Part shown: positions 1 through 64,000 of the stretch, piece by piece
Layout: every line of letters begins with the position of its first letter
Position numbering within the stretch: position 1 is the first letter of the stretch
Translations under genes and position numbers: made by a program
NCBI RefSeq assembly: GCF_009649955.1
Contig: NZ_CP045875.1
Location: 2,984,001-3,048,000, forward strand
Reading direction: 5' to 3'
Length of the DNA: 64,000 nt
Source: Heliorestis convoluta
GTDB taxonomy: Bacteria; Bacillota; Desulfitobacteriia; Heliobacteriales; Heliobacteriaceae
The notes under the pieces: model-generated
Told to the model about the DNA's origin: nothing
Seen by the model: the letters and a program-made list of their open reading frames with translations, nothing else
The model's database searches: none

Positions 1-28
1 GACTACTTTACTCTATAATGTCGTCAGT

Positions 29-469
29 TTAACAATCAACTGAAACTTCTTTCTTCGTTGCATGGCCGCTTCTTGCATCTAACCAGCTCTTCAGATAAGG
101 TTCGAGAAGCATCAATCGCTCTGGGCTTTGTAAAGACCAGTATCCAACGAGACATTCAAAACCTGTAGCAAGTCGGTACGTTTGTACGTCTGTCGATTTG
201 GGGCACTTCCCAGAGTCAGCATTTCTGCCTCGGCGAACCCATTCGAGCTCTTCTTCATCCAATTGTCCTTCTAACCAGCGAAGAAGTTGCAATTGTGCTG
301 GCGCTTTTACAAGCTCTACAGCCAGTCGATGCAGCTTTTGCACTTTCAATATACCTGATTGAATCAAAAATTTCCTTACCTGCAGCTCGTAAACAGCATC
401 ACCCAGATAAGCAAGGGCAAGAGGCGAAGGCAGTTCTGCAGGCCTACGCTTTATTACGCTCTCGGTCAT
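29..469 (-). CDS. mrnC: Mini-ribonuclease III
   Basis: Predicted Mini-III, the RNase III-like dimeric enzyme without a double-strand RNA-binding domain that matures 23S rRNA in Bacillus. About 146 aa, which is the usual length. The N-terminal signature LALAYLGDAVYE (RNase III catalytic fold with the acidic D and E) and the later NADSGKCPKSTDVQTYRLATGFECLVGY-like segment (K, T, Y, R, A, T, E conserved) are visible. The reading frame is open further upstream, but the ATG at 469 overlaps the cysS stop as ATGA, the typical coupled start, so I prefer it. Last gene of the cysE-cysS-mrnC operon, an order common in Firmicutes. Confidence 0.9.
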   Translation of the reverse strand: MTESVIKRRPAELPSPLALAYLGDAVYELQVRKFLIQSGILKVQKLHRLAVELVKAPAQLQLLRWLEGQLDEEELEWVRRGRNADSGKCPKSTDVQTYRLATGFECLVGYWSLQSPERLMLLEPYLKSWLDARSGHATKKEVSVDC

Positions 470-1920
470 TTTTTCTTCCAACGCGTTCCTTGGGCAGTAT
501 CTTCGATTAGGATGCCCAACTGATCTAAACCTTGACGAATCTGATCGGCTGTTGCCCAATCTTTCTTTTTTCTTGCTTCTGCACGGATGGCGATGATAAG
601 TTGCAACAATCCATCAACGACGCCTTCTTGGTCTTCATTCTTCACTGATTCAAACTGCAAGCCAAAGACAGTTGTGAAACTATCAAAGGTTTCTTTGACT
701 TCTTGCAGCAATGCGCGGACTTCTGCACTGGTAAAAGAAATGTTCTGATGTAATAAACTATTCGTTTCACGAGCGAGATCGAAGAGGAGAGAAAGCGCAA
801 GGGCCGTGTTAAAGTCATCGTTCATTGCTTCATAGAAGCCATCTTTTGTTTTTTGTAGCTGCTCTTTGAGAGCATGAATTTGCGGTAAAGACTCGCTTTC
901 AACAGGTTCTTTCTCTAACTTTTGATCCAACTTCTCTTGTAGCAGTTGTCTGCTTGTGCGCAAACGTTCTAAGCCTTTCCGAGCTGCTTCTAGCTTGCTA
1001 TCATCGAAATCTAAGGGACTTCGGTAATGCGTCGAAAGAAGGTAAAATCGAATGACTTCTCCTGAAAATTTCTCTAGAATCTGTCGTAGCGTAAAAAAGT
1101 TCCCGAGTGACTTCGACATTTTTTCTTGATTAATTGTTATAAAGCCATTGTGAATCCAATATTTAGCCATCGGTCCAGAGCCTATGCAAGCTTCTGATTG
1201 GGCAATTTCGTTTTCGTGATGAGGAAAGATAAGATCTTGTCCTCCACCATGAATATCAAATTGTTCACCTAAGTATTTTAAGGCCATGGCAGAGCACTCA
1301 ATATGCCATCCTGGTCGTCCCGGCCCCCAGGGACTATCCCAGGCTGGCTCTCCTTTTTTAGCTGCTTTCCAGAGGGCAAAGTCCATGGCATGTTTTTTTC
1401 GGTTATCTACTTCTACTCGAGCTCCGGCTTGTAAGTCTTCCAGGGTTCGCCCTGATAAGCGACCATAGCTTTCAAAAGCGGGAATGTGAAAGTAGACATC
1501 GCCATCCACTTCGTAAGCATGACCGCCTTGAATCAGCTTTTCTATCATTTCGATAATTTCTGGTAAGTGATCGCTCACTTTCGGATGTTTGCTCGCCTTT
1601 TTAATGTTAAGGGCACTTGCATCTTTGTAGTATTCTTCGATAAAGCGAGCGGAAAGAACCAAGGGATCTTCTCCCAGCTCTTTCGCGCGATTGATAATTT
1701 TGTCATCTACGTCAGTAAAGTTTTGAATATAGGTAACTTCATAGCCTATAAACTCTAAATATCGACGTATTGTATCAAATACAACAAAGGGTCTGGCGTT
1801 TCCTAGATGAATATAATCATAGGTTGTCGGTCCGCAAACATAAATACGCACTTGCCCTGCTTTATACGGAACAAACGTCTCTTTTTTCTGATGTAGACTG
1901 TTGTATACTCTGAGACTCAC
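466..1920 (-). CDS. cysS: Cysteinyl-tRNA synthetase
   Basis: Class I aminoacyl-tRNA synthetase that charges tRNA-Cys. The HIGH-type motif (HLGNARP), the zinc-binding cysteines of the YVCGPTTYD and WHIECSAM motifs and the KMSKS loop ([10 protein letters not shown]) are all visible, followed by the DALR-type helical domain. An ATG lies at 1944, but a GTG at 1920 is preceded at 9 nt by GGAGGG and gives the usual N-terminus SLRVYNSL, so I chose GTG. The start lies about 59 nt inside the end of cysE, so translation is probably coupled. The gene is controlled by the cysteine T-box at the head of the operon. Confidence 0.95.
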
Positions 1921-2578
1921 TTTCTTTACCCTCCAGTTCCACAATCCGTTCTTCTAACTGGGTGATCTTGCGTTGTAAGCATAAGATCATCTCAGCCATT
2001 GGATCGGGCAGTTTATGATGCTCTAAGTCTATTTTACCCAATATCTGGTCTCGAACGCTGACGCCATCTTGAACAACAATGCGACCTGGTACACCGACAA
2101 CAGTGCAGTTAGGCGGCACATCTTTTAATACAACCGATCCTGCCCCGATTTTTACATTGTCGCCAATGGTGATAGAGCCTAACACTTTGGCACCAGAAGA
2201 AACAACTACGTTACTGCCTACTGTGGGGTGTCTTTTTCCCTTCTCTTTCCCTGTTCCCCCCAAGGTTACACCTTGGTAGAGCGTAACGTTGTCCCCCACT
2301 TCGGCTGTTTCTCCAATGACGACAGCTGACCCATGATCGATAAAAACACCTTCTCCTATCTTTGCACCGGGGTGAATCTCAATGCCTGTTAAAAATCGAT
2401 TCACCTGTGATAAAAACCTTGCTGTTACAGCCCAGTTGTTTCTATAAAGACGATGGGCCAGTCGGTGGATCAGCAAAGCATGAAAACCAGGATAACAGAG
2501 AATGACTTCCCATGTGGACTTGACAGCCGGATCTCTTTCATAAATCACCTTTATATCTTTGCGAATACGCGCCAGCAT
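1862..2578 (-). CDS. cysE: Serine O-acetyltransferase
   Basis: Acetylates serine with acetyl-CoA, the first step of cysteine synthesis. 238 aa. An N-terminal helical domain ([17 protein letters not shown]) is followed by a left-handed beta-helix of hexapeptide repeats ([41 protein letters not shown]) containing the catalytic H/D region. ATG at 2578 follows GGAGG by about 8 nt. First gene of the T-box-controlled cysE-cysS-mrnC operon, so substrate synthesis and tRNA charging for cysteine are co-regulated. The C-terminal ~20 residues overlap the cysS start and form a polar tail. Confidence 0.95.
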
Positions 2579-2623
2579 GTCGGTCCGCCTCCTTAATTTT
2601 GTCGCTCCTTGTTATGTGGTAAT

Positions 2624-2899
2624 AAAAAAAAGATCTAGGCCTCTGTAGGTACAGAGGCGAAGATCTTTCGCGGTTCCACTCTGCTTGGCATGAATCACGC
2701 CATCTCATCAGGCTTGTAACGGAGCCTACTCCGACCAGGTCTAACAATGCAATCAACCTGGTAACTCCCGGGTGCACACTTCTTATCGCATTGCCGCAGT
2801 CGCTTCCAGCCATGGCGACTTTCTCTGGTAGGGTCGTGCTATAAGAATCTCCCGTTCCTCGCCTTTTTGACTCACTTGTATCTAGTGTCTTTGCTGTTT
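2624..2899 (-). promoter_or_regulatory. T-box riboswitch, cysteine specific
   Basis: Reading the minus strand, the leader holds AGTGA/GGCGAGGA-type Stem I elements, a candidate specifier codon UGC (2776-2774, Cys) in an A-rich internal loop, and the near-invariant T-box sequence AGAGTGGAACCGCG at 2682-2669. It ends in a terminator (AGATCT..GCCTCTGT..ACAGAGGC..AGATCT then eight T, 2666-2624). Uncharged tRNA-Cys is expected to stabilise the antiterminator and allow cysE-cysS-mrnC transcription. Confidence 0.93.
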
Positions 2900-2905
2900 A
2901 TCTGT

Positions 2906-2935
2906 ATTATAAATATCTCTATAGAGCCCTGTCAA
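2906..2935 (-). promoter_or_regulatory. Sigma-A promoter of cysE T-box operon
   Basis: Perfect -35 TTGACA at 2935-2930 and perfect -10 TATAAT at 2911-2906 with an 18-bp spacer, starting immediately after the gltX stop. The predicted start near 2899 begins the T-box leader. Confidence 0.9.
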
Positions 2936-2943
2936 AGGGTTAT

Positions 2944-4422
2944 TTAGATGGACAAAGAGAGTCCAGCTTGTGCTGTAGTCTGACGAAGCCGATTGCGGAC
3001 GCCTTCTTTGCCAAGAAGGGCAATCAAGTAGGGAAGATCAGGGCCTTGTTGTTGTCCTGATAAAGCCACTCGCAAAGGCATAAAAAGGGCTTTCCCTGAT
3101 ATTTTCGTTTCTTTGTTCACTTCTTTTAGCATTTTTTTGATCGCAGCAGGTTCCATGTCTCTGTCTTCTTCCAGCTTCGCAAGAAAACTTTCTAGCAGTC
3201 GCGGTACCTGTTCTTCTTGCAAGATCTTTTTGGCTTCTTCATTTTCTAGGGTCACTGTTTCTGCAAAAAAGAGAGCGCCGTAATCTTGAACTTGTCCTAC
3301 ATAGGCAAGCTTCTCTTGCAGAGCTTCCATCATCATGGTTACTTTCCTATGATCATCTTCCGTAAGCTCTACTGGAATATAGCCCGCCTCTTGTAAGTAA
3401 GGGAGAGCCATCTTGACAAGTCGGTCCACAGGGGTCTTGCGAATATAGAGACCGTTTAACCAGTTCAGCTTGTCTAAATCGAATACGGCTGGATTTTTCG
3501 CAACTCTATCTAAAGAAAATTGACGAACCAGCTCTTCGAGAGGGAAGATTTCTTCTTCTCCTTCTGGTGACCATCCTAATAAAACAAGAAAGTTGATCAA
3601 GGCTTCCGGCAAATAACCTTGAGAGCGATAGGCCACCACAGAAGTAGAGCCATGACGCTTACTCATCTTTGAGCGATCTTTGCCAAGAATCAGTGAAACA
3701 TGAGCAAAGCGAGGTTCTTTTAACTGTAAGGCTCGATAGATCAGCAGTTGACGGGGCGTATTCGATAAATGCTCTTCGCCACGGATAACATGGGTAATCT
3801 CCATGGAAGCATCGTCTATTACAACGGCATAATTGTAAGTGGGAATGCCATCTGATTTTACGATGACATAGTCTCCGATTCCAGCACAGTCAAAGGATAC
3901 ATGACCGCGGACAAGATCGTCGACAGCGATTGTCCCTTGTTCAGGAACGCGGAAGCGAATGACTGCTTTTCGTCCTTCTTCTACGTACTCTTGTTCTTTT
4001 TCTTTTTGCAAGGTGCGGCACTTTCCACTGTAGCGAGGCAGTTCTCCTTTGGCTAGAAAGGCTTGTCGCTCTGCTTCAAGTTCTTCTTCAGAACAATAAC
4101 AACGATAGGCGTGACCTTGTGCTAACAGCTGCTCCACGCCTTTTTGATAGCTTTCTAGGCGCTCTGTTTGGCGATAGGGCCCATGATCGCCTCCCATTTC
4201 TATGCCTTCGTCCCAATGAATCCCCAACCAACGAAGCGATTCTAAGATGTTTTGTTCACTTTCTTTGTTTGAGCGTTCTAAGTCAGTATCTTCTATGCGC
4301 ACGATAAATTGTCCACCATAACGTCGCGCCAGAAGGTAGTTAAAAAGTGCGGAACGAGCGCCTCCTATATGCAAAGGACCTGTCGGACTGGGAGCAAAAC
4401 GAACACGAATTGGCTCTGTCAT
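2944..4422 (-). CDS. gltX: Glutamyl-tRNA synthetase
   Basis: Class I synthetase, 492 aa. The Rossmann fold carries the HIGH motif as PLHIGGARSAL near residue 17, the CYCSEEELE zinc-region remnant near 110, and the KMSKS loop as SKMSKRHG near 250, followed by the helical anticodon-binding domain. In many Clostridia the same enzyme also charges tRNA-Gln (non-discriminating), but the sequence alone does not settle that here. ATG at 4422 is preceded by AAAGGAG at about 9 nt. Sits 62 nt after ispDF and is probably cotranscribed with it. Confidence 0.96.
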   Translation of the reverse strand: MTEPIRVRFAPSPTGPLHIGGARSALFNYLLARRYGGQFIVRIEDTDLERSNKESEQNILESLRWLGIHWDEGIEMGGDHGPYRQTERLESYQKGVEQLLAQGHAYRCYCSEEELEAERQAFLAKGELPRYSGKCRTLQKEKEQEYVEEGRKAVIRFRVPEQGTIAVDDLVRGHVSFDCAGIGDYVIVKSDGIPTYNYAVVIDDASMEITHVIRGEEHLSNTPRQLLIYRALQLKEPRFAHVSLILGKDRSKMSKRHGSTSVVAYRSQGYLPEALINFLVLLGWSPEGEEEIFPLEELVRQFSLDRVAKNPAVFDLDKLNWLNGLYIRKTPVDRLVKMALPYLQEAGYIPVELTEDDHRKVTMMMEALQEKLAYVGQVQDYGALFFAETVTLENEEAKKILQEEQVPRLLESFLAKLEEDRDMEPAAIKKMLKEVNKETKISGKALFMPLRVALSGQQQGPDLPYLIALLGKEGVRNRLRQTTAQAGLSLSI

Positions 4423-4484
4423 TTTTTGAAACTCCTTTTAGTATAGCATAGCTTGATGTTAGGCCTTCCACGAGTGGCTCTGGC

Positions 4485-5711
4485 TTATCGATTCTGCAAT
4501 AAAACAGTAGCATAGGCAGCCATGCCCTCACCGGTTCCGGCAAAACCTAGGCCTTCTGTTGTTGTTGCTTTAATATTGACTTGCCCTTCTTTGATACCTA
4601 AGGCTTCACTGATATTTTTCACCATCTCAGCAATATAAGGCGCTAATTTAGGCCTTTGGGCAACAACTGTCGCATCAATATTTTGAATTTGCCATTGCTC
4701 TTTTTCTACAATCTGAGCAACCTTTTGAAGTAATAGCAAACTAGAGATCCCTTTATAAGTTTCGTCACTGTCAGGGAAGTGTCGACCGATATCGCCGAGA
4801 CCGGCGGCACCTAAGATAGCGTCTTTAATGGCATGTAAAAGCACATCGGCATCAGAGTGACCAAGAAGGCCTTTTTCGTAGGGAATGTGAACACCACCTA
4901 AGATAAGGTCTCGTCCTGCTACAAGTCGGTGTACATCATAGCCTAAGCCTACCCGGTTTTCTTTGCTTATTCGTCTATCTGCACCTACCAGGTCATGACG
5001 TTTTTGTAATATTGCTTCTGCAATAAGTAAATCTTCCGGTGTGGTGATTTTAATATTTTCATAGTCTCCTAGCGCCAAAAAAACGCTATGACCTGCCCAT
5101 TCCATTACCATGGCATCATCGGTTGGTATAACTTCGCTTGTATTTTTTATTTCTTCTAGCTTCTTATACGCTTGTACGAGTTCAGGGTAGGAAAAAATCT
5201 GTGGCGTCTGTATCGCATAGAGGCCCTTTCGATCAGGCGTTCGCGTGACAACACCTTCTGAGGAGGCTTCTTTGATTGTATCTTTTACAGGTACCGATGC
5301 TACTGCAGAGCCTTTCAGTTTCGCCTTTTCTATGCATCGAGCTATTAAGGACGGCGTGAAAAGGGGCCGCGCCCCATCGTGCACGGCCACCCATTGATAT
5401 CCTTTTCCTTCGAGAGCCTCTAAGCCTCGTTGCACAGAATCAATTCGTTCAGAGCCGCCTTCAACAAGTTCTACACGGTTTGCCCATCCATTGCCGTCGA
5501 TCAGGCCTTGGAGGTAAGCTAAATCGTCTTTGTGAGCGACTAGGACAATTGAACCAATCTCTTGACCTACTTGTATAAAACCTTCTAAAGTCCAAGCGAT
5601 TATAGGCTTTAAATAGAGAGGAAGCAATACTTTGTTCTTATTGGCCCCCATCCTCTTTCCCTGTCCAGCGGCAACAATTATGACCGCCGTAGCCTCATTA
5701 GACAATCGCAT
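4485..5711 (-). CDS. ispDF: Bifunctional IspD/IspF isoprenoid enzyme
   Basis: Fusion of 2-C-methyl-D-erythritol 4-phosphate cytidylyltransferase (residues ~1-235; AAGQGKRMG nucleotide-binding loop, [17 protein letters not shown]) and 2-C-methyl-D-erythritol 2,4-cyclodiphosphate synthase (residues ~250-408; GLGYDVHRL zinc site, [37 protein letters not shown]). The two domains catalyse non-consecutive steps of the MEP pathway; the intervening kinase IspE is not here. The listed ATG overlaps the upstream stop; a TTG two codons in lies 7 nt after GAGGTG and may be the real start. Fusions are well known in alpha-proteobacteria and less usual in Firmicutes. Confidence 0.94.
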
Positions 5712-6852
5712 TCACCTCACTGAGTGTAGCTGTTTGTGTTGGCACTTCTTTTTTGCCGTCACCTGATTTGGGTTTGGCAAATATCATTCTCCCTGCCGCT
5801 GTTTGTAAAACAGAAGTCACGAGTACACTGATTGTCTGTCCCATAAAACGACGGCCGCCATCGACGACAATCATCGTTCCGTCGTCAAGATAAGCAACGC
5901 CCTGCCCCGTCTCTTTACCATCTTTAATGACTTGTACCGTCATCTCTTCACCTGGTAATACGACAGGCTTTAAAGCGTTCGCCAACTCATTAATATTGAG
6001 TACTTTTACGCCTTGCAGCTCAGCAACTTTGTTCAAGTTGTAGTCATTGGTAATAATTTGACCGCCTAGTTCTTGACATAGACGAACAAGCTTAGAGTCT
6101 ACTTCAGAAAGATCGTCATAATCTCGTTGGTCAATTTCAACGTTCACATCGAGTTCTTTTCGTATCTTGTTCAACACATCTAGTCCGCGACGACCTCGAT
6201 TCCTTTTTAATAAATCAGATGAGTCGGCAATGTGCTGCAGCTCTTCTAAAACAAAAGCCGGTATAACCAGCGTCCCATCTAGAAATCCACTTTTGCAGAT
6301 GTCTGCAATCCGACCATCAATAATGACACTGGTATCTAAAACTTTGTAACAAGAATCGGGCTTTTTTTCTCGCTGCTGTGTCTGAAAACGTTCTTTTGCT
6401 GCACCGAATTTTGGGATTACATTAATGTAGCCTTGAATCTCTTCTCTTTTCTTAACACCGAGTCTCATGCCTACATACCCTAGAACAAGGGATACGGCTA
6501 CTGATAGATACGTTCCAAACCAAGGAAGACCAGATACAGAAGCATCAAGAAGGTTGGCAATAATTAAGCCAACAATAAGTCCAATTGCACCGCCCACAAG
6601 CTCTTGAATCGGCGTGTGTTGTAGTTTGTGTTCCATCCAAGCTGTCATGATCATAAACCGCTCCATCACTTGAGGCGCAATTAAATACCCTATGAGTCCA
6701 AAAACAAGTGTTAAAAAGGCAAGTAAGGCATGCTTTGCCAAATAACCCATATAGTCATTAAATAGATTCAATTCAAAAATAAGATAATAAACAAATGAAG
6801 AACCTGCTGCCAATGTGAAAATTGAGATTAGGAACCGCATTACGTTACGCAT
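5698..6852 (-). CDS. PIN-TRAM domain membrane protein (YacL family)
   Basis: 384 aa. Four hydrophobic segments in the first ~130 residues anchor it in the membrane. They are followed by a PIN nuclease-fold domain ([15 protein letters not shown] near 170, with later acidic DSKL and TNDYNLN positions) and a C-terminal TRAM RNA-binding domain ([25 protein letters not shown]). The family is conserved in Firmicutes next to ispD/ispF and carD, as here, but its substrate is not known to me. ATG at 6852 follows a perfect AAAGGAGGTGA. Own promoter at 6928-6899. Overlaps the ispDF start by 14 nt. Confidence 0.9.
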
Positions 6853-6898
6853 TATTACTTCACCTCCTTTTGCAATATTTTTACTTGTTCCTAACCCT

Positions 6899-6928
6899 AT
6901 TATACTTTATAAGCCTATACAGTGGCAA
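6899..6928 (-). promoter_or_regulatory. Promoter of PIN-TRAM/ispDF/gltX unit
   Basis: -35 TTGCCA (6928-6923) and -10 TATAAT (6904-6899) with an 18-bp spacer, about 50 nt before the PIN-TRAM ATG. Confidence 0.75.
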
Positions 6929-6982
6929 GGAGATGACTACTTTTGCCAATCTTGCTCAATTTATGATATTTAGTTTTTTATG

Positions 6983-7459
6983 TTAAGCAAAAAGATCTGA
7001 TAGCATATCTTCCACTTGTTCCGGCCTATCGTCTTGCAGAAGCACAAGTTCGCTGATTAGAATTTGCCGGGCGCTTTCTAGTAGCTTTTTCTCGCCTGTT
7101 GATAAGCCTTTTTCTTGATCTCTTCGCACAAGATTGCGAACGACTTCAGCAACGGCAAAGATGTCGCCGCTTTTCATTTTATCTAGATTGGTTCGATACC
7201 TTCGATGCCAGTTACCTGAAAGAGAAGATTTTTTTTCTTGTAATATTTTTATGATTTTGTTGATATCTTCTTTGTTTGCGATTTGTCGTAAACCGATTTC
7301 CTCGACATTGGTAAGGGGAATCATGATACGCATGTTGCCAACCGATAGACGCATGACATAATAGTGACGTTTTTCTCCGAGTACTTCTCTTTCTTCGATC
7401 GCCTCAATTACACCAGCACCGTGCATGGGATAAACTACCTTGTCACCAATTGAAAACAC
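6983..7459 (-). CDS. CarD/CdnL family transcriptional regulator
   Basis: About 158 aa. The N-terminal RNA-polymerase-interacting Tudor-like domain (FSIGDKVVYPMHGAGVIEAIEE, GEKRHYYVMRL, MRIMIPLTNVEEIGLR) and a C-terminal helical DNA-binding domain (SGNWHRRYRTNLDKMKSGDIFAVAEVVRNL, GEKKLLESARQIL) match CarD proteins, which stabilise open promoter complexes. The frame opens at a TTG (7477), but AAAGGAG lies inside that extension, 8 nt before GTG 7459, so GTG is the likely start. Its position beside the PIN-TRAM gene and ispD is conserved in Firmicutes. Confidence 0.9.
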   Translation of the reverse strand: MFSIGDKVVYPMHGAGVIEAIEEREVLGEKRHYYVMRLSVGNMRIMIPLTNVEEIGLRQIANKEDINKIIKILQEKKSSLSGNWHRRYRTNLDKMKSGDIFAVAEVVRNLVRRDQEKGLSTGEKKLLESARQILISELVLLQDDRPEQVEDMLSDLFA

Positions 7460-7576
7460 AGCCTGCACTCCTTTCAAGGTCTAAAAAACGTTGTTACAGA
7501 GAGCCTTAAAGCCTTTATCCAAAAAAAACCTTAGGGGCTTTTTTCGTTAAAATAGATTTCCCACGGCCTCGTCGAA

Positions 7577-7606
7577 TTGACAATCACTGGTCCACGTCTA
7601 TATAAT
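7577..7606 (+). promoter_or_regulatory. Promoter of the 7649 gene
   Basis: Perfect TTGACA (7577-7582) and TATAAT (7601-7606), 18-bp spacer. The open frame that begins at this TTG is promoter, not coding. Confidence 0.85.
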
Positions 7607-7648
7607 AGGGTCAAATATCCGGTTGGGAAAGGACGGGAGCATTGGAGC

Positions 7649-8044
7649 ATGAAAGACTTGGCCTGCCAACAGTTTCAGGATGCGGTGGCTGAATTTTTGA
7701 TACGTCATCAAAGTATTCTGGACATCTTATCCAAGTCTCAGGAATCCAATGCCCGGGTTAACCGGGCGGTGGTAAAAGCCGTTACAGATTGTGGATGCAT
7801 TCAAATCAAAGCGGAAAAAAAAGAGATACCGCCAGAGGCTACTCTAGCTGATCTCAAAAATCTTCTGAGCAACCACATGGATGGAGAGTTATGTCCAAAT
7901 TGCCGTGATATTATTGAAAGAGAAATTGGAAAATCGCTTTTTTATCTAACGGCCTTATGCCACAGTATGGATATCAATCTGTACGATGCTTTAAAACGGG
8001 AACATGATAAAGTTTCCACCTTAAGAATATTCAACTTCACGTAA
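7649..8044 (+). CDS. Conserved Firmicute protein of unknown function
   Basis: 131 aa, acidic and helical, beginning MKDLACQQFQDAVAEFL. Four cysteines form two pairs (DCGC near 45, CPNC near 85), which suggests a metal or redox site, but I cannot name the function. I believe similar single-copy proteins occur in other Clostridia (from memory, not searched). ATG 7649 lies about 40 nt downstream of a consensus promoter and is followed by a strong terminator (8062-8088), so it is a monocistronic, probably vegetative gene. The upstream frame extension (7577-7648) covers the promoter and is rejected. Confidence 0.8.
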   Translation: MKDLACQQFQDAVAEFLIRHQSILDILSKSQESNARVNRAVVKAVTDCGCIQIKAEKKEIPPEATLADLKNLLSNHMDGELCPNCRDIIEREIGKSLFYLTALCHSMDINLYDALKREHDKVSTLRIFNFT

Positions 8045-8061
8045 CTTCATGACATGGAAGT

Positions 8062-8088
8062 GCGGTCGACAACTGTCGACCGCTTTTT
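8062..8088 (+). terminator. Rho-independent terminator
   Basis: Perfect 9-bp stem GCGGTCGAC / GTCGACCGC with a 4-nt loop and a T run, 18 nt after the stop of the 7649 gene. Confidence 0.92.
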
Positions 8089-8184
8089 GTTTTTATGTCA
8101 AGGAGGCATAACTTATAGCCCTTCGTACAAACTTTAAATGTCTTACTTTATGACCTAGGAACCAGGAAAGGAGTCGTCCCGAAT

Positions 8185-8655
8185 TTGCAACCTCCATCTT
8201 CAACTTATCAAAACCAGGGCGGACTCTCTACAATCGGACAGCCAGCAGCAATGTCCTGGTATCCTGCTTATAACCCTTTTTTTTGGCAGCAAAGTGGCTC
8301 TACAGCATCGACAGGACCGGGTACAGAAGAACAAGGAAGTTCTGCCATGGGTGACCAGCAGTCGCAGTCACAGTCACAGTCGTCTTCTAACTATTTCATG
8401 CCTTCTTCTCCTCAGTTTTTCTCTGCTGGCTTTTTGCCGCCACAGTCATTAACAGATAAAGATCTTCTTTTCCTTACAGAAATGCTTTTTTTTCAATTAA
8501 ATGCTGCAAAGAAATGTTACCATTTTAGCCAGCAATGCTCAGATCAACAAATACGAGATCTTCTAGACAAAGCTGGGCAAATGCATCAACGACACTACAA
8601 GCTACTTCTTCAGCAGTTTCAGTTTGGTAACATGCCTTCAAATATGATGCCGTAG
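8185..8655 (+). CDS. Spore coat protein, CotF-like
   Basis: 156 aa. The first ~85 residues are low complexity (Q, S, P, with SQSQSQSQSSS) and the rest is a predicted four-helix CotF-like (ferritin-like) region (LTDKDLLFLTEMLFFQLNAAKK, QQIRDLLDKAGQMHQRHYKLL). TTG start at 8185 with AAAGGAG 11 nt upstream. It sits 12 nt before a second CotF-like gene, so the pair forms an operon, presumably sporulation-specific; I see no clear sigma-A promoter. The assignment to the coat is by family resemblance. Confidence 0.75.
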   Translation: MQPPSSTYQNQGGLSTIGQPAAMSWYPAYNPFFWQQSGSTASTGPGTEEQGSSAMGDQQSQSQSQSSSNYFMPSSPQFFSAGFLPPQSLTDKDLLFLTEMLFFQLNAAKKCYHFSQQCSDQQIRDLLDKAGQMHQRHYKLLLQQFQFGNMPSNMMP

Positions 8656-8667
8656 GGGGAATCTTCT

Positions 8668-9123
8668 TTGACAGGAGCGATGAAGCTGCGCAAAGCTTCT
8701 AGCAATGATTCACAAGGTCAAAAAGGGAAACAAAATAAGAAGGGGCAACAAAACCCCTCCTCTTCTCAAAATGCCTCTGGGAATAAAGGCAATTCTCAAA
8801 ATAGCAATACCGATTTTACGGATCGAGATCGCCTTTTTGATGTTATGGTCACTGAAAAAAATATGAGTTCACTTTGCAATCGAGTCGCTTTAGAAACAGG
8901 CAATGATAATGTCTATCGTACGCTCATGATTTGTTTGAATGAAACACAAGCTTGCCAGCGCGAGTTTTTTCACTTTGCGCTGCAAAAAGGCTGGTACCAT
9001 TTACGTCCTGCCGATCCGTTGCAGATGCAGCAGCTCTATCAACAGTATCAGTCTTATACGCTGCAATTTCCTTATGGCCAGCAAAGCCAGAATAACTCTT
9101 CTTCCGATGGCAAGCAGTCGTGA
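8668..9123 (+). CDS. Spore coat protein CotF family
   Basis: 151 aa. An N-terminal low-complexity basic/Gln/Asn stretch (about 45 residues) is followed by the CotF domain: FTDRDRLFDVMVTEKNMSS, then the helix NVYRTLMICLNETQACQREFFHFAL and the Tyr-rich end GWYHLRPADP..LYQQYQ. The Y/Q/F-rich tail is typical of coat assembly proteins. TTG 8668 follows AGGGGG at about 9 nt; an in-frame ATG at 8680 is the alternative. Paired with the preceding gene. Its stop at 9123 abuts the convergent disA stop (9124) with no space for a terminator. Confidence 0.82.
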   Translation: MTGAMKLRKASSNDSQGQKGKQNKKGQQNPSSSQNASGNKGNSQNSNTDFTDRDRLFDVMVTEKNMSSLCNRVALETGNDNVYRTLMICLNETQACQREFFHFALQKGWYHLRPADPLQMQQLYQQYQSYTLQFPYGQQSQNNSSSDGKQS

Positions 9124-10209
9124 TTATACATCTCGGTCAAGCAATACTTGCTCTCGAAGGCGGCGCAATCCTTCTTTAATGGCTCGAGCGCGCACTTCGC
9201 CGATGCCTTCGACTTCATCAAGCTCTTCTACTGAAGCAGACATGATATTTTGAAGTCCTCCAAAAGTTTCTACTACATTATGAACAACCTGGCGAGGTAG
9301 TCTGGGAACTTTTTCTAATATTCGATAGCCCCTTGCTGAGACTGACATGTCTAAAACACCGATATTGGTACCGTAACCAAGGGTTTTGGCGATCGCTACC
9401 AGATCAGGAATGTCATTGCTAATATGGCGGATTTCTTCTCTAACTTGGAGCACTGACCGTTCTTGTATGGTTAAGTAATCTTCTATGACAGTATAAGCTT
9501 GTTCTTCCACATTATCGGTCAATTCTGTTAATTGCATCGTTACAAGACGGCCTTCTTTGCCGAGTTCAATGATATATTGATCCATTTCATAGACCATGCG
9601 AGTAAACATTTCTATACGTTGTAGAATTTTCGTTACATCGAAAACAGTAACTAAGTCTTCAAATTCTAAGGCTGTTAAATTGGTCAATGCTTTATCAATT
9701 ACCACTTTATACTTTTCTAAAGTTTGGAGTCCTTGGTTTGCTTTTGATAATATTGTGGCAATATCACGCAGAGTATACTTGATTGTTCCTTGATAGATGG
9801 TGATTACACCACGCCGTTGTGATATAGAGATAACCATTTCGCCAGTCTGCCTTGCCACTCTCTCTGCTGTACGATGCCGAATGCCTGTTTCTTCAGAGGG
9901 AATGGATGGTTCTGGAACAAGCTGTGTGTTGGCATAGAGAATCCTCTGTCCATCGTGACTTAATATGATAGAACCATCCATTTTGGCGAGTTCATAGAGT
10001 GATGCCGGTGTATAGGGACAGTTGATCAGAAAGCCTCCTTCTACGAGCTCTAAAACTTGAGGGCTATCGCCAATTACGATTAGTGCACCTGTTTTGGCTT
10101 TCATAATGTTCTCTAGACCTTCTCGTAGTGGGCTACCGGGCGCCAGGCTTCGAAGGCACGTAAAAATTTTTCTTCGGCTTCCTTGACCATCTTTATCCTC
10201 CCAATGCAA
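9124..10209 (-). CDS. disA: DNA integrity scanning diadenylate cyclase
   Basis: Makes c-di-AMP and scans DNA for branched structures. 361 aa in the open frame. The cyclase domain carries KMDGSIIL (DGA-type motif) and TGIRHRTAERVA (RHR motif), followed by a helical spine and a C-terminal helix-hairpin-helix (ELDEVEGIGEVRARAIKEGLRRL). The N-terminus is doubtful: the good GGGAGG ribosome site and ATG (10190-10188) are in another frame and encode VKEAEEKFLRAFEA, while the domain frame upstream reads unlike the family. A frameshift near 10150-10175 is possible (see findings). Directly follows radA, a conserved pair. Confidence 0.9.
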   Translation of the reverse strand: MHWEDKDGQGSRRKIFTCLRSLAPGSPLREGLENIMKAKTGALIVIGDSPQVLELVEGGFLINCPYTPASLYELAKMDGSIILSHDGQRILYANTQLVPEPSIPSEETGIRHRTAERVARQTGEMVISISQRRGVITIYQGTIKYTLRDIATILSKANQGLQTLEKYKVVIDKALTNLTALEFEDLVTVFDVTKILQRIEMFTRMVYEMDQYIIELGKEGRLVTMQLTELTDNVEEQAYTVIEDYLTIQERSVLQVREEIRHISNDIPDLVAIAKTLGYGTNIGVLDMSVSARGYRILEKVPRLPRQVVHNVVETFGGLQNIMSASVEELDEVEGIGEVRARAIKEGLRRLREQVLLDRDV

Positions 10210-11566
10210 CTGACAGGGCTTCTTCTACTTTTTCTACCCCGATAATTTCAATCTCTACGTCTCCTTTCAAGTATTTCCTATTTTGGCCAGGGCAAATACA
10301 ACGACGGAAGCCTAGTTTGGAGGCTTCTCGAATTCTTTTTTCTAGGTGACCGACTGCACGTACTTCACCCGTTAAGCCAACTTCACCGATTAAGACCGTT
10401 TCTGGATCTGTCATTTGGTTGCGACTGCTCGAAGCAATGGCTGCTACGATGGCCAGATCAACGGCTGGTTCGACAATTTTGAGTCCACCAGCCACATTTA
10501 CATAAATGTCTTGTTGCCCCAGATGAAGACCGATTTTTTTGTCTAAAACAGCCGCTAACAATACCGTTCTCTGGTAGTCTAATCCTGTAGCAACGCGACG
10601 AGCAGGCCCAAATAGGGTCGGTGTAACAAGGGCTTGCACTTCAACCAAGAGAGGCCTTGTGCCTTCCATTGAAGGTACAACGACAGAACCAGGTGCCCCT
10701 TGACTTCTTTCGGCCAGAAAAAAAGCAGATGGATTGGAAACTTCCACCATACCCTGACCTAACATTTCAAAGACGCCTAGTTCATTGGTGGACCCAAATC
10801 GATTTTTTACACTTCGTAAAATGCGATAAGGATAGTTTCTTTCTCCCTCAAGGTACAACACTGTATCTACCATGTGCTCAAGAACCCTTGGCCCAGCGAT
10901 GGCACCTTCTTTGGTAACATGACCGACTAGCGTAATGGCTACGGGTAAATCTTTTGCCAAACGCAGTAGCTGTCCGGAGCATTCCCTCACTTGTGCTACA
11001 TTCCCTGGCGCTGATCCGATTTCATTCCAGTATAATGTTTGAATGGAATCAATAATGACCCATTGCGGTTCTATGTTCTTAATTATTTCTAGAATTGTTT
11101 CTATATTCGTTTCAGCCAACAAATAGAGATTTACATTCTTCACTTGAAGGCGCTGCGCCCTCATTTTGATCTGTTGCACCGATTCCTCACCAGAAACATA
11201 GAGAACTTTGCTTCGATTGGCTACCTGAGCGGCACTTTGAAGAAGTATGGTCGATTTTCCGATACCCGGATCGCCCGATAAAAGGGTTAGCGAACCGTTG
11301 ACGAGACCACCTCCTAAGACGCGATCGAGTTCTTGAATCCCTGTTGAAAATCTTGATTCATCACCATCGACCGCTTCATCAATATGAATGGGCTTGGAGA
11401 TACCTTGCGTGCCGAAACGACTTGTTAGCGAGGAAGCGCTTTCATTTTTAGCAACTTTTTCTTCAACTAGACTGTTCCAAGCGCCGCATCCATTACAGCG
11501 GCCCATCCATTTCAGCGACTCTTGTCCACATTGATTACAAAAAAAACGGCTTTTTCCTTTAGCCAC
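10193..11566 (-). CDS. radA: DNA repair protein RadA
   Basis: RecA-like ATPase that drives branch migration in recombination. About 457 aa. An N-terminal C4 zinc finger (CNQCGQESLKWMGRCNGCG), Walker A GDPGIGKST near 100, Walker B (VIIDSIQT), the family-specific KNRFGSTNELGVFEM motif near 255 and a C-terminal Lon-protease-like domain are visible. The open frame starts at GTG 11578, but GTG 11566 sits 8 nt after AAAGGTGA and gives the usual AKGKSRFFC N-terminus. Gene order radA-disA. Confidence 0.95.
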   Translation of the reverse strand: MAKGKSRFFCNQCGQESLKWMGRCNGCGAWNSLVEEKVAKNESASSLTSRFGTQGISKPIHIDEAVDGDESRFSTGIQELDRVLGGGLVNGSLTLLSGDPGIGKSTILLQSAAQVANRSKVLYVSGEESVQQIKMRAQRLQVKNVNLYLLAETNIETILEIIKNIEPQWVIIDSIQTLYWNEIGSAPGNVAQVRECSGQLLRLAKDLPVAITLVGHVTKEGAIAGPRVLEHMVDTVLYLEGERNYPYRILRSVKNRFGSTNELGVFEMLGQGMVEVSNPSAFFLAERSQGAPGSVVVPSMEGTRPLLVEVQALVTPTLFGPARRVATGLDYQRTVLLAAVLDKKIGLHLGQQDIYVNVAGGLKIVEPAVDLAIVAAIASSSRNQMTDPETVLIGEVGLTGEVRAVGHLEKRIREASKLGFRRCICPGQNRKYLKGDVEIEIIGVEKVEEALSVALGG

Positions 11567-11645
11567 TTTCACTCTCACCTTTACTAATTTTTTGATTCAC
11601 AAGCATTATAACATAGGTAAAAGGAAACCATTTTTAGAAAGCATT

Positions 11646-11691
11646 AAAAAGGGCCTCCTTGTCACAATTCGTGGCAAGAAGGCCCTTTTTT
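11646..11691 (-). terminator. Terminator after clpC
   Basis: AAAAAGGGCC .. GGCCCTTTTTTT stem-loop with an inner stem (CTTGTCAC / GTGGCAAG). It can act on both strands; it closes the clpB-clpC operon and separates it from radA-disA. Confidence 0.9.
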
Positions 11692-11706
11692 TATTCAAAG
11701 TGCTTT

Positions 11707-14151
11707 TTAGTTCAGGCTTTGAAAAGACAGCTTCCCTTCCTCTAGAGATATGCGAACTGTACTTCCTTTTCTAAAGTCATTGCGCAATAGGCCTTCTGAT
11801 AGTTCGTCTTCCACCAGCCTCTGAATAGTGCGACGCAAGGGCCTGGCTCCATAGTTTTCATCATAGCCTTCTTTTGCTAAAAATGCTTCTACACCCTCTG
11901 CAACATCTAGGGAGATGTCATTTTCCTGTAGACGCTTGTGTAGATCTTGTAACATCAGTGTAACAATGCGGCTGATTTGTTCTTGGGTGAGAGGATGAAA
12001 TACAATCGTTTCATCAATTCGATTGAGAAACTCTGGGCGAAAGCTTTTTTTCAATTCTTCCATGACTCGATTTTTCATGGCTTCATAATTGGCTTCTTCT
12101 TTTGCCGATCCTTCTGTTACCTTAAAGCCCATGACACCGGCTCGTTTGAGCATCTGTGCACCTACATTGGAAGTCATAATTATAACAGTATTTCGAAAAT
12201 CTACCGTTCTTCCTTTGCTATCTGTCAGTCTACCATCTTCTAATACTTGCAAAAGTATATTAAAAACTTCGGGATGGGCTTTTTCAATCTCATCTAACAA
12301 AATAACAGAATAGGGTTTTCGCCGAACCGCTTCTGTCAATTGGCCGCCTTCATCATGACCGACATAACCTGGAGGTGCTCCTACGAGACGAGAAACAGCG
12401 TGTTTTTCCATGTACTCTGACATATCTACCCGAACCATAGCGTCTTCTCGACCAAAGAGTGAATCAGCGAGAGCTTTTGCTAGTTCTGTTTTACCTACAC
12501 CGGTAGGACCTAAGAAGATGAAAGAGCCAATGGGTCTCTTCGGATCTTTTAAGCCTGCTCTAGCTCTTCTCACAGCTCGTGATACGGCTTTTACAGCTGC
12601 ATCTTGACCCACTAGGCGCTCGTGAAGCACTTCTTCTAGTTTCAATAAACGAGCACTTTCTTCTTCCGCAAGTTTTTTCACGGGAATTCCTGTCCAACTC
12701 GCAATAATATGAGCAATATCTTCTTCTCGAACGTGTGAGTTAGAGATACCTCTTTCTTTCTCCCAAATCTGCTTTTCTTCTTCTAGTTGCTTTTTCAGCT
12801 TCATTTCTTCATCACGGAAAGAGGCTGCTTTTTCAAATTCTTGGGCCAAGACAGCTGCTTCTTTTTCTTTTCGTAACTCTTCTAGTTTTGCTTCGAGTTC
12901 TTTTAAATCCGATGGCGCTGTGTACGTTTGCAGGCGCACACGTGAAGCAGCTTCATCGATTAAATCAATGGCTTTATCTGGCAAATAGCGTTCGGTTATA
13001 TAGCGATCCGACAGTTTGACTGACGCCTCAATGGCTTCATCGGTAATTTTGACTCGGTGATGGGCTTCATATCGATCTCGTAAGCCTTTCAATATGGCGA
13101 GAGCTTCTTCGATGGACGGTTCCCCAACTGTGATCGGTTGAAAACGGCGCTCTAACGCAGGATCTCTTTCAATATGCTTTCGATATTCATCAAGCGTTGT
13201 CGCTCCAATACACTGCAGCGCTCCTCTTGCAAGGGCTGGTTTGAGGATATTGGCTGCATCAATAGCGCCTTCTGCTGCACCAGCTCCAATCAAAGTATGC
13301 AATTCATCGATAAACAGAATAACATTGCCGGAAGCTCTGATCTCATCCATCACTTTTTTTAGTCGCTCTTCAAACTCACCGCGATATTTGGAGCCCGCCA
13401 CAACGGAAGAGAGATCGAGGGTGATAACTCTTTTGCCTACAAGTGTTTCTGGTACATTGTTATCAATAATACGCTGTGCCAGACCTTCTGCTATGGCTGT
13501 TTTTCCTACACCAGGTTCCCCGATGAGTACGGGATTGTTTTTTGTTCTACGAGAAAGAATTTGAACAACTCGTTCTATTTCATTTTCCCGACCAATGACA
13601 GGATCAAGTTTGTTGTCTCGTGCGATTTGTGTTAAATCTCGTCCAAATTCATTGAGTGTAGGCGTACCTGAGTCATGGCTCATATTTTTTATAGGCATGG
13701 GCGCTCCTGGGGTCACAGGTGTTATACCTAGTAACATCATGACTTGGTTGCGTACTTTGTCTAAGTTCAATCCCAAATCTAATAAAACACGGGCTGCCAC
13801 ACCTTCCCCTTCGCGAATCAAGCCAAGCAAGATGTGTTCTGTTCCAACGTAGTTTACACCTTGACGTCGTCCTTCATCATTGGCCAATTCAAGGGCTTTT
13901 TTGGCGCGAGGGGTGAATCCTATTTCTTTCGGTGCTTCTTCACTCTGCCCTACCAGTCTGATCACTTGCTCCCGGACTTGCTCTAAATTAATGTTCATGG
14001 AAAGCAGTGCTTTGGCCGCAACGCCTTCCCCTTCTCGAATCAAGCCAAGTAACAGGTGCTCTGTTCCAACTGCAGGATGTCCTATACTTCTGGCTTCTTC
14101 CTGGGCCAGTGTGACTACCTTTTGTGCTTTTTCTGTGAATCGACCGAGCAT
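11707..14151 (-). CDS. clpC: Clp protease ATPase ClpC
   Basis: AAA+ unfoldase that feeds ClpP and, with McsB, degrades arginine-phosphorylated proteins. 814 aa. Two N-terminal Clp repeats (residues ~1-145), NBD1 with GEPGVGKTA, a short UVR-containing middle domain ([22 protein letters not shown]) and NBD2 with GPTGVGKTE, followed by [16 protein letters not shown] precedes ATG 14151. Last gene of the CtsR-controlled operon, where ctsR, mcsA, mcsB and clpC follow the classic Bacillus order with clpB added in front. Confidence 0.97.
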
Positions 14152-14175
14152 AAACTTGCCTCCCTTTTTTGAACT

Positions 14176-15246
14176 TTATTTCTCTATTTTATCTAGTAGT
14201 TTTTCTCGAATCATGGTTGCTCTTTGTACATCTCTTTCAAAAGGACTTAATTCTTTTCCTTTCATTTTTTGTAAAAAAGCAGGTCTCGTTAGAACAAGCA
14301 TTTCATTCATGGTTTGTAGTGACGCTGTCTTGATTATACCCACATCAATACCCAATCGTACTTTTGACAGAAGTGACATGGATTCTTGGGAACTCATCAC
14401 TCTTGCATGGGTCAATGCACCATAGGCCCGGCATACTTGATCTTCAAGCTGATTTTTTGTTTCTTTTAGCAGTACATGACGGGCCATTCTTTCCTGATCG
14501 ATAAGTTGCTTGGCGACAACAAGTAAACTTGAAATTATTTCTTCTTCTGAGCGACCCAATGTCACTTGATTAGAGATCTGAAAGAGATTCCCCGTTGCTT
14601 CTGTTCCTTCTCCATAAAGACCTCTTACAGTCATGCCCAATTGACTCAGTGATGCCAATACACGGGTAGCCTGATTGGTCATGACGAGAGCAGGCAAGTG
14701 CATCATAACAGATGCTCTTAACCCGGTCCCTACGTTTGTAGGGCAAGCTGTTAGGTAGCCCAGTTTCTCATCAAAGGCAAAATCTAAAACACTTTCAAAA
14801 AGATCATCCACTTGGCTTGCTTCATTCCAAACCTTTTCTAGTTCTAAACCGGAATATAAGCATTGAATCCTTAAATGATCCTCTTCGTTAATTAAGATTG
14901 AAATGTCCTCATCCTGGCTGATCAGCAATCCTCTACCGCCAGCTTCTTCTGCATGTTGTGGACTAATTAAATGTTTGTCAACGAGAATAGAACGTTCTAT
15001 AGGCTGTAAATCTTGTAAATATACCGGGGTAAGATCCTTTACCTGTTCATTCGATTGAAGCGATTGCAAAGCTTCGTAAATCATGGCAACCACTTTTTTT
15101 GCTTCTGTCGTTTGTAAGAGATGAGGAAAGGGAATGGCGCTTATGTTTCTCGCGAGCCGTACCCTAGAGCTAATGACTATATCGGCTTCTTCCCCTGTGC
15201 CTTCCATCCATTTTGATGAAGCTTGACTAAAAAATTTTTCAAACAT
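14176..15246 (-). CDS. mcsB: Protein arginine kinase
   Basis: ATP:guanido phosphotransferase-fold kinase that phosphorylates arginine on CtsR and on damaged proteins to mark them for ClpCP. 356 aa. The nucleotide-binding signature VISSRVRLARN (near 25), the CPTNVGTGLRASVMMHLP catalytic loop (near 165) and the RGLYGEG motif are present. Sits 15 nt downstream of mcsA and 24 nt upstream of clpC. McsA normally activates it and the pair inactivates CtsR under heat stress. Confidence 0.96.
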   Translation of the reverse strand: MFEKFFSQASSKWMEGTGEEADIVISSRVRLARNISAIPFPHLLQTTEAKKVVAMIYEALQSLQSNEQVKDLTPVYLQDLQPIERSILVDKHLISPQHAEEAGGRGLLISQDEDISILINEEDHLRIQCLYSGLELEKVWNEASQVDDLFESVLDFAFDEKLGYLTACPTNVGTGLRASVMMHLPALVMTNQATRVLASLSQLGMTVRGLYGEGTEATGNLFQISNQVTLGRSEEEIISSLLVVAKQLIDQERMARHVLLKETKNQLEDQVCRAYGALTHARVMSSQESMSLLSKVRLGIDVGIIKTASLQTMNEMLVLTRPAFLQKMKGKELSPFERDVQRATMIREKLLDKIEK

Positions 15247-15261
15247 AGCATCCCACCCCTT

Positions 15262-15786
15262 TTATCGACCTAGTTTTTTCTCGATCTCTCGGATCTGATC
15301 GCGCACCTTAGCAGCTTCTTCGAATTCTTCTCGCACTACATGCTCTTGCAAAGCCAGGCGTAACGATTGAATTTCTCTTTCAAGGCGAATCGTCCCACCC
15401 GTACGTTGCGGTACTTTCCCTGTATGACGATTCGAGCCCTGGACACGTCTTAGCAAAGGACCTACTTTATCTTTGAAGTGTTTGTAGCAACGATTGCACC
15501 CAAATCGACCAATTTGACTCATTTGATTATAGTTAAAACCGCAACTTTCGCATTTTTCTGGCGGGGTAAAGGTTAGATTCATTGACGCACCTGTAGCTTG
15601 CGGATCATAGCCAAGCAAACCTGCAAGAAATTTATTCAAAGGAAAGTTCGCATCTATACCGAGGGTCCATTCTTTATGCTGTGCTTGCGCACAATCTTCA
15701 CAAAGATGAACTTCTGATTTTTCACCATTTATTATCTTCGTTAAATGGACTGCGGCGGGCTTTTTTTGGCATTCATCACAATACAT
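15262..15786 (-). CDS. mcsA: McsB activator McsA
   Basis: About 174 aa, starting MYCDECQKKPAAVHLTKI. Two zinc-finger-like CxxC pairs (CDECQ..CEDCA and CESCG..CNRC) are followed by a C-terminal UVR domain (LALQEHVVREEFEEAAKVRDQIREIE) that contacts ClpC. The frame is open upstream into ctsR, but the ATG at 15786 is only 2 nt after the ctsR TAA and follows GGGGG, so it is the start. Adaptor of the heat-shock operon. Confidence 0.94.
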   Translation of the reverse strand: MYCDECQKKPAAVHLTKIINGEKSEVHLCEDCAQAQHKEWTLGIDANFPLNKFLAGLLGYDPQATGASMNLTFTPPEKCESCGFNYNQMSQIGRFGCNRCYKHFKDKVGPLLRRVQGSNRHTGKVPQRTGGTIRLEREIQSLRLALQEHVVREEFEEAAKVRDQIREIEKKLGR

Positions 15787-15788
15787 GG

Positions 15789-16298
15789 TTATCCCCCTTG
15801 TTTTCTGAAATTCTTTTTCATCTTTTTTTGGCATTCTTGACGAAAAAGAGAATAGAGCATAGCACGAATTAATCGCGCTCGTAAATGATCTCGTTGTGGC
15901 AACTCCCCCTGAAGGATATCTCTCTGTATGGCGGCAGACATAAGCATACCTTCTCGTGCGGTGAGAATACCTTCTTCTACGAGATGCTCTATCATCCTTC
16001 TTCCCTGTCCCTCTGATATCATTTCACCAAGCTTATTGGACAGGTAGTCCCACAAATCAGATTCGTCCTCGATAGATAATTTGACAATACGAACATAGCC
16101 ACCGCCACCTCTTCTGCTTTCAACAACATAGCCTTGTTCAGCAGCAAAGCGGGTTGTAAGCACGTAGTTAATCTGAGAAGGAACGCAACCAAAGATAGTT
16201 GCCACTTGTTGTCTCTGAATTTCAATCATTCTCTCATCACTTTGGGCAATCATTTCTTTAATGTATTGTTCTATTTTATCGGCCAAGTTGTTGGACAA
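15789..16298 (-). CDS. ctsR: Heat-shock repressor CtsR
   Basis: 169 aa winged helix-turn-helix repressor of class III heat-shock genes. The N-terminus NNLADKIEQYIKEMI and the DNA-binding wing with the RGGGGYVRI tetraglycine loop are characteristic; the C-terminal half is the dimerisation/McsB-sensing domain. TTG start at 16298 with GAGGAGGTG 7-8 nt upstream. It lies directly downstream of clpB, whose upstream region contains two CtsR operators, so it is autoregulated through that promoter. Confidence 0.95.
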   Translation of the reverse strand: MSNNLADKIEQYIKEMIAQSDERMIEIQRQQVATIFGCVPSQINYVLTTRFAAEQGYVVESRRGGGGYVRIVKLSIEDESDLWDYLSNKLGEMISEGQGRRMIEHLVEEGILTAREGMLMSAAIQRDILQGELPQRDHLRARLIRAMLYSLFRQECQKKMKKNFRKQGG

Positions 16299-16336
16299 GA
16301 GCTACACCTCCTCTTTGCCCTTTCTCATTTTTCTTC

Positions 16337-18940
16337 TCATAGCACAATTTCTATGACTCCTTCTCGACTATCTACAATCACTTTTTGACCATCTTTGACA
16401 GTCCCTGCAATGATTACTCTAGCTAGAGGTGTTTCTACATAACGTTGTAAATATCTTTTTAATGGTCTTGCTCCATAGACAGGATCGTAAGCTTCTCTGG
16501 CCATTTGTTGCTTGGCTGCATCTGTGATTTCAAGGATGATTTGTCGCTCTTCCAATCGATTCTGAAGTCTTATCGTTAAGATATGAATAATTTTAGCAAT
16601 CTCTTCAGTGCTTAAGGGAGCAAAAAGTACTGTTTCATCGACTCGATTTAAAAATTCGGGACGAAAGTGATTCCGCAAAAGGTTCATAACTTCTTGACGA
16701 GTTGATGCTTTTATTTCCCCTTCAGTGTCAATGCCCTCTAATAAAAATTGCGACCCAATGTTAGAGGTCATAATAATGACGGTGTTCTTAAAATCTACTG
16801 TGCGTCCCTGTGAATCAGTAATGCGTCCATCATCTAAAATTTGCAAAAGTAAGTGAAAAACTTCAGGATGCGCTTTCTCTATCTCATCGAAGAGAATCAC
16901 TGCGTAGGGCTTGCGACGAACAGCTTCTGTTAATTGTCCACCTTCATCATAGCCTACATAACCAGGAGGAGCACCGATTAGCCGCGAAACAGCAAATTTC
17001 TCCATGTATTCGGACATGTCAATACGAATCATGTTCTCTTCACTGTCGAATAAAGCTTCAGAAAGGGCACGGGTCAATTCTGTTTTTCCCACGCCTGTTG
17101 GTCCTAAAAATATAAAAGAACCGATGGGCCTCTGTGGATCTTTGATACCAGCTCGCGCTCTTAATACAGCATCTGTTACTTTTTGAACAGCTTCATCTTG
17201 CCCGACAACGCGTTGTTGTAAGATTTCTTCTAACCGTAACAATTTTTCTCTTTCACCTTCTACGAGACGAGTAAGAGGAATTCCTGTCCAACGAGCTACC
17301 ACTTCTGCAATCTCTTCTTGTGTTACCTCCTCACGCAATAGTCTGTGATCACCTTGTTGCTCTGTCAGCTTTTCTTCTTCTTCTTTTAGTTGACCTTCTA
17401 ATTGCGGTATTTTTCCATGACGCAGTTCAGCAAGGCGATTTAGATTGTATTCTCTTTCAGCTGCTTCTTCTTCACGGCGTGTTTCTTCGATTTCCTCGCG
17501 AAGTGACTGGATTTTTCGTATTCTCTCTCGCTCTAATTCTAGTTGTGCCTTCATTACGGTTGCTTTTTCTTTCAGTTCCGCCAGCTCTTTAAGAAGTCGT
17601 TCTCTTCTTTCCTGACTGGCAAGATCTTTTTCGTTGGCCAGAGCCGCTTCTTCTATTTCTAGTTGTAAAAGGCGACGATTCACTTCATCGACTTCCGTAG
17701 GCAATGAGTCTATTTCCGTACGAATCATGGCGCAGGCTTCGTCGACCAAATCAATGGCTTTGTCAGGGAGAAAGCGATCGCTAATATATCGATCCGATAA
17801 GGTAGCTGCAGCCACTAAAGCATTGTCTTGTATCTTTACACCATGATGAACTTGAAAGCGCTCTTTCAGTCCTCGTAATATTGAAATGCTATCTTCTACC
17901 GTTGGAGGTTGCACTATTACCGGTTGAAAGCGGCGCTCCAAGGCCGCATCTTTTTCAATGTATTTCCTATATTCATCAAGTGTCGTAGCACCTATGCAGT
18001 GAAGCTCCCCGCGAGCCAGCATTGGTTTTAGCATGTTGCCTGCGTCCATAGCCCCTTCTGCTTTACCAGCACCGACAATGGTATGCAATTCATCAATAAA
18101 TAGCAGCATTCGTCCTTCACTTTTCTTAATTTCTTGCAACACTGCTTTTAAACGCTCTTCAAATTCACCACGATATTTAGCGCCTGCAAGAAGAGCGCCT
18201 AAATCAAGGGCAAAAATCGATCTATCTTTGAGTCCTTCAGGAACGTCACCTCGAACAATTCTTTGAGCCAAACCCTCCACGATAGCTGTTTTTCCTACGC
18301 CGGGCTCACCAATAATTACAGGATTGTTTTTCGTTTTCCGTGACAGAATTCGTATAACCCTGCGTATCTCCCCATCGCGACCAATTACCGGATCCATCTT
18401 GCCTCGTCGTGCTTCTGCAACTAGTTCACGACCGTATTTTTCAAGAACTTCATAAGTATCTTCTGGTGTTGGATTTGTAATTCGTTGATGACCTCGCAAA
18501 GTGGTTAATGCTTGTAATATGCTTTGACGATGAATCTTATATTTGCGAAGTATCTTAGCTGTGGAAGATATTTCTTTTTCTTCTGTTAAAGCTAACATGA
18601 AGTGTTCTGAGGAAATGTATTCATCTTTCAACTGTCGAGCTTCATCTTCAACGGTTATAAAAAGATTTCTCAAGCGCTTTGATAAGTAAATTTTATCAGC
18701 TTCTATGCCGCTGCTGTATTGTTTTGGTCTTCTATCTAGTTCTTGCTGGATATCTTGCTTAAATTGCTCAACATCTATATTCATTTTCGTTAGAAGACGG
18801 CTTAGGAGGCCTTCTTTCTGCTCTACCAGGGCTAAAAGTAGATGATCGACATCTACTTCTGCATGATGATATCGATTTGTTAGAGATTGAGCAGCCAAAA
18901 AAGCCTCTTGCATTTTTTCTGTCATTTTATGCAAATTCAT
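16337..18940 (-). CDS. clpB: Disaggregase ClpB
   Basis: 867 aa AAA+ chaperone that, with DnaK, rescues aggregates. Clp N-domain (1-145), NBD1 (GEPGVGKTA near 205), a long M-domain coiled coil (~400-530, very rich in E/K/R), NBD2 (GPTGVGKTE near 610) and a C-terminal domain. The M-domain separates it from ClpC, and no ClpP-loop IGF/L tripeptide is evident. ATG 18940 follows AGGAGGTG. First gene of a five-gene operon clpB-ctsR-mcsA-mcsB-clpC, an unusual packing of the whole CtsR regulon. Confidence 0.95.
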
Positions 18941-18977
18941 ATTGGCACCTCCTGCGTGCTTTTCCTTCTAATCTGCT

Positions 18978-18994
18978 TTTGACTAACTTTGACC
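18978..18994 (-). promoter_or_regulatory. CtsR operator 1
   Basis: Direct heptad repeat reading TTTGACT-AAC-TTTGACC on the plus strand, the exact spacing of CtsR boxes ([A/G]GTCAAA-N3-GGTCAAA on the gene strand). It overlaps the predicted transcription start just downstream of the -10, so repressor binding would block clpB transcription. Confidence 0.9.
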
Positions 18995-19004
18995 TTCTGC
19001 TGCT

Positions 19005-19035
19005 ATTATAACCATGACACCATACCTATAATCAA
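19005..19035 (-). promoter_or_regulatory. Promoter of clpB operon
   Basis: -10 TATAAT (19010-19005) and -35 TTGATT (19035-19030), 19-bp spacer. Placed between the two CtsR boxes. Confidence 0.65.
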
Positions 19036-19112
19036 TTCTTTTCTCCGATGATATTCACCGATTAGAGCCATTTATGTCTTTACATCGCTATAATACACAA
19101 TAGCAAGCATCT

Positions 19113-19129
19113 TTTGACCTTTTTTGACT
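19113..19129 (-). promoter_or_regulatory. CtsR operator 2
   Basis: Second direct repeat TTTGACC-TTT-TTTGACT on the plus strand, about 120 bp upstream of operator 1. It may serve a second upstream promoter or allow looping; I see only a weak -10-like TATTAT near 19095. Confidence 0.85.
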
Positions 19130-19173
19130 TTCTGTTTTTCGCGACGAAGTAGGCAAAGAGTTCAGAGGAATAA

Positions 19174-19208
19174 CAAAAAACCTTAGATATTATTATCTAA
19201 GGTTTTAT
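19174..19208 (-). terminator. Terminator after tRNA-Asn
   Basis: Near-perfect stem AACCTTAGATA / TATCTAAGGTT flanked by A and T runs. It lies directly after tRNA-Asn on the minus strand and would also stop plus-strand transcription. Confidence 0.88.
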
Positions 19209-19219
19209 ATACATGTAAA

Positions 19220-19295
19220 TGGCTCCTCGAGTAGGACTCGAACCTACAACCTACCGGTTAACAGCCGGTTGCTCTACCGATTGAGCTATCGAGGA
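19220..19295 (-). tRNA. tRNA-Asn (GTT)
   Basis: 76 nt with encoded CCA. Acceptor TCCTCGA/TCGAGGA, anticodon GTT in CTGTTAA, standard TTCGAGT T-loop. It lies about 35 nt downstream of the 16S fragment, in the place where the end of a normal rRNA operon would be. Confidence 0.96.
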
Positions 19296-19330
19296 ATATT
19301 GTTTTAGCTCAATGATTCTTTTCAGAGTAT

Positions 19331-19550
19331 ATTGCTCCTTTGGTTGTCCCATGATGCCATAGAACAACTTTATGCGGTATTAGCTCTCCTTTCGGAAAGT
19401 TATCCCCCTCTTATAGGTAGGTTATCCACGCGTTACTCACCCGTTCGCCACTAAGTCTTGGAATAGCAAGCTATCCCTTAACTCCGTTCGACTTGCATGT
19501 GTTAGGCATGCCGCCAGCGTTCGTCCTGAGCCAGGATCAAACTCTCCAAA
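19331..19550 (-). rRNA. 16S rRNA, 5' fragment only (~220 nt)
   Basis: The minus strand reads GAGAGTTTGATCCTGGCTC, then the GACGAACGCTGGCGGC and CATGCAAGTCGAACGG regions, GGCGAACGGGTGAGTAACGC and the AATACCGCATAAAG region into the V2 helix. Homology ends around 19331, after AAAGGAGCAAT. The remaining ~1,300 nt of 16S, all of 23S and 5S are absent before tRNA-Asn. It keeps a normal promoter and leader. Either a real deletion leaving a transcribed 16S stub, or an assembly collapse of an rrn operon. Confidence 0.9.
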
Positions 19551-19749
19551 AAATTATGGGTGAGCCTGATAAAGCTCTTAATTGACTTTTTTTGATAACT
19601 TTTGTATTTATAATGAAGGTTTCGAAAAACCATCACCGAATCTGCAAAAGCTCTCAGAATTGATTGGTTTGTCGTAAGCCCGAAAGCTTCGACATTTTCG
19701 CACGCTTGACTTGTTTACAACTGTTTGATTTTCAAGGACCAGAATTGAA
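19551..19749 (-). other. rRNA operon leader
   Basis: Transcribed leader between the rrn promoter and the 16S fragment. It includes CCTTGAAAATCAAACAG, which resembles Firmicute rrn leader sequences. A 45-bp block (19696-19740) and a ~33-bp block (about 19556-19588) recur in inverted orientation at 49093-49137 and 50957-50989. Confidence 0.75.
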
Positions 19750-19779
19750 ATTATACCATTCTTTATTGACTTTCGTCAA
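19750..19779 (-). promoter_or_regulatory. rRNA operon promoter
   Basis: -35 TTGACG (19779-19774), -10 TATAAT (19755-19750), 18-bp spacer, AT-rich upstream. It drives the 16S stub and tRNA-Asn. Confidence 0.85.
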
Positions 19780-19920
19780 TTGGTATTTGCTGCCTCACAG
19801 CAGCGACATTTGCTATTATTGCATAACTAACAAAGATACGCAACCATCAGTTTTTTCCAATTGCGTATTTTGTGCACAAAAAACAAATATTTTTTTGTAA
19901 AGAGCCCGAAGGCCCTTTGT

Positions 19921-20073
19921 TTACTGATTTTTTTCTGGTTTACGGTCTCCTGTGCTTCCTTTAATATGCGCTTCAGTGTTATCCATAACACGTAGATGGG
20001 TACCCTCTTCTCCAACTTCACGCATAACCAAAGTATCTTGATCAGGATCTTTTTTTGTTTTTTTCTTTTCCAT
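19921..20073 (-). CDS. Small hydrophilic protein, unknown
   Basis: 50 aa beginning MEKKKTKKDPDQDTL: highly charged, no cysteine, with a Gly/Asn/Glu-rich middle (EVGEEGTHLRVMDNTEAH). The ATG at 20073 follows AAAGAGTGA. The frame is open further up, but without a ribosome site. Codon choice and composition look like coding DNA rather than chance, but I cannot assign a function; a small spore-associated protein is one guess. Confidence 0.5.
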   Translation of the reverse strand: MEKKKTKKDPDQDTLVMREVGEEGTHLRVMDNTEAHIKGSTGDRKPEKNQ

Positions 20074-20328
20074 TGTAATCACTCTTTCTTTTATAGATCT
20101 TATTCTTGGGTACAATTGAGAAGCAGAACTACTAGATTTGCTAGAAGTAGAAGCCAGAAAGAAATTTTGCTCTACTTTTATTTGTCATCTTTAATGTAAG
20201 CAAAATTCTACCGTTAAGGTAACCCATAAAAGCTCTCTTTACTCCTTATTATTTTAGTAAAGGAAAATTTTTTTTTGTTCTTGTATTATGCCTATTGCAA
20301 AAGGTATTAGTGAAGTAAAAGACTGCCG

Positions 20329-20520
20329 ATTGCATTTACAATAGGCCAAAACGCAGTCACAACCAGCAAAATGTATCTGGGTCAGGTGTTATGACTTCCT
20401 GGAGAGAGGACTTCAGACCTCAGCCATCGGCAGCTTGCTGCCGCTCATGGCGTGGGATGAGTCCGTTCGGAAGGAAATCATAACGCCTGACCCCACCACA
20501 GGGTAGCTATTTTCGTGTTA
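20329..20520 (+). repeat. Extended repeat unit, copy A
   Basis: The 115-nt structured core (20379-20493) lies inside a longer unit shared with copy B. The left flank shares CAGTCACAACCAGCAAAATG and a CAATAGG block; the right flank shares CACCACA and CTATTTTC. Because similarity extends past the hairpin on both sides, the repeating unit is about 190 bp, not just the stem-loop. Confidence 0.75.
20379..20493 (+). ncRNA. 115-nt structured element, copy A
   Basis: Arms GGGTCAGGTGTTATGACTTC.. and the complementary ..GGAAATCATAACGCCTGACC pair over 21 positions with one mismatch and one G-T. Inside, GGACT/AGTCC, GCCAT/ATGGC and CGGCAGC-TT-GCTGCCG stems enclose the conserved strands GACCTC and GTGGGA. 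Same length as copies at 37596 and 51348, with compensatory changes in several stems. Plus orientation, about 500 nt upstream of the AOR gene. The ncRNA type is an inference; it could be a DNA-level mobile hairpin. Confidence 0.6.
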
Positions 20521-20629
20521 ACCCCTCATGCCCGTCCGGACACAACCAGATATAAAAATTCTATTTTGTGTTAAGTAACTGAAAACTCTGAACACCTATT
20601 CATTTTTCGACCCAAACATGATAAAATCA

Positions 20630-20749
20630 TAGCCGTAGGTACGTTTTCCCGAGAGAATGGACAATCCATCTTTTTCAGTTTACAGGGAGAAGTATGCCCC
20701 TCCTTGTTCAAGAGAGCGCAAGTGATTTGTCTCCAGCTACCTCGGCTAG
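20630..20749 (+). promoter_or_regulatory. Structured leader, candidate Moco/tungsten-cofactor riboswitch
   Basis: TAGCCG-T-AGGTA (20630-20641) pairs with TACCT-CGGCTA (20738-20748), an 11-bp closing stem with one bulge. Inside are ATGGA/TCCAT and GGGAG/CTCC hairpins and further short stems. Position upstream of a tungsten AOR and its maturase is where Moco/tuco-type RNAs would be expected. I cannot confirm the family from memory; a Rfam covariance search (Moco RNA) would decide. A weak -10 (TAAAAT, 20622) lies just upstream. Confidence 0.5.
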
Positions 20750-20993
20750 GTTTCAAAAAAGACAAGCCTTACCTTGTTCCATATTCTATACCACTACACA
20801 CTGTCTTTATACCCAAAATTCTCAATGTAGCATCGCTACTCCTATCTCGAAGCCTTCATGAAAATGAAACCTTTCTTACTTGCAACTCTTTTACCAAAGA
20901 CAAGAAGTATCCCAAGGGCAAGAAAACCTACAAAAAAAGACAAGTACATAGGTGAAAATGGAACATGTATCAGCAATTCTGGGAGGAATGGAC

Positions 20994-22790
20994 ATGAAAG
21001 CTTATGTCGGAACGATTCTGCGGATCAATCTGACGACAAAGACGATTACGAAAGAAGCCATTGATCCTGAAATGGCTCAGAAGTTCGTAGGCGGCCGTGG
21101 TCTCGCTACCTATATGTTAGCGCAAGAAATCGACCCTGCCATTGATGCTTTAAGCCCTGAAAACAAAATTTTTATTGCAACAGGACCTTTAACAGGCACC
21201 AATGCACCGACAAGCGGACGATATATGGTTGTAACCAAGGCACCTTTAACAGGTACCATAGCCTGTTCTAACTCCGGTGGTTACTGGGGTCCTGAATTAA
21301 AAAATGCTGGTTACGACATGGTCGTTTTAGAAGGGAAAGCAGAAAATCCCGTCTATATCTCTATTGTCGACAACGAAGTTGAAATCAGAGATGCAGCGCA
21401 CCTCTGGGGCAAAAAAGTAAACGATACGACGGACACTTTGCTTGAAGAAATGGCCGACCCCAAAGCGCGTGTCCTCTGCATCGGTCCTGCCGGTGAGCAG
21501 TTGTCCCCCATCGCAGCTGTTATGAATGAGCGTTTCCGTGCAGCCGGTCGTTCTGGCGTTGGAGCTGTCGTCGGCTCGAAAAACGTAAAAGCAATCGTTG
21601 TGCGTGGCTCTAAGAAAGTAGAAATTGCCGATAGCGAAAAAATGCGCGACATCTTAAAAGGCGCTATGGGCAAAATCCGTGAAAACGGTGTGACCGGTCA
21701 AGGTTTACCGAAGTACGGCACTGCGATTCTCGTAAACATCATCAACGAAAACGGCGTTTATCCTACTCGCAACTTCCAGCAAGGTGTTTTCGATGAAGCA
21801 GAAGCCGTTTCTGGTGAAGCACTAGAAGCCAACTATCTGGTCAAGCGCGATCCCTGTTACCGTTGTCCTATCGCTTGCGGTCGTTACTGCAAAGCTGACG
21901 ACATGGAAGGTGGCGGACCGGAATACGAAACCCTCTGGGCCTACAGTGCTGACTGCGGCGTCAGTGACTTAAAAGCAGTCATCAAAGCCAACCACCTTTG
22001 CAACGACTATGGTATTGATACAGTTTCAGCAGGTTGTACCATTGCTTGTGCGATGGAGCTCTATGAAAAAGGTTATATCAAAGAAGAAGAGCTCGATGGA
22101 CCGGCTCTAAAATTCGGTAATGGCGAAGCCATCGTCGAGTGGACTCGCAAAATGGGCGCTGGCGAAGGTTTTGGCGCTAAGCTTGCCCAGGGTTCCTATC
22201 GCTTGGCTGATTCCTATGGCGTTCCCGAACTATCTATGACGGTGAAAAAGCAAGAACTTCCTGCTTATGACCCTCGCGGTATTCAAGGACAAGGCGTACA
22301 ATACGCAACTTCTAACCGTGGTGGTTGTCACGTTCGTGGCTACCTCATCTCCCCTGAGATCCTCGGACTTCCTGAAAAACTCGACCGCCTGTCCCTAGAA
22401 GGCAAGCCCCTATGGACGAAGATTTTCCAAGATCTAACTGCTACCATTGACGCAACAGGTCTTTGCCTCTTCACTTCCTTTGCACTCGGTGCACAAGACT
22501 ACGCTGATATGCTGACAGCAGCAACAGGTCAAGAGTGGACCGCAGAAGCAGTTCTTGAAGCCGGAGACCGCATCTATAATATTGAACGCCTCTTTAACAT
22601 CCAAGCTGGCTTTACCAAAGCCGACGACACCCTGCCGAAGCGCTTGTTAGAAGATCCTATTCCAGACGGACCAAGCAAAGGCTGGGTTACCAAGCTTGAT
22701 GAACTTCTACCTCTTTACTATGAAGTTCGAGGCTGGGATGCTGAAGGCGTACCCACTGAAAAGAAACTAAAAGAACTTGGCCTGGCGTAA
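20994..22790 (+). CDS. aor: Tungsten aldehyde:ferredoxin oxidoreductase family enzyme
   Basis: About 598 aa. Oxidises aldehydes to acids (or the reverse) with ferredoxin, using a bis-pterin tungsten cofactor and one [4Fe-4S] cluster. N-terminal domain: RINLTTKTI, FVGGRGLATYML, GPLTGTNAPTSGRYMVVTKAPLTG. Cluster ligands: CYRCPIACGRYC near residue 290, with a later Cys in TGLCLFTSF near 490. The ATG at 20994 follows GGGAGG at about 7 nt, so the longer frame from 20952 is rejected. Followed by its radical-SAM maturase and a MoaD-like protein; a terminator-like hairpin (22869-22904) separates it from them. Confidence 0.93.
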   Translation: MKAYVGTILRINLTTKTITKEAIDPEMAQKFVGGRGLATYMLAQEIDPAIDALSPENKIFIATGPLTGTNAPTSGRYMVVTKAPLTGTIACSNSGGYWGPELKNAGYDMVVLEGKAENPVYISIVDNEVEIRDAAHLWGKKVNDTTDTLLEEMADPKARVLCIGPAGEQLSPIAAVMNERFRAAGRSGVGAVVGSKNVKAIVVRGSKKVEIADSEKMRDILKGAMGKIRENGVTGQGLPKYGTAILVNIINENGVYPTRNFQQGVFDEAEAVSGEALEANYLVKRDPCYRCPIACGRYCKADDMEGGGPEYETLWAYSADCGVSDLKAVIKANHLCNDYGIDTVSAGCTIACAMELYEKGYIKEEELDGPALKFGNGEAIVEWTRKMGAGEGFGAKLAQGSYRLADSYGVPELSMTVKKQELPAYDPRGIQGQGVQYATSNRGGCHVRGYLISPEILGLPEKLDRLSLEGKPLWTKIFQDLTATIDATGLCLFTSFALGAQDYADMLTAATGQEWTAEAVLEAGDRIYNIERLFNIQAGFTKADDTLPKRLLEDPIPDGPSKGWVTKLDELLPLYYEVRGWDAEGVPTEKKLKELGLA

Positions 22791-22868
22791 GTACGATTCT
22801 GTATAGATTGCAATACGAAGGTCATCTAATAAGACAATAAGTTCCAGCTACGATTGATATTTTGGAAG

Positions 22869-22904
22869 AAAAGGGAGGGCTCAATTCGAGACCCTCCCTT
22901 TTCT
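22869..22904 (+). terminator. Terminator/attenuator after AOR
   Basis: AAAAGGGAGGG .. CCCTCCCTTTTCT stem-loop between the AOR stop and the maturase. It would make the abundant enzyme more expressed than its maturation factors. Confidence 0.8.
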
Positions 22905-22946
22905 TATAAAAAAGCAACAAAGGAGGGAAGGCGCCTGCGCCACTCC

Positions 22947-24038
22947 ATGAACAATCAAGAATTTGAAATCATCTATCACCCCAAACCAACTTTGAAAAAA
23001 CTTTACGTAGAAATTACCTCTCGCTGTAATTTGTCTTGCGTTATGTGCTTTCGTCGTAGCATGAAAGATCGACAAGGTGACATGAAGCAGGAAACTTTTC
23101 ATAAAATCTTAGAGGGGGCAAAAGACTTTCCTCATCTGAAGGAAATCGTCTTCGGCGGCATTGGAGAGAATTTTGTTCACCCCCACTTTTTATCGTGGGT
23201 ACGAGAAGCAAGACACCGAAATCTTGAAGTAACCATTTTTACAAACGGTACTTTGCTAGATGAATCTACGATTGAAACACTTTTGGATCTTGATGTTTCT
23301 CGCCTCATGATATCTCTGGACAGCCCTGATCCTCTGGGCTATGATCAAATCAGAGGTCACAACTTGGAAAAACTGTTAACCCAGATGGCCGCTCTCAATC
23401 TCGCCAAGAAGCGTCGTCGCCTCGAACGCCCCTGGTTAATTTCTGAGTTTGTCCTAATGCGAAACAACTATCACTCTCTACCTGCCCTTGTAAACCTCGC
23501 CTCTCAATACGATATTCGTGAAATCCACCTTACCAACCTCATGCCTTTTACCGCATCTATGGCAGAACAAACTTTATACCACCCCGCTTTGCCAGATGAT
23601 CTTGAAAAAGTGCTATCGCAAGCTCGTTTACGCAGTTTGTCCGGTCAAATCACCTTGATTGAACCTGAATTTTCTCTTAAGACAGAGCGCAAATGCCAGT
23701 TTATTGAAGATTGGGCTTGTGCAATTGGCTGGCACGGTCAGGTCTCACCTTGTTTTCGCCACCTTCACTCCTATCAAGAATTTGTCTTTGGGCGAAAAAA
23801 AGAGGTTCGAGCTTATGATTTTGGCAACATTCAAGAAAAATCACTTTATGAGATCTGGACGTCCCCACAGTATATGGAGTTGCGTTACAAGTTGAGTCAA
23901 GGCATTTACCCATCCTGCACCGATTGCAACTTTGTCAATGGTTGTGATTACGTTCTTGATTCTGATGCAGACTGTTATTACAACAGCCCGGGCTGCGCTG
24001 ACTGCCTCTGGTCTCGGCGGTTGGCTCTGTGCCCCTAA
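22947..24038 (+). CDS. Radical SAM maturase of tungsten oxidoreductase
   Basis: About 363 aa. Radical SAM core with CNLSCVMC (near residue 26), GGIGEN-type SAM contact and TNGTLLD, and a C-terminal SPASM-like cysteine region (CxxCNFVNGC, CYYNSPGCADC). It resembles the radical SAM proteins that accompany tungsten oxidoreductases and are thought to mature them. The ATG at 22947 is 19 nt from AAAGGAGGG, with a small GGCGC/GCGCC hairpin between them that could bring the site closer. Confidence 0.85.
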   Translation: MNNQEFEIIYHPKPTLKKLYVEITSRCNLSCVMCFRRSMKDRQGDMKQETFHKILEGAKDFPHLKEIVFGGIGENFVHPHFLSWVREARHRNLEVTIFTNGTLLDESTIETLLDLDVSRLMISLDSPDPLGYDQIRGHNLEKLLTQMAALNLAKKRRRLERPWLISEFVLMRNNYHSLPALVNLASQYDIREIHLTNLMPFTASMAEQTLYHPALPDDLEKVLSQARLRSLSGQITLIEPEFSLKTERKCQFIEDWACAIGWHGQVSPCFRHLHSYQEFVFGRKKEVRAYDFGNIQEKSLYEIWTSPQYMELRYKLSQGIYPSCTDCNFVNGCDYVLDSDADCYYNSPGCADCLWSRRLALCP

Positions 24039-24074
24039 AATTGCAACTATCTCGCTTCAAAGGGAGGTATCGTA

Positions 24075-24299
24075 ATGAAAGTATTAGTAAAACTTTTTGC
24101 AACTTTTCGTGATAAACGTTTCATTAAGCAAGAAATGGAATTTCCTGAGCAAACAGAGGTTCGAGATGTTTTAAAAGTTCTCGATATAGCGGATGAAGAA
24201 GTGGCTATATTACTGGTCAACGGACGAAACGCAGAAGTGGACCATCCCTTACAAGACGGTGACACGCTTTCTTTATTTCCCCCTGTCGGCGGTGGGTAA
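24075..24299 (+). CDS. MoaD/ThiS-family sulfur carrier
   Basis: 74 aa beta-grasp protein ending in the required diglycine (FPPVGGG). MoaD proteins carry the thiocarboxylate sulfur for molybdopterin synthesis; next to a tungsten AOR and its maturase it probably serves tungstopterin synthesis. GGGAGG precedes ATG 24075. No MoaE or MoeB homologue is in the window, so activation must come from genes elsewhere. Confidence 0.88.
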   Translation: MKVLVKLFATFRDKRFIKQEMEFPEQTEVRDVLKVLDIADEEVAILLVNGRNAEVDHPLQDGDTLSLFPPVGGG

Positions 24300-24328
24300 C
24301 AGGTAGCACCTAAAAAGGGTGATGTACT

Positions 24329-24661
24329 GTGTCCACAATGGAAATCCTTTTATTTTTTTTCTTTTTGGTTAAAGAACTTATGCTTTTTTTCCTCTTGACA
24401 CCTTACTTCTGGCTTGCTGCCTTACTTCTTCTAGCCCTTACCCTTTTGGTCGTAAAAAGGAAAAGTGATGCAATCTCGGCTCAGCAGACAGATACAAGAC
24501 CCATAGATACAAAAACAGAAGAGAGTTTTGATATACTGGGTCTAGGTCAAGAGGATCGTGCCACTGAAAGGTTTCAGCAGCAATATGAGCTTTTAAATCA
24601 TCGTTATGAAGAGCCTGGTGAAAAAGAAAAAAGAAAAGAAAAAGTCCCTGGTCGTGCTTAA
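24329..24661 (+). CDS. Small membrane protein, unknown
   Basis: 110 aa. Two closely spaced hydrophobic segments (residues ~5-22 and ~26-44, very rich in Leu and Phe) are followed by a basic stop-transfer KRK and a hydrophilic, charged cytoplasmic tail. GTG start at 24329 with AAGGGTGA about 7 nt upstream. Position after aor-maturase-moaD suggests cotranscription, but no function can be named. A GTCCCTGG/CCAGGGAC hairpin (24644-24671) follows. Confidence 0.65.
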   Translation: MSTMEILLFFFFLVKELMLFFLLTPYFWLAALLLLALTLLVVKRKSDAISAQQTDTRPIDTKTEESFDILGLGQEDRATERFQQQYELLNHRYEEPGEKEKRKEKVPGRA

Positions 24662-24720
24662 AACCAGGGACACCTTCTTTTCTTACCTCAAATAAACATT
24701 CACTAAAAAAACTCTTTCAC

Positions 24721-24750
24721 TTGTCCTATACGGATTGTGATATTTATATT
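24721..24750 (+). promoter_or_regulatory. Promoter of rex
   Basis: -35 TTGTCC (24721-24726), -10 TATATT (24745-24750), 18-bp spacer. A TTGTGA half-site of the Rex operator type lies in the spacer (24735-24740), but the partner half-site is poor, so autoregulation is only suggested. Confidence 0.55.
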
Positions 24751-24803
24751 ATACTGAAGGTAGAAGCACTTGGGTAAGATTGTACATAGCGGAGGGGAAT
24801 TCC

Positions 24804-25454
24804 TTGAAAGTATTAAAAATTCCAGAACCAACTGTTGTTCGCCTTTCTCTCTATTCACGCTTCTTAAACCAAGCCAACGACAAAGGGATGGATATCATCT
24901 CATCCGATGAAATCGGCGTCGCCGTCGGCATTCCTTCCGCCCAGGTACGTAAAGATCTCTCCTACTTTGGTGAGTTTGGAATTCGTGGTGTTGGCTATCG
25001 GGTGAAAGATCTCTGTGAACAAGTGGACAAGCTACTCTGTGTGAATCAGCCTTGGCCTGTCGTCATTATTGGTGCCGGTCACCTTGGGAAAGCAATGGCA
25101 ACCTACAAAGGTCTACTTGATCGCGGTTTTGAAGTGGTTGCTCTTTTTGATACTGATTCTGATGCCATTGCTTCTTCTGCCTCGTCAGAAGAAGTATCTG
25201 ATAATCTTCCTATCTATCCCTTACGTGAGCTCGAGAGAGTCGTTCAGGAAAAGAAGATTAAAATGGGTATCATCGCTGTTCCTGCGGAGTCGGCACAGTC
25301 GATTGCTGAAGCCTTAATCCAAACTGGTGTTGCTTCCATAATCAACTTTGCACCTGTTGTATTAAATGTACCTGAACATGTAGAAATACGTAACATAGAT
25401 CTGACGGTGAATTTAGAGGTCTTGAGCTTTAATCTGGGCATGCGTAGTTCTTAA
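24804..25454 (+). CDS. rex: Redox-sensing repressor Rex
   Basis: 216 aa. Senses NADH/NAD+ and represses fermentative and respiratory genes. N-terminal winged helix (PEPTVVRLSLYSRFL, VGIPSAQVRKDLSYFGEFGIRGVGY) and Rossmann domain (VVIIGAGHLGKAMATY, ALFDTD), with the C-terminal domain-swap helix LEVLSFNLGMR. The TTG at 24804 is preceded by GGAGGGG; the earlier in-frame start lacks a site. Its location next to a ferredoxin-linked aldehyde enzyme fits redox control. Confidence 0.96.
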   Translation: MKVLKIPEPTVVRLSLYSRFLNQANDKGMDIISSDEIGVAVGIPSAQVRKDLSYFGEFGIRGVGYRVKDLCEQVDKLLCVNQPWPVVIIGAGHLGKAMATYKGLLDRGFEVVALFDTDSDAIASSASSEEVSDNLPIYPLRELERVVQEKKIKMGIIAVPAESAQSIAEALIQTGVASIINFAPVVLNVPEHVEIRNIDLTVNLEVLSFNLGMRSS

Positions 25455-25531
25455 AAGTACAGAACACAGTGGGGGCGGTTCTGCTGTGCTCCAGGGGATA
25501 GTACTTCTGTGTTCAGTCCTTTTCGAAAAAG

Positions 25532-25569
25532 AAAAAGAGAGAAGACTTTTATAAGCTTCTCTCTTTTTT
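25532..25569 (+). terminator. Terminator between rex and dsrC-like gene
   Basis: AAAAAGAGAGAAG .. CTTCTCTCTTTTTT stem-loop, able to work in both directions between convergent genes. A GAACACAG/CTGTGTTC inverted repeat lies just upstream (about 25463-25515). Confidence 0.8.
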
Positions 25570-25596
25570 CTTTTTCTTTTTCTGTATTTACTCCAT

Positions 25597-25917
25597 CTAT
25601 ACACAACCTGTAGGCTTTGGTAAGCCTGCTATTTTACAGGCTCCTTTGATGGGACCTGAGGGGAAATAGTCGTATAGTTGTCTCAGGGTAATATCGACTT
25701 CGTTACAAAGACTTCGAATCATGGGAGCAATGCCGTTTTTTTGATAATAGTTGCGCATGTAGTAAATCACTTTCCAGTGCCTTTCTGTTAGCTCCTTAAC
25801 TTCTTCGAGCCGTGCAAGTGCTTCAGCGACTTCTTCACTCCACAGCGTTGGATCGACAAGAAAACCTTCTTCTGTGAGTTCAATCGTACAGCCGGATTTT
25901 GTAGTGATGGTAGACAC
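25597..25917 (-). CDS. DsrC/TusE-family sulfur relay protein
   Basis: 106 aa. All hallmarks of the family are visible: W near 27, the HWKVIYYMRNYYQKNGIAPMIRSL core and the flexible C-terminal arm GACKIAGLPKPTGCV with both conserved cysteines (penultimate CysA and CysB 11 residues before). In sulfite reducers DsrC carries the trisulfide product; in others TusE works in tRNA thiolation. No dsrAB or tus partner is in the window. GTG start with GGGAGG upstream; the preceding short region shows no operon partner. Confidence 0.88.
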   Translation of the reverse strand: MSTITTKSGCTIELTEEGFLVDPTLWSEEVAEALARLEEVKELTERHWKVIYYMRNYYQKNGIAPMIRSLCNEVDITLRQLYDYFPSGPIKGACKIAGLPKPTGCV

Positions 25918-26035
25918 TAACGGGAGCCTCCCCTGTTCTCATGCGATACATTCTATGTTTTATTAGTGTTTTCGAATATGAGTGGTTCAAAGATCCTAAA
26001 ATCCTCAAGCAGGGCATACTGTTCATTTTTTCTGC

Positions 26036-27325
26036 TCATTCTTTCTGATCCCTTTTCCCTCTCCATTTGGAAATCCACCGCTCTAAAGGTCCATTGGTAG
26101 CAATTTTTACTTGTGCTGGCTCGGTCTCGTCCGGTGCTGCGATAATACCAACGGGTTCGTTCCACTTTTTCTCGACTCTTTTGCTGCGCCAGACGCCTTC
26201 ATTTTTTCCACCAGGTAAAAAATCCACTTCTACGTAAAGAGGCGATGTAGATAGAGCCATGGTCAGATCGCTTCTTGTTTTTACATCATAGCCGTTCACA
26301 CGACCAATGATATCACCAGTCTGTAGACCTAGCTTTTGGGCTGGTGAGCCTTCAGCGATAGAAAGAATACGCAAACCCCAAGGTGAGGAGTTAAAGTAGG
26401 GCTTGCCACTTAGTTCTCGTCGCTGGGTCCACAAGATGAGTGCTTCATGGCCAAGGGGGCCAAATAGAGCGGCTAAGATGGCCAGAGAAGGCGCGAAAGA
26501 GGCCAAAAGAGCAAGGCCTAACAGAATGAGGCTGTACAAACCAAGCATGAAAGCAGAAAGCCGCGAGTGCTCCCGAGGTGGCCTTGTAACAGCAAGATCG
26601 CCATAGCCAAGACCAGCTACAATCGGTAAGGGCACAAAGAGGAGCATATAACCTATTTCAGGCTCCATGGGAGGCGGTGCAATCAAGGGCCACCAGGAGG
26701 GCATGGCCATACCTGAAGTAGCCAAACCACTATCTTCTGGGATGGCGACCAAGGTGAGTACCATCAGTGGAATGGGCCAAAAACTTTGCAAATTATAGCC
26801 ACCCACGGTTGAGCCATTGCGATGAGCGATATAAACCGGTACAGAGCTGCGGTGACCAGTGAAGTAGATTAATAAGGCTTCCACCATATGCAAAATAGCG
26901 ACTAAGCCCATAATTTGAGCCACGCTTACGGCTTCCCAACCAAAGATAATGGCCACTAAAGAAATAATGCCACCTGCATAAGCAAAGCAAAGGTAACGCG
27001 TGTTAATCAGCATCAAAAGCAAGGCCACAGGCCAAAGGTAAAGAAAGCCTGCTTCTGTAATCGTAATGCCGAAAAAAATTAATAAAGATGAACCGATGAT
27101 GCCACCAAAGACGCCATAGACAATGGCAATTACGATGGGGCGCCAGGCGCTTTCTTGTTCGATGTGAAAAAGCTCTGCTTTCATTTTGGCCATGCGACGA
27201 TATTGCAGGGCTATGAGGAGCACAATGAGCCAAAACAAAGAAGGGTATTGGAAAGGCTGAGCAACCAGCAACCAAATACCCTGAAAAATCAATTCGAGCA
27301 TATTCCACAGGTTAAATGCTTCCAT
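26036..27325 (-). CDS. PDZ-domain membrane protein, MinJ-like
   Basis: 429 aa. Seven or eight hydrophobic segments in residues ~1-300, then one PDZ domain (PWGLRILSIAEGSPAQKLGLQTGDIIGRVNGYDV, residues ~310-390) and a basic tail. In Bacillus subtilis the topologically similar MinJ, which links MinD to DivIVA at division sites, lies beside ctpB and ftsEX, as here. I therefore infer a MinJ-like role, though sequence identity was not tested. ATG 27325. About 100 nt downstream of the ctpA reading-frame end. Confidence 0.7.
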   Translation of the reverse strand: MEAFNLWNMLELIFQGIWLLVAQPFQYPSLFWLIVLLIALQYRRMAKMKAELFHIEQESAWRPIVIAIVYGVFGGIIGSSLLIFFGITITEAGFLYLWPVALLLMLINTRYLCFAYAGGIISLVAIIFGWEAVSVAQIMGLVAILHMVEALLIYFTGHRSSVPVYIAHRNGSTVGGYNLQSFWPIPLMVLTLVAIPEDSGLATSGMAMPSWWPLIAPPPMEPEIGYMLLFVPLPIVAGLGYGDLAVTRPPREHSRLSAFMLGLYSLILLGLALLASFAPSLAILAALFGPLGHEALILWTQRRELSGKPYFNSSPWGLRILSIAEGSPAQKLGLQTGDIIGRVNGYDVKTRSDLTMALSTSPLYVEVDFLPGGKNEGVWRSKRVEKKWNEPVGIIAAPDETEPAQVKIATNGPLERWISKWRGKRDQKE

Positions 27326-27425
27326 TGTCTACAACCTGCCTAGTTTTATTTACGGCTAGAAGCTTCTATGCCACGCCTTGTCAAAACTCTTATCGAAATT
27401 CTTATCGAAGCTCTTATTGAATCTC

Positions 27426-28606
27426 TTATTGAATCTTCCCTTGTATGATCTCCAGTGCTTTTAGCTTTTGAATATCTTGTCTTTCATCTGCTTTTTCCAC
27501 ACTTAAGGGGTGATCGGTTCTGTTTTCTAGCTCCACAACGACATCGGGTTCAATACCGAGCTTGTGAATGTCATTTTCTTTTGGAGTAAGATATTTGGCT
27601 GTTGTTAGCTTGAGGCTGCCCCGCCATCAAGCTCCATCACCATTTGAACAATGCCTTTGCCAAAGGTTTTGGTGCCAACCAGTGTGCCTGTGCCGTTGTC
27701 TTTCACAGCGCCAGCTACAATTTCTGAGGCACTGGCTGAGCCACCATTAATCAGGATGACCAGCGGAAGCCCGATATAGTCACGGGTGCTATAGGCTGTT
27801 TCAGTGCCCTCTGAACGGTCAACAATGTGTACAACAGGCCCTTCGGGGATAAAGTTTGAGGCGATATCAACGGCGGAGTCTAACTCTCCACCAGGGTTAT
27901 CGCGTAAGTCAAGGATAATGCCTTTCGCGCCTTCATCCTTAAATCTACGCAAAGCGCGATCGACTTCGTTGGCTGCAATTTTGTTAAATTGGCTGATCTG
28001 AATGACACCAATTCGTTTGTCTTGTTCAGAAAAATCTGCTGTAACCACTGGAATTTGCACTTCTTCCCGAACAATGGTCATTTCATGAAACCCTTGTCCG
28101 TCTTCACGGAAGATGGTGAGGTGTACTTCTGAACCTTCGGGCCCTTTGATTTTTGAAACTGCTACATCTACATCCATGTCAGCCACATCTTCGCCATCTA
28201 CTTTAACGATGACGTCGCCAGCTCTTAATCCTGCTCGCTCGGCAGGACCACCTTTAATCGGTGATACAACAACAAGCTTGTTGACATCTCTTTTGCTGAC
28301 ATAGACGCCAATACCAGTGAAACTACCTTGAATTTGCTCAAAAAGCTGTTTGTACTGTTCTGGATCTAAGTAGCTAGAATAGGGGTCATTCAAGGAACCG
28401 ACAATGCCTTTCATCGCTCCATCTACAAGGGTGGAAAATGGAACAGGTTCCAGGTATTCTCGATTCACCAGGTGAACGACTTTGGCAAGTCGACCTAGGT
28501 GCTGATAGTTTGTTATTACCAAGGCGGCTAGTGTTGCTGTGGTCAGAATACTAATAGCAACAACGATCACCGCCAAAATGGTGAGGCCTCTACGACGTCC
28601 AGTCAA
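27426..28606 (-). pseudogene. ctpA: Carboxyl-terminal processing protease, frameshifted
   Basis: S41 protease with an N-terminal membrane anchor, PDZ domain (GIGVYVSKRDVNKLVVVSPI, AERAGLRAGDVIVKVDGEDV) and catalytic region (GGSASASEIVAGA with the nucleophile Ser; KTFGKGIVQ with Lys). The frame stops at 27605 after MELDGGAASS, but the +1 frame continues LKLTTAKYLTPKENDIHKLG and EPDVVVELENRTDHPLSVEK to a TAA at 27426. Restoring one C near 27616 would give a normal ~390-aa protein. TTG start 28606 after AAGGTGG. Catalytic residues precede the lesion. Confidence 0.88.
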
Positions 28607-28682
28607 TCACTTCAACCACCTTAATTCGGATTTCCTTCCCTTCTACTTCTATACGCAGTGCAGAAGGTTTGTATTCTTCCCT

Positions 28683-29867
28683 TTAGCGTCCGATGTAGGG
28701 CATTGGATTTACAGGGTGTCCCTTTTCTCGCACTTCAAAGTGCAGATGAGGACCTGTGCTCCAGCCCGTTGAACCAACAGCACCAATGCGCGCTCCTTTT
28801 TGTACCGTTTGGCCTTCGCGAACGCCGATGACAGACATATGAGCATATAAGGTTGAAGTCCCGCCACCATGATCGATAATTACAGTATTGCCATAACCGC
28901 CACTATTACCGGCAAATATAACTACGCCTGTCTGGGCCGCTAAAATGGGTGTGCCTGAAGAGGCGGCAAAATCGACACCCGTATGAAAGCGCTCTGTACG
29001 TAGAACAGGATGCATGCGCCCACCATAAGCCGAGGTCACTCTCGCATTATGAGGAAGTGGGAAAACCATAGGCCCTGAGCCCATTCTAGCTCTGTTTTGT
29101 TGAGCTTGTAGGTTTTGAATGATGCTTTGAAGCTGTCTAGAGGTTCGCTCTAGATCGTCAAGCATCTGCTCTACAACTTCTTTTTGCGATGTTACTTCTT
29201 GTAAAAGCCGCTGGTGTTCTTGGCTTTGTTCTACAAGACGTCTTTTTTCCGCTTCCGCATTGCTTTTTAGTGTATTGAGTTCATTTTTGCGAAATTCTAG
29301 ATCTGCTTTGTGCGCTGCGATGGCTCTTTCTTCTTCTTCAATCTGACGAATTAGCTTGGCGTCTTGCTCTACAATTTTTTCCATTAAGTCAAGACGGGTT
29401 AGAAAATCGACGATATGCGTTGCTTCAAGCAATACTTCTACATAAGAGACATTGCCGTTTATGTACATGTCTCGAATTCGCATTTTTAAGAGCCCCAATT
29501 GCTCTTCATGTCGCTGTTGTGCTGCTTCTAGTTCTTTTTGAGCTAGATTGATTTGTTTTTGTACCGTTTCCATTTGCTGATTCAATTCAGCAATCGCTCT
29601 TTCTGTCTGGGTAATCTCCCGAGCTACAATGTCAAGTCGTCCTAGAATGGTTCTTTCTTCTTGTTTCTTCGCAGCAAGTTCGCTGCGAGCTCTATCGATC
29701 TGTTGCTGTATCTGGTTCTGTTCTTGACGGCGCTGGGTCAGTTCATCGGCCATGGCAATGCCTTGCCCTTGATAGCCCAGCCCCGGAAGAAGCAAAGTAG
29801 ATAAGAGGGCTGTCCCTACAACAACGGCAACAAAACGACGGGATAGTGGATTTTTGGTGTTTTCCAT
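28683..29867 (-). CDS. Murein hydrolase activator, EnvC/M23 family
   Basis: About 394 aa. N-terminal signal/anchor (residues ~10-35), a long coiled coil (~40-255, heptads of E/Q/L) and a C-terminal M23 LytM domain (~275-394; HTGVDFAAS, HGGGTSTLYAHM, GWSTGPHLHFEVR with zinc-ligand H, D and HxH). EnvC-type proteins are activated by FtsEX to license septal wall cleavage; the gene directly follows ftsE-ftsX. GAAGGAG lies within the upstream extension, so ATG 29867 is the better start than TTG 29894. Confidence 0.92.
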   Translation of the reverse strand: MENTKNPLSRRFVAVVVGTALLSTLLLPGLGYQGQGIAMADELTQRRQEQNQIQQQIDRARSELAAKKQEERTILGRLDIVAREITQTERAIAELNQQMETVQKQINLAQKELEAAQQRHEEQLGLLKMRIRDMYINGNVSYVEVLLEATHIVDFLTRLDLMEKIVEQDAKLIRQIEEEERAIAAHKADLEFRKNELNTLKSNAEAEKRRLVEQSQEHQRLLQEVTSQKEVVEQMLDDLERTSRQLQSIIQNLQAQQNRARMGSGPMVFPLPHNARVTSAYGGRMHPVLRTERFHTGVDFAASSGTPILAAQTGVVIFAGNSGGYGNTVIIDHGGGTSTLYAHMSVIGVREGQTVQKGARIGAVGSTGWSTGPHLHFEVREKGHPVNPMPYIGR

Positions 29868-29917
29868 AGGGTTGTCATCGCTCCTTCTGTTCAATAAAAA
29901 GTGATTTTGAACGGAAG

Positions 29918-30805
29918 TTATACTTTTAAGAATTTGCGCAAAGAAATGGTACTGCCTAGAGCGCCTATACAGACACCCGTAAAGAGTAAAATCTGAGAAA
30001 TGGTTGTAAGAAAGTCAGCATCACTGCGCAAGGGGACAAAAGGAATGAAGGACTGGGCATAGGCAATTACTTTGGTATAAGTAAAAAATAGAAACAAAAC
30101 TGCAACGAGAGAACCAAAAAGACCAAGAAACATGCCTTCCAGTAAAAAAGGCCAGCGAATAAACCAGTTGGTAGCGCCGACATACTTCATAATGGTAATC
30201 TCTTTTTGCCTGGCAAAAACAGTAAGTCGAATGGTTGTAGAGATCAAAAAGACAGAAGCTGTCCCAATAAGCGCCATCACAGCAAGACCGCCCATGCGAA
30301 CCCAGTAGGTAAGGCTGAGGATTTGCTCTACAATGCCATGGCCATACCGTACTTTTTCCACGATGGCGTATTGCTCAATTTCTTCAGCCAGCGGTGCAAC
30401 ATCATGGGGATCACCCGCTTTAACACGATACATATCGGGCAAAGGATTCTCATTGCCTAAGACACGAAAATAATCGCTGTTATCACCGAGCTGCCTGCGC
30501 ATATTGGCCAAACCTTCTTCTTTGGAAACAAAGATGACTTCACTGACTTTATCGTTACTGCCAATGATTTCGCCAATGCTTCTGACTTCCCTCTCATCAG
30601 CGTCAATATGCAAGAATACTGCAATTTCTAGCTCTGATTCAATCGTTTCAGCCAGATGGTTTGAGTTCATGACAAGAACAAGCGACAAACCAAGAATCAG
30701 CAAAGAGACTGCGACGGTAGAAACAGAGGCCATGCTCATCCAACTGTTTTGCCACATTGAGCGGAAGGCTTCCCGGAAAATATAAAAGATGGTACGAATT
30801 TTCAT
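29918..30805 (-). CDS. ftsX: Cell division ABC permease FtsX
   Basis: 295 aa. One N-terminal transmembrane helix, an extracytoplasmic loop (ECD, ~50-165) and three C-terminal helices: the FtsX topology. It couples FtsE ATP hydrolysis to the periplasmic/extracellular hydrolase activator. The ATG at 30805 overlaps the ftsE stop as ATGA; the longer frame is rejected. Confidence 0.94.
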   Translation of the reverse strand: MKIRTIFYIFREAFRSMWQNSWMSMASVSTVAVSLLILGLSLVLVMNSNHLAETIESELEIAVFLHIDADEREVRSIGEIIGSNDKVSEVIFVSKEEGLANMRRQLGDNSDYFRVLGNENPLPDMYRVKAGDPHDVAPLAEEIEQYAIVEKVRYGHGIVEQILSLTYWVRMGGLAVMALIGTASVFLISTTIRLTVFARQKEITIMKYVGATNWFIRWPFLLEGMFLGLFGSLVAVLFLFFTYTKVIAYAQSFIPFVPLRSDADFLTTISQILLFTGVCIGALGSTISLRKFLKV

Positions 30806-31524
30806 GTGCCCTTGTCCTTCTCCTTCTCCCAATCCTTCTCTCTCTCATCCTTATAGCTTCCGCGTTCTTCATCTCTAACTATTTGACCGCCTTCAATGGC
30901 GATGACGCGCTGTCGCAAGGCATCTACAATGTCTCTAGCGTGGGTAGCCATAATAATTGTTGTCCCACGGCGATTGATCTGGAGCAAGAGATCCATAATA
31001 TCTGTGGCCGTTTGCGGATCTAAGTTCCCTGTTGGCTCATCAGCAATAATCAAAGCTGGCTCATTGACAATGGCTCTGGCAATTGAGACCCGTTGTTGCT
31101 CCCCACCGGAAAGCTGGTGAGGATAGAGGTTGGCTTTTTTCTCTAAGCCAACCATTTCTAAAACTTGAGGCACTCGATAGCGAATCATTTTGCCAGGGCT
31201 TTCTACAACTTCCATAGCAAAAGCAACATTGTCATAGACTGTCTTCTGCGGTAATAAGCGAAAATCTTGAAAGACCACACCCATCTGCCGTCGAAGCTGC
31301 GGTACTTCTTTTTCACGCATGCGAACTAGAGAGCGACCATTAAAGATGATCTGCCCTTCCGTCGGTGTCTCTTCTCGAAAAAGTAGTTTTATAAAGGTAG
31401 ACTTGCCGGCACCTGAAGGACCTACGAGAAAGACAAAGCTACCTTTCTGTATGCGTACATTCACATTCGCAAGGGCTTGAACTCCATTGGGATAGGTTTT
31501 CGAGACGTTGAACATCTGTATCAT
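30802..31524 (-). CDS. ftsE: Cell division ATP-binding protein FtsE
   Basis: 240 aa ABC ATPase: Walker A GPSGAGKST, Q-loop FQDFRLL, signature LSGGEQQRV, Walker B ALIIADEPTGNLD, H-loop MATHARD. The last ~20 residues are a strongly charged D/E/K tail (YKDEREKDWEKEKDK) beyond the normal ABC fold. First gene of the ftsE-ftsX-envC-ctpA-minJ-like cluster. In Bacillus FtsEX controls the CwlO hydrolase and sporulation. Confidence 0.94.
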   Translation of the reverse strand: MIQMFNVSKTYPNGVQALANVNVRIQKGSFVFLVGPSGAGKSTFIKLLFREETPTEGQIIFNGRSLVRMREKEVPQLRRQMGVVFQDFRLLPQKTVYDNVAFAMEVVESPGKMIRYRVPQVLEMVGLEKKANLYPHQLSGGEQQRVSIARAIVNEPALIIADEPTGNLDPQTATDIMDLLLQINRRGTTIIMATHARDIVDALRQRVIAIEGGQIVRDEERGSYKDEREKDWEKEKDKGT

Positions 31525-31953
31525 TTGTTACAACCTCCACATCAGGAGATCCTTCGACATAAATGCTTTATATCCTTTTCTTAAAAGCAAGAAATTGTAT
31601 CCTTTTGGGGAAATGGTTGAGAATGTAAGGCACAAAGGTTTAAAACCGTACATCAGAAATATTATAAAGCATTAAAGCGTCAAAATGGTTAAGAATCTTT
31701 CAAGAATACTAGATTCGAATATAAATAAACGTAAAAAAGCATGAAAAAAACCGTTAAGAGCAGGGAAAGCTGATTTTTCAAGAAAAAATCCCTCTTCCTC
31801 TGCATCTTGACGGTTTTTCTGCCTTTACATAGTTCTTTAACTTAAAAAGCCCTATTATTTTCCAATTATTTCCATGTCATTAGGGCCTATTGTCGCTTTC
31901 CTAGTAGTATTGTTGTCTTTAGAAGATTTACTTCCCTTTGCTTCTAAAGTACT
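31525..31953 (-). terminator. Intergenic region with tkt terminator (stem 31746-31818)
   Basis: A long stem (ACCGTTAAGA / TCTTGACGGT, flanked by A and T runs) closes the transketolase operon on the minus strand at 31746-31818. The rest (about 31530-31745) is AT-rich and presumably contains the ftsE promoter; I see TATAAT-like sequences near 31670 but no well-spaced -35. Confidence 0.75.
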
Positions 31954-32892
31954 TTATTGCTTACGAACAAGCGCTTTTTGGGCTGCTTCCACGATTTTTT
32001 TGGCTGTAAGTCCATACTTCTCCAAAAGGGCCGCAGGCGTGCCTGATTCACCGAAAGTATCTTGGAGACCGACTCGCTCTAGGGGAGCAGGGTATTTTTC
32101 TGCAAGTACTTCTGCAACGGCCGAACCGAGACCTCCAATAATGGAGTGCTCTTCAGCTGTGACGACAGCACCTGTTTTGCCAACGGAAGCCACGATGGCT
32201 TCGGCATCAATAGGTTTGATGGTGTGCAGGTTGAGCACTTCTGCGCCAATTCCTTGTTCTTGCAGTGCTTTGGCTGCTTCTAAGGCTTGGGCGACCATCA
32301 AGCCTGTGGCAATGATGGTGATGTCGCTGCCTTCTTGCATGGTAACAGCTTTGCCCCAAGTAAATTCATAATGATCTTCAAAGATAACAGGAACGGCAAG
32401 ACGACCTAAGCGTAAATAGACAGGACCGTTATGCGCTGCGGCCCAGCGGACAGCGGCGGCTGTTTCGATGGCGTCAGCAGGCACTACAACAGTCATGTTG
32501 GGAATGGAGCGCATAATCGAAATATCTTCTACGGTCTGGTGAGAAGCGCCATCTTCACCGACAGAGATGCCTGCGTGGGTCGCTGCAACTGTGACGGGCA
32601 GCTTGGGGTAAGCAATGGTGTTACGAATTTGTTCAAAAGCACGACCCGTCGCGAACATGGCAAAAGTACTGGCAAATGGAATTTTCCCAGCTGCAGCAAG
32701 GCCAGCCGCTGTACCCATAAGGTTTTGCTCGGCTATACCCATGTCGAAGAAACGGTCGCTGTGTTTTTTGGCAAAATCGATAGTTTTTGTTGATTTCGCC
32801 AGATCGGCGTCGAGTACGACGATGTCTTTATTTTCCTCTCCCAGTTGCGCCAACGTCTGACCGTAGGCGTCCCGGGTGGCAATTTTTTTCAT
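31954..32892 (-). CDS. tktB: Transketolase, C-terminal subunit
   Basis: 312 aa: pyrimidine-binding and C-terminal domains of a split transketolase (MKKIATRDAYGQTL, GIAEQNLMGTAAGLAAAGKIPF, HAGISVGEDGASHQTVEDISIMR). The E of AEQN activates thiamine diphosphate. Partners with the N-terminal subunit encoded immediately upstream. Together they shuttle two-carbon units in the pentose phosphate pathway. GGAGG lies 11 nt before ATG 32892; the frame extension overlapping tktA is rejected. Confidence 0.95.
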   Translation of the reverse strand: MKKIATRDAYGQTLAQLGEENKDIVVLDADLAKSTKTIDFAKKHSDRFFDMGIAEQNLMGTAAGLAAAGKIPFASTFAMFATGRAFEQIRNTIAYPKLPVTVAATHAGISVGEDGASHQTVEDISIMRSIPNMTVVVPADAIETAAAVRWAAAHNGPVYLRLGRLAVPVIFEDHYEFTWGKAVTMQEGSDITIIATGLMVAQALEAAKALQEQGIGAEVLNLHTIKPIDAEAIVASVGKTGAVVTAEEHSIIGGLGSAVAEVLAEKYPAPLERVGLQDTFGESGTPAALLEKYGLTAKKIVEAAQKALVRKQ

Positions 32893-32909
32893 TGTTTGCA
32901 AAACCTCCG

Positions 32910-33746
32910 TTACCCTAACTCTGCCATGGCTTTTTCGTATTGTTCGGCGTTGGGCGCGTTGCCATGCCAACCGACTTGATCTTCCATAAAGGAAACGCCT
33001 TTGCCTTTGATTGTTTTGGCTACGATGCAAGTTGGTTTGCCTTTGCTTTCTTTCGCCGTAGCAATGGCATTGAGGATTTGTGGTAGGTCATGGCCATCGA
33101 CTTCGAGAACATGCCAACCAAAAGCCTTGAATTTTTCTGCAATGGGGTGACAGGACATGACTTCTTCTATCGTTCCGTCAATTTGCAGTCCGTTGTAATC
33201 TACAAAGGCCGCTAGGTTATCCAGCTTGTAGTGCGCTGCGGCCATGGCAGCTTCCCAGATCTGGCCTTCTTGTAATTCGCCATCACCAAGAAGAGCCCAG
33301 ACGCGGCTTTCTTTTTGGTCGAGCTTGAAAGCCAAAGCCATGCCAAGCGCGGCAGAAAGACCTTGTCCTAAGGAACCTGTTGACATATCAACGCCAGGAA
33401 CTTTTTTCATATCAGGGTGACCTTGTAGAAAATGGTCGATTTTCCGTAAGTTTTTGATCTCTTCCACGGGGAAAAATCCTTTTTCAGCAAGGGCTGCATA
33501 TAGGACGGGGGCGGCGTGGCCTTTGCTAAGTACGAAACGATCGCGGTCAGGCCACTTTGGGTTTTGAGGGTCTACTTTTAATTCGGAGAAAAAAAGAGCC
33601 GAAACGATTTCAGCCGCTGACAAAGACCCTCCGGGATGTCCGCTTCCGGCGGCATGGGTCATTGTGATAATATGACGGCGAATCTTTCGGGCTTTGTCTT
33701 CCAAATTTTGCAACAGGTCTGGTTGGACCGTGCTTTTTTCGTTCAT
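32910..33746 (-). CDS. tktA: Transketolase, N-terminal subunit
   Basis: 278 aa: thiamine-diphosphate-binding half (HAAGSGHPGGSLSAAEIV; GDGELQEGQIWEAAMAAAHYKLDN, with the GDG..N ThDP motif). Split transketolases of this type are common in Clostridia and archaea. ATG 33746. The pair forms a two-gene operon with a strong terminator downstream. Confidence 0.95.
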   Translation of the reverse strand: MNEKSTVQPDLLQNLEDKARKIRRHIITMTHAAGSGHPGGSLSAAEIVSALFFSELKVDPQNPKWPDRDRFVLSKGHAAPVLYAALAEKGFFPVEEIKNLRKIDHFLQGHPDMKKVPGVDMSTGSLGQGLSAALGMALAFKLDQKESRVWALLGDGELQEGQIWEAAMAAAHYKLDNLAAFVDYNGLQIDGTIEEVMSCHPIAEKFKAFGWHVLEVDGHDLPQILNAIATAKESKGKPTCIVAKTIKGKGVSFMEDQVGWHGNAPNAEQYEKAMAELG

Positions 33747-33842
33747 GGTGCAGATTACCTCCTGTCAAACGTCTCGACATTATTCTGCACCGTTTTGTCG
33801 AATCCCTGCATGATAGGGCGAAAAAGTTTATGCTTTTTAGGC

Positions 33843-34947
33843 TTAAACTTTTTTCGCAGCCCAGGCCAAGTAGGTAGATATAAAGGGTTCTAGATCGCCG
33901 TCCATAACGGCGTGGACGTTGCCCACTTCGGCGTTCGTTCGATGGTCTTTCACCATGTTATAGGGGTGAAAGACGTAGGAGCGAATTTGACTGCCAAAGG
34001 CAATGTCTTGTTGGTCTCCTTTGAGCTTGTTGTATTCTTCGGCTTGTTTTTGTCGTTCTCGCTCAAAGAGTTTGGCTTGCAGCATTTTCATGGCTCTGGC
34101 TTTGTTCTGGATCTGGGAGCGTTCGTTTTGGCACGCTACGATGACGCCCGAGGGAAGGTGGGTGATGCGGACGGCAGAGTCTGTCTTATTGACGTGCTGT
34201 CCACCGGCACCACCGGCTCGAAAGGTGTCGATTTTCAAGTCTTCGGGGTTGATTTGGATTTCTATGTCGTCGCTCACTTCAGGGAGTACTTCAACGGAGG
34301 CAAAAGAGGTGTGGCGGCGACCAGAGGCATCAAAAGGAGAAAGGCGAACGAGACGGTGAACGCCCATTTCTCCTTTGAGATAGCCGTAGGCGTTTTCTCC
34401 TGTGATGGCGAGAGTGGCTGATTTGGTGCCTGCTTCTTCACCAGCAAGGTAGTCTAAGACTTGTACTTTATAGCCTTCTCCTTCTGCCCAACGCATGTAC
34501 ATACGCATCAGCATATCGTTCCAGTCCATGGCTTCTGTGCCGCCGGCGCCGGCGTGTAGAGTGAGCAAGGCGTTGTTACGGTCATAAGGCCCGTTCAACA
34601 AGAGGGTTAGGTGCCAGCGCTCTAGTTCGGCTTTGATTTCTTCGATGCCTTTTTGCACTTCGTCGACAATGCTTTCGTCCTCTTCTTCGGCGCCTAGTTC
34701 GCGGAGGACTTGGAGGTCTTCCCAGCGCTGGTATAAGTCCTGATAGGCTTTTTCTTTTTCTTTCAGTCCATTTAATTCTTGCATGATTTTCTGGGCTTCT
34801 TCAGGGTCGTCCCAGAATGCAGGGTCAAGGATGATTTGCTCTAGTTCAGCGATCCGTGCTTCCTTTGAAGCGAGGTCAAAGTGAATCCCTCAGTTCATAC
34901 AAAGGCGTCTCCAGTTCGGCCAGGTCTTTTTTCAATTCTGAAAACAA
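33843..34947 (-). CDS. prfB: Peptide chain release factor 2 (programmed +1 frameshift)
   Basis: Recognises UGA/UAA stops. The upstream frame begins at TTG 34947 (GGGAG 10 nt before) and encodes 23 codons ending CTT TGA (stop 34878-34876). A +1 slip at CTT-T-GAC enters the long frame that runs to 33843, giving about 367 aa, the normal RF2 length. An internal Shine-Dalgarno-like AGGGA precedes the slip. The SPF tripeptide (RLSPFDASG) and the GGQ peptidyl-release motif (RAGGAGGQHVNKTDSAV) are present. Follows secA by 60 nt, the usual Firmicute order. Confidence 0.96.
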
Positions 34948-35007
34948 GCTTCTATGTCTCCCTTCGAATTTGGGGCTACCCACAAAGATAGAGGGTACAG
35001 CAAGTTT

Positions 35008-37518
35008 TTACTTCCCACCGCAGCAACGCTTGAATTTTTTGCCGCTGCCACAAGGGCAGGGGTCGTTGCGTCCGATGTTCTCGGTAGAGCGCACTGGTTT
35101 TTTGGGGCCTGATTCTTCGTAGCGGTTTTCGGTGGCTTTGGAGAGTACGGTTTCTTGGGGTTCTTCGAGCGGTTGTTCTTTAACGACGTTGATACGGTAA
35201 ATGTAGCGAAGGAAGCTTTCCTGGATGTTGTTGATCATTTCATTGAACATGTCGTAGGCTTCGTATTTGTACTCGACAAGAGGGTCTTTTTGACCGTAGG
35301 CGCGAAGACCAATACCGTGTCGAAGCTGATCCATGGCATCGAGATGATCCATCCAGTTCTGGTCAACCATTTGCAGCATGATCATGCGCTCGAGGTCTCG
35401 TAAGATTTCGGGGCCCAGCTCGGCTTCTCTTTCGTCGTAGTGTTCTTTTCCTTTTTCTTGGAGGAGCTCGATGATTTCTTCTTTTTCCATTTCTTTGAGT
35501 TCATTTTTCTCAATGGTACCGGCTTTTAAGAAGATATCTTCACAGTAGGTGAGCAAGGCATCGAGATCCCAGTTTTCGGGGAATTTTTCATCACCGGCAA
35601 TGCGGTTGACTTGGTTGACGACAATGTTATCGATAAAGCTGTAGGCTGTTTCTTTGAGGTTGCTTCCGTGAAGGACCTGGCGGCGCTGATCGTAGATCAC
35701 TTCCCGCTGTTGATTCATAACATCGTCGTATTGGAGAACGTGTTTGCGGATGTCGAAGTTGCGGTCTTCGACTCGTTTTTGTGCTTTTTCGATGGCTCTG
35801 GTGATTACGCCTGATTCAATGGGTATAGAGTCGTCCATGCCAAGGCGATCCATAAGACCTTGGATGTTTTCAGAACCAAAGAGGCGCATGAGGTCGTCTT
35901 CTAAGGAGACGTAGAATTTTGTCTCACCAGGGTCGCCTTGACGTCCCGAACGACCTCGAAGCTGGTTGTCGATACGTCTTGATTCGTGTCGCTCCGTACC
36001 GATGACGTAAAGTCCGCCTACGTCGGCAATGTCTGCGCCTAAGACGATGTCGGTACCACGACCGGCCATGTTGGTAGCAATGGTGACCATGCCTTTTTGA
36101 CCGGCGTTGCTGACGATTTCGGCTTCTTTTTCATGATGCTTGGCGTTAAGAACCTGGTGGGGGACGCCGCGCTTTTTCAGTTTGTCGGAGAGGACTTCTG
36201 ATTTTTCAATCGATACAGTACCGACGAGAATGGGTTGTCCTTGGCGATGGTGTTCGATGATGTCTTCCACAACAGCGTTGAACTTGCCATCTTCGGTACG
36301 GTAGACCACGTCGGGGTGGTCTTTACGACGAATCTCTTTGTTCGTGGGAATGGTGACGACGTCCATGTTATAGATCTGCATGAATTCAGGCTCTTCTGTT
36401 TTGGCTGTACCCGTCATACCAGAGAGCTTTTTGTACATGCGGAAGTAGTTTTGCAATGTGATGGTCGCTAAGGTTTGTGATTCGTTCTGAATCTTAAGAC
36501 CTTCTTTGGCTTCGATAGATTGGTGGAGACCTTCGGAGTAGCGACGGCCAAACATAAGGCGACCGGTGAATTCGTCAACAATAACGACTTCACCGTCTTT
36601 AACGACGTAGTTGCGGTCGCGCTTCATTAAAGCGTGGGCTTTGAGACCTTGGTTGACATGGTGCGCCCATTCTAAGGAGTCGGCAAGGTTTTCAATGCCG
36701 AGCATATGCTCTACTTTGGAAACACCTTCTTCGGTAAGGGTGACGACGTGGGCTTTTTCATCGACTTTGTAGTCTGCTTCTCGTTTTAGCCGTGGAATGA
36801 TGCGAGCAACGGCATAGTATTTTTCTGTTGGTTTGTCTGCTTGCCCGGAGATGATAAGGGGTGTACGAGCTTCGTCGATTAAGATGGAGTCTACTTCGTC
36901 GACGATGCCATAGTTATGAGGCCGTTGCACCATGTTTTCTGGGCGCACGACCATGTTATCGCGAAGGTAGTCAAAGCCGAATTCGTTGTTCGTACCGTAG
37001 GTGATGTCGGCGTTGTAGGCGGCTTTACGTTGCTCGAAAGAGAGGCCATGGACGATTAGGCCCACTTCTAGGCCTAAAAAGCGGTGGATCTGGCCCATCC
37101 ACTCGGCGTCCCGGCTGGCTAAGTAGTCGTTGACGGTGACGACATGAACGCCTTTGCCCGCTAAGGCGTTGAGGTAAGAAGGCAGTGTGGCAACGAGGGT
37201 TTTACCTTCACCGGTACGCATTTCGGCAATGCGCCCCTGGTGTAAGACCATGCCGCCGATAAGCTGGACGTCAAAGTGGCGCATGTTGAGGACGCGTCGA
37301 GAAGCTTCGCGTACAGTGGCGAAGGCTTCTGGGAGAAGATCGTCCAGAGTTTCTCCTTTTTCTAGGCGCTGACGAAATTCTACTGTTTTATTTTGGAGCT
37401 CTTCATCTTGTAGTTTTTGAAACTGTGGTTCTAAGGCGTTGATTTTGTCGACTGTTTTTTGTAATTTTTTGATTTCTTTTGGGTTGTCATCGAGGAATTT
37501 TTTGAGGAAGCCAAACAA
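35008..37518 (-). CDS. secA: Preprotein translocase ATPase SecA
   Basis: 836 aa motor of the Sec channel. Walker [10 protein letters not shown] near 100, DEAD-like [16 protein letters not shown] near 210, [17 protein letters not shown], and motif [13 protein letters not shown]. The C-terminus carries the zinc-binding [13 protein letters not shown] linker that docks SecB/ribosome/lipid. Downstream of the hibernation factor gene, with copy B of the structured repeat in the interval. Confidence 0.97.
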
Positions 37519-37559
37519 ATATAAGACCCCTTTCTGTTTCTATCCAATGTGCTTTTATG

Positions 37560-37759
37560 GATAACATGAAAATAGTCAATTGGTACTTTGTGGTGGGGTC
37601 AGGCCTTATTCATTCCTTCCGAACGGACTCATCCCACGCCATAGGCGGCAGCAAGCTGCCGATGGCTGAGGTCTGAAGTCCTCTCTCCAGGAATGAATAA
37701 GGCCTGACCCAGGTACATTTTGCTGGTTGTGACTGGGTTATGACCTATTGCAAATACAG
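37560..37759 (-). repeat. Extended repeat unit, copy B
   Basis: Longer unit around the 115-nt element; the flanks match copy A on both sides (CAGTCACAACCAGCAAAATG on the left, CACCACA and CTATTTTC on the right, read on the minus strand). Confidence 0.75.
37596..37710 (-). ncRNA. 115-nt structured element, copy B
   Basis: Perfect 21-bp complementary arms (GGGTCAGGCCTTATTCATTC.. and ..GAATGAATAAGGCCTGACCC). On the minus strand the core is nearly identical to copy A, while arm positions 9-18 differ from A on both strands in a compensating way. Same orientation as secA and 78 nt upstream of its start, in the hpf-secA interval. Confidence 0.6.
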
Positions 37760-37823
37760 GCAGTTAGATTTTATTATTGTACCATTCGCTGTAAGCGGGT
37801 GCAATGTGATGGCGAAAGGCTGC

Positions 37824-37855
37824 AAAAAAAGGGTACCCCTGTGGGCACCCTTTTT
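37824..37855 (-). terminator. Terminator after hpf
   Basis: AAAAAGGGTGCCC / GGGTACCCTTTTT stem with a 4-nt loop, 20 nt after the hpf stop. Confidence 0.92.
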
Positions 37856-37873
37856 GTTTCTCTTATGAAGGTG

Positions 37874-38410
37874 TTAGTAGTCAGACTCGATGAGTCCGTA
37901 GTTGCCGTCTTTGCGACGGTAGACAACGTTGACTTGTTCTGATTCGGCATTGGTGAAGACGAAGAAGGTGTGACCAAGCAGGTTCATTTGCATGATCGCT
38001 TCATCAACTGGCATGGGCTTGAAAGCAAAGCGCTTAGAACGAACGATACTGGGACCCTGGTCTTCTTTTACAGGGCGCTCGTTGTAGTTGTCGTAAGCGA
38101 ATTCTCTAAAGCCATGGTTTTTCAGCCGACGGGACAGGCGTGTCTTATAGGCATCGATCTGCCTGCTAAGTTTTTCTATGACCAGATCGATTGCTGCATA
38201 CATATCCTGGTGTGTTTCTTCGGCACGCATGACAAGGTCAGAGGCAGGGACGGTAACTTCTACTTTGTGCATATCCCCTTCCACGACGAGGGTCACGCGT
38301 ATTTCGCCAATGTGGTTAAAGTATTTTTCCAGTTTCGATAAGCGCTTGTTAACATAGTCTCTAAGAGCGGGGGTGACTTCAATGTTTTTGCCACGTACTT
38401 GGATATTCAT
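37874..38410 (-). CDS. hpf: Ribosome hibernation promoting factor, long form
   Basis: 178 aa. N-terminal S30EA domain (MNIQVRGKNIEVTPALRDYV..KLEKYF) that blocks the A/P sites, and a C-terminal dimerisation domain (residues ~120-178; VRSKRFAFKPMPVDEAIMQMNLLGHTFFVF) that joins two 70S ribosomes into 100S particles. ATG 38410. Monocistronic with a strong terminator. hpf-secA-prfB order is conserved in Firmicutes. Confidence 0.95.
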   Translation of the reverse strand: MNIQVRGKNIEVTPALRDYVNKRLSKLEKYFNHIGEIRVTLVVEGDMHKVEVTVPASDLVMRAEETHQDMYAAIDLVIEKLSRQIDAYKTRLSRRLKNHGFREFAYDNYNERPVKEDQGPSIVRSKRFAFKPMPVDEAIMQMNLLGHTFFVFTNAESEQVNVVYRRKDGNYGLIESDY

Positions 38411-38610
38411 CTGGCACCAACTCCTTCGCGAGTCTTGGCTTATGCCTTGTTCTTAGTATTCCCGATCACCAGCGGAAATTCCTGCCTCATCTTAGAAGTT
38501 CTTATCAAAAAATTTTTAAGTGATTTTCTTGGTGGGGTGGGAAAACCACAGAGACAAAGCGAGGGCATGGTGTTTTTTTAGGTTTTATTGCCAAGGTAAG
38601 CAGATAGGCT

Positions 38611-39333
38611 TTATAGCACTTTACTTAGGAAGAGTTTGGTTCTTTCTTGTTGGGGGTTGGTAAAGAGTTGTTGGGGTGTGCCTTCTTCTACGATTTGTCC
38701 TTCGTCCATGAAGATGACGCGGTCGCCCACTTCGCGGGCAAAGCCCATTTCATGGGTGACGACGACCATGGTCATGCCTTCGCGGGCAAGATCGCGCATG
38801 ACGTTGAGGACTTCGCCGACCATTTCAGGGTCTAAGGCTGAAGTGGGTTCGTCAAAGAGCATGATTTTGGGCTTCATGGCCAGGGCACGGGCGATGGCGA
38901 CGCGCTGTTGTTGGCCGCCTGAAAGTTGGTCTGGGTAGGCTGGCGCTTTTTCAGATAGGCCTACTTTGGCTAAGAGGTCTTGGGCGATTTTGGTGGCTTC
39001 TTCTTTTTTTACCTTGCCTACTTGCATGGGTGCTAAGGTGATATTATCAAGGACAGTTCTGTGGGGGAAAAGGTTGAATCGTTGGAAAACCATGCCTACT
39101 TCGGAGCGCACTTGGTTCAACTGGGCTTCGTTGTTGGTTAGTTCGATGCCATTGATGATAATTTGGCCGCTCGTTGGTTTTTCTAGGTGGTTGATACAGC
39201 GCAGGAGCGTGCTTTTTCCTGAGCCGGAGGGTCCTATGATGCAGAGGACTTCTTGTTCTGCCACTTCTAGATCTACGCCTTTGAGGACTTTGAGGTTGTG
39301 AAAGTTTTTGTGGAGAGCCGAGATTTTAATCAT
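38611..39333 (-). CDS. glnQ: Amino-acid ABC transporter ATPase (GlnQ-like)
   Basis: 240 aa polar amino-acid importer ATPase: Walker [11 protein letters not shown]-loop FQRFNLFPH, signature [15 protein letters not shown], Walker [14 protein letters not shown]. The ATG at 39333 follows GGGAG just after the permease stop (39354); the upstream frame extension overlaps the permease and is rejected. Substrate not determinable by sequence; glutamine, glutamate or a related polar amino acid is likely. Confidence 0.93.
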
Positions 39334-39353
39334 TCTATTTTTGCTCCCTCTAT

Positions 39354-40019
39354 TTAGCGATGGGCTTTCATGGCGATGCGGTTTTCGTACCAAGCGAGGA
39401 GGCGGCTGAAGGTGAGGACTAAGATAAGGTAGATGGCGGCTACGGGGAGCCAGGCTTCCCAGACACGGTAGTAGGCGCCGTAGACGATTTTGCCGGTCAT
39501 GGTAAGTTCGGGGAGAGAGATGACGGAGACGAGGGATGAGTCTTTGAGGAGGGCGATGAATTCGTTGCCCATGGGGGGAATGATGCGGCGAAAGGCTTGG
39601 GGCAAGATGATATGACGCATGGCCTGGGGATAGGACATGCCGAGGGAGCGGGCTGCTTCCATTTGGCCTTTGTCGATGGATTGGATGCCTGCGCGGAAGA
39701 TTTCAGCGACGTAAGCGCCGGAGTTGATGCTAAGGGCGATGATACCGGCGGTCATGGGGTCGAAGGGCCGTCCTAGTAAGTTGGGGAGGCCGAAGTAGAC
39801 GATAAAGATTTGAATTAGAAGGGGTGTGCCGCGGATCACGTCGGTATAGATGATGGCAATCCATCGCAGGGGTGCGAAGTGGGAGATGCGTAGAAGGGCG
39901 ATGGCGAGGCCGAGGATGGTGCCGATGGCGACAGAAACGGCGGTGATTTTGATGGTGATCCAAGCGCCTAGTAGGAAGAGATCGGAGTAGCTCAGTACGA
40001 TGTCCCAGCGAAAATCCAT
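39354..40019 (-). CDS. glnP: Amino-acid ABC transporter permease (GlnP-like)
   Basis: 221 aa, five predicted transmembrane helices, His/Glu/Gln/Arg permease family N-terminus ([26 protein letters not shown]) and EAA loop ([22 protein letters not shown]). Overexpression relative to the ATPase is unlikely given the 20-nt spacing. A terminator (40063-40111) lies between it and the binding-protein gene. Confidence 0.93.
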
Positions 40020-40062
40020 GTCTTGGGGCTCCTTCCTCGGAAATAGCGTTGTTCTGATTGAT

Positions 40063-40111
40063 AAAAAACAGAGGCGCAGCAGGCTAGATACCTGTTGCGC
40101 CTCTGTTTTTA
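40063..40111 (-). terminator. Intra-operon terminator/attenuator
   Basis: AAAAACAGAGGCGCA(G)CAGG / CCTGTTGCGCCTCTGTTTTT, a very strong symmetrical stem between the binding protein and permease. It probably makes the binding protein more abundant than the membrane components. Confidence 0.88.
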
Positions 40112-40197
40112 TATGAGACTATTGAGCTGGTAAGTTTTGAATTCGTCCTGTGACTTTGGTACTCGCTTTGTTTGAATGATAATGGGTTATTGATTCC

Positions 40198-40989
40198 CTA
40201 GCTGCCCATGTGCGTGTCTAAGAGTTGGGCGATGGTTCCATTTTGCTCCAGCTTTTCTAGGGCTTCGTTAATTTTTGCGAGGAGTTCTGGATTGGTTTTG
40301 CGGACTGCGAGGCCAAAGTATTCTGCTTCAAAGCTTTCATCTACGATAATGGTCAAGTTGCTGTTGGGGTTGTTGGCGATGAAGCGTTCCGCAACAGGCT
40401 TGTCTGTGATGACAGCGTCGACTTGTCCGATGATTTGGCTATTGAAGGCGTTGGCAATGGTGTCAAAGCGGTTGATGTTGCTGTTTCTTTCTCCAAGAAG
40501 GTCTGCGGCAACTTGGCTACCGGTGGTTCCGTTTTGGACGCCTACTTTTTTGTCTGTTAGGTCAGCGGCTGTGGTGATGTCGGAGCCTGTTGGCACGACG
40601 ATGGCTTGAACAGATTCGTAGTAGGGCTTGGAGAAGTCAACCGTTTCTTGACGGCGTTCTGTGATCGTCATAGCCGAGGCGATAACGTCAATATTGCCGT
40701 TTTGAAGGGATTGAATCAGGCTATCGAAAGGAATGTTGCGAACTTCTACTTCTACGCCCATTTCTTCCCCGATGGCGTTGATAAGGTCGATGTCAAAACC
40801 AACGATGTTGCCTTGGGCGTCACGCCATTCAAAAGGATAGTAAGTTGCTTCGGTGCCAACAACGATTTTGGTCATTTCGCCTTCTGTGCTGACGGAGCTT
40901 GTCTGGGCCTGGTTGCCACAACCTGTTAAGACGACAAAGAGGGCTACGAGAAGAGCGCTGGCGATGGTGAGTTTTTGCCACTTTTTCAA
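40198..40989 (-). CDS. Amino-acid ABC transporter substrate-binding lipoprotein
   Basis: 263 aa family 3 solute-binding protein. N-terminal lipoprotein signal with lipobox LTGC (Cys near 24), then IVVGTEATYYPFEWRDAQGNIVGFDIDLINAI, the FDSLIQSLQNGNIDVIASAMTITERR hinge and GTTGSQVA. First gene of the transporter operon, with its promoter at 41189-41160. Lysine/arginine/glutamine class; the exact ligand is unknown. Confidence 0.93.
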   Translation of the reverse strand: MKKWQKLTIASALLVALFVVLTGCGNQAQTSSVSTEGEMTKIVVGTEATYYPFEWRDAQGNIVGFDIDLINAIGEEMGVEVEVRNIPFDSLIQSLQNGNIDVIASAMTITERRQETVDFSKPYYESVQAIVVPTGSDITTAADLTDKKVGVQNGTTGSQVAADLLGERNSNINRFDTIANAFNSQIIGQVDAVITDKPVAERFIANNPNSNLTIIVDESFEAEYFGLAVRKTNPELLAKINEALEKLEQNGTIAQLLDTHMGS

Positions 40990-41159
40990 AGTATTTTTCC
41001 TGCCTTTCTGTGTTGGGCGCTGGGAGATTTGGTGCTTGTGGTTGCTGCGATAGGATTGGATCTTTTCGCTGAATTTTCTTATGGATTCTTTTGCTACAAT
41101 GTTGTAAATGTAATTTTGGTTGTTACTACTTTATGAAATGTGTATAGCGCATCTGCGTT

Positions 41160-41189
41160 ATTATACTTTGTTTGCACATGTGTTTTCAA
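41160..41189 (-). promoter_or_regulatory. Promoter of ABC transporter operon
   Basis: -35 TTGAAA (41189-41184), -10 TATAAT (41165-41160), 18-bp spacer. The leader to the gene is about 160 nt. A perfect 10-bp inverted repeat CACACAGAAC / GTTCTGTGTG (about 41213-41237) lies just upstream and could be an operator or the yaaR terminator. Confidence 0.7.
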
Positions 41190-41309
41190 GTGTAAATTGT
41201 GGCACACAGAACTGTAGGTTCTGTGTGTTGTTGTTGTTATTATTTGCCAGGCTGATTGCTTCGTATATATTTCGCTTCTATTGTTAATGATACAACATCT
41301 TCTATCATT

Positions 41310-41345
41310 TTAACTGTAAATGTCGACTTAACTGTAAATGTCGAC
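41310..41345 (-). repeat. 18-bp tandem duplication at yaaR stop
   Basis: Two perfect adjacent copies of TTAACTGTAAATGTCGAC; one encodes the last codons and stop of yaaR, the other lies immediately outside. A recent slippage event with no effect on the protein. Confidence 0.9.
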
Positions 41346-41765
41346 GAGTAAGCCTTTGATTTGTCCTACCATGTCGAGAATCTGCAATCCTTTGGCTTGT
41401 TTTTTGAGGACGGCGTCGGTGAGTTCTAAGAGCTTTTGGTCGACGGTGGCGACGATTTTGTAGATTTTGGTTTTTCCTCTGCGGGTGTGGCCTCTTCGTT
41501 CTTCGAGCTTGAGGCCGTATTTGACGGCTTCTTCCATGAATTCTTTAACAAGCTTTTTGTAGCGGCTTAAGTCTTCGACGGTACGAGATTCGGCGAGGAT
41601 TTTGCCTTGGTCTTCGATGTCTTCGATAAGTTTGTTCAGTTTGTCTGTTTGAAGCTCTGTGCGACGAGCGGCCATAAGCTCAGAAAAGCTGATTTTTTCG
41701 GTGAGGCCTTGTTGTTTTTGCTTGGTTTTATCGAGACCGGCTCGGCCGATTTTGTTGACTTCCAT
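41328..41765 (-). CDS. yaaR: YaaR family protein (DUF327)
   Basis: About 145 aa, all helical and highly charged, matching the YaaR family found next to DNA-maintenance genes in Bacillus; function unproven. Conserved parts: ISFSELMAARRTELQTDKL, GKILAESRTVEDLSRYKKLVKEFMEEAVKYGLKLEERRGHTRRGKTKIYKIVATVD. ATG 41765 is preceded by AAAAGGA; the ORF's GTG at 41774 is too near the site. Confidence 0.85.
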   Translation of the reverse strand: MEVNKIGRAGLDKTKQKQQGLTEKISFSELMAARRTELQTDKLNKLIEDIEDQGKILAESRTVEDLSRYKKLVKEFMEEAVKYGLKLEERRGHTRRGKTKIYKIVATVDQKLLELTDAVLKKQAKGLQILDMVGQIKGLLVDIYS

Positions 41766-42153
41766 GGTGATCACGTTCCTTTTCGTTGGACTTTGTGGGC
41801 ACTAGATACCGGAGGTGATGGTTGGGGATAACCGACGTGGTGCCTATAGCTCCTGTAGCTGTTTTTTATTCCTTATGTTTAGTATACAGGACTGGTGCTT
41901 TGGATGGAAGCTTGTGTTGATTTCCATGGAAGTTGGAGGTTTTTTATATGCTGGTTTTCCCGACTCGATCAGTCTTGCTAGATTATTTTGTAATTCAACC
42001 TTATATTGGAAGGATATATTTTTAACTCCTAGAATTGTATTATAAAGGGTGTTTTCTTGTTGGCTTTATCAGAGAAATTCGGTTGGTTATGTAGCAAACT
42101 TTGATGAAGCTAGCCCTTGAATTTAGATCGTCTGGTAAAAGGAGCGATGTACA
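41766..42153. other. Intergenic region, no gene recognised
   Basis: AT-rich divergent interval that should hold promoters for yaaR (minus) and the 42154 gene (plus). A TATTATAA-like -10 occurs near 42030-42045, but I find no convincing -35 partner. Confidence 0.4.
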
Positions 42154-42594
42154 ATGAGTCTTTCGAAACCGTTTCTGTCCGTAGCAGAGGCAGCAAAAAT
42201 TCTTAATGTACAACGGTACTTGATACGGGAAGCTATACATAAATGTGAGCTGCCGGCGAAGGAGGAAAAAATTCCAGGAGGGTTTCATTATCAGATTCCA
42301 GTGGATTCATTGAAAAAGTTTGCCGAAGCGCATAACCTTGAGTTTAATCCATTGGATGGTGAAAAGAGAAAAGGCTTTGGTTCTAACCATATAAGTGATC
42401 GTTTCCAGAACAAAAAATCTGCGAGTTCTAGGTCGCTTGGCAGTTTTTCCCAAGGTGAATTGGAAAGTAGATTTCTAGCGCGAGATGTACCTGCGATGGC
42501 GGAAGCTTTGAATGAACTGGTAGAGCAAGTAAAGCAGCTAAATCAAAATATGGAGATTGTGAAAGAGCATTTGCTCAGTAGAGAAAAAAGCTAG
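42154..42594 (+). CDS. Helix-turn-helix DNA-binding protein, excisionase-like
   Basis: 146 aa. The N-terminal ~65 residues (FLSVAEAAKILNVQRYLIREAIHKCELPAKEEKIPGGFHYQIP) form a MerR/excisionase-type winged helix. A polar linker and a short C-terminal coiled coil (ALNELVEQVKQLNQNMEIVKEHLL) suggest dimerisation. AAAGGAG precedes ATG 42154. No integrase is nearby, so a regulator is as likely as a mobile-element factor. Confidence 0.7.
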   Translation: MSLSKPFLSVAEAAKILNVQRYLIREAIHKCELPAKEEKIPGGFHYQIPVDSLKKFAEAHNLEFNPLDGEKRKGFGSNHISDRFQNKKSASSRSLGSFSQGELESRFLARDVPAMAEALNELVEQVKQLNQNMEIVKEHLLSREKS

Positions 42595-42657
42595 GGATGG
42601 TTTGCTTGTAATGCTACAAAATAATCGTGTCATTCTTATATAAAAGGAGCGGAACTC

Positions 42658-43041
42658 ATGGAAGATTTGGTGCATGATATGTTGGAGCAGAAAGTCTGGG
42701 TTGTGGCCGGTTCTTTTCGCAATGAGGAAAAGTGGGCTTATAAGATTTATCGTAAGTTGAAGGAAAAAGGTTATACTGTCTATGCTTTGAACAATGCTGT
42801 GAAAGAAGTGGATGGCGCTCCTACCTATGGCACGTTGAAAGATTTGCCTCAGACTCCGCAAGTGATCAATTTGGTTACGCCACCGGAGGTTAGTCGTAAG
42901 CTTGTCGGTGAGAGTGCGCAAATGGGAATAGCTTATGTGTGGTTTCAACCAGGGGCTGAAAGTGATGAGGCTGTTGAAGCGGCTGAAAAAGAGGGTATGA
43001 AGGTGCTGCATAATGCTTGCGTTTATGCGCTTCATAGTTGA
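42658..43041 (+). CDS. CoA-binding domain protein (YccU-like)
   Basis: 127 aa Rossmann fold of the CoA_binding_2 family: WVVAGSFRNEEKWAYKIYRKLKEKGYTVYALN, VINLVTPPEVSRKLV, GIAYVWFQPGAESDEAVEAAEKEGMKVLHNACV. Role unknown; related domains occur in succinyl-CoA synthetase. ATG after AAAGGAG. Its last ~32 codons are duplicated at 44479-44572. Confidence 0.85.
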   Translation: MEDLVHDMLEQKVWVVAGSFRNEEKWAYKIYRKLKEKGYTVYALNNAVKEVDGAPTYGTLKDLPQTPQVINLVTPPEVSRKLVGESAQMGIAYVWFQPGAESDEAVEAAEKEGMKVLHNACVYALHS

Positions 43042-43072
43042 TAGGGTTGCTTAGTATTGATGGTAAGATGGT

Positions 43073-43117
43073 AAAAAATCCCGTGATCAGGTTTATGCTG
43101 ATTCACGGGATTTTTTT
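43073..43117 (+). terminator. Bidirectional terminator
   Basis: AAAAAATCCCGTGA-TCAG .. CTGA-TTCACGGGATTTTTTT between convergent genes; a second copy is at 44597-44640 as part of a tandem duplication. Confidence 0.92.
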
Positions 43118-43166
43118 GCATATTGAGTTGCCGGGGTCTTCCGGTAAGTGCCTTTTGTTTTTGTTG

Positions 43167-43570
43167 TTATGATTTGTTCAAATCTTCTTTTAGCTTTTGC
43201 ACTTCTACTATGTCTAATCCCATGATCTGAGCTATGAGGTTGACTTCGAGGCCGGCTTTTAGGGCGGCTATGGTTTTTTCTCGCAAGGTTTCCTGACGGC
43301 CTTCTGCCTTTCCCTCAGCTTTCCCTTCTGCCTTCCCCTCAACTCTTCCTTCTTCTTTCGCTCCGGCTAATGCGGATATTTCATCGCGTACTGCTTTTTC
43401 TCTTAGTTCGTAGATTCTTCGTTCGATGTTGCTTTTCATGAAGGCTTGTTCTATGGTAACTGCTTTTTTTATGGCTGGGTTCTCCATGGCTATCTCCTCC
43501 AATTCTTCTCCTTCGAGATTGTTTAGGTACATGAGCCATGCTTCTAGTTTGTTTTGGGGCTTTCGTTTTA
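43167..43570 (-). pseudogene. Rpn-family nuclease/transposase, C-terminal remnant 1
   Basis: Encodes the last ~130 residues of the protein complete at 44690-45637 (KPQNKLEAWLMYLNNLEGEE, NPAIKKAVTIEQAFMKS), including the EGKAEGKAEGKAEG repeat tail and the C-terminal LNLIAQIMGLDIVEVQKLKEDL helix. The N-terminal catalytic PD-(D/E)XK part is missing; upstream sequence passes directly into the stop of the MNT gene. A start at 43532 exists, but there is no nuclease domain. Confidence 0.85.
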
Positions 43571-43576
43571 GGTTTT

Positions 43577-43903
43577 TTAATCTTTGTAAATGATTTTTCC
43601 TTTTAGAATTATTTCATCAAATAGAAAGTCTCCACGACTCGCTTTCTGGTACTGCTCCATAGAATAGGGCCTTGGAGAAATGTCCAGATCAATGTCTCTG
43701 GTTACTTTTTTTAGTATGAGAGATTCTTTGAGCCGATCTTGACCGAGATCGGGAGAAACAATAGCTAAATCAATGTCACTGTCTTCGTTATCGAGTCCAG
43801 CAGCCACAGAACCGTAAAGAATGGCTATCTTGACTCGGATGTTTTTATTTTTTAAGGCTTCTATGTATTTGTTCATAGTTATTTCAATATGTTTTTTAAC
43901 CAT
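43577..43903 (-). CDS. MNT-type nucleotidyltransferase (antitoxin)
   Basis: 108 aa minimal nucleotidyltransferase: GSVAAGLDNEDSDIDLAIV holds the GS and DxD catalytic motifs, with a third Asp in DIDLDIS. MNT proteins paired with HEPN proteins form toxin-antitoxin systems in which the NTase modifies (AMPylates) the HEPN RNase. Overlaps the upstream HEPN gene by 25 nt. Its last 13 codons are identical in style to a remnant at 46198-46232. Confidence 0.88.
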   Translation of the reverse strand: MVKKHIEITMNKYIEALKNKNIRVKIAILYGSVAAGLDNEDSDIDLAIVSPDLGQDRLKESLILKKVTRDIDLDISPRPYSMEQYQKASRGDFLFDEIILKGKIIYKD

Positions 43904-44268
43904 TCTAACATTTCCCCTGATTTTTGAAGAGTATCTTTCGTAACCTCTTTGGTACAGCTCTTAGATAAGCTCTCCCTGTCTTCGGCATACCTAGATTCAA
44001 TATAGTAAAAAGATAGTGTGTCCAAAAAATCCTGTTGGCTCTCATTTAACTGCGATAGTAGATTTACTTCTTTCGCTAAAACTATAAGATCGTGTTTGCG
44101 GGGCGGTGTCTCATTAAACTTCTCATAGTATACAGCCTTGAGAGCTTTTTCAATCGCTTGTTGGCAGAAGAAAAGGCAGTACAGATTCTTTTTCTTTTCA
44201 TAAAGATGACCAGCTACCTCATAATCTTCCTGAGCGAGCTCGACCCAGTTTCTCGTTTTTAGCTTCAC
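43879..44268 (-). CDS. HEPN-domain protein (toxin)
   Basis: 129 aa helical HEPN protein: NWVELAQEDYEVAGHLYEKKKNLYCLFFCQQAIEKALKAVYYEKF, PRKHDLIVLAKEV, then a conserved Tyr-rich helix (SFYYIESRYAED). The RNase Rx4-6H motif is not obvious, so nuclease activity is uncertain. Forms an operon with the overlapping MNT gene. Probably acquired as a module inside an Rpn gene. Confidence 0.85.
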   Translation of the reverse strand: MKLKTRNWVELAQEDYEVAGHLYEKKKNLYCLFFCQQAIEKALKAVYYEKFNETPPRKHDLIVLAKEVNLLSQLNESQQDFLDTLSFYYIESRYAEDRESLSKSCTKEVTKDTLQKSGEMLEWLKNILK

Positions 44269-44478
44269 AATCGGACACCTACCTTAAAAAAGTTGTAGGA
44301 TCACATCAACCCAACTTGACCCGCTTGTCTATAGTACGTTATAAAACATACCAATACGTTGATTCCATATTGTAGAAAGCAATAATTGTGTCTGATTGAT
44401 CGTGGAGTCCTAGTCTAATCTTACTTTTTCGTAACTATTGTAGCATATCGAAGCTTTTATTTCCATATAATTGAAATA
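44269..44478. other. Upstream region of HEPN-MNT, duplicated block
   Basis: No gene. Around 44430-44478 it contains a block (GCATATCGAAGC, TTTCCATATAATTGAAAT) that recurs at about 47507-47545, upstream of the second module. Likely promoter DNA of the original Rpn gene carried along by duplication. Confidence 0.6.
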
Positions 44479-44572
44479 ACCAGGGACTGAAAGTGTTGAG
44501 GGTGTTGAAGCGGCTGAAAAAGAGGGTATGAAGGTGCTGCATAATGCTTGCGTTTATGCGCTTCATAGTTGA
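44479..44572 (+). pseudogene. Duplicated 3' end of CoA-binding protein gene
   Basis: Encodes PG.ESVEGVEAAEKEG and the identical GMKVLHNACVYALHS end plus stop of the 42658 gene, without its first ~95 codons. Left edge of a tandem duplication that also contains the terminator and the 3' end of the Rpn gene. Confidence 0.88.
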
Positions 44573-44596
44573 TAGGGTTGCTTAGTATTGATGGTG

Positions 44597-44640
44597 AAAA
44601 ATCCCGTGATCAGGTTTATGCTGATTCACGGGATTTTTTT
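44597..44640. terminator. Duplicated bidirectional terminator
   Basis: Same stem-loop as 43073-43117 (TCCCGTGA .. TCACGGGA with A/T flanks). Confidence 0.9.
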
Positions 44641-44689
44641 GCATATTGGGTTGCCGGGGTCTTCCGGTAAGTGCCTTTTGTTTTTGTTG

Positions 44690-45637
44690 TTATGATTTGT
44701 TCAAATCTTCTTTTAGTTTTTGTACTTCTACTATGTCTAATCCCATGATCTGAGATACGAGATTGACTTCGAGGCCGGCTTTTAGGGCGGCTATGGTTTT
44801 TTCTCGCAAGGTTTCCTGACGGCCTTCTGCCTTCCCCTCAGCTCTTCCTTCTACCTTTCCCTCAGCTTTCCCTTCTGCCTTTCCCTCAGCTTTCCCTTCT
44901 TCTTTCGCTCCGGCTAATGCGGATATTTCGTCGCGGACTGCTTTTTCTCTTAGTTCGTAGATTCTTCGTTCGATGTTGCTTTTCATGAAGGCTTGTTCTA
45001 TGGTAACTGCTTTTTTTATGGCTGGGTTCTCCATGGCTATTTCCTCCAATTCTTCTCCTTCGAGATTGTTTAGGTACATAAGCCATGCTTCTAAGGTGTT
45101 TTGTGGTTTTTCTTTTAGTTTTTTGGCTTTTTCTAGTTCGAGAAAGTGGATTTCTAGGTCGTCGTTCAGTACTTCTCCTGTTTCGTCTTCTCGGATGCGG
45201 AATCTGCGGTGATAGCGGCTTTCGTCGGTAAACCAGTTGAAGGCTATTATGTTTATGGTTACTGTTTTGCGTAGTTCTTTAAATGGTTGACCACGGGTGA
45301 GTTGACCATGATAAAGGCCGGACCAGTAGTAGAGGGTTCGTTTGTCTATGTTGTACTGATTGCCTACTTGTACTTCTATGTTGATCAGGGTTCCCTTTTC
45401 TGTCTTTGCTAGTACATCGAGTCTAGCTCCTCGATCTAGTAAGTAGGTTGGTTCGATTTCTCTGTCTAGTAGTTCTATGCTTTTTATTTCTTGCTCTTGT
45501 GGAAGTTTTAGGACTGCGTTGAGAAAGTTGATGAGTACTTCTTTGCCTTCTTCGGAGCCGAATATTCTTTTGAAGGCGTAGTCGTTGATCCGGTTGATTG
45601 CTTTGATTTCTTTTAGGTTGCTTCTTTGTTTTGTCAT
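44690..45637 (-). CDS. Rpn-family recombination-promoting nuclease/putative transposase
   Basis: 315 aa, apparently intact. N-terminus INDYAFKRIFGSEEGKEVLINFLNAVL and catalytic core LLDRGARLDVLAKTEKGTLINIEVQVGNQYNIDKRTLYYWSGLY, with the PD-(D/E)XK D and ExQ residues. The C-terminal region has a charged linker with seven EGKA-like repeats and an amphipathic helical tail. Related Rpn proteins are DNA nucleases that promote recombination. GTG/ATG region at 45637; the only complete copy among four traces of this gene within 4.5 kb. Confidence 0.88.
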   Translation of the reverse strand: MTKQRSNLKEIKAINRINDYAFKRIFGSEEGKEVLINFLNAVLKLPQEQEIKSIELLDREIEPTYLLDRGARLDVLAKTEKGTLINIEVQVGNQYNIDKRTLYYWSGLYHGQLTRGQPFKELRKTVTINIIAFNWFTDESRYHRRFRIREDETGEVLNDDLEIHFLELEKAKKLKEKPQNTLEAWLMYLNNLEGEELEEIAMENPAIKKAVTIEQAFMKSNIERRIYELREKAVRDEISALAGAKEEGKAEGKAEGKAEGKVEGRAEGKAEGRQETLREKTIAALKAGLEVNLVSQIMGLDIVEVQKLKEDLNKS

Positions 45638-45730
45638 TTTGCCACCTGCTTTAATCCTCTTCCTATTGTAGGAGGGGACTATTTATTCTTTGACAATGTT
45701 TCAGGCTTCCCCAACTTGATCGCAGACTTC

Positions 45731-46196
45731 TTATTGAAGGATAAGCTCCCTTATCTCTTCCAGTGTATTTATTGAATAAATCTTTTTCGATATTCGGTTC
45801 AGTTCGTTTACATCTTCTATGTTTCTCACCTTTTGTTGCAGTTCAAGTGATGACTTTCCGAACCTTGCTTCCAAGTAATTGCATAGTGAGTCTTGTATTC
45901 CTTCTGCCTTACCTTCCGCTTTACCTTCCGCTTTACCTTCTGCTTTGCCTTCCGCCTTTCCTTTCGCCTCACCTTCTGCTCTAGCTCCAGCTAAGGCGGA
46001 AACCTCGTCGCGGACTGCCTTTTCTCTTAGCTCGTAGATTCTGCGTTCGATCTTGCTTTTCATGAAGGCTTGTTCTATGGTAACTGCTTTTTTTATGGCT
46101 GGGTTCTCCATGGCTATTTCCTCCAATTCTTCTTCTAGGTTATTTAGGTACATCAGCCATGCTTCTAGTTTGTTTTGGGGCTTTCGTTTTAGGTTT
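45731..46196 (-). pseudogene. Rpn-family C-terminal remnant 2
   Basis: Same truncation point as remnant 1 (begins at KRKPQNKLEAWLMYL) but with one codon lost in LNNLEEELEE and a different last ~50 residues (DSLCNYLEARFGKSSLELQQKVRNIEDVNELNRI, a DUF4351-like end). Six EGKA repeats. Catalytic half is at 47146-47475, so this and that fragment are probably the two ends of one Rpn gene interrupted by the nucleotidyltransferase module. Confidence 0.8.
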
Positions 46197-46197
46197 T

Positions 46198-46232
46198 TTA
46201 ATCTTTGTAAATGATTTTTCCTTTTTGAATTA
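46198..46232 (-). pseudogene. MNT nucleotidyltransferase 3' remnant
   Basis: Encodes IIQKGKIIYKD plus stop, the same tail as the MNT protein at 43577 (IILKGKIIYKD). Everything upstream has been replaced by an IS end. Confidence 0.75.
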
Positions 46233-46277
46233 TTTTGAATAAAAGCTGTCTTTTGCTACTCGTGCAAGGCTACTGGT
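46233..46277 (-). mobile_element. Remnant of an IS right end
   Basis: About 45 bp (GAATAAAAG.., ..CTACTCGTGCAAGGCTACTGG) matching the right terminus of the intact IS at 49170-50819. No transposase remains. Confidence 0.8.
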
Positions 46278-46333
46278 TACGACCCCTTGGCTGGGTAAGG
46301 CTACCTTGGCAGGCTTGCCCAGCTCGAGCAATT

Positions 46334-46732
46334 TTAACTTGTGTATTTTTGTTCAATTTTCTGAAGTGACTGTTGCAGTATGCTTGGCATTCGCTGGGCA
46401 CTTTCAAATACTTGTTCGGCAGTGATTCTGTTATAGGTATGTGATGTACGATTGCGATCTTCTAAGAATTCGAACCAGACGTCTATGTCTTCGATAATTT
46501 TTAGTTCGTACATGGTTCGTAGAGCCTGTCGTGGTGATGCTACATCGATGCCTTCAATTTTGGCTACTTTGCGAAAGAGTTTCCAAGCAAGTTCGAAAGT
46601 GTATTCAAAACGTTGTATGGTTGCATCACGTACTATTTCTGTGTAGGGCATGGGTAAAACTTCTTCCAGCGTAGCTAAAGCTCGCTTTAATACTTCTATG
46701 TGAATAGTGAGTTCTTCTCTTTTTGTTTCCAT
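46334..46732 (-). CDS. HI0074-type nucleotidyltransferase partner (HEPN toxin)
   Basis: 132 aa helical protein: RFEYTFELAWKLFRKVAKIEGI, PRQALRTMYELKIIEDIDVWFEFLEDRNRTSHTYN, with the R-x4-H HEPN RNase motif in DRNRTSHTY. This subfamily pairs with MNT nucleotidyltransferases. Overlaps the upstream nucleotidyltransferase by 37 nt. Confidence 0.88.
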   Translation of the reverse strand: METKREELTIHIEVLKRALATLEEVLPMPYTEIVRDATIQRFEYTFELAWKLFRKVAKIEGIDVASPRQALRTMYELKIIEDIDVWFEFLEDRNRTSHTYNRITAEQVFESAQRMPSILQQSLQKIEQKYTS

Positions 46733-47124
46733 ACTATCACCTTATTCTTGTGGATGGCGATTTCAATAAATTTTTGTGTTACTTTTTGAAAATCTACTAG
46801 CTCCACTTTCGCAGGAATGGGCAATTCTTCTAACTCTTCTTTTAACGTTACTATTAGATTAGGAGCAATAGGGTTATCGGAATAATAGCCAATGTCATAA
46901 TCAGAATTGGCACGAGATTCTCCTGCTGCTCGTGAGCCAAATAAAAAAAGATCGATGTCGTGCCCTTGAAAAGCTGCGAGCACTTTTCGTCGGATTCCTT
47001 CTTGTTCCTGCCAAACTCTAGAGCCATCTTCGTCCATAATTCGATAGCCCTTCGCTTTAAATGGTCGCCATTCTTTTCTTCGTTCGATTGGGTTTTTTCC
47101 TTTGAGTACGATATATTTGTCCAT
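46696..47124 (-). CDS. MNT-type nucleotidyltransferase, second module
   Basis: 142 aa. Catalytic motif FLFGSRAAGESRANSDYDIGYY with GS and DxD, and a third acidic site in KVELVDFQ. ATG 47124 follows GGAGGTATCTCC. Antitoxin partner of the HI0074-like gene. It is not closely similar to the MNT at 43577, so the two modules are different families inserted in the same type of host gene. Confidence 0.87.
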   Translation of the reverse strand: MDKYIVLKGKNPIERRKEWRPFKAKGYRIMDEDGSRVWQEQEGIRRKVLAAFQGHDIDLFLFGSRAAGESRANSDYDIGYYSDNPIAPNLIVTLKEELEELPIPAKVELVDFQKVTQKFIEIAIHKNKVIVWKQKEKNSLFT

Positions 47125-47145
47125 GGAGATACCTCCGAGTGTCTT

Positions 47146-47475
47146 AGGTCATCGTTTAGTAGTTGCTCTGTTTCGTCTTCTCGAATATGTAATCTGTGGT
47201 GATAGCGATTTTCATCGGAAAACCAGTTAAATCCTATTACATTCACCAGGTACACGGTTTTTCGCAGCTTGCTAAAAGGTTGGCCACGGGTTAGTTGACC
47301 ATAGTAAAGGCCAGCCCAGTAGTACAGGGTTCGCTTGTCTATGTTGTATTGGTTGGCGACTTGGACTTCTATGTTCATTAGTGTTCCAGTCTCCGTCTTG
47401 GCTAACACATCGAGCCTGGCTCCTCGATCAAATAAAAAGCTAGGGTCGATTTCTCTGTCTAGTACTTGTAGTTTC
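47146..47475 (-). pseudogene. Rpn-family catalytic-region remnant
   Basis: Encodes LDREIDPSFLFDRGARLDVLAKTETGTLMNIEVQ and the QYNIDKRTLYYWAGLYYGQLTRGQPF segment to QLLNDDL, about 110 residues of the Rpn core. The N-terminal ~45 residues are missing, and the frame runs into the MNT ribosome site after NDDL. Confidence 0.85.
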
Positions 47476-47736
47476 TGTGTCGAAGGTTTACTACGTTTTT
47501 GTGACTATTATAGCATATCGAAGCATTTGTTTCCATATAATTGAAATTGATTTCTTTGGTGTTCCCATAGTCTGTAGTCTAAAAGAGTATTTTTGTTAGT
47601 CTATTTCCAGATTCTTGAAATCTGTTTTTTACTTATTGCTTGATTGTTTGATTTATTTGAGAAAAACTATTCTTTATTTTAATATTTTATGCTAAGAGCG
47701 TTTATTTCTAAATAAAATAAGTTTTTAGAAAATTCA
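47476..47736. other. AT-rich junction region
   Basis: No gene recognised. Holds the repeated block around 47507-47545 (also at 44430-44478), then very AT-rich DNA up to the truncated tRNA-Ser. Confidence 0.5.
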
Positions 47737-47803
47737 GGCGCACGATTGGAATCGTGTAGGCGGCAAAACCGTCTCGAGGGTTCGAATCCCTCTTTCTCCG
47801 CCA
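47737..47803 (+). pseudogene. tRNA-Ser (GGA), 5'-truncated
   Basis: Contains the anticodon arm with GGA (CGATTGGAATCG), the long variable arm, T-arm, acceptor 3' strand TTTCTCC and CCA. The 5' acceptor strand and D-arm are missing and replaced by unrelated AT-rich DNA, so it cannot fold into a tRNA. Confidence 0.88.
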
Positions 47804-47812
47804 TAGAAGAAT

Positions 47813-47889
47813 CGGGGTGTAGCTCAGTTTGGTGGAGCGCCTGCCTTGGGAGCAGGAGGCCGCACGTTCAAATCGTGTCACCCCGACCA
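47813..47889 (+). tRNA. tRNA-Pro (TGG)
   Basis: 77 nt with CCA; acceptor CGGGGTG/CACCCCG, anticodon TGG in the CTTGGGA loop. Confidence 0.95.
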
Positions 47890-47903
47890 TTTCTCTTAAA
47901 AAT

Positions 47904-47977
47904 GCGGGTGTAGCTTAATGGTAAAGCTCTAGCCTTCCAAGCTAGCTACGTGGGTTCGATTCCCATCACCCGCTCCA
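47904..47977 (+). tRNA. tRNA-Gly (TCC)
   Basis: 74 nt with CCA; acceptor GCGGGTG/CACCCGC, anticodon TCC. Confidence 0.95.
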
Positions 47978-47990
47978 TTATTTTGCTATG

Positions 47991-48066
47991 GTGGCTGTGG
48001 CGAAGTGGTTAACGCACCGGATTGTGGCTCCGGCACTCGTGGGTTCAAGTCCCATCAGCCACCCCA
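47991..48066 (+). tRNA. tRNA-His (GTG)
   Basis: 76 nt with CCA; acceptor GTGGCTG/CAGCCAC, anticodon GTG; a G at 47990 can serve as the G-1 identity base opposite C73. Confidence 0.95.
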
Positions 48067-48084
48067 TCTAAAGGCCTTTATCAA

Positions 48085-48159
<75 letters not shown>

Positions 48160-48209
48160 CTTATAATCCAATACACTGCTGCTGCCACTCATACAAGTTA
48201 CCTATACGC

Positions 48210-48285
48210 GATCCATTAGCTCAGTTGGTAGAGCACCTGACTTTTAATCAGGGTGTCGCTGGTTCGAGTCCAGCATGGATCACCA
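48210..48285 (+). tRNA. tRNA-Lys (TTT)
   Basis: 76 nt with CCA; acceptor GATCCAT/ATGGATC, anticodon TTT. Confidence 0.95.
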
Positions 48286-48291
48286 TTTTAT

Positions 48292-48367
48292 GGCCCGTTG
48301 GTCAAGTGGTCTAAGACACCGCCCTTTCACGGCGGTAACAGGGGTTCGAATCCCCTACGGGTCACCA
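48292..48367 (+). tRNA. tRNA-Glu (TTC)
   Basis: 76 nt with CCA; acceptor GGCCCGT/ACGGGTC (one G-T), anticodon TTC. Confidence 0.95.
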
Positions 48368-48375
48368 ACATTCTT

Positions 48376-48451
48376 GGGCGATTAGCTCAGCTGGGAGAGC
48401 ACCTGCCTTACAAGCAGGGGGTCGGCAGTTCGATCCTGTCATCGCCCACCA
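48376..48451 (+). tRNA. tRNA-Val (TAC)
   Basis: 76 nt with CCA; acceptor GGGCGAT/ATCGCCC, anticodon TAC. Confidence 0.95.
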
Positions 48452-48468
48452 TAAAAAACACAAAAAAT

Positions 48469-48544
<76 letters not shown>

Positions 48545-48554
48545 TTTTGAAAGT

Positions 48555-48585
48555 AAAGACTTTCGTAAGACGAAGGTCTTTTTTC
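48555..48585 (+). terminator. Terminator of tRNA cluster
   Basis: AAGACTTTCG-TAAGA-CGAAGGTCTT followed by a T run, 10 nt after tRNA-Thr. Confidence 0.85.
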
Positions 48586-49092
48586 TTCTTTAAACAAAAA
48601 AGAAAAAGCTTTGTGAATTCATTGCCTCTTCTCGAAAGACCTGCGCAACCTGCATTTGAAGAAAAAATTCTTGATTCATATGCTCATGTCATGTCGACCT
48701 TGCTCTTTCTGAGAATAAGCTTGCATTATGTTAGAATTTACGAACAAAATCTTCGAGATGACAGAGAAAGTTGCAACAGAAATCATGGTTCCAAGATTGG
48801 ACATGATGTGCTTGTAAAACAATCTTTCTTTCAATGAAAACTTGAAAAATCATTCAATCTGAAAAATATGGTCGTTATCCTGTTTGTGAAGTGACAAAAT
48901 TGCCTTGCTAAGGCGAGATTTGGACTTTGAATCTCTTCTTTCGCTTCATTGTTACTCTCATTGGTATATCCGTAGTAGAGGCACTAAAGTTGAATTTTTA
49001 TAGACACGCGATTTACCAAAAAGAACCAGTAGACAAAACGATGCAAAACATGATACTATGTATTTCCGCCCAACAAGAGGGCAAAACAAACC
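48586..49092 (+). other. Region before second rRNA leader, no gene
   Basis: No convincing coding sequence. A TAGACA..TACTAT pair (about 49030-49058) could be a weak rrn promoter for the leader that follows. Confidence 0.4.
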
Positions 49093-49137
49093 GGTCCTTG
49101 AAAATCAAACAGTTGTAAACAAGTCAAGCGTGCGAAA
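49093..49137 (+). repeat. rRNA leader block (inverted copy of 19696-19740)
   Basis: Perfect 45-bp match, in opposite orientation, to the leader of the 19.3-kb 16S fragment (CCTTGAAAATCAAACAG and following). Confidence 0.9.
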
Positions 49138-49169
49138 CAAGAAGTTGTGCGAATTGTTCGGGGGACGTA

Positions 49170-50819
49170 CCCAATAGCCTTGCATCAAAGTAAAAAAATA
49201 CAAAAAAATCTATTAGCAACCTGTGATTTTTTCGTTGGATACAAGTCGACCGAAGGAAGATATCCCTTCGGTCTTTTTTTCTCTAACGATAGGTCTGATT
49301 CAATACCACGAACTAAAGAAGAAAATGAGAATACTTTACTTTTAACCCTGTAAAATTTTTCTTTATTAATAAAAAGCCAATAACATATCAAAGCCCCTGG
49401 TTCCCATTTTTTGCTTTTATTTGTTTTGTATATTGGCTAAATATTTTTGCTTTTTATCTTGCCCTTTTATTTTCGCAACTGTACCTGGAAATTTAACTAG
49501 CTTCTTCTTTTTATCGGGGACTTTTTGTCTACCTTTTGATGTTTTTTGGGGTTTGCTATATAACTCTTCAATAAACTCTCCCCAAGTTTTATAGAAATAA
49601 ACACGTAGCAAGGTTAGTACTTGCTGATGTGTCTTATTCGTTTTCATTTTTAATTTTACAATTAGAGAAAGTCCATATGCGATAAGGGCAATAAACATAT
49701 GATTCCATATTCCCTGAGGTTCTGTGCTTCTTATTATGGACAATTTCAAATTCTGTTTTATCCATTTGAAAAATGTTTCTACCATCCAGCGATTTTTATA
49801 TATGTCCATAATTTCTTCTTCTGATAAATCCCAACGTGTTGTTACAATACGATAGATGCTTCCTTTTTCATTGATAAACTCTACAAGGCGAAATGCTTCG
49901 TCTGATGTACTAAATTTTATTTTGGCACTTTTTGATACATGCGTACAAGTCGGTTTATATTCTTCTAAGACTTTAAATGTATACTGGGTTTTGATTCGAA
50001 CTACAAAAGATATGTCATCTTTTTGCCACTTCGCCATTCTTTTTGTACATCCATAGCCCCGATCCATTACGTATGTGACGTCAGCTTTTTCTATCAGTTC
50101 GTCTGAACCTTCAAAGTCGCTTACATTGCCTGTAGAAGGCAGTATTTTATCCGGATAGGCTGTGTCTGGCGATGCTACAATGAGTCGAGTATGCATTTTT
50201 ACTACATTCCATCCCTTTGTAACATAGGCCCAGTCGCATATATTTTCCGGTAATTTTAGATGGGTGGCATCAAGAATGCTTAGTATACCAATTCTTTTTG
50301 ATAATCCTTTTGAATGTTGTGTCAGCGTTCGAAGCATTTCCACGACCATTGTATATAAATCTCGAAGTAATTCCGTAGGTAATGCGTTAATTCGTCGACT
50401 TAATTGAGAGCCACTAAACGTTTCTATTCCAAATACTTTACAAAGTTCAGGATTGGCCTTCAATCTTTTCTCTATTTCTGTGTAAGATCGCCAGCCATCA
50501 AGCTGAGCAGCAACAAAAATTTTAATAAGTCCATCGGTATCAAGTTTATCATATTCATAATTTAACAAAGGGCATTTGTACTGTTCCATGGGAAGCATCG
50601 ATAAGCATTGACGTATGACCATTTTCTGTTTTATACTTATGTTATTCAATTTTTGGAACTCCTTTGTAGAAAGACTTGTTGGTGTTGGGAACCGAACAAG
50701 GTCTACTCTTTCTACAATAGGAGTTTTTTTCATTTTGTAAAGAGTTTTTTTGAAAACAGCTCTTTTTTACTTTATTTTGAATAAAAGTAATCTTTTCCTA
50801 CTCGTGCAAGGCTACTGGG
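49170..50819 (-). mobile_element. Intact IS4-family insertion sequence (~1,650 bp)
   Basis: Terminal inverted repeats CCCAATAGCCTTGCA (left, 49170) and CCCAGTAGCCTTGCA (right, complement ending at 50819), flanked by ACGTA on both sides (49165-49169 and 50820-50824), the apparent 5-bp target duplication. Contains one full transposase. A terminator-like hairpin GACCGAAGG/CCTTCGGTC with a T run (49248-49280) lies in its left part. Confidence 0.85.
49417..50733 (-). CDS. IS4-family transposase
   Basis: 438 aa DDE transposase. Catalytic Asp in SILDATHLKL, second in YVMDRGYGC, and the YREK signature in YKNRWMVETFFKWIKQNLKL (Y-x2-R-x3-E-x6-K), typical of IS4-family elements. The N-terminal helical region holds the DNA-binding domain; the C-terminus is lysine-rich. 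Intact frame with ATG 50733, so the element may still move. Confidence 0.92.
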   Translation of the reverse strand: MKKTPIVERVDLVRFPTPTSLSTKEFQKLNNISIKQKMVIRQCLSMLPMEQYKCPLLNYEYDKLDTDGLIKIFVAAQLDGWRSYTEIEKRLKANPELCKVFGIETFSGSQLSRRINALPTELLRDLYTMVVEMLRTLTQHSKGLSKRIGILSILDATHLKLPENICDWAYVTKGWNVVKMHTRLIVASPDTAYPDKILPSTGNVSDFEGSDELIEKADVTYVMDRGYGCTKRMAKWQKDDISFVVRIKTQYTFKVLEEYKPTCTHVSKSAKIKFSTSDEAFRLVEFINEKGSIYRIVTTRWDLSEEEIMDIYKNRWMVETFFKWIKQNLKLSIIRSTEPQGIWNHMFIALIAYGLSLIVKLKMKTNKTHQQVLTLLRVYFYKTWGEFIEELYSKPQKTSKGRQKVPDKKKKLVKFPGTVAKIKGQDKKQKYLANIQNK

Positions 50820-51057
50820 ACGTACCCCACAACAATTCAGAAACAATTCTGACAATTTGCTGAGCCGCTTAGGAGATAAACTGCTACAGTGCGAAAACCT
50901 TCGTTCTCGCTCTAAATTGGTTCTCTTAAAAAGGCAAAGCAAAATGTACTAAATTAAGTCAATTAAGAGCTTTATCAGGCTCACCCATATATAAGGAATG
51001 CAAAGGAAGTTCACTGCTGACGCCATTTATGGCGCAGCGAACTCCAAAACATCCTTT
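50820..51057 (+). other. Distal rRNA leader with inserted hairpin
   Basis: Contains the leader block AATTAAGAGCTTTATCAGGC (about 50957-50989), shared with the 19.5-kb leader. Between it and the 16S start there is an extra ~65 bp absent from the other copy, with a GTTC-CTGC..CGCCAT/ATGGCG..GCAG-GAAC type hairpin (51009-51042). Confidence 0.7.
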
Positions 51058-51242
51058 TTTGGAGAGTTTGATCCTGGCTCAGGACGAACGCTGGCGGCAT
51101 GCCTAACACATGCAAGTCGAACGGAGTTAAGGGATAGCTTGCTATTCCAAGACTTAGTGGCGAACGGGTGAGTAACGCGTGGATAACCTACCTATAAGAG
51201 GGGGATAACGTTTCCGAAAGGAGAGCTAATACCGCATAAAGT
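51058..51242 (+). rRNA. 16S rRNA, 5' fragment only (~185 nt)
   Basis: GAGAGTTTGATCCTGGCTC through the ATACCGCATAAAG region, nearly identical to the fragment at 19331-19550 but on the opposite strand; it breaks off about 35 nt earlier. Downstream sequence is the repeat unit C, not rRNA. Confidence 0.9.
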
Positions 51243-51255
51243 CTGAGTTTCGGCC

Positions 51256-51480
51256 TATTGCATTGCAAATACAATAGGTAGTTGCGTATATAGCAGAAAG
51301 TTTCGCCAAGCAAGGTCAAAGGGAGTAACAATCGGCAAAAACTCTCTGGGACTGGGCATCACGCTTTCCGGAGCGGGACTTGGGACCTCAGCTGTCGCCA
51401 GCTTGCTGGCGGTAACAGCGTGGGACCAGTCCAGAGCGGAGGAAAGCGTGATGACCAGTCCCCTGCAAGAAGTAACCCCA
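51256..51480 (+). repeat. Extended repeat unit, copy C
   Basis: Starts with CCTATTG-CATTGCAAATA-CAATAGG, whose last part (TTGCA..TACAATAGG) also begins copy A. It directly abuts the end of the 16S fragment and carries the 115-nt element at 51348-51462. Confidence 0.6.
51348..51462 (+). ncRNA. 115-nt structured element, copy C
   Basis: Arms GGGACTGGGCATCACGCTTT.. / ..AAAGCGTGATGACCAGTCCC pair at 21 of 22 positions but are unlike the arms of A and B. The core keeps GGACTT, GACCTCAGC, GCTTGCTG, GCGTGGGA and AGTCC, with paired substitutions (CGCCAGC/GCTGGCG; GCTGT/ACAGC; TGG/CCA). Plus orientation, 144 nt before the spoVAD start. Confidence 0.6.
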
Positions 51481-51511
51481 ACGTAATCGAACATGGCACA
51501 GGGTATTTCGT

Positions 51512-51634
51512 TTGGCAGCTATTTCAGCTATTTTCACCTATGGTTCTGCCCGACCGGCCATGGGGGGAGCAGGTATAGACGAGATTGTGGAGGATGGTGA
51601 CTCCGATGAAAGAAGAGATGAGTCCCCTCTGTGA
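51512..51634 (+). pseudogene. 3' remnant of an unidentified coding sequence
   Basis: A frame encoding LAAISAIFTYGSARPAMGGAG then IDEIVEDGDSDERRDESPL ends with TGA at 51632, overlapping the spoVAD start. The hydrophobic-then-acidic pattern looks like the C-terminus of a membrane protein; its 5' part is lost at the junction with the repeat. I could not match it to SpoVAC. Confidence 0.4.
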
Positions 51635-52727
51635 CTCTGGAATAGCAAGGTCTTTACAAGGCATGGGAGCTGTAAAGCCAAGCAAGAAAATGGGTGAGCA
51701 AACGATTGCTTTTGACACATTGCCGCGTGTAGTCGGTGCTTATACTATCGTAGGAAAGATAGAAAATGAAGGTCCTTTGAGCGGCTCCTTTCACCAAGTG
51801 ATTACAGACAATCTCTGGGGAGAGAACTCTTGGGAAAAAGCTGAGGCTAAGATGATGGGTGTGGCTGTTGAAGAAGCGATCAAGGCGGCAGGTTGGGCCA
51901 AAAAAGATGTAGATGTTTTTTTAGCCGGAGATTTGTTGAACCAGAACATCACCGCCGATTATACAGCTCGTAAATTAGGATTGCCATTTCTCGGTCTTTT
52001 TGGTGCTTGCAGCACCATGGCAGAAGGGTTGATCATTGCTTCAATTCTCGTTGATGGCCATTTTGCCCATCGAGTTGTTGCATCTGCATCGAGTCATCAT
52101 GAAACTGCGGAGCGACAATTCCGCTTTCCTACGGAGCTGGGTGTTCAAAGACCTATGTCAGCGCAATGGACTGTGACGGGTGTAGGGGCTGCTGCTGTTG
52201 CTTCTCCTGAAGTTGTCTCTGAGTCAGACAAAAAAAGCAGAAATAGAATTTCTATTACCCATGCTACCATCGGCAAAGTCATCGATCTCGGTGTTAAAGA
52301 TTCTGCTGACATGGGATCAGCCATGGCACCGGCCGTAACACATACCATCTTACGGCATTTACAAGATTTGAACCGCACTATGGATGATTATGATCTCATC
52401 GTATCCGGTGATTTAGGCCATGTAGGTCATAAGGTATCACAACAATTATTGCGGGAAGAAGGGCTAGAACCTGGTGAAAACTATACCGATTGTGGCATTT
52501 TGATATTTGATCAAAATAAGCAAGATACCCACGCCGGAGGTAGTGGTTGTGGTTGCTCCGCCACTGTTTTACTAGGACACCTGTTGAAAAAGATGCAAGA
52601 AGGTGTCTATCGGCGCATTCTTTTTGTGGGATCGGGTGCTCTTTTTAGTTCTACGAGCTTTCAGCAAGGTGAATCGATTCCTGGTATTGGTCATGCTGTT
52701 GTCTTAGAATCGGCATACTCTTCTTAG
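51606..52727 (+). CDS. spoVAD: Stage V sporulation protein AD
   Basis: About 373 aa thiolase-fold protein that binds dipicolinic acid for loading into the spore. VVGAYTIVGKIENEGPLSGSF, GACSTMAEGLIIASI (the thiolase-like Cys region), TGVGAAAV, MGSAMAPAVTHT, DLGHVGHKV and HAGGSGCGCSATVLLGHLL are typical. GGAGG lies 12 nt before ATG 51606; a later ATG (51690) would match usual family N-termini, so the first 28 residues are uncertain. spoVAA-AC are not upstream: sequence there is repeat and 16S fragment. Confidence 0.93.
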   Translation: MKEEMSPLCDSGIARSLQGMGAVKPSKKMGEQTIAFDTLPRVVGAYTIVGKIENEGPLSGSFHQVITDNLWGENSWEKAEAKMMGVAVEEAIKAAGWAKKDVDVFLAGDLLNQNITADYTARKLGLPFLGLFGACSTMAEGLIIASILVDGHFAHRVVASASSHHETAERQFRFPTELGVQRPMSAQWTVTGVGAAAVASPEVVSESDKKSRNRISITHATIGKVIDLGVKDSADMGSAMAPAVTHTILRHLQDLNRTMDDYDLIVSGDLGHVGHKVSQQLLREEGLEPGENYTDCGILIFDQNKQDTHAGGSGCGCSATVLLGHLLKKMQEGVYRRILFVGSGALFSSTSFQQGESIPGIGHAVVLESAYSS

Positions 52728-52767
52728 CTTTCGATGAAAATCGGAACAGTAGGAGGTTGAGCTTTTT

Positions 52768-53127
52768 ATGGAAAAGATTCTTATCGCCTTTCTCATAGGA
52801 GGTCTTATCTGCTTGCTCGGTCAATTGTTGATGGATCTCACACCGATGAGCCTTACACCTGGTCATATTTTAGTCGGCTTTGTAACAGGAGGCGCTATAT
52901 TAAGTGCCCTTGGGATCTACGGTCCTCTTGTGGATTTGGCCGGTGCTGGTGCTACTGTTCCATTATCAGGATTTGGTCATGCTTTGGCCCAAGGTGCTAT
53001 CAGTGCTGTAGAAAAGGAAGGGTTACTTGGTGCTTTTGCTGGTGGCTTAGAAGCGACAGCTGTAGGAATTGCGGCGGCTGTAATTTTTGGCTATACCATG
53101 GCCGTTATCTTTAACCCCAAAGGGTGA
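52768..53127 (+). CDS. spoVAE: Stage V sporulation protein AE (small membrane subunit)
   Basis: 119 aa with three or four hydrophobic segments: FLIGGLICLLGQLLMDLT, PGHILVGFVTGGAILSALGIYGPLVDLAGAGATVPLSGFGHAL, FAGGLEATAVGIAAAVIFGY. Part of the SpoVA channel for dipicolinate uptake and release. AGGAGG precedes the ATG. Confidence 0.93.
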   Translation: MEKILIAFLIGGLICLLGQLLMDLTPMSLTPGHILVGFVTGGAILSALGIYGPLVDLAGAGATVPLSGFGHALAQGAISAVEKEGLLGAFAGGLEATAVGIAAAVIFGYTMAVIFNPKG

Positions 53128-53131
53128 GCTT

Positions 53132-53728
53132 GTGGCAAAGAAAAAAAAATCTCAGCACAATGAGAAAAGACGAGTCATTGTCGTAACCGATGGTGATAAA
53201 AGAGCAAGAGAAGCCGTTGAAATAGCAACACACCGCATTGGAGGCCGTTGCATTAGCCAGTCTGCTGGCAATCCTACACCCATTGAGGGTGAAAGACTGG
53301 CTGATCTAATCTTATCGTCTCACCACGATCCTGTTGTTGTTATGGTTGATGACAAAGGTTATGTTGGTTCCGGAAAAGGAGAACGGGCCTTACGATACCT
53401 CGTTGAACATCCACAGATTGAAATCATTGGTGCCTTGGCAGTGGCATCAAAAACACCAGATGTATCTGGCGTTACTGTGAATGAGTCTATTGATAACCAG
53501 GGACATGTCGTTCGAGGTCCCGTAGACAAAGAAGGCAATGTAGAGGCACCAGGTCATCGTTATTTGGAAGGGGATACGGTAGAAAGCCTGAATAAGCTAT
53601 CCATTCCTTTTATCGTCGGCATCGGCGATCTAGGAAAAATGCAAGGTGCTGATCGTCTAGAATTGGGCGCTCCCATTACGACGAAAGCCCTTCAAGAGAT
53701 TCTTCGTCAGGCGGAAAAGATGGAATAG
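53132..53728 (+). CDS. SpoVAE-associated protein (SpoVAEA type)
   Basis: About 198 aa soluble protein: RRVIVVTDGDKRAREAVEIA, GGRCISQSAGNPTPIEGERLADLI, PVVVMVDDKGYVGSGKGERAL. The family is annotated as stage V sporulation protein AE in Clostridia and is found between spoVAE and spoVAF. GTG 53132 with AAAGGGTGA; 4 nt after the spoVAE stop. Confidence 0.88.
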   Translation: MAKKKKSQHNEKRRVIVVTDGDKRAREAVEIATHRIGGRCISQSAGNPTPIEGERLADLILSSHHDPVVVMVDDKGYVGSGKGERALRYLVEHPQIEIIGALAVASKTPDVSGVTVNESIDNQGHVVRGPVDKEGNVEAPGHRYLEGDTVESLNKLSIPFIVGIGDLGKMQGADRLELGAPITTKALQEILRQAEKME

Positions 53729-53747
53729 AGGAGATAAGGCAGAATCT

Positions 53748-55601
53748 ATGAAAGAAACGGTATATAAAGAAGAAGAGATTACAGCTGATCTTGAGACCAA
53801 TATACTACAGTTCGATGGTGAACTTGGTGTAGGTGTTGGTTTCGACATTGATAAACGAGTGATGACAATAGCAGGCCGCAAAATGGCCATGTACTATGTC
53901 AATGGCTTTACACGAGATCTTGACGTACTTCAAATCATGCGAGCACTGGATGAGTATGAGCAAGATTGTGAAAAGAAAGGCGATTTCAATCTTGACGACT
54001 TAGTTGACCACCGTCTCTATTACCTGCAAGTCTCCAAAGAAAAGAATATAAGACAGATCTACTATCACTTGCTTTCTGGTCGTTCCATTTTGATGATTGA
54101 TGGTGAAAAAGAAGCCATCGCCATTGAAGCGCGAGAATTTCCAGCTCGTTCTCCCGAAGAACCTGATACAGAGCGAGTCGTTCGTGGTAGCCGCGATGGC
54201 TTTAATGAAGTCATCGTTTGTAATACAGCCTTAATTCGTCGCCGCATTCGTGACCCTCGTCTGCGTTTTAAATTAATGCAAGTCGGGCGTCGCTCACAAA
54301 CAGACGTGGTTGTTGCTTATATAGAAGACATTGCCAATCCCAACATTGTTAAAGAAGTAGTAGACCGCATAGAAAAAGTTGATGTAGATGGTCTCCCTAT
54401 GGGTGAAAAAAGCCTTGAAGAATTTATCACCCGGGGTGACTGGAATCCCTTTCCACAAGTGCGCTACACGGAGCGACCTGATGTCTCATCCATGCATCTG
54501 CTAGAAGGTCATGTCTTAATAATGGTCGACACATCTCCCTCGGTCATGATTGCGCCTGCTACTTATTTTCATCACTTAGAACATGCTGAAGAATATCGTC
54601 AGAATGCGCCTGTGGGTTTGTACTTGCGTATCATACGCTATTTGGCCGTCTTTACGTCCGTTTTTCTATTGCCGCTTTGGATCATGTTTGCTTTGAATCC
54701 AGACTTGCTACCACCTTTTCTCGCTTTTATTGGTCCAGAAGAACAAGGACAGATTCCACTGGTCTTACAAGTCATTGCTGCTGAAGCGGGTCTCGATATG
54801 ATTCGAATGGCAGCCATTCATACGCCATCACCTCTAGCAACAGCCTTAGGTCTTATTGCAGCTTTTATGATTGGCGATGTAGCCATAGACGTAGGCTTAT
54901 TTCACCCGGAGATTATTCTTTACCTTGCATTAGCTGCCGTAGGAACTTTTGCAACACCTTCTTATGAACTAGGGCAGACAAACCGGCTGGTGCGGATTTT
55001 TCTAATTCTTTTGGTCGCCTTATTCAGTTGGATTGGCTTTGTCCTTGGCGTTTTGGCTCTGTTAGCCCTTGTGATGCGCAGTAAATCATTCGGTAAACCC
55101 TATTTCTGGCCAATTGCTCCCATGAATTTCAAAATGATTCCAGTTGGTCTGCTACGAGCGCCGATGCCTTCAAAACGATGGAGACCGACCATCCTCGATC
55201 CAATTGATTCTGATCGCCTACCCGAAGCCTATGCCGGTGCTGCTGGTGGCGCTTCAGGCGATGAGCAAGCAGTGGCTGAAGGTCGTAAGCCTGAAGAAGG
55301 AAAAGAGGAACAACGACCAGCGGATCTTCAAGCAAAGGAAGAAAAATCTCAGAAACCAGAGACATCCAAAGAAAAAGTAGAAATACCATCTGAAGAAAGC
55401 CAGGCAACAAAAGAAAGAAAGGAAGAAAAGGAAGAAAAGACGGTTAAACCCTTGTTCATTCGGAGCATAATTAAAAAGGGACAAACTGGGTTAGACTATA
55501 AAAAATGGAGAGATGATCAAAAGAATGGCTTACGTTGGCGCCTTCGACGTAGAGGACTCTGGACGAGTGAGAAGAATTCCTGCGGAGGTGAAGAGCATTG
55601 A
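53748..55601 (+). CDS. spoVAF: Spore germination protein SpoVAF (GerA family)
   Basis: 617 aa. N-terminal hydrophilic GerA-like domain (~1-290) and five hydrophobic segments (~295-480; YLAVFTSVFLLPLWIMF, PLATALGLIAAFMIGDVAIDVG). The C-terminal ~110 residues are extraordinarily charged (long E/K/Q runs) and then basic, beyond the usual ~490-aa family length. Likely part of the germinosome linked to SpoVA. Its stop overlaps the TTG start of the next gene. Confidence 0.92.
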   Translation: MKETVYKEEEITADLETNILQFDGELGVGVGFDIDKRVMTIAGRKMAMYYVNGFTRDLDVLQIMRALDEYEQDCEKKGDFNLDDLVDHRLYYLQVSKEKNIRQIYYHLLSGRSILMIDGEKEAIAIEAREFPARSPEEPDTERVVRGSRDGFNEVIVCNTALIRRRIRDPRLRFKLMQVGRRSQTDVVVAYIEDIANPNIVKEVVDRIEKVDVDGLPMGEKSLEEFITRGDWNPFPQVRYTERPDVSSMHLLEGHVLIMVDTSPSVMIAPATYFHHLEHAEEYRQNAPVGLYLRIIRYLAVFTSVFLLPLWIMFALNPDLLPPFLAFIGPEEQGQIPLVLQVIAAEAGLDMIRMAAIHTPSPLATALGLIAAFMIGDVAIDVGLFHPEIILYLALAAVGTFATPSYELGQTNRLVRIFLILLVALFSWIGFVLGVLALLALVMRSKSFGKPYFWPIAPMNFKMIPVGLLRAPMPSKRWRPTILDPIDSDRLPEAYAGAAGGASGDEQAVAEGRKPEEGKEEQRPADLQAKEEKSQKPETSKEKVEIPSEESQATKERKEEKEEKTVKPLFIRSIIKKGQTGLDYKKWRDDQKNGLRWRLRRRGLWTSEKNSCGGEEH

Positions 55602-56725
55602 AAATTACATCTGTTCTAACGCCAGTGCCGATGAAGGCTGCGACAGGTAAGAATATCACCATTGGAATTCCGCGTGCCTTGGGATACTACGAATATCTTC
55701 CCTATTGGCGCGTTTTTTTCGAAAGCCTTGGTTGCTCTGTCGCTTTATCGCCCTTAACCAATAAAGAGATCCTCGATCAAGGTGTTCGCGCTTCCGTCGA
55801 TGAAGTATGCTTACCTGTCAAAATATATTACGGTCATGTGCGGGCTTTAACAGGCAAAGTAGATTATGTTTTTCTACCTCGCATTATCAGCGTCGAAGAA
55901 AAGACCTATCTATGTCCAAAGTTTTTAGGTCTTCCCGATATGATTCGTGCAGCAGCTACACTCGATGGTGACTATCCGGCTTTACTCATTACCGATGTCA
56001 ACAATCGCTTGCAGGGCGGTGGTTGGGAACAGGCTCTTACTGATGTGGCCCTTCGACTGGGCTTTGGTCGTGCAAGAATTAAAGAAGCCTTAAACTGGGG
56101 CAAAAAAGCACAAGATGATTTTGAGAGAGCCGTAGAAGCAGGTGAATACCCACCCGATGCATTAGCGAGATGGGAAAAAAGCGGTCGCCTCCTCGATGCC
56201 TATGTGCCACGAGACTATACAAAGAAAAGAATTCGTACCAAAGAAAGTAAAGTACCTGTGATTGCTGTTATCGGCCATCCTTATCAAATTTTCGATCCCT
56301 TCTCTAGCATGAATTTGTTAGAACGGCTCAAAGAAAAAGGTATCAAAGTAATCACGCCCATGGCTATTAGCAAGGAATTAAGTATGGAAGCGACGCAGCA
56401 TATGCAAAAGCGCCTCTTCTGGTCTTTTGGACAAAAGCTATTAGGTGGTTCTTTACACTTTCTTCAGCAAAAAATTGATGGCTTAATATACGTTGCCGCC
56501 TTCGGGTGTGGCCCCGATAGCCTAGTTGGGGAATTGGTAGAGCGATATGCCAAACGAGAAGGTACTGTACCGACGCTTTACCTAACCATTGATGAGCATA
56601 CAGGAGAGGCGGGCGTTGTTACGAGGCTAGAAGCTTTTCTGGACTTGATTGAGAGAAAAAAATCTCTACAGAAAGTTGCCACAGCCGATGGTACCGAATC
56701 TGTTGATCTGGCTATGGGTGGGTGA
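55598..56725 (+). CDS. Acyl-CoA dehydratase activase-related protein (DUF2229)
   Basis: 375 aa. IGIPRALGYYEYLPYWRVFFESLGCSV, VDEVCLPVKIYYGHV and PRIISVEEKTYLCPKFLGLPD (conserved Cys residues) fit the DUF2229/2-hydroxyglutaryl-CoA dehydratase-like family. TTG 55598 with GGAGGTG 8 nt upstream. First of three consecutive related genes; the substrate is unknown. Linked here to spoVA, but a spore role is only implied. Confidence 0.85.
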   Translation: MKITSVLTPVPMKAATGKNITIGIPRALGYYEYLPYWRVFFESLGCSVALSPLTNKEILDQGVRASVDEVCLPVKIYYGHVRALTGKVDYVFLPRIISVEEKTYLCPKFLGLPDMIRAAATLDGDYPALLITDVNNRLQGGGWEQALTDVALRLGFGRARIKEALNWGKKAQDDFERAVEAGEYPPDALARWEKSGRLLDAYVPRDYTKKRIRTKESKVPVIAVIGHPYQIFDPFSSMNLLERLKEKGIKVITPMAISKELSMEATQHMQKRLFWSFGQKLLGGSLHFLQQKIDGLIYVAAFGCGPDSLVGELVERYAKREGTVPTLYLTIDEHTGEAGVVTRLEAFLDLIERKKSLQKVATADGTESVDLAMGG

Positions 56726-56732
56726 TCAAAGA

Positions 56733-57830
56733 ATGAAAATAACATTTCCACACATGGGTAACATGGACATTGTCTTGAAAGCATTGCTTAGCGAACTAGG
56801 TCATGAAGTGATTACACCACCACCGATTACCAAAAAAACCCTTTCTCTTGGCGTTCAATATTCACCGGAGTTTGCTTGTCTTCCTTTAAAAGTGAACATC
56901 GGTAACTTTATTGAAGCCGTAGAAAAAGGCGCTGACACTGTTATTATGGCTGGCGGTATTGGCCCTTGTCGTTTTGGCTATTACAACCAGGTGCAACGGG
57001 AAATCTTAAAAGATATGGGTGTCCAATTGAATATGGTAGTCCTAGAGCCGCCGGATCAACATATTGGCGAACTGCTCAAACGTCTTCGCCTGATCACAGG
57101 CTCGAATTCTTGGTGGAAACTGATCAAAGCCATACGTTTTTCTTATGAAAAATGCTTGGCTCTAGATGCCATTGAAAAAGAAGCAAGTCGCCTGCGCTGT
57201 CGAGAATTACAACGGGGCGACGTAGATAAAGTATATCGGCAAGGACGCAAAGCAATTGATCAAGCTAGATCAGTGAAAGAGGTTCGAAAAAAACAAGAAG
57301 AGTATATACAGGCTATGCAAGCACTTCCGCTGGACTGGCACAAAAAAGTCGTAAAAATTGGAATGGTAGGAGAAATCTACACTCTTCTTGAACCAACGGC
57401 CAGTGGCTATATGGAAAAACATCTAGGCTATCTTGGAGCAGAAGTAGATCGCTCTCTTTATCTCAGTGAGTGGGTCAATGAACACCTTTTTAAGGGATTG
57501 TTATCGGTTAAAGGTCATAAAGAGACTCGAAAACTAGCCAAACCCTATCTCAGCTGTGTTGTCGGTGGCCATGGTCAGGAATCAATTGGTGGCGCTATCG
57601 AATACGCACACAAAGGCTTTGATGGTGTAATTCAAGTAGGTCCATTGACTTGTATGCCTGAAATTGTAGCCCAATCTATTATGCCGCTCATTGAAAAAGA
57701 TTACGGCTTGCCTGTTCTTACAATTTACACAGATGAACAAACGGGAGAAGCAGGCTTGATCACCCGGTTAGAAGCTTTTATCGATATGCTTGAACGGAAA
57801 AAGCTTGCTATTAGACAAATCGATATCTAG
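56733..57830 (+). CDS. 2-hydroxyacyl-CoA dehydratase-like/activase-related protein
   Basis: 365 aa, MKITFPHMGNMDIVLKALLSELGHEV, SPEFACLPLKVNIGNFIEA, GGIGPCRFGYYNQVQREIL, and GEAGLITRLEAFIDMLERK near the end, the same C-terminal motif as the preceding protein (GEAGVVTRLEAFLDLIERK). The two are paralogous halves of one system. ATG 56733 is in the spacing of an operon; the longer frame overlaps the preceding gene and is rejected. Confidence 0.85.
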   Translation: MKITFPHMGNMDIVLKALLSELGHEVITPPPITKKTLSLGVQYSPEFACLPLKVNIGNFIEAVEKGADTVIMAGGIGPCRFGYYNQVQREILKDMGVQLNMVVLEPPDQHIGELLKRLRLITGSNSWWKLIKAIRFSYEKCLALDAIEKEASRLRCRELQRGDVDKVYRQGRKAIDQARSVKEVRKKQEEYIQAMQALPLDWHKKVVKIGMVGEIYTLLEPTASGYMEKHLGYLGAEVDRSLYLSEWVNEHLFKGLLSVKGHKETRKLAKPYLSCVVGGHGQESIGGAIEYAHKGFDGVIQVGPLTCMPEIVAQSIMPLIEKDYGLPVLTIYTDEQTGEAGLITRLEAFIDMLERKKLAIRQIDI

Positions 57831-57839
57831 GAGAGAACG

Positions 57840-58865
57840 ATGGATACAGCAAAAGATGCCTTGTTCCTTGGCGTAGACGTAGGTTCCGTATCAACGAATC
57901 TTGTTCTAGTGGACAAAGAAGGGCAAGTTCATGAAGCTCTTTATTTGCGCACCCAGGGAAGACCCCTCGAAACAGTGCTCAAAGGTATGAAAAAACTGGC
58001 TGAATTGTATCAAAACGATCAAATTCAAGGTGTGGGGACTACAGGCTCGGCTCGCAACCTTGCCGCGATCGTCGTTGGTGCCGATGTGATCAAAAATGAA
58101 ATCACAGCCCATGCTGTTGCAGCAAGTACACTTGTTCCAGGCGTGCGAACGATTCTAGAAATTGGTGGACAAGATTCAAAGCTTATTATCATGAAAGATG
58201 GCGTTGTTACTGACTTTTCGATGAACACTGTCTGCGCTGCTGGCACAGGATCCTTTCTAGACCAGCAAGCCTCACGTTTGCAAATTCCCATTGAAGACTT
58301 TGGCAAACTGGCTGTTGATGCCAAGCATCCTGTACGCATCGCCGGTCGATGCTCTGTTTTCGCGGAATCAGATATGATTCATAAGCAGCAGATGGGTCAT
58401 TCGCTAGAAGATATTATCGGCGGACTGTGCGAAGCCTTGGTTCGTAATTTTCTTAATAACCTGGGAAAAGGTAAAAAAATTGAACCACCTATTGTCTTCC
58501 AAGGTGGTGTAGCTGCCAACATTGGGATGTGCAAAGCTTTTGAAAAAGAGCTCGGTCACGTTGTAAAAGTACCGAAATACCATAAAGTTATGGGTGCTGT
58601 TGGAGCGGCACTTTTAGCGTCAGAAGCTGTCGTTCAAAGAGGTGGTAACAGTAACTTCAAAGGATTTACTGTAGCAGAACAGCCTTTCAGGGCTCACTCT
58701 TGGGAATGCAGTGATTGTCCGAATCTATGTGAAATTATTGAACTGAAAGAGTCGGAAAGCATTTTGGCGCGTTGGGGCGATCGTTGTGGGAAATGGACGA
58801 ATTCTTTGCCGGCTTTTTCGGAAGTGAGTAAGTCTGTGGAAGTAGAAGCGACTACGCCTTCGTAA
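57840..58865 (+). CDS. Acyl-CoA dehydratase activase (BadF/HgdC family ATPase)
   Basis: 341 aa ASKHA-fold ATPase: GVDVGSVSTNLVLVD, GTTGSARN, ILEIGGQDSKLI, CAAGTGSFLDQQASRL (cluster Cys), AGRCSVFAESDMIH (cluster Cys), FQGGVAANIGM. The dimer holds one [4Fe-4S] cluster and injects an electron into its dehydratase partner using ATP. A CxDCPNLCEI extra cysteine motif is at the C-terminus. Partners are the two genes just upstream. Confidence 0.92.
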   Translation: MDTAKDALFLGVDVGSVSTNLVLVDKEGQVHEALYLRTQGRPLETVLKGMKKLAELYQNDQIQGVGTTGSARNLAAIVVGADVIKNEITAHAVAASTLVPGVRTILEIGGQDSKLIIMKDGVVTDFSMNTVCAAGTGSFLDQQASRLQIPIEDFGKLAVDAKHPVRIAGRCSVFAESDMIHKQQMGHSLEDIIGGLCEALVRNFLNNLGKGKKIEPPIVFQGGVAANIGMCKAFEKELGHVVKVPKYHKVMGAVGAALLASEAVVQRGGNSNFKGFTVAEQPFRAHSWECSDCPNLCEIIELKESESILARWGDRCGKWTNSLPAFSEVSKSVEVEATTPS

Positions 58866-58940
58866 TAACACAGGGGGACAGCGGTTCCTTTATGTTGTTT
58901 GCAAAAAAAAAGTTATCAAGTGGAATAAGCAATCATCTAT

Positions 58941-58984
58941 GCTTAATAGCCCTGCCTTTGCTGGCAGGGCTATTAAGTTTTTTT
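58941..58984 (+). terminator. Terminator
   Basis: CTTAATAGCCCTGCC / GGCAGGGCTATTAAG with a short loop and seven T; ends the spoVAD-activase transcription unit. The open frame that runs through it is not the start of the next gene. Confidence 0.93.
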
Positions 58985-59076
58985 ATGACCATAACTTACC
59001 AGTAACACTTGGGACTCTCTTTCATAGTATGGCACTACATTGGACTACGGTGTTCACTAGAAGGGAGGCAATTCCC

Positions 59077-60096
59077 ATGATAGAAAATGATCAGAACTTC
59101 GTAAGCTTGGGTCAAGAAGAGCAAGAAGTTTTACAGCAATATCCTTATGAAATAGGAAGAACAGAACGAAGAGGCAGAGGCTGGAGGCTGGAAACAGATC
59201 GCGGGTCGAAAGGGCTTTATCGCTACAAGAGCCTTGATCGGGATAGAATTTTTGCAGTTCATCATGCTTTGGAGCAACTAGCGGCTCGAGGCTTTCGACA
59301 CACCAGTCGACATATTCGAACAAGGCAGGGAGAGCCCTTTGTACGAAAAGGAAGTAGCTACTATATTCTTGTAGACTGGTACAGCTATCCTTCTGTTGAT
59401 TTTTGCCAGGATAGAGATTTACAAGTGGCCACAAGAAATCTTGCTCTGCTACATCGTCTTGGTCATGTCAAAGAGCGGCAAGAAGAAGTCGATAGAGTGA
59501 TGAATCGACAAGCCCTGGAGGATCGGAATCGAGAACTTCAAGAGTATAGACAACGGGTTGAAAAAAGAGGTCGCTACAATGCTTTTGATGAAATTTTCCT
59601 AGAAAATGCAAGAAAAATGGAGCAAAAAAGTACAGAAGCCATCGAACGACTCATTGCTAGCGATATTGATAAACTGTATACGGAGTCTAGTGAAAAAGGC
59701 TCCATCTGTCATCGACACTGGACAGAAAAGAATTTACGTCTATCTAAAGATAACAATCTAGCTATCATAGGCTGGGATAACTGTGGAACTGATTTGCCCG
59801 TAGCAGAATTGACAAGATTTATACGCCATGTAATGGATCGCAGAGAAAGCTGGGATATCGACACTGGAAAAGAAATGTTGGCCATCTACGAAGAGATCAG
59901 ACCTTTAGATAAAAGAGAAACAGACGTGCTTGCATCACTACTGTCCTTTCCTCACAAGTTCTGGAAAGTCGTAGCAAGTTATTATCGTGATGGTCATCGT
60001 TCGGAAGAACTTTTGAGTTCTTTTAGGCAAGCCATTGAAGAAGAGGTGGAACGGGATTCTTTCCTTGAAAAATTACGTCAACAACAGAGAGCATAG
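59077..60096 (+). CDS. CotS-like spore coat kinase homologue 1 (degenerate)
   Basis: 339 aa. Overall fold of the CotS/YutH aminoglycoside-phosphotransferase-like coat proteins (ATRNLALLHRLGHV, AIERLIASDIDKLY). The catalytic loop reads CHRHWTEKNLRL, with H-R-H in place of the HxD aspartate, and the metal loop reads IIGWDNCG in place of IDFD, so it is probably a pseudokinase. GGGAGG lies 9 nt before ATG 59077. First of three adjacent paralogues. Confidence 0.82.
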   Translation: MIENDQNFVSLGQEEQEVLQQYPYEIGRTERRGRGWRLETDRGSKGLYRYKSLDRDRIFAVHHALEQLAARGFRHTSRHIRTRQGEPFVRKGSSYYILVDWYSYPSVDFCQDRDLQVATRNLALLHRLGHVKERQEEVDRVMNRQALEDRNRELQEYRQRVEKRGRYNAFDEIFLENARKMEQKSTEAIERLIASDIDKLYTESSEKGSICHRHWTEKNLRLSKDNNLAIIGWDNCGTDLPVAELTRFIRHVMDRRESWDIDTGKEMLAIYEEIRPLDKRETDVLASLLSFPHKFWKVVASYYRDGHRSEELLSSFRQAIEEEVERDSFLEKLRQQQRA

Positions 60097-60125
60097 CCAT
60101 TATAAGGATCAGGAGGTGAAAAAAG

Positions 60126-61646
60126 ATGGTTCACGTTAAAAGTCGCTACGTCGGAACGGATCCTCGATATCGTTATCCTAAGAAAAAAAGGCAAGCTCGG
60201 AACTTATCGACAAAAAGACGGAAAAGCGAAGAGAGAATTGCTTTTCCTGTACCACCAGTAGAAAAAAAGAAAAAAACAGAATCGATGCAACTTTCTACAG
60301 AAAAAGAGATTGTAATATCATCGGAACCATTGATAAAAGCTGTTGTTGCAACAGAAGAAGAGAGAAATTGGGCAGAGCCAGAAAAACAGAGTAAAGAAAT
60401 CGTACCCATACATGATCAGGAACTAGGGAAGGAACAAGAAGAAGCAATAGAACTTTTCAGTGAAGCGGCAGAAGAATTGTCAACGAAATCAACAGAGACC
60501 GTAGAAGATAAGAAAGCATCCATACCAGCCAGTTGGGAAGACATGGTCAAGAAAATTTCTCAACAAGGCTTGCCCTGGGCCCAGGACTATCAACCTACAT
60601 CTACTTTACCAATTGGTAACGAAGAAATCTTGCAAGTGCTTCAAGAGCTGGATCGGCAGCCTCGTATGGTAGAACGGCAAGGACATAAATGGCTGATAGA
60701 AAGTAACATTGATTCACTAATTATTCATGAAATTACGGGAGAAGAAGCGAAAAAGCAAGGACAAAACATTGTAAATGCCATTGACCATTTGCGCAAGAAT
60801 GGCTTTCATAACTGTCCAGAGATCAATCGTTCTAAGTTCGGTGAAAAAGTTATATCTTTTCCAGAGCGTTCTTACTATGTCTACAAGAAAATCTTCGGAA
60901 AAGAAATGAAACTAGAAAAATCAAAAGACTATCGAGAAGTCGGTAGAACACTGGCCTTATTACATCGAGCAGGCACTGGCTATGTCCCTCTTTATCAAGA
61001 TGATGACAAAAGCGAAAGATTGGGCGAAAAAGTCAAAAAAGGTTATAGCATTGTAGAAAAGTGGAAAGAAAAACAGCAAAAGCAACGGTTTTTCTCCGAT
61101 GGCGATCGTCTACTCAAAGAAAGTTTGCCGCGATTGATGGATCGAGCAGATAGGTCTTTTCGGTGGATCGAAGAAAACTACTATCAACTATATAGAGCTG
61201 CTCGTGCCCGAGGTTCCTTAATTCACGGAAACTATGCTATACCGCAGTTAGTCAAAACAGCACAAGGTATCTGGATAGAAGATTTTTCCCATAGTCGTAT
61301 TGACGCCCCTATTATGGACTTATCAGAACTTGTAGCTCAAGTAGCTAGAGATACACGAGAAGGGTGGAAAGGTGCCGTTGCTATTATAGAAGGCTATGAA
61401 TGGGTGCAACGATTGACACCAGAAGAATGGCAAGTGCTACTCGGATACCTTTTACTTCCCTTTAATCTTTGGGACTATATAGAAGAGACCTTTCAGAACA
61501 AAGCCGATCGAATTGAAATCATACCGGATAGAAAGTTGCAAGATCAAGGCTATAAAAAAGCGCGAGCGGCTGTGGAGAAATGTAATCGGACTTTTTTAGC
61601 AGCCTATCGGCTATCTGTCCACGGACAAATAGATTTGCCATCGTAA
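60126..61646 (+). CDS. CotS-like kinase homologue 2 with charged N-terminal extension
   Basis: 506 aa. The first ~150 residues are very basic then acidic low complexity (RYPKKKRQARNLSTKRRKS, later E-rich). A CotS-like domain follows (REVGRTLALLHRAGTGYV). The catalytic loop is LIHGNYAIPQLV (HGN, no Asp) and the metal loop WIEDFSHSRIDAPIMDL, retaining an EDF. Likely inactive as a kinase and perhaps structural in the coat. AGGAGGTG before ATG 60126. Confidence 0.78.
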   Translation: MVHVKSRYVGTDPRYRYPKKKRQARNLSTKRRKSEERIAFPVPPVEKKKKTESMQLSTEKEIVISSEPLIKAVVATEEERNWAEPEKQSKEIVPIHDQELGKEQEEAIELFSEAAEELSTKSTETVEDKKASIPASWEDMVKKISQQGLPWAQDYQPTSTLPIGNEEILQVLQELDRQPRMVERQGHKWLIESNIDSLIIHEITGEEAKKQGQNIVNAIDHLRKNGFHNCPEINRSKFGEKVISFPERSYYVYKKIFGKEMKLEKSKDYREVGRTLALLHRAGTGYVPLYQDDDKSERLGEKVKKGYSIVEKWKEKQQKQRFFSDGDRLLKESLPRLMDRADRSFRWIEENYYQLYRAARARGSLIHGNYAIPQLVKTAQGIWIEDFSHSRIDAPIMDLSELVAQVARDTREGWKGAVAIIEGYEWVQRLTPEEWQVLLGYLLLPFNLWDYIEETFQNKADRIEIIPDRKLQDQGYKKARAAVEKCNRTFLAAYRLSVHGQIDLPS

Positions 61647-61652
61647 TTAAGG

Positions 61653-61690
61653 AAAGAGCAGTCAGCCTTCTACAGAGACTGCTCTTTTCC
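61653..61690 (+). terminator. Terminator
   Basis: AAAGAGCAGTC / GACTGCTCTTTTCC stem-loop after homologue 2. Confidence 0.85.
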
Positions 61691-61773
61691 ATGACCTTTT
61701 GTCATAGATAAGCTCTTAGTTGCGTATCTTTGAGCAAAACGGTTCTGACCTTCTTGAAGGGATGGCAACGTCT

Positions 61774-62796
61774 ATGATAAGCGAAGAATTCATAGAAGAG
61801 GAACGCAAAGGGCTTGATCCGCTGCTATTGCAAGAGTTAGGGCTTCGGCCGAGGGAGATCAAGATGTTGCGCTCCTCCTTTCGCATTGATGAATATGAAA
61901 GAACGACTGTGCTCAAGGCAAGTCAGCAGACCGTAGAAGACTTGCAATTTATTGTTGACTTGCAAACCCACTTATTACAAAGAGGATTTGACCGTTTTTC
62001 TGCGATTCAAAGAAATGTAAAAAGTGAAATCGTGCTATACCATGATCAAAAATATTGGACCACCTCAACCTGGGTGGAAGGAAAGGAATGTGACTACGAT
62101 CGACGACGAGACTTAGAAGCAACCATTGATACAATCGCAGAATTTCATCAGGCTTCTCGTGGGTTCTATCGACCTGCTGTAGAGCATCGCTTTCTATGGA
62201 AAAAATGGCCTTATATTTTTCAACGTAAGATGGAAGAAATAGAACGCTCTTATCAAAAAGCTTGCCAGAAAGAAAGGCCCGATGCTTTTGATCGACTCTA
62301 TATGCAAGGCGCATCAGAAGCGCTAGAAGAAGCCCAGGGCGCTCTGGCGCTATTACAACGTTCTACCTATGATGCCATTATGGATCAGGAAATGAGAGAA
62401 GGTGGCTTCTGCCATCATGACCTGGCCCATCATAACGTAATCATTGGTGCAAGAGGAGAAGCTTTTTTAATTGATTTTGATTATGCCATACAAGATAGTC
62501 GTCTACATGATCTGGGAAGTCTTATGATTCGTGTCCTAAAAAGGCAACGCTGGTCGATTAAAAAAGGTCTAAAGATTATGGAGCGCTATCACAACCACTA
62601 TCCTTTGCATAGAACGGAGCTCCTACTATTGTTAAGTTTTCTGATCTTTCCCAATGATTTCTGGCAATACGGCTGGTCCTATTATTTTGAAGAACTGAAT
62701 CGACCTCAGGAATTTCATATCAAGCGGTTAAGACGTTTTATGGATCGTCAAAAAAATCGACGAGCTTTTTTGAAAGATTTTGCAGGGCAAATCTAG
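61774..62796 (+). CDS. CotS-like spore coat kinase homologue 3 (intact motifs)
   Basis: About 340 aa. The catalytic loop GGFCHHDLAHHNVII and metal loop AFLIDFDYAIQDSRLHDLG are complete, so this paralogue can be an active kinase. The C-terminal helical lobe resembles the other two. The longest frame starts at TTG 61720 without a ribosome site; ATG 61774, 12 nt after GAAGGG, is preferred but not certain. Adjacent to the CotSA-like glycosyltransferase gene. Confidence 0.82.
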   Translation: MISEEFIEEERKGLDPLLLQELGLRPREIKMLRSSFRIDEYERTTVLKASQQTVEDLQFIVDLQTHLLQRGFDRFSAIQRNVKSEIVLYHDQKYWTTSTWVEGKECDYDRRRDLEATIDTIAEFHQASRGFYRPAVEHRFLWKKWPYIFQRKMEEIERSYQKACQKERPDAFDRLYMQGASEALEEAQGALALLQRSTYDAIMDQEMREGGFCHHDLAHHNVIIGARGEAFLIDFDYAIQDSRLHDLGSLMIRVLKRQRWSIKKGLKIMERYHNHYPLHRTELLLLLSFLIFPNDFWQYGWSYYFEELNRPQEFHIKRLRRFMDRQKNRRAFLKDFAGQI

Positions 62797-62823
62797 AGAT
62801 TGATGCAAGAGGAGTGTGGTTGA

Positions 62824-63945
62824 TTGCATATAGGCATTGATAGCCGAGCCGCCATCCTCTATCGAGGAACAGGCATTGGAACCTATACGTATCAACTTTG
62901 CAAAAATCTTTATAGGACAGCAAAAAAAGAGAAAATTCGCTTTTTCTGGCCCGGTGATGAATATCGAAATCTTAAAATTACAGATGATGCAACTTTCCGT
63001 CAAGTAGAACAATATCGTGAGCGATTCTGGGAAGAAGTTCATATTCCGCAGACGATCAAGCAAGAAAAGATTGATATTTATCATGTACCGCAAAATGGCA
63101 TTGGTCTACCTATGGTAAAACATTGCCCTATGGTAGCGACAGTTCATGATCTAATTCCCTATATTAGCCCAGAGACAGTCGGTAGAGGATACTTAAAGAT
63201 TTTTTGTGAAGAAATGCCTCGTATCTTAGAAACAGTAGAGCGGATTATTGCACCGTCTCATTGTACGGCCAATGACCTGGTTAGAATCGCTGATGTTCCT
63301 AGAGAAAAAATTCATGTTATCTATGAAGCAGCCGAGCCCATTTATCGACCCATGAACAAAGACAAAGCTCGTTCCTATATTCGAGAAAAGTATGGTATTA
63401 CAAGACCCTATGTGCTCTACATAGGCGGTTTTTCACCTCGAAAGAATGTACGCTTACTTATTCAAGCCCTTCATTTGTTAAACAAAGAACTACCGCAGAA
63501 AGTAGGGCTGCTTTTGCCAGGAAAGCAGTCAAAAGAGTTTAATGATTTAGAATTGATGGTGTCGGCACGAAAAATGGAAGAAGAAGTTCACTTTATTGGC
63601 TTTTTGCCTGTTGAGGAAATGCCCTGGGTCTATAATGGCGCAGAAGTCTTTGTTTATCCTTCTCTCTATGAAGGTTTTGGCTTACCGCCTCTTGAGGCCA
63701 TGGCTTGTGGTGTACCTACTTTGGTCGCTCATACTTCTTCTTTGCCTGAAGTAGTTGGTGATGGTGCACTGTCTTTTTCACCATTGAATGTAGAACGGTT
63801 GAGAGATCTTCTTTATGGGCTCTTAACAGATGTTGAAACTGCCCAAAAGCTTGGACAAAAAGGATTAGAACGTTCTCAACTTTTTAGTTGGCGTAAAGCA
63901 GCAGAAGAGACCTGGCAGGTCTATCGCCAAGTTCTGCGACAATAA
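62824..63945 (+). CDS. Glycosyltransferase family 4, CotSA-like
   Basis: 373 aa GT-B enzyme. N-terminal HIGIDSRAAILYRGTGIGTYTYQL; the second domain has YVLYIGGFSPRKNVRLLIQAL, VHFIGFLPVEEMPWVYNGAEVFVYPSLYEGFGLPPLEAMACGVP with the EGFGLPxLE donor-binding motif. In Bacillus cotSA lies beside cotS, and its glycosyltransferase homologue is found in the spore coat. TTG 62824 with AGGAG upstream. Confidence 0.88.
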   Translation: MHIGIDSRAAILYRGTGIGTYTYQLCKNLYRTAKKEKIRFFWPGDEYRNLKITDDATFRQVEQYRERFWEEVHIPQTIKQEKIDIYHVPQNGIGLPMVKHCPMVATVHDLIPYISPETVGRGYLKIFCEEMPRILETVERIIAPSHCTANDLVRIADVPREKIHVIYEAAEPIYRPMNKDKARSYIREKYGITRPYVLYIGGFSPRKNVRLLIQALHLLNKELPQKVGLLLPGKQSKEFNDLELMVSARKMEEEVHFIGFLPVEEMPWVYNGAEVFVYPSLYEGFGLPPLEAMACGVPTLVAHTSSLPEVVGDGALSFSPLNVERLRDLLYGLLTDVETAQKLGQKGLERSQLFSWRKAAEETWQVYRQVLRQ

Positions 63946-63973
63946 TAGGGGAAATAAAGAAAAGGAGGGAACT

Positions 63974-64000
63974 ATGGAGATGAAAGATCCCAAAGAAGAA
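63974..64000 (+). CDS. Start of next gene (cut by window end)
   Basis: ATG 63974 follows AAAAGGAGGGA at the right distance and opens MEMKDPKEE before the window ends. Too short to identify; by position probably another coat-cluster gene. Confidence 0.55.

Follow-up and report, generated by a model that had tools for sequence, protein, structure and literature searches.

A dispersed hairpin repeat with covarying stems and a fixed loop core in heliobacteria

Structured bacterial repeats and the heliobacterial hairpin

Repeats of the BOX, RUP and ERIC types, as well as MITEs, are non-autonomous, dispersed and modular, and are foldable when transcribed. The repeat bcr1 is lineage-specific and about 150 bp long, with a conserved predicted structure and the behaviour of a mobile element, and we know of no twin-hairpin unit or rRNA-trailer location for it. 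bcr1 has been listed as a repeat of the Bacillus cereus group (PMC2267715), and BOX, RUP and ERIC-type structured repeats and MITEs are treated in two other articles (PMC2229807, PMC3049150). In Neisseria, the Correia repeat enclosed element (CREE/NEMIS) is found in 100 or more dispersed, mobile copies, many of them 5' of genes; its inverted-repeat ends give rise to mRNA hairpins that bind RNase III, and it can sit between a promoter and a gene (PMC2649163). Furthermore, the IVS of bacterial 23S rRNA are described as hairpin insertions that are tolerated in rRNA transcripts and are often RNase III sites (PMC4990558).

The DNA analysed here, called the window, is a stretch of 64,000 nt (positions 2984001-3048000) of the 3,218,981-bp chromosome of Heliorestis convoluta HH-T. 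It holds three 115-nt hairpins, which an earlier reading of the letters (the original prediction) had placed at the correct coordinates and on the correct strands, and the paired stem changes quoted with them are present in the sequences. They were regarded as a family of three; they are indeed homologous, but represent two paralogues, hairpin A (W1 at 20379-20493, plus strand; W2 at 37596-37710, minus strand) and hairpin B (W3 at 51348-51462, plus strand). A covariance model search of the full genome and of relatives, which had been proposed as a check, gave 149 matches on the H. convoluta chromosome and few positive relatives, and a nucleotide search gave at least 40 among the matches listed. 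The set analysed comprises 147 hairpins, 75 A and 72 B, in 86 clusters, so that many near-identical non-coding copies are present in one genome, as in MITE-like families.

These hairpins are a previously uncatalogued repeat. The contrary explanation, that they are palindromes by chance or members of a family already catalogued, has next to no probability: the copy number of about 150 and the 0 of 20,000 permutations that match rule out chance, and the hairpin has no match among viral, phage or plasmid sequences, an origin that is rejected accordingly. A match to a known Rfam family would have counted against the original prediction; in Rfam 15 the hairpins of every lineage tested reached no family at the gathering threshold, and only noise appeared at E up to 10. 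In the accessible text of the H. convoluta genome paper, the word 'repeat' is confined to a reference title and to one row of a CRISPR table, and 'intergenic' does not occur, so no mention of the hairpin element was found in that text (PMC7143216). An uncatalogued repeat is thereby added to the only phototrophic Firmicutes.

The heliobacterial hairpin resembles CREE in its dispersed copies, hairpin formation and promoter–gene position; however, CREE is a single unit of up to ~157 bp with 26-bp repeat ends, whereas the heliobacterial hairpin has free arms, a fixed internal-loop core and two hairpins head to head. Like bcr1 it is lineage-specific, structured and mobile in behaviour, but no sequence relation is expected, and class-wide and 85,000-species searches matched heliobacteria only. 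With BOX, RUP, ERIC and MITEs it shares a non-autonomous, dispersed, modular and foldable character, although its sequence and architecture are different and its helices mostly covary between species. The hairpins in heliobacterial rRNA trailers are, similarly to 23S IVS, insertions tolerated in an rRNA transcript. Unlike IVS, which lie inside the mature 23S coding region, they stand after the 23S 3' end, in the 3' trailer; they are also dispersed beyond rRNA operons and carry no ORF. RAYT-associated REP/BIME likewise have paired hairpins in opposite orientation with short REP-like hairpins alongside, but the heliobacterial hairpins measure 115 nt as opposed to 20-40 nt, and no RAYT partner was found. 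It is reasonable to liken this lineage-restricted repeat, with its unusually elaborate and well-kept fold, to CREE or bcr1.

Architecture of the unit and its copies in the window

The predicted 115-nt hairpin is real, but it is one part of a larger element, of which the window copies are halves. Hairpins are divergent, on opposite strands, in 59 of the 86 clusters and convergent in none (0/86), and the start-to-start distance in the divergent clusters is 235-258 nt in 58 cases and 117 nt in one. The complete unit of ~420 nt (B'–~130-nt spacer–A) is itself an inverted pair; its full order is a REP-like hairpin (CATGCCCGGTTGGGCACAACC), a tail, reversed hairpin B, the spacer, hairpin A and the tail CACCACAGGGTAGCTATTTTCGTGTTA, often followed by a second REP-like hairpin. 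The spacer carries an imperfect palindrome (CTATTGTATTTGCAATGCAATAG). A and B have upstream letters in common (AGTnACAAyCAGCAA...TCTGGG), so the unit probably arose when a single ancestral hairpin was duplicated in inverted orientation together with its flank. Each hairpin, ~115 nt long, has outer arms of ~21-22 bp of free sequence, two inner stems, a CUUG-type cap and a fixed internal-loop core, GGRCU..GACCUCAG / GCGUGGGA..AGYCC. An autonomous, gene-bearing version was rejected, since a gene cannot fit between hairpins spaced 117-258 nt start to start, and no gene was seen between the hairpins of any copy. After the element, the right tails of L120, L147, L172 and L174 contain a sequence like GCGTGGCAAACGAAACGTCCCCGTGACACG, which looks like a separate REP-type repeat.

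Each of the three window hairpins folds as a single long hairpin, with z-scores of -9.7, -10.4 and -8.7 for W1, W2 and W3 and 0 of 200 shuffles as stable. All are half-units: W1 and W2 have no B' half, and W3 has no A half and is joined to a truncated piece of 16S rRNA. W1 (fold -70.8 kcal/mol) stands before an aldehyde ferredoxin oxidoreductase gene and has 97-99% identity to tens of other A copies among the matches listed. Compared with complete-unit spacers, 20330-20378 (plus) is its right spacer part (ATTGCATTTACAATAGGCC...CAGTCACAACCAGCAAAATGTATCT); its right tail, of the sequence common to most complete units, lies at 20494-20562 (plus) together with a short REP-like hairpin (CATGCCCGTCCGGACACAACC) that occurs mostly beside the hairpin element. 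W2 (-77.4 kcal/mol) is in the secA 5' leader, on the start codon side of a promoter-like sequence and before the start. Its arms are the alternative haplotype CCTTATTCA/TGAATAAGG, and by sequence comparison it is flanked by a right spacer part (37711-37765, minus) and a right tail (CACCACAAAGTACCAATTGACTATTTTCATGTTA; 37561-37595, minus).

W3 (-75.8 kcal/mol) precedes spoVAD and forms one subfamily with 71 other B hairpins. Its B-side tail (CTGCAAGAAGTAACCCCAACGTAATCGAA; 51463-51491, plus) corresponds to the left ends seen in complete units, and its spacer (51243-51347, plus; locus L194), the reverse of the consensus orientation, is cut off at CTGAGTTT against the truncated 16S rRNA 5' fragment (51062-51242, plus). 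This fragment lies outside the element and marks a deletion joint; its first ~180 nt are those of a 16S fragment at 19244-19550. In that part of the window, a 16S rRNA 5' fragment of ~200 nt (19223-19550, minus) runs straight into tRNA-Asn, and because tRNA-Asn follows 23S in L076, the region has the look of an rRNA operon of which only the 16S start and the tRNA are left. The window also holds a DDE transposase gene (49417-50733). All three hairpins are oriented like the downstream gene, as had been claimed (AOR, SecA and SpoVAD, confirmed with Pfam), but this is uninformative because the complete element has one hairpin on each strand.

Covariation, conservation and distribution

The structure of the covariance model (R2) was written by hand. 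Standard pairs fill 95.8% of the pair cells in an alignment of 85 distinct sequences, compared to 76.2% with the 3' letters shuffled and at most 46% with partners slid, and both sides change in 31 of 41 pairs; in relatives alone, 93.7% are paired against 68.7% when shuffled. As the covariation alignment was already fitted to the structure, an independent arm-swap test was made, and the duplex energy sum of the hairpins' own arms was reached in 0 of 20,000 between-hairpin swaps, overall and within each of three lineages. Covariation is therefore well above background, and the proposed selection on (or maintenance of) a folded structure is strongly supported. That the arms pair in every copy is correct for the three window copies but not genome-wide: the outermost arm of B is often mispaired (pair 4 is A.G in 9/36 and pair 6 is U.U in 11/36 distinct copies), and an arm hybrid is present in L130.

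The unchanging parts are the loop core GACCUCAG and GCGUGGGA, with rare exceptions, and most of helices 3 and 4, the core letters being identical across two genera whose arms share nothing. Stems of free sequence that enclose a fixed loop core suggest that it is the fold that is preserved and not the sequence of the DNA duplex. Drift of RNA stems is commonly taken to pass through G·U pairs, and template switching has been described as re-matching rRNA stems (PMC8794818). Among 1752 arm cells, 1627 are Watson-Crick, 22 G.U, 16 A.C and 87 others; the wobble-tolerant, strand-specific pairing of structured RNAs is thus not seen as a G.U excess over A.C, in what is a weak test given few independent events. 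The A arm haplotypes CGTTATGAC, CCTTATTCA, CGTTTATAA, CTTTTTAA and CGTTTATCA each have their own matching partner, and arms are replaced over several pairs with few one-sided intermediates. Together with the absence of wobble bias, these replacements suggest that the arms were partly re-matched by copying in DNA, in few independent events. An apical variant (GTATCAGTAGC/GCATCAGTAGC or CCTTTCACGCAGC) recurs in the B hairpins of L123, L127, L146, L168 and L195 and the A hairpins of L127, L129, L167 and L199; in it, one side of the inner stem is replaced and the partner side is unchanged.

Conservation was also followed copy by copy. In 58 complete units, private substitutions total 10 over 144 hairpin-core sites vs 62 over 130 spacer sites (p about 1e-11), making them ~7-fold rarer in the core, and since private changes are mostly post-insertion, the cores are kept, or reset, in individual copies. 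Pairs of copies differ on average by 1.6-2.1% in their cores, by about 6% in the arms, by 12% in the spacer and by 16% in the tails. The step at the hairpin edges is abrupt, and a graded conversion tract is rejected on account of this sharp boundary. Ascertainment by the model is an unlikely explanation of core conservation, as considerably more altered hairpins are still scored by the model well above its threshold. The hybrids L130, L165 and L189 reflect recombination between copies, L165 being a half-A/half-B fusion at the apex, and the whole or partial hairpin losses in L119, L166, L121 and L151 are consistent with deletion. A homing insert, which would leave empty A-sites inside units, was considered and gave no clean example.

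Empty sites in relatives, another proposed check, were found at both of the orthologous sites compared between the two Heliorestis species: the secA leader is filled by W2 in H. convoluta and empty in H. acidaminivorans, and the glyA-upp site is filled in H. acidaminivorans and empty in H. convoluta. Likewise, some rRNA trailers of Heliobacterium chlorum and Heliobacterium mobile are filled and some are empty. In a reading of the listed ends, about 15 of 22 units with clear boundaries carry TA at either side, the TA possibly being the element's own; this hints at an enzyme that targets TA, without proving it. A Y1 transposase or RAYT partner was looked for as the mobilising enzyme and rejected: H. 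convoluta, for which 18 transposases are reported (PMC7143216), has one Y1 transposase, inside an IS605-type element with ends unrelated to the hairpin, and the H. chlorum and H. mobile genomes have none, so that a Y1 (HUH) enzyme does not accompany the hairpin as in IS200/IS605 or RAYT-REP systems.

Nine heliobacterial genomes were searched with the model, as were 83 from the class as a whole, heliobacteria among them; the hairpin was present in only four of the 83, all heliobacterial, and the model found none in the other 79. A core-pattern scan of one genome per species in ~85,000 species, from which the H. convoluta genome itself may be left out, matched only H. acidaminivorans, H. chlorum and H. 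mobile. In H. acidaminivorans there are ~13 copies, all single intergenic hairpins (16 R2 matches, some of them on the reverse strand of a hairpin already counted). H. chlorum and H. mobile have five each, at loci that are orthologous by flank comparison (the L049/L042 score of 88 is weak, yet the best of L049), and the hairpin is therefore not always transient. Four of the five, all in rRNA sense, stand after the 3' end of mature 23S and before CTCTGTGTAGTTTTC, a conserved strand of the trailer; the fifth is beside a decayed rRNA operon. At the equivalent trailer spot the hairpin is not in the other rRNA operons of these two species, and it was not found in the other heliobacterial genera tested. 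At the fifth locus, H. mobile (L050) retains the hairpin and a 23S 3' remnant joined to an apparent piece of a group II intron, and the H. chlorum ortholog (L041) retains only the hairpin and trailer.

Interpretation and neighbouring elements

The repeat is probably a heliobacteria-specific, non-autonomous, MITE-like dispersed element whose folded form is constrained. What is shown directly is its sequence and copy number, the divergent arrangement, the covariation, the conserved core and the presence or absence of copies between species. Two diverged hairpins (B' and A) would have been joined head to head around the palindromic spacer in H. convoluta, and the unit, or its halves, would then have spread to ~86 places, presumably by DNA transposition with proteins supplied from elsewhere and with the folded form as what is recognised. 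Arm complementarity is probably kept in part by arm-to-arm DNA copying (template switching) and in part because copies that fail to fold are selected against. Transcribed copies, as in the secA leader or the rRNA trailers, would fold into a long stem of double-stranded RNA that is likely to be cut by RNase III, and transcripts would thereby tolerate the insertion. The mobile hairpin that the original prediction gave as its alternative fits the dispersal, the ~150 copies and the filled and empty sites, but plain mobility with homogenisation does not easily explain why, in individual copies, the core and inner stems are far better conserved than other parts of the element. Homogenisation without selection on structure, by gene conversion between dispersed copies (following palindrome breaks) and arm-to-arm template switching, has a published mechanism (PMC8794818) and agrees with the multi-pair arm replacements and the between-copy hybrids; it is nevertheless highly doubtful, as conservation drops sharply where the hairpin ends, with no gradual fall-off, and core letters persist across two genera with unrelated arms.

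The original prediction had preferred a new ncRNA or cis-element class, against which the inconsistent gene orientation speaks: in H. acidaminivorans eight of 13 hairpins are read as sense and five as antisense, L217 (between divergent genes) being in neither group, and an orientation bias is rejected as none is clear. In its fuller form, a functional structured RNA would be an ancestral part of the heliobacterial 23S rRNA 3' trailer, secondarily multiplied in Heliorestis, with a core binding a protein of rRNA or mRNA processing. This is unlikely, even though the loop strands are invariant, nearly all helices covary, the trailer hairpins are orthologous and in sense, H. convoluta copies keep the core while their own spacer drifts, and the secA copy follows a promoter-like sequence; against it stand the rRNA operons and genera with no hairpin, the mixed orientation and the arms with no wobble excess. 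It is similarly improbable that a heliobacterial RNA class, its core binding an RNA-processing factor, arose in the rRNA 3' trailer and then became a mobile twin hairpin with stems evolving by template switching. If an RNA class were true, a processing site would be placed in tens of H. convoluta loci, which would form a natural laboratory for simultaneous two-sided stem change. Recognition as folded single-stranded DNA or a cruciform, as a transposon end or chromosome-structure site, is quite unlikely. Each strand forms a stable DNA fold (-31 to -41 kcal/mol), the arms show no wobble bias, and hairpin-tip deletions and the L165 fusion fit cruciform-type events, but no Y1 (HUH) enzyme is common to all four species, and the inner stems and loops are bigger and more elaborate than in any Y1-recognised ends known to us.

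With ~150 copies in one genome, free arms and a frozen core, the repeat can separate two normally confounded causes of covariation, selection on the fold and DNA-level copying from one arm to the other. It is also a warning that, in multicopy palindromic repeats, strong covariation statistics are no proof of RNA function by themselves.

Several observations concern the rRNA surroundings. Trailer copies standing after 23S raised a 5S rRNA identity, which was rejected, the 5S model having no match at the hairpins. The 5S rRNA is apparently ~3 kb upstream of the 23S 3' end, between 16S and 23S, in L064 and L070 of H. convoluta (C1:781576-782074) and in L063, L069 and L072 of genome G005; two 5S copies were found in the former and five in the latter, vs ~10 23S 3' ends each. 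In H. acidaminivorans, the 23S trailers L078 and L102 carry a different hairpin insert (GGAATTGT.TGGGGGTCAGACCCCAAGACAATTTCC) at the equivalent spot, which may therefore be a hot spot for hairpin insertions. In the same species, the hairpin of L214 (2002-2115) lies ~220 nt upstream of an OLE RNA (2338-2952; RF01071, 523 bits).

What the first reader, a model, noticed from the sequence alone, without database searches (positions are those of the whole stretch)
20329..20520. The 115-nt element is embedded in a ~190-bp unit with conserved flanks
Copies A and B share CAGTCACAACCAGCAAAATG immediately left of the stem and CACCACA then CTATTTTC to the right. Copies A and C share TTGCA..TACAATAGG further left, and an inverted CCTATTG/CAATAGG pair brackets the left end in C. 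A conserved flank outside a variable-arm hairpin suggests the mobile unit (or promoter plus RNA) is larger than the hairpin.
Basis: seen in the sequence. Interest (0 to 1): 0.6.

Follow-up and report, generated by a model that had tools for sequence, protein, structure and literature searches.

The report
Mobile hairpin repeats near transcription terminators
The flagged stretch is a broken copy of a larger repeated DNA element, present dozens of times in this bacterium, built from folded hairpins whose relatives in other bacteria insert at the stop signals of genes and copy those signals as they do so.

Summary
The genome is Heliorestis convoluta HH (same length, 3,218,981 bp). The "190-bp unit" at 20329-20520 is a left-truncated copy of a larger composite, about 460 bp when whole: short palindrome S, left flank, hairpin H1, spacer, hairpin H2, right end. 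H1 and the reverse complement of H2 share a core. Core patterns occur 152 and 145 times genome-wide; 59 H1-H2 pairs were found. All 81 clusters examined are intergenic. Seven of nine comparable sites lack the hairpin in H. acidaminivorans.

The hairpin core keeps its pairing through compensatory changes. It occurs in H. acidaminivorans, in the 23S rRNA trailer of Heliobacterium chlorum and H. mobile, and in multiple copies in other Bacillota. In three of those genomes, 14 of 18 copies are flanked by direct repeats of a site-specific palindrome, mostly recognisable terminators. That is the "whole stem-loop duplication" drawn but not observed for IS1272-like elements (PMC5678879).

Best reading: a non-autonomous mobile hairpin family targeting terminators. 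No mobilising enzyme was found; in H. convoluta no target duplication was found. Novelty: new variant of a known kind.

The parts
20339..20378 (+). copy A: 3' third of spacer M (positions 86-125), including CAATAGGCC and CAGTCACAACCAGCAAAATG; left truncation point of this copy
20379..20493 (+). copy A: hairpin H2, 115 nt; core conserved, outer arms variable but complementary
20494..20515 (+). copy A: right end RE, CACCACAGGGTAGCTATTTTCG
20508..20559 (+). copy A: short palindromic unit S (starts TATTTTCGTGTTAACC), overlapping RE
37711..37752 (-). copy B: 3' part of spacer M; left truncation at another point than copy A
37596..37710 (-). copy B: hairpin H2 with the covarying CCTTATTCA/TGAATAAGG arm variant; the equivalent H. 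acidaminivorans interval has no hairpin
37566..37595 (-). copy B: right end CACCACA...CTATTTTCAT
51348..51463 (-). copy C: hairpin H1, 116 nt
51243..51347 (-). copy C: left part of spacer M (positions 6-103), joined directly to a 16S rRNA fragment (51050-51242)
51464..51567 (-). copy C: partial left flank LE and partial unit S

Best explanation
The flagged stretch is a 5'-truncated copy of a non-autonomous, non-coding mobile element of Heliorestis convoluta. The complete element (about 460 bp: S - LE - H1 - M - H2 - RE) carries two ~115-nt hairpins of one family in inverted orientation. The hairpin core is an old, structure-conserved nucleic-acid module found in several Bacillota lineages. SHOWN: copy number, composite architecture, compensatory pairing, intergenic location, lineage-specific presence, frequent T-tract or terminator on the left side in H. 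convoluta, and direct repeats of site-specific palindromes around relatives in three other genomes. INFERRED: a transposase supplied in trans recognises the hairpin as folded DNA and joins it at the foot of a target stem-loop (typically an intrinsic terminator). Gap repair then copies the whole stem-loop, so the length of the duplication follows the size of the target hairpin. In H. convoluta the composite seems to use another joint: it sits 3' of a T-rich ...TTTTC..RYTA motif that is also its own right end, with no duplication seen.
For: Copies: 70 flank matches, 152 and 145 core matches with controls of 0, 2 and 4; 59 H1-H2 pairs. Structure: 95.4% of cells paired, 9 of 23 pairs changed on both sides, 0/500 shuffles; for 43 matches from other genomes, 92.8% and 13 of 23, 0/500. 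H2 arms covary between copies. Location: 0 of 81 clusters inside a coding-scoring ORF. Movement: 7 of 9 sites with both flanking genes matched in a 400-kb stretch of H. acidaminivorans have no core match. Terminators: 16 of 48 left ends follow a terminator-like hairpin against 3 of 41 right ends; base-shuffle mean 0.35. Relatives: in G190, G448 and G114, 14 of 18 copies have flanking direct repeats (score >=14) against 0 of 36 mismatched controls drawn over all eight genomes; most lie 31-32 nt left and 25 nt right of the core; 11 of 15 such repeats (score >=13) fold with >=5 pairs on their own.
Against: No transposase was tied to the element: the only Y1 transposase in the genome sits in an IS605 with different ends, and a 9.6-kb stretch around one relative held no recognisable parent. 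H. convoluta composites show no locus-matched duplication (own 12 of 59 against 31 of 227 in controls), and neither do 12 H. acidaminivorans copies. The strong terminator-duplication evidence is from other genomes, and 23 of the 41 relatives examined (G155, G162, G196, G223, G410) did not show it; two scores >=14 among those are neighbouring-element repeats. Two of nine comparable sites hold a hairpin in both species, so loss or old insertions also play a part. The core's conservation and its place in the 23S trailer of Heliobacterium also fit a functional RNA.
Confidence: 0.58

Rival explanations
1. A functional structured RNA: the core binds a protein or is processed as RNA (it sits in the 23S rRNA trailer of Heliobacterium), and the repeats are transcribed 3'-UTR or processing elements kept by selection rather than by movement alone.
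For: In H. chlorum and H. mobile 8 of 10 core matches lie about 26-36 nt after the 23S 3' end; one more adjoins a 23S fragment, one does not. Compensatory changes. The strand that is 23S-sense in Heliobacterium folds better as RNA in 7 of 7 typed H. acidaminivorans copies and in 35 of 41 others. A-C against G-T mismatches lean weakly the same way, 14 to 7.
Against: 23S trailers of H. convoluta and of the G004 genome lack the hairpin, so it is dispensable there. Inverted pairing in the composite makes both strands alike. No promoter excess. No bias of the hairpin relative to terminator direction (8, 5 and 2 ties of 15).
Confidence: 0.2
2. A REPIN/BIME-like element mobilised by a REP-associated tyrosine transposase (RAYT) through single-stranded DNA.
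For: Inverted hairpin doublets with a spacer, intergenic, high copy, tandem arrays, singlets as remnants, as described for REPINs (PMC3116915, abstract and passages).
Against: No RAYT: one Y1_Tnp match only, beside TnpB with unrelated ends. The hairpins are ~115 nt, far longer than the 20-40 bp given for REPs (PMC3733652, abstract start).
Confidence: 0.1
3. IS200/IS605-like peel-and-paste of the H. convoluta composite, with TTTTC..RYTA as target and right-end cleavage motif and GATGAAAAT as pairing guide.
For: Same T-rich RYTA motif at the left flank and the right end; no duplication; S arrays share the motif head to tail; a subterminal hairpin near the left end.
Against: The genome's single TnpA belongs to an IS605 with other ends. 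R/Y bases at the two ends vary independently. The guide idea is recalled mechanism, not tested.
Confidence: 0.12

Closest known systems
IS1272 / IS1182-family elements (PMC5678879: outline, passages and Discussion part 1 read; PMC4923244: abstract and passages read)
   Same: Target folded inverted repeats, several of them transcription terminators, with little primary sequence preference. The 2017 paper draws a pathway (b) in which joining at the 5' feet of a cruciform duplicates the whole stem-loop, which is the footprint seen around G190/G448/G114 copies.
   Different: IS1272 replaces the stem-loop and makes no duplication; it encodes a transposase and has 16-bp terminal repeats. Our element is non-coding, and whether an IS1182-type enzyme moves it was not tested.
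REPINs / BIMEs (PMC3116915: abstract and passages; PMC2817692: start of abstract in search listing)
   Same: Inverted hairpin doublet as a unit, intergenic, tandem clusters, compensatory changes, singlet remnants.
   Different: Hairpins ~115 nt with a conserved bulged core; ~125-nt spacer; no RAYT; terminator association.
Prokaryotic MITEs and pneumococcal BOX elements (PMC10969869, PMC3049150: starts of abstracts in search listings only)
   Same: Short non-coding mosaic intergenic repeats.
   Different: The H. convoluta composite lacks clear terminal inverted repeats and target duplications; its core is shared across Bacillota families.
23S rRNA trailer and processing-stem inserts
   Same: Core sits between 23S and the CTGTGTAGTTTTC strand in Heliobacterium.
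   Different: Elsewhere the same core is a dispersed intergenic repeat.

Membership tests
MITE | short, non-coding, high copy, intergenic | tested here: met
   no ORF >=100 aa covers 20329-20520
MITE | terminal inverted repeats | tested here: inconclusive
   H. convoluta composite: ends ACC.../...RYTA are not inverted repeats. G190/G448 relatives: CAG....T.GACAAA motif found at one or both ends in 16 of 17 copies
MITE | target site duplication | tested here: inconclusive
   not seen in H. convoluta (12 of 59 against control 31 of 227) or H. acidaminivorans (0 of 12); seen in 14 of 18 copies of G190, G448, G114
REPIN | inverted hairpin doublet with spacer | tested here: met
   59 H1-H2 pairs in inverted relation
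REPIN | RAYT in the genome, near the repeats | tested here: not met
   one Y1_Tnp (PF01797) match, an IS605 TnpA beside TnpB, no element parts nearby
IS1182/IS1272-derived element | insertion at palindromes/terminators | tested here: met
   H. convoluta, 16 of 48 left ends; relatives
IS1182/IS1272-derived element | stem-loop replaced, no duplication | tested here: not met
   stem-loop duplicated in 14 of 18 copies of three genomes; terminator left intact beside H. convoluta copies
IS1182/IS1272-derived element | cognate transposase with matching ends | not tested
IS200/IS605-derived element | ends match a resident TnpA element | tested here: not met
   no significant match of S, LE, H1, M, H2 or RE in the IS605 locus L085 (best E 0.16)
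Rfam RNA family | match above gathering score over the hairpin | tested here: not met

The most novel reading that the evidence does not exclude
A family of mobile hairpins, spread over several Bacillota lineages, in which donor and target are both recognised as folded DNA: insertion copies an entire terminator stem-loop, so the target duplication has no fixed length but the length of the target hairpin. The same core has settled as a transcribed insert in the 23S rRNA trailer of Heliobacterium, and in Heliorestis has become an inverted-pair composite dispersed dozens of times.
Probability: 0.35. Interest if true: 0.78.

Novelty: new variant of a known kind. Interest (0 to 1): 0.62.

Why it matters
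Structure-defined target duplication has been drawn as a possible pathway for stem-loop-seeking transposons (PMC5678879) but not shown for IS1272 itself. The G190/G448-type copies look like natural examples with many independent insertions, which makes the pathway testable. The element also shows how a folded module can shift between selfish repeat and rRNA-operon insert, and it gives a ready covariance model for a family with no match in Rfam 15 at the thresholds used here.

Tried and rejected
Simple two-copy duplication: rejected. Known Rfam RNA: none over the hairpin. 5S rRNA in disguise (the Heliobacterium copies sit where 5S often lies): the 5S model does not hit those loci, and true 5S copies were found elsewhere. 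Resident IS605 as source: ends differ. Solitary S units flanking a transposase (2706271 and 2708825): the genes between and beside them are not transposases by reading their translations. Promoter: no excess. Arms taken from the target site: not supported. Arms of 11 hairpins compared (8 of 13 H. acidaminivorans copies, H1, H2, H. chlorum) are little more alike than random (6.0 against 5.3 of 14), yet complementary within each copy (10-14 of 14); no target-derived origin could be shown. Hairpin orientation relative to terminator direction: no bias. Viral contigs: 0 matches. The exact-pattern scan of genome contigs found only H. acidaminivorans, H. chlorum and H. mobile; the covariance model later found wider relatives, so that pattern was too strict. 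One search used stricter filters and scored only 11 candidates per genome: its copy numbers are lower bounds and absences are weak. A possible second element sharing the CAG..GACAAA end beside L253 gave only a sub-threshold group II intron match and was not pursued.

Rows dropped before counts. One search kept the best of overlapping part hits. One search dropped S/RE/LE hits with E>1e-4 and clusters without H1 or H2 (81 of the 83 clusters remain); 12 of 81 had no decided gene on one side. At least one further copy (L217) was missing from those lists, because print only the first 100 places. One search used 48 of 72 H1 and 51 of 77 H2 (equal length only). One search's orientation count left out G162 and G223 and copies scoring under 13. 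One search used 12 of 13 H. acidaminivorans copies.

Full report
WHAT WAS CHECKED. The flank identity between copies A and B is real and far beyond chance. The genome is Heliorestis convoluta HH: its length, 3,218,981 bp, is that given in PMC7143216 (passages read), and the window is bases 2,984,001-3,048,000.

ANATOMY. A search of the own genome gave 79 matches to the 192-bp query with only 40 of 100 candidates scored. The flank 20-mer gave 70 places. The two halves of the hairpin core gave 152 and 145 (reversed-pattern controls 2 and 4). I fetched the 83 clusters listed and annotated parts by local BLAST (S 78, H2 77, M 73, H1 72, LE 58, RE 53). The common order is S-LE-H1-M-H2-RE, often followed by S again; 59 H1-H2 pairs were counted. 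H1 and the reverse complement of H2 share GGACTNNTCCCACGC...GCTGAGGTCNNAAGTCC, while their outer arms differ. Copies A and B of the window are H2 plus right end with the left part lost at different points; copy C is H1 plus left spacer fused to a 16S fragment. So the '190-bp unit' is a truncation of a ~460-bp composite.

STRUCTURE. On 16 sequences from three genomes, 95.4% of cells pair, 9 of 23 pairs have changes on both sides, and no shuffle of 500 reaches this. On 43 matches from eight other genomes, 92.8% and 13 of 23 (that alignment was fitted to the model, so it leans towards it). In H2 the arms vary as matched pairs between copies, for example GCGTTATGA/TCATAACGC against CCTTATTCA/TGAATAAGG. 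In H. acidaminivorans the arms of different copies are hardly alike but complementary within each copy. The strand that is 23S-sense in Heliobacterium folds better in 35 of 41 relatives and 7 of 7 typed H. acidaminivorans copies.

DISTRIBUTION. BLAST found the element's hairpin in 3 of 9 family genomes including the own. The covariance model R1 found it in 3 of 8 other family genomes: G007 with 13 copies, G001 and G002 with 5 each, in 4 of 82 class genomes, and in 9 of 398 phylum genomes, eight of them outside the class and six of these with 8-11 matches where at most 11 candidates were scored. In the two Heliobacterium species 8 of 10 matches lie just after the 23S rRNA 3' end, inside what reads as the strand pair of the 23S leader and trailer (the pairing is recalled knowledge); trailers of the other species are short or carry different palindromes.

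MOVEMENT. None of 81 clusters lies in a coding-scoring ORF; neighbours are tandem in 35, convergent in 20, divergent in 14, undecided in 12 (heuristic). In a 400-kb stretch of H. acidaminivorans, 9 H. convoluta loci have both flanking genes side by side. Seven have no core match there and two do, with other arms. The intergenic DNA is too diverged to read exact junctions. Several H. convoluta copies share one flank with a distant copy (for example 883097 and 2727779, 923771 and 1774893), as expected from recombination between copies.

ENDS AND TARGETS IN H. CONVOLUTA. Left ends read ...TTTT(C)..RYTA|ACC, right ends ...TATTTTCGTRYTA; the two RYTA copies do not match within most copies, so no duplication is evident. 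Among 48 non-tandem left ends, 16 directly follow a terminator-like hairpin with T-run, against 3 of 41 right ends; base shuffles gave 0.35 on average. Own left-right similarity is no clear excess over that between copies beyond the recurring S unit (12 of 59 against 31 of 227).

TARGETS IN RELATIVES. Around 41 core matches of eight other genomes, 16 have a flanking direct repeat scoring >=14, against 0 of 36 left-right pairs taken from different copies of the same genome. In G190 (9 of 11), G448 (4 of 6) and G114 (1 of 1) these are site-specific palindromes such as AAAGGCCGGGGAACCGGCCTTT, mostly 31-32 nt left and 25 nt right of the core; the detected stretches are about 16-28 bp long and follow the size of the hairpin. 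The other two of the 16 (one each in G162, G223) are repeats of neighbouring element ends. Eleven of 15 repeats (score >=13) fold with five or more pairs on their own. G155, G196 and G410 show none.

READING. The simplest account is a non-autonomous mobile hairpin family. In some hosts it joins DNA at the feet of terminator stem-loops and so duplicates them; this is pathway b in the model figure of Wan et al. 2017 (PMC5678879, Discussion part 1 read), who observed only stem-loop replacement. PMC4923244 (passages read) reports terminator hairpins as IS1272 targets and quotes that some IS1182-family members target palindromes. I did not test for such a transposase because the lead appeared after the last genome search. 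That IS1182 elements may have long or palindromic direct repeats is otherwise from memory. Within the library held, searches returned no listed paper that, from title and start of abstract, describes terminator-duplicating MITEs, and none on repeats of heliobacteria; this is weak evidence of absence.

LIMITS. Gene context and terminator calls are heuristics of my own scripts. The phylum search was shallow per genome. The duplication evidence comes from relatives and is not shown for the window's own element.

Noticed in passing
window 19244-19499 (-), 51050-51242, 19696-19740 and 49093-49137: Two 5' remnants of 16S rRNA (98% alike, inverted) and two exact copies of a 45-nt stretch that resembles a 16S leader bracket about 30 kb; copy C of the repeat is fused to one remnant.
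   Followed up: partly
G000:C1 (H. convoluta whole genome): Eleven matches to the 23S 3' end but only two 5S matches, both near 781.6-782.1 kb and upstream of a 23S rather than after it; the paper's table lists 9 rRNAs.
   Followed up: partly
L146, L152 (G006) and L147, L161, L165, L169 (G007): 23S trailers of other heliobacteria carry different palindromic inserts at about the same place.
   Followed up: no
L253 / L265 (G448:C35): Beside one copy a second sequence starts with a similar CAG..GTAGACAAA end directly after the terminator repeat, with a sub-threshold group II intron match.
   Followed up: partly
flanks of many H. convoluta copies, e.g. L006, L009, L020: Another short repeat, resembling GCCAAACGAAACGTCCCCGTG(A/C)CAC, often follows the S unit.
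   Followed up: no
L131 (G007:C2): A hairpin copy lies about 240 nt from an OLE RNA (RF01071).
   Followed up: no
window 42947-50818: A cluster of diverged direct repeats of about 56-292 nt.
   Followed up: no
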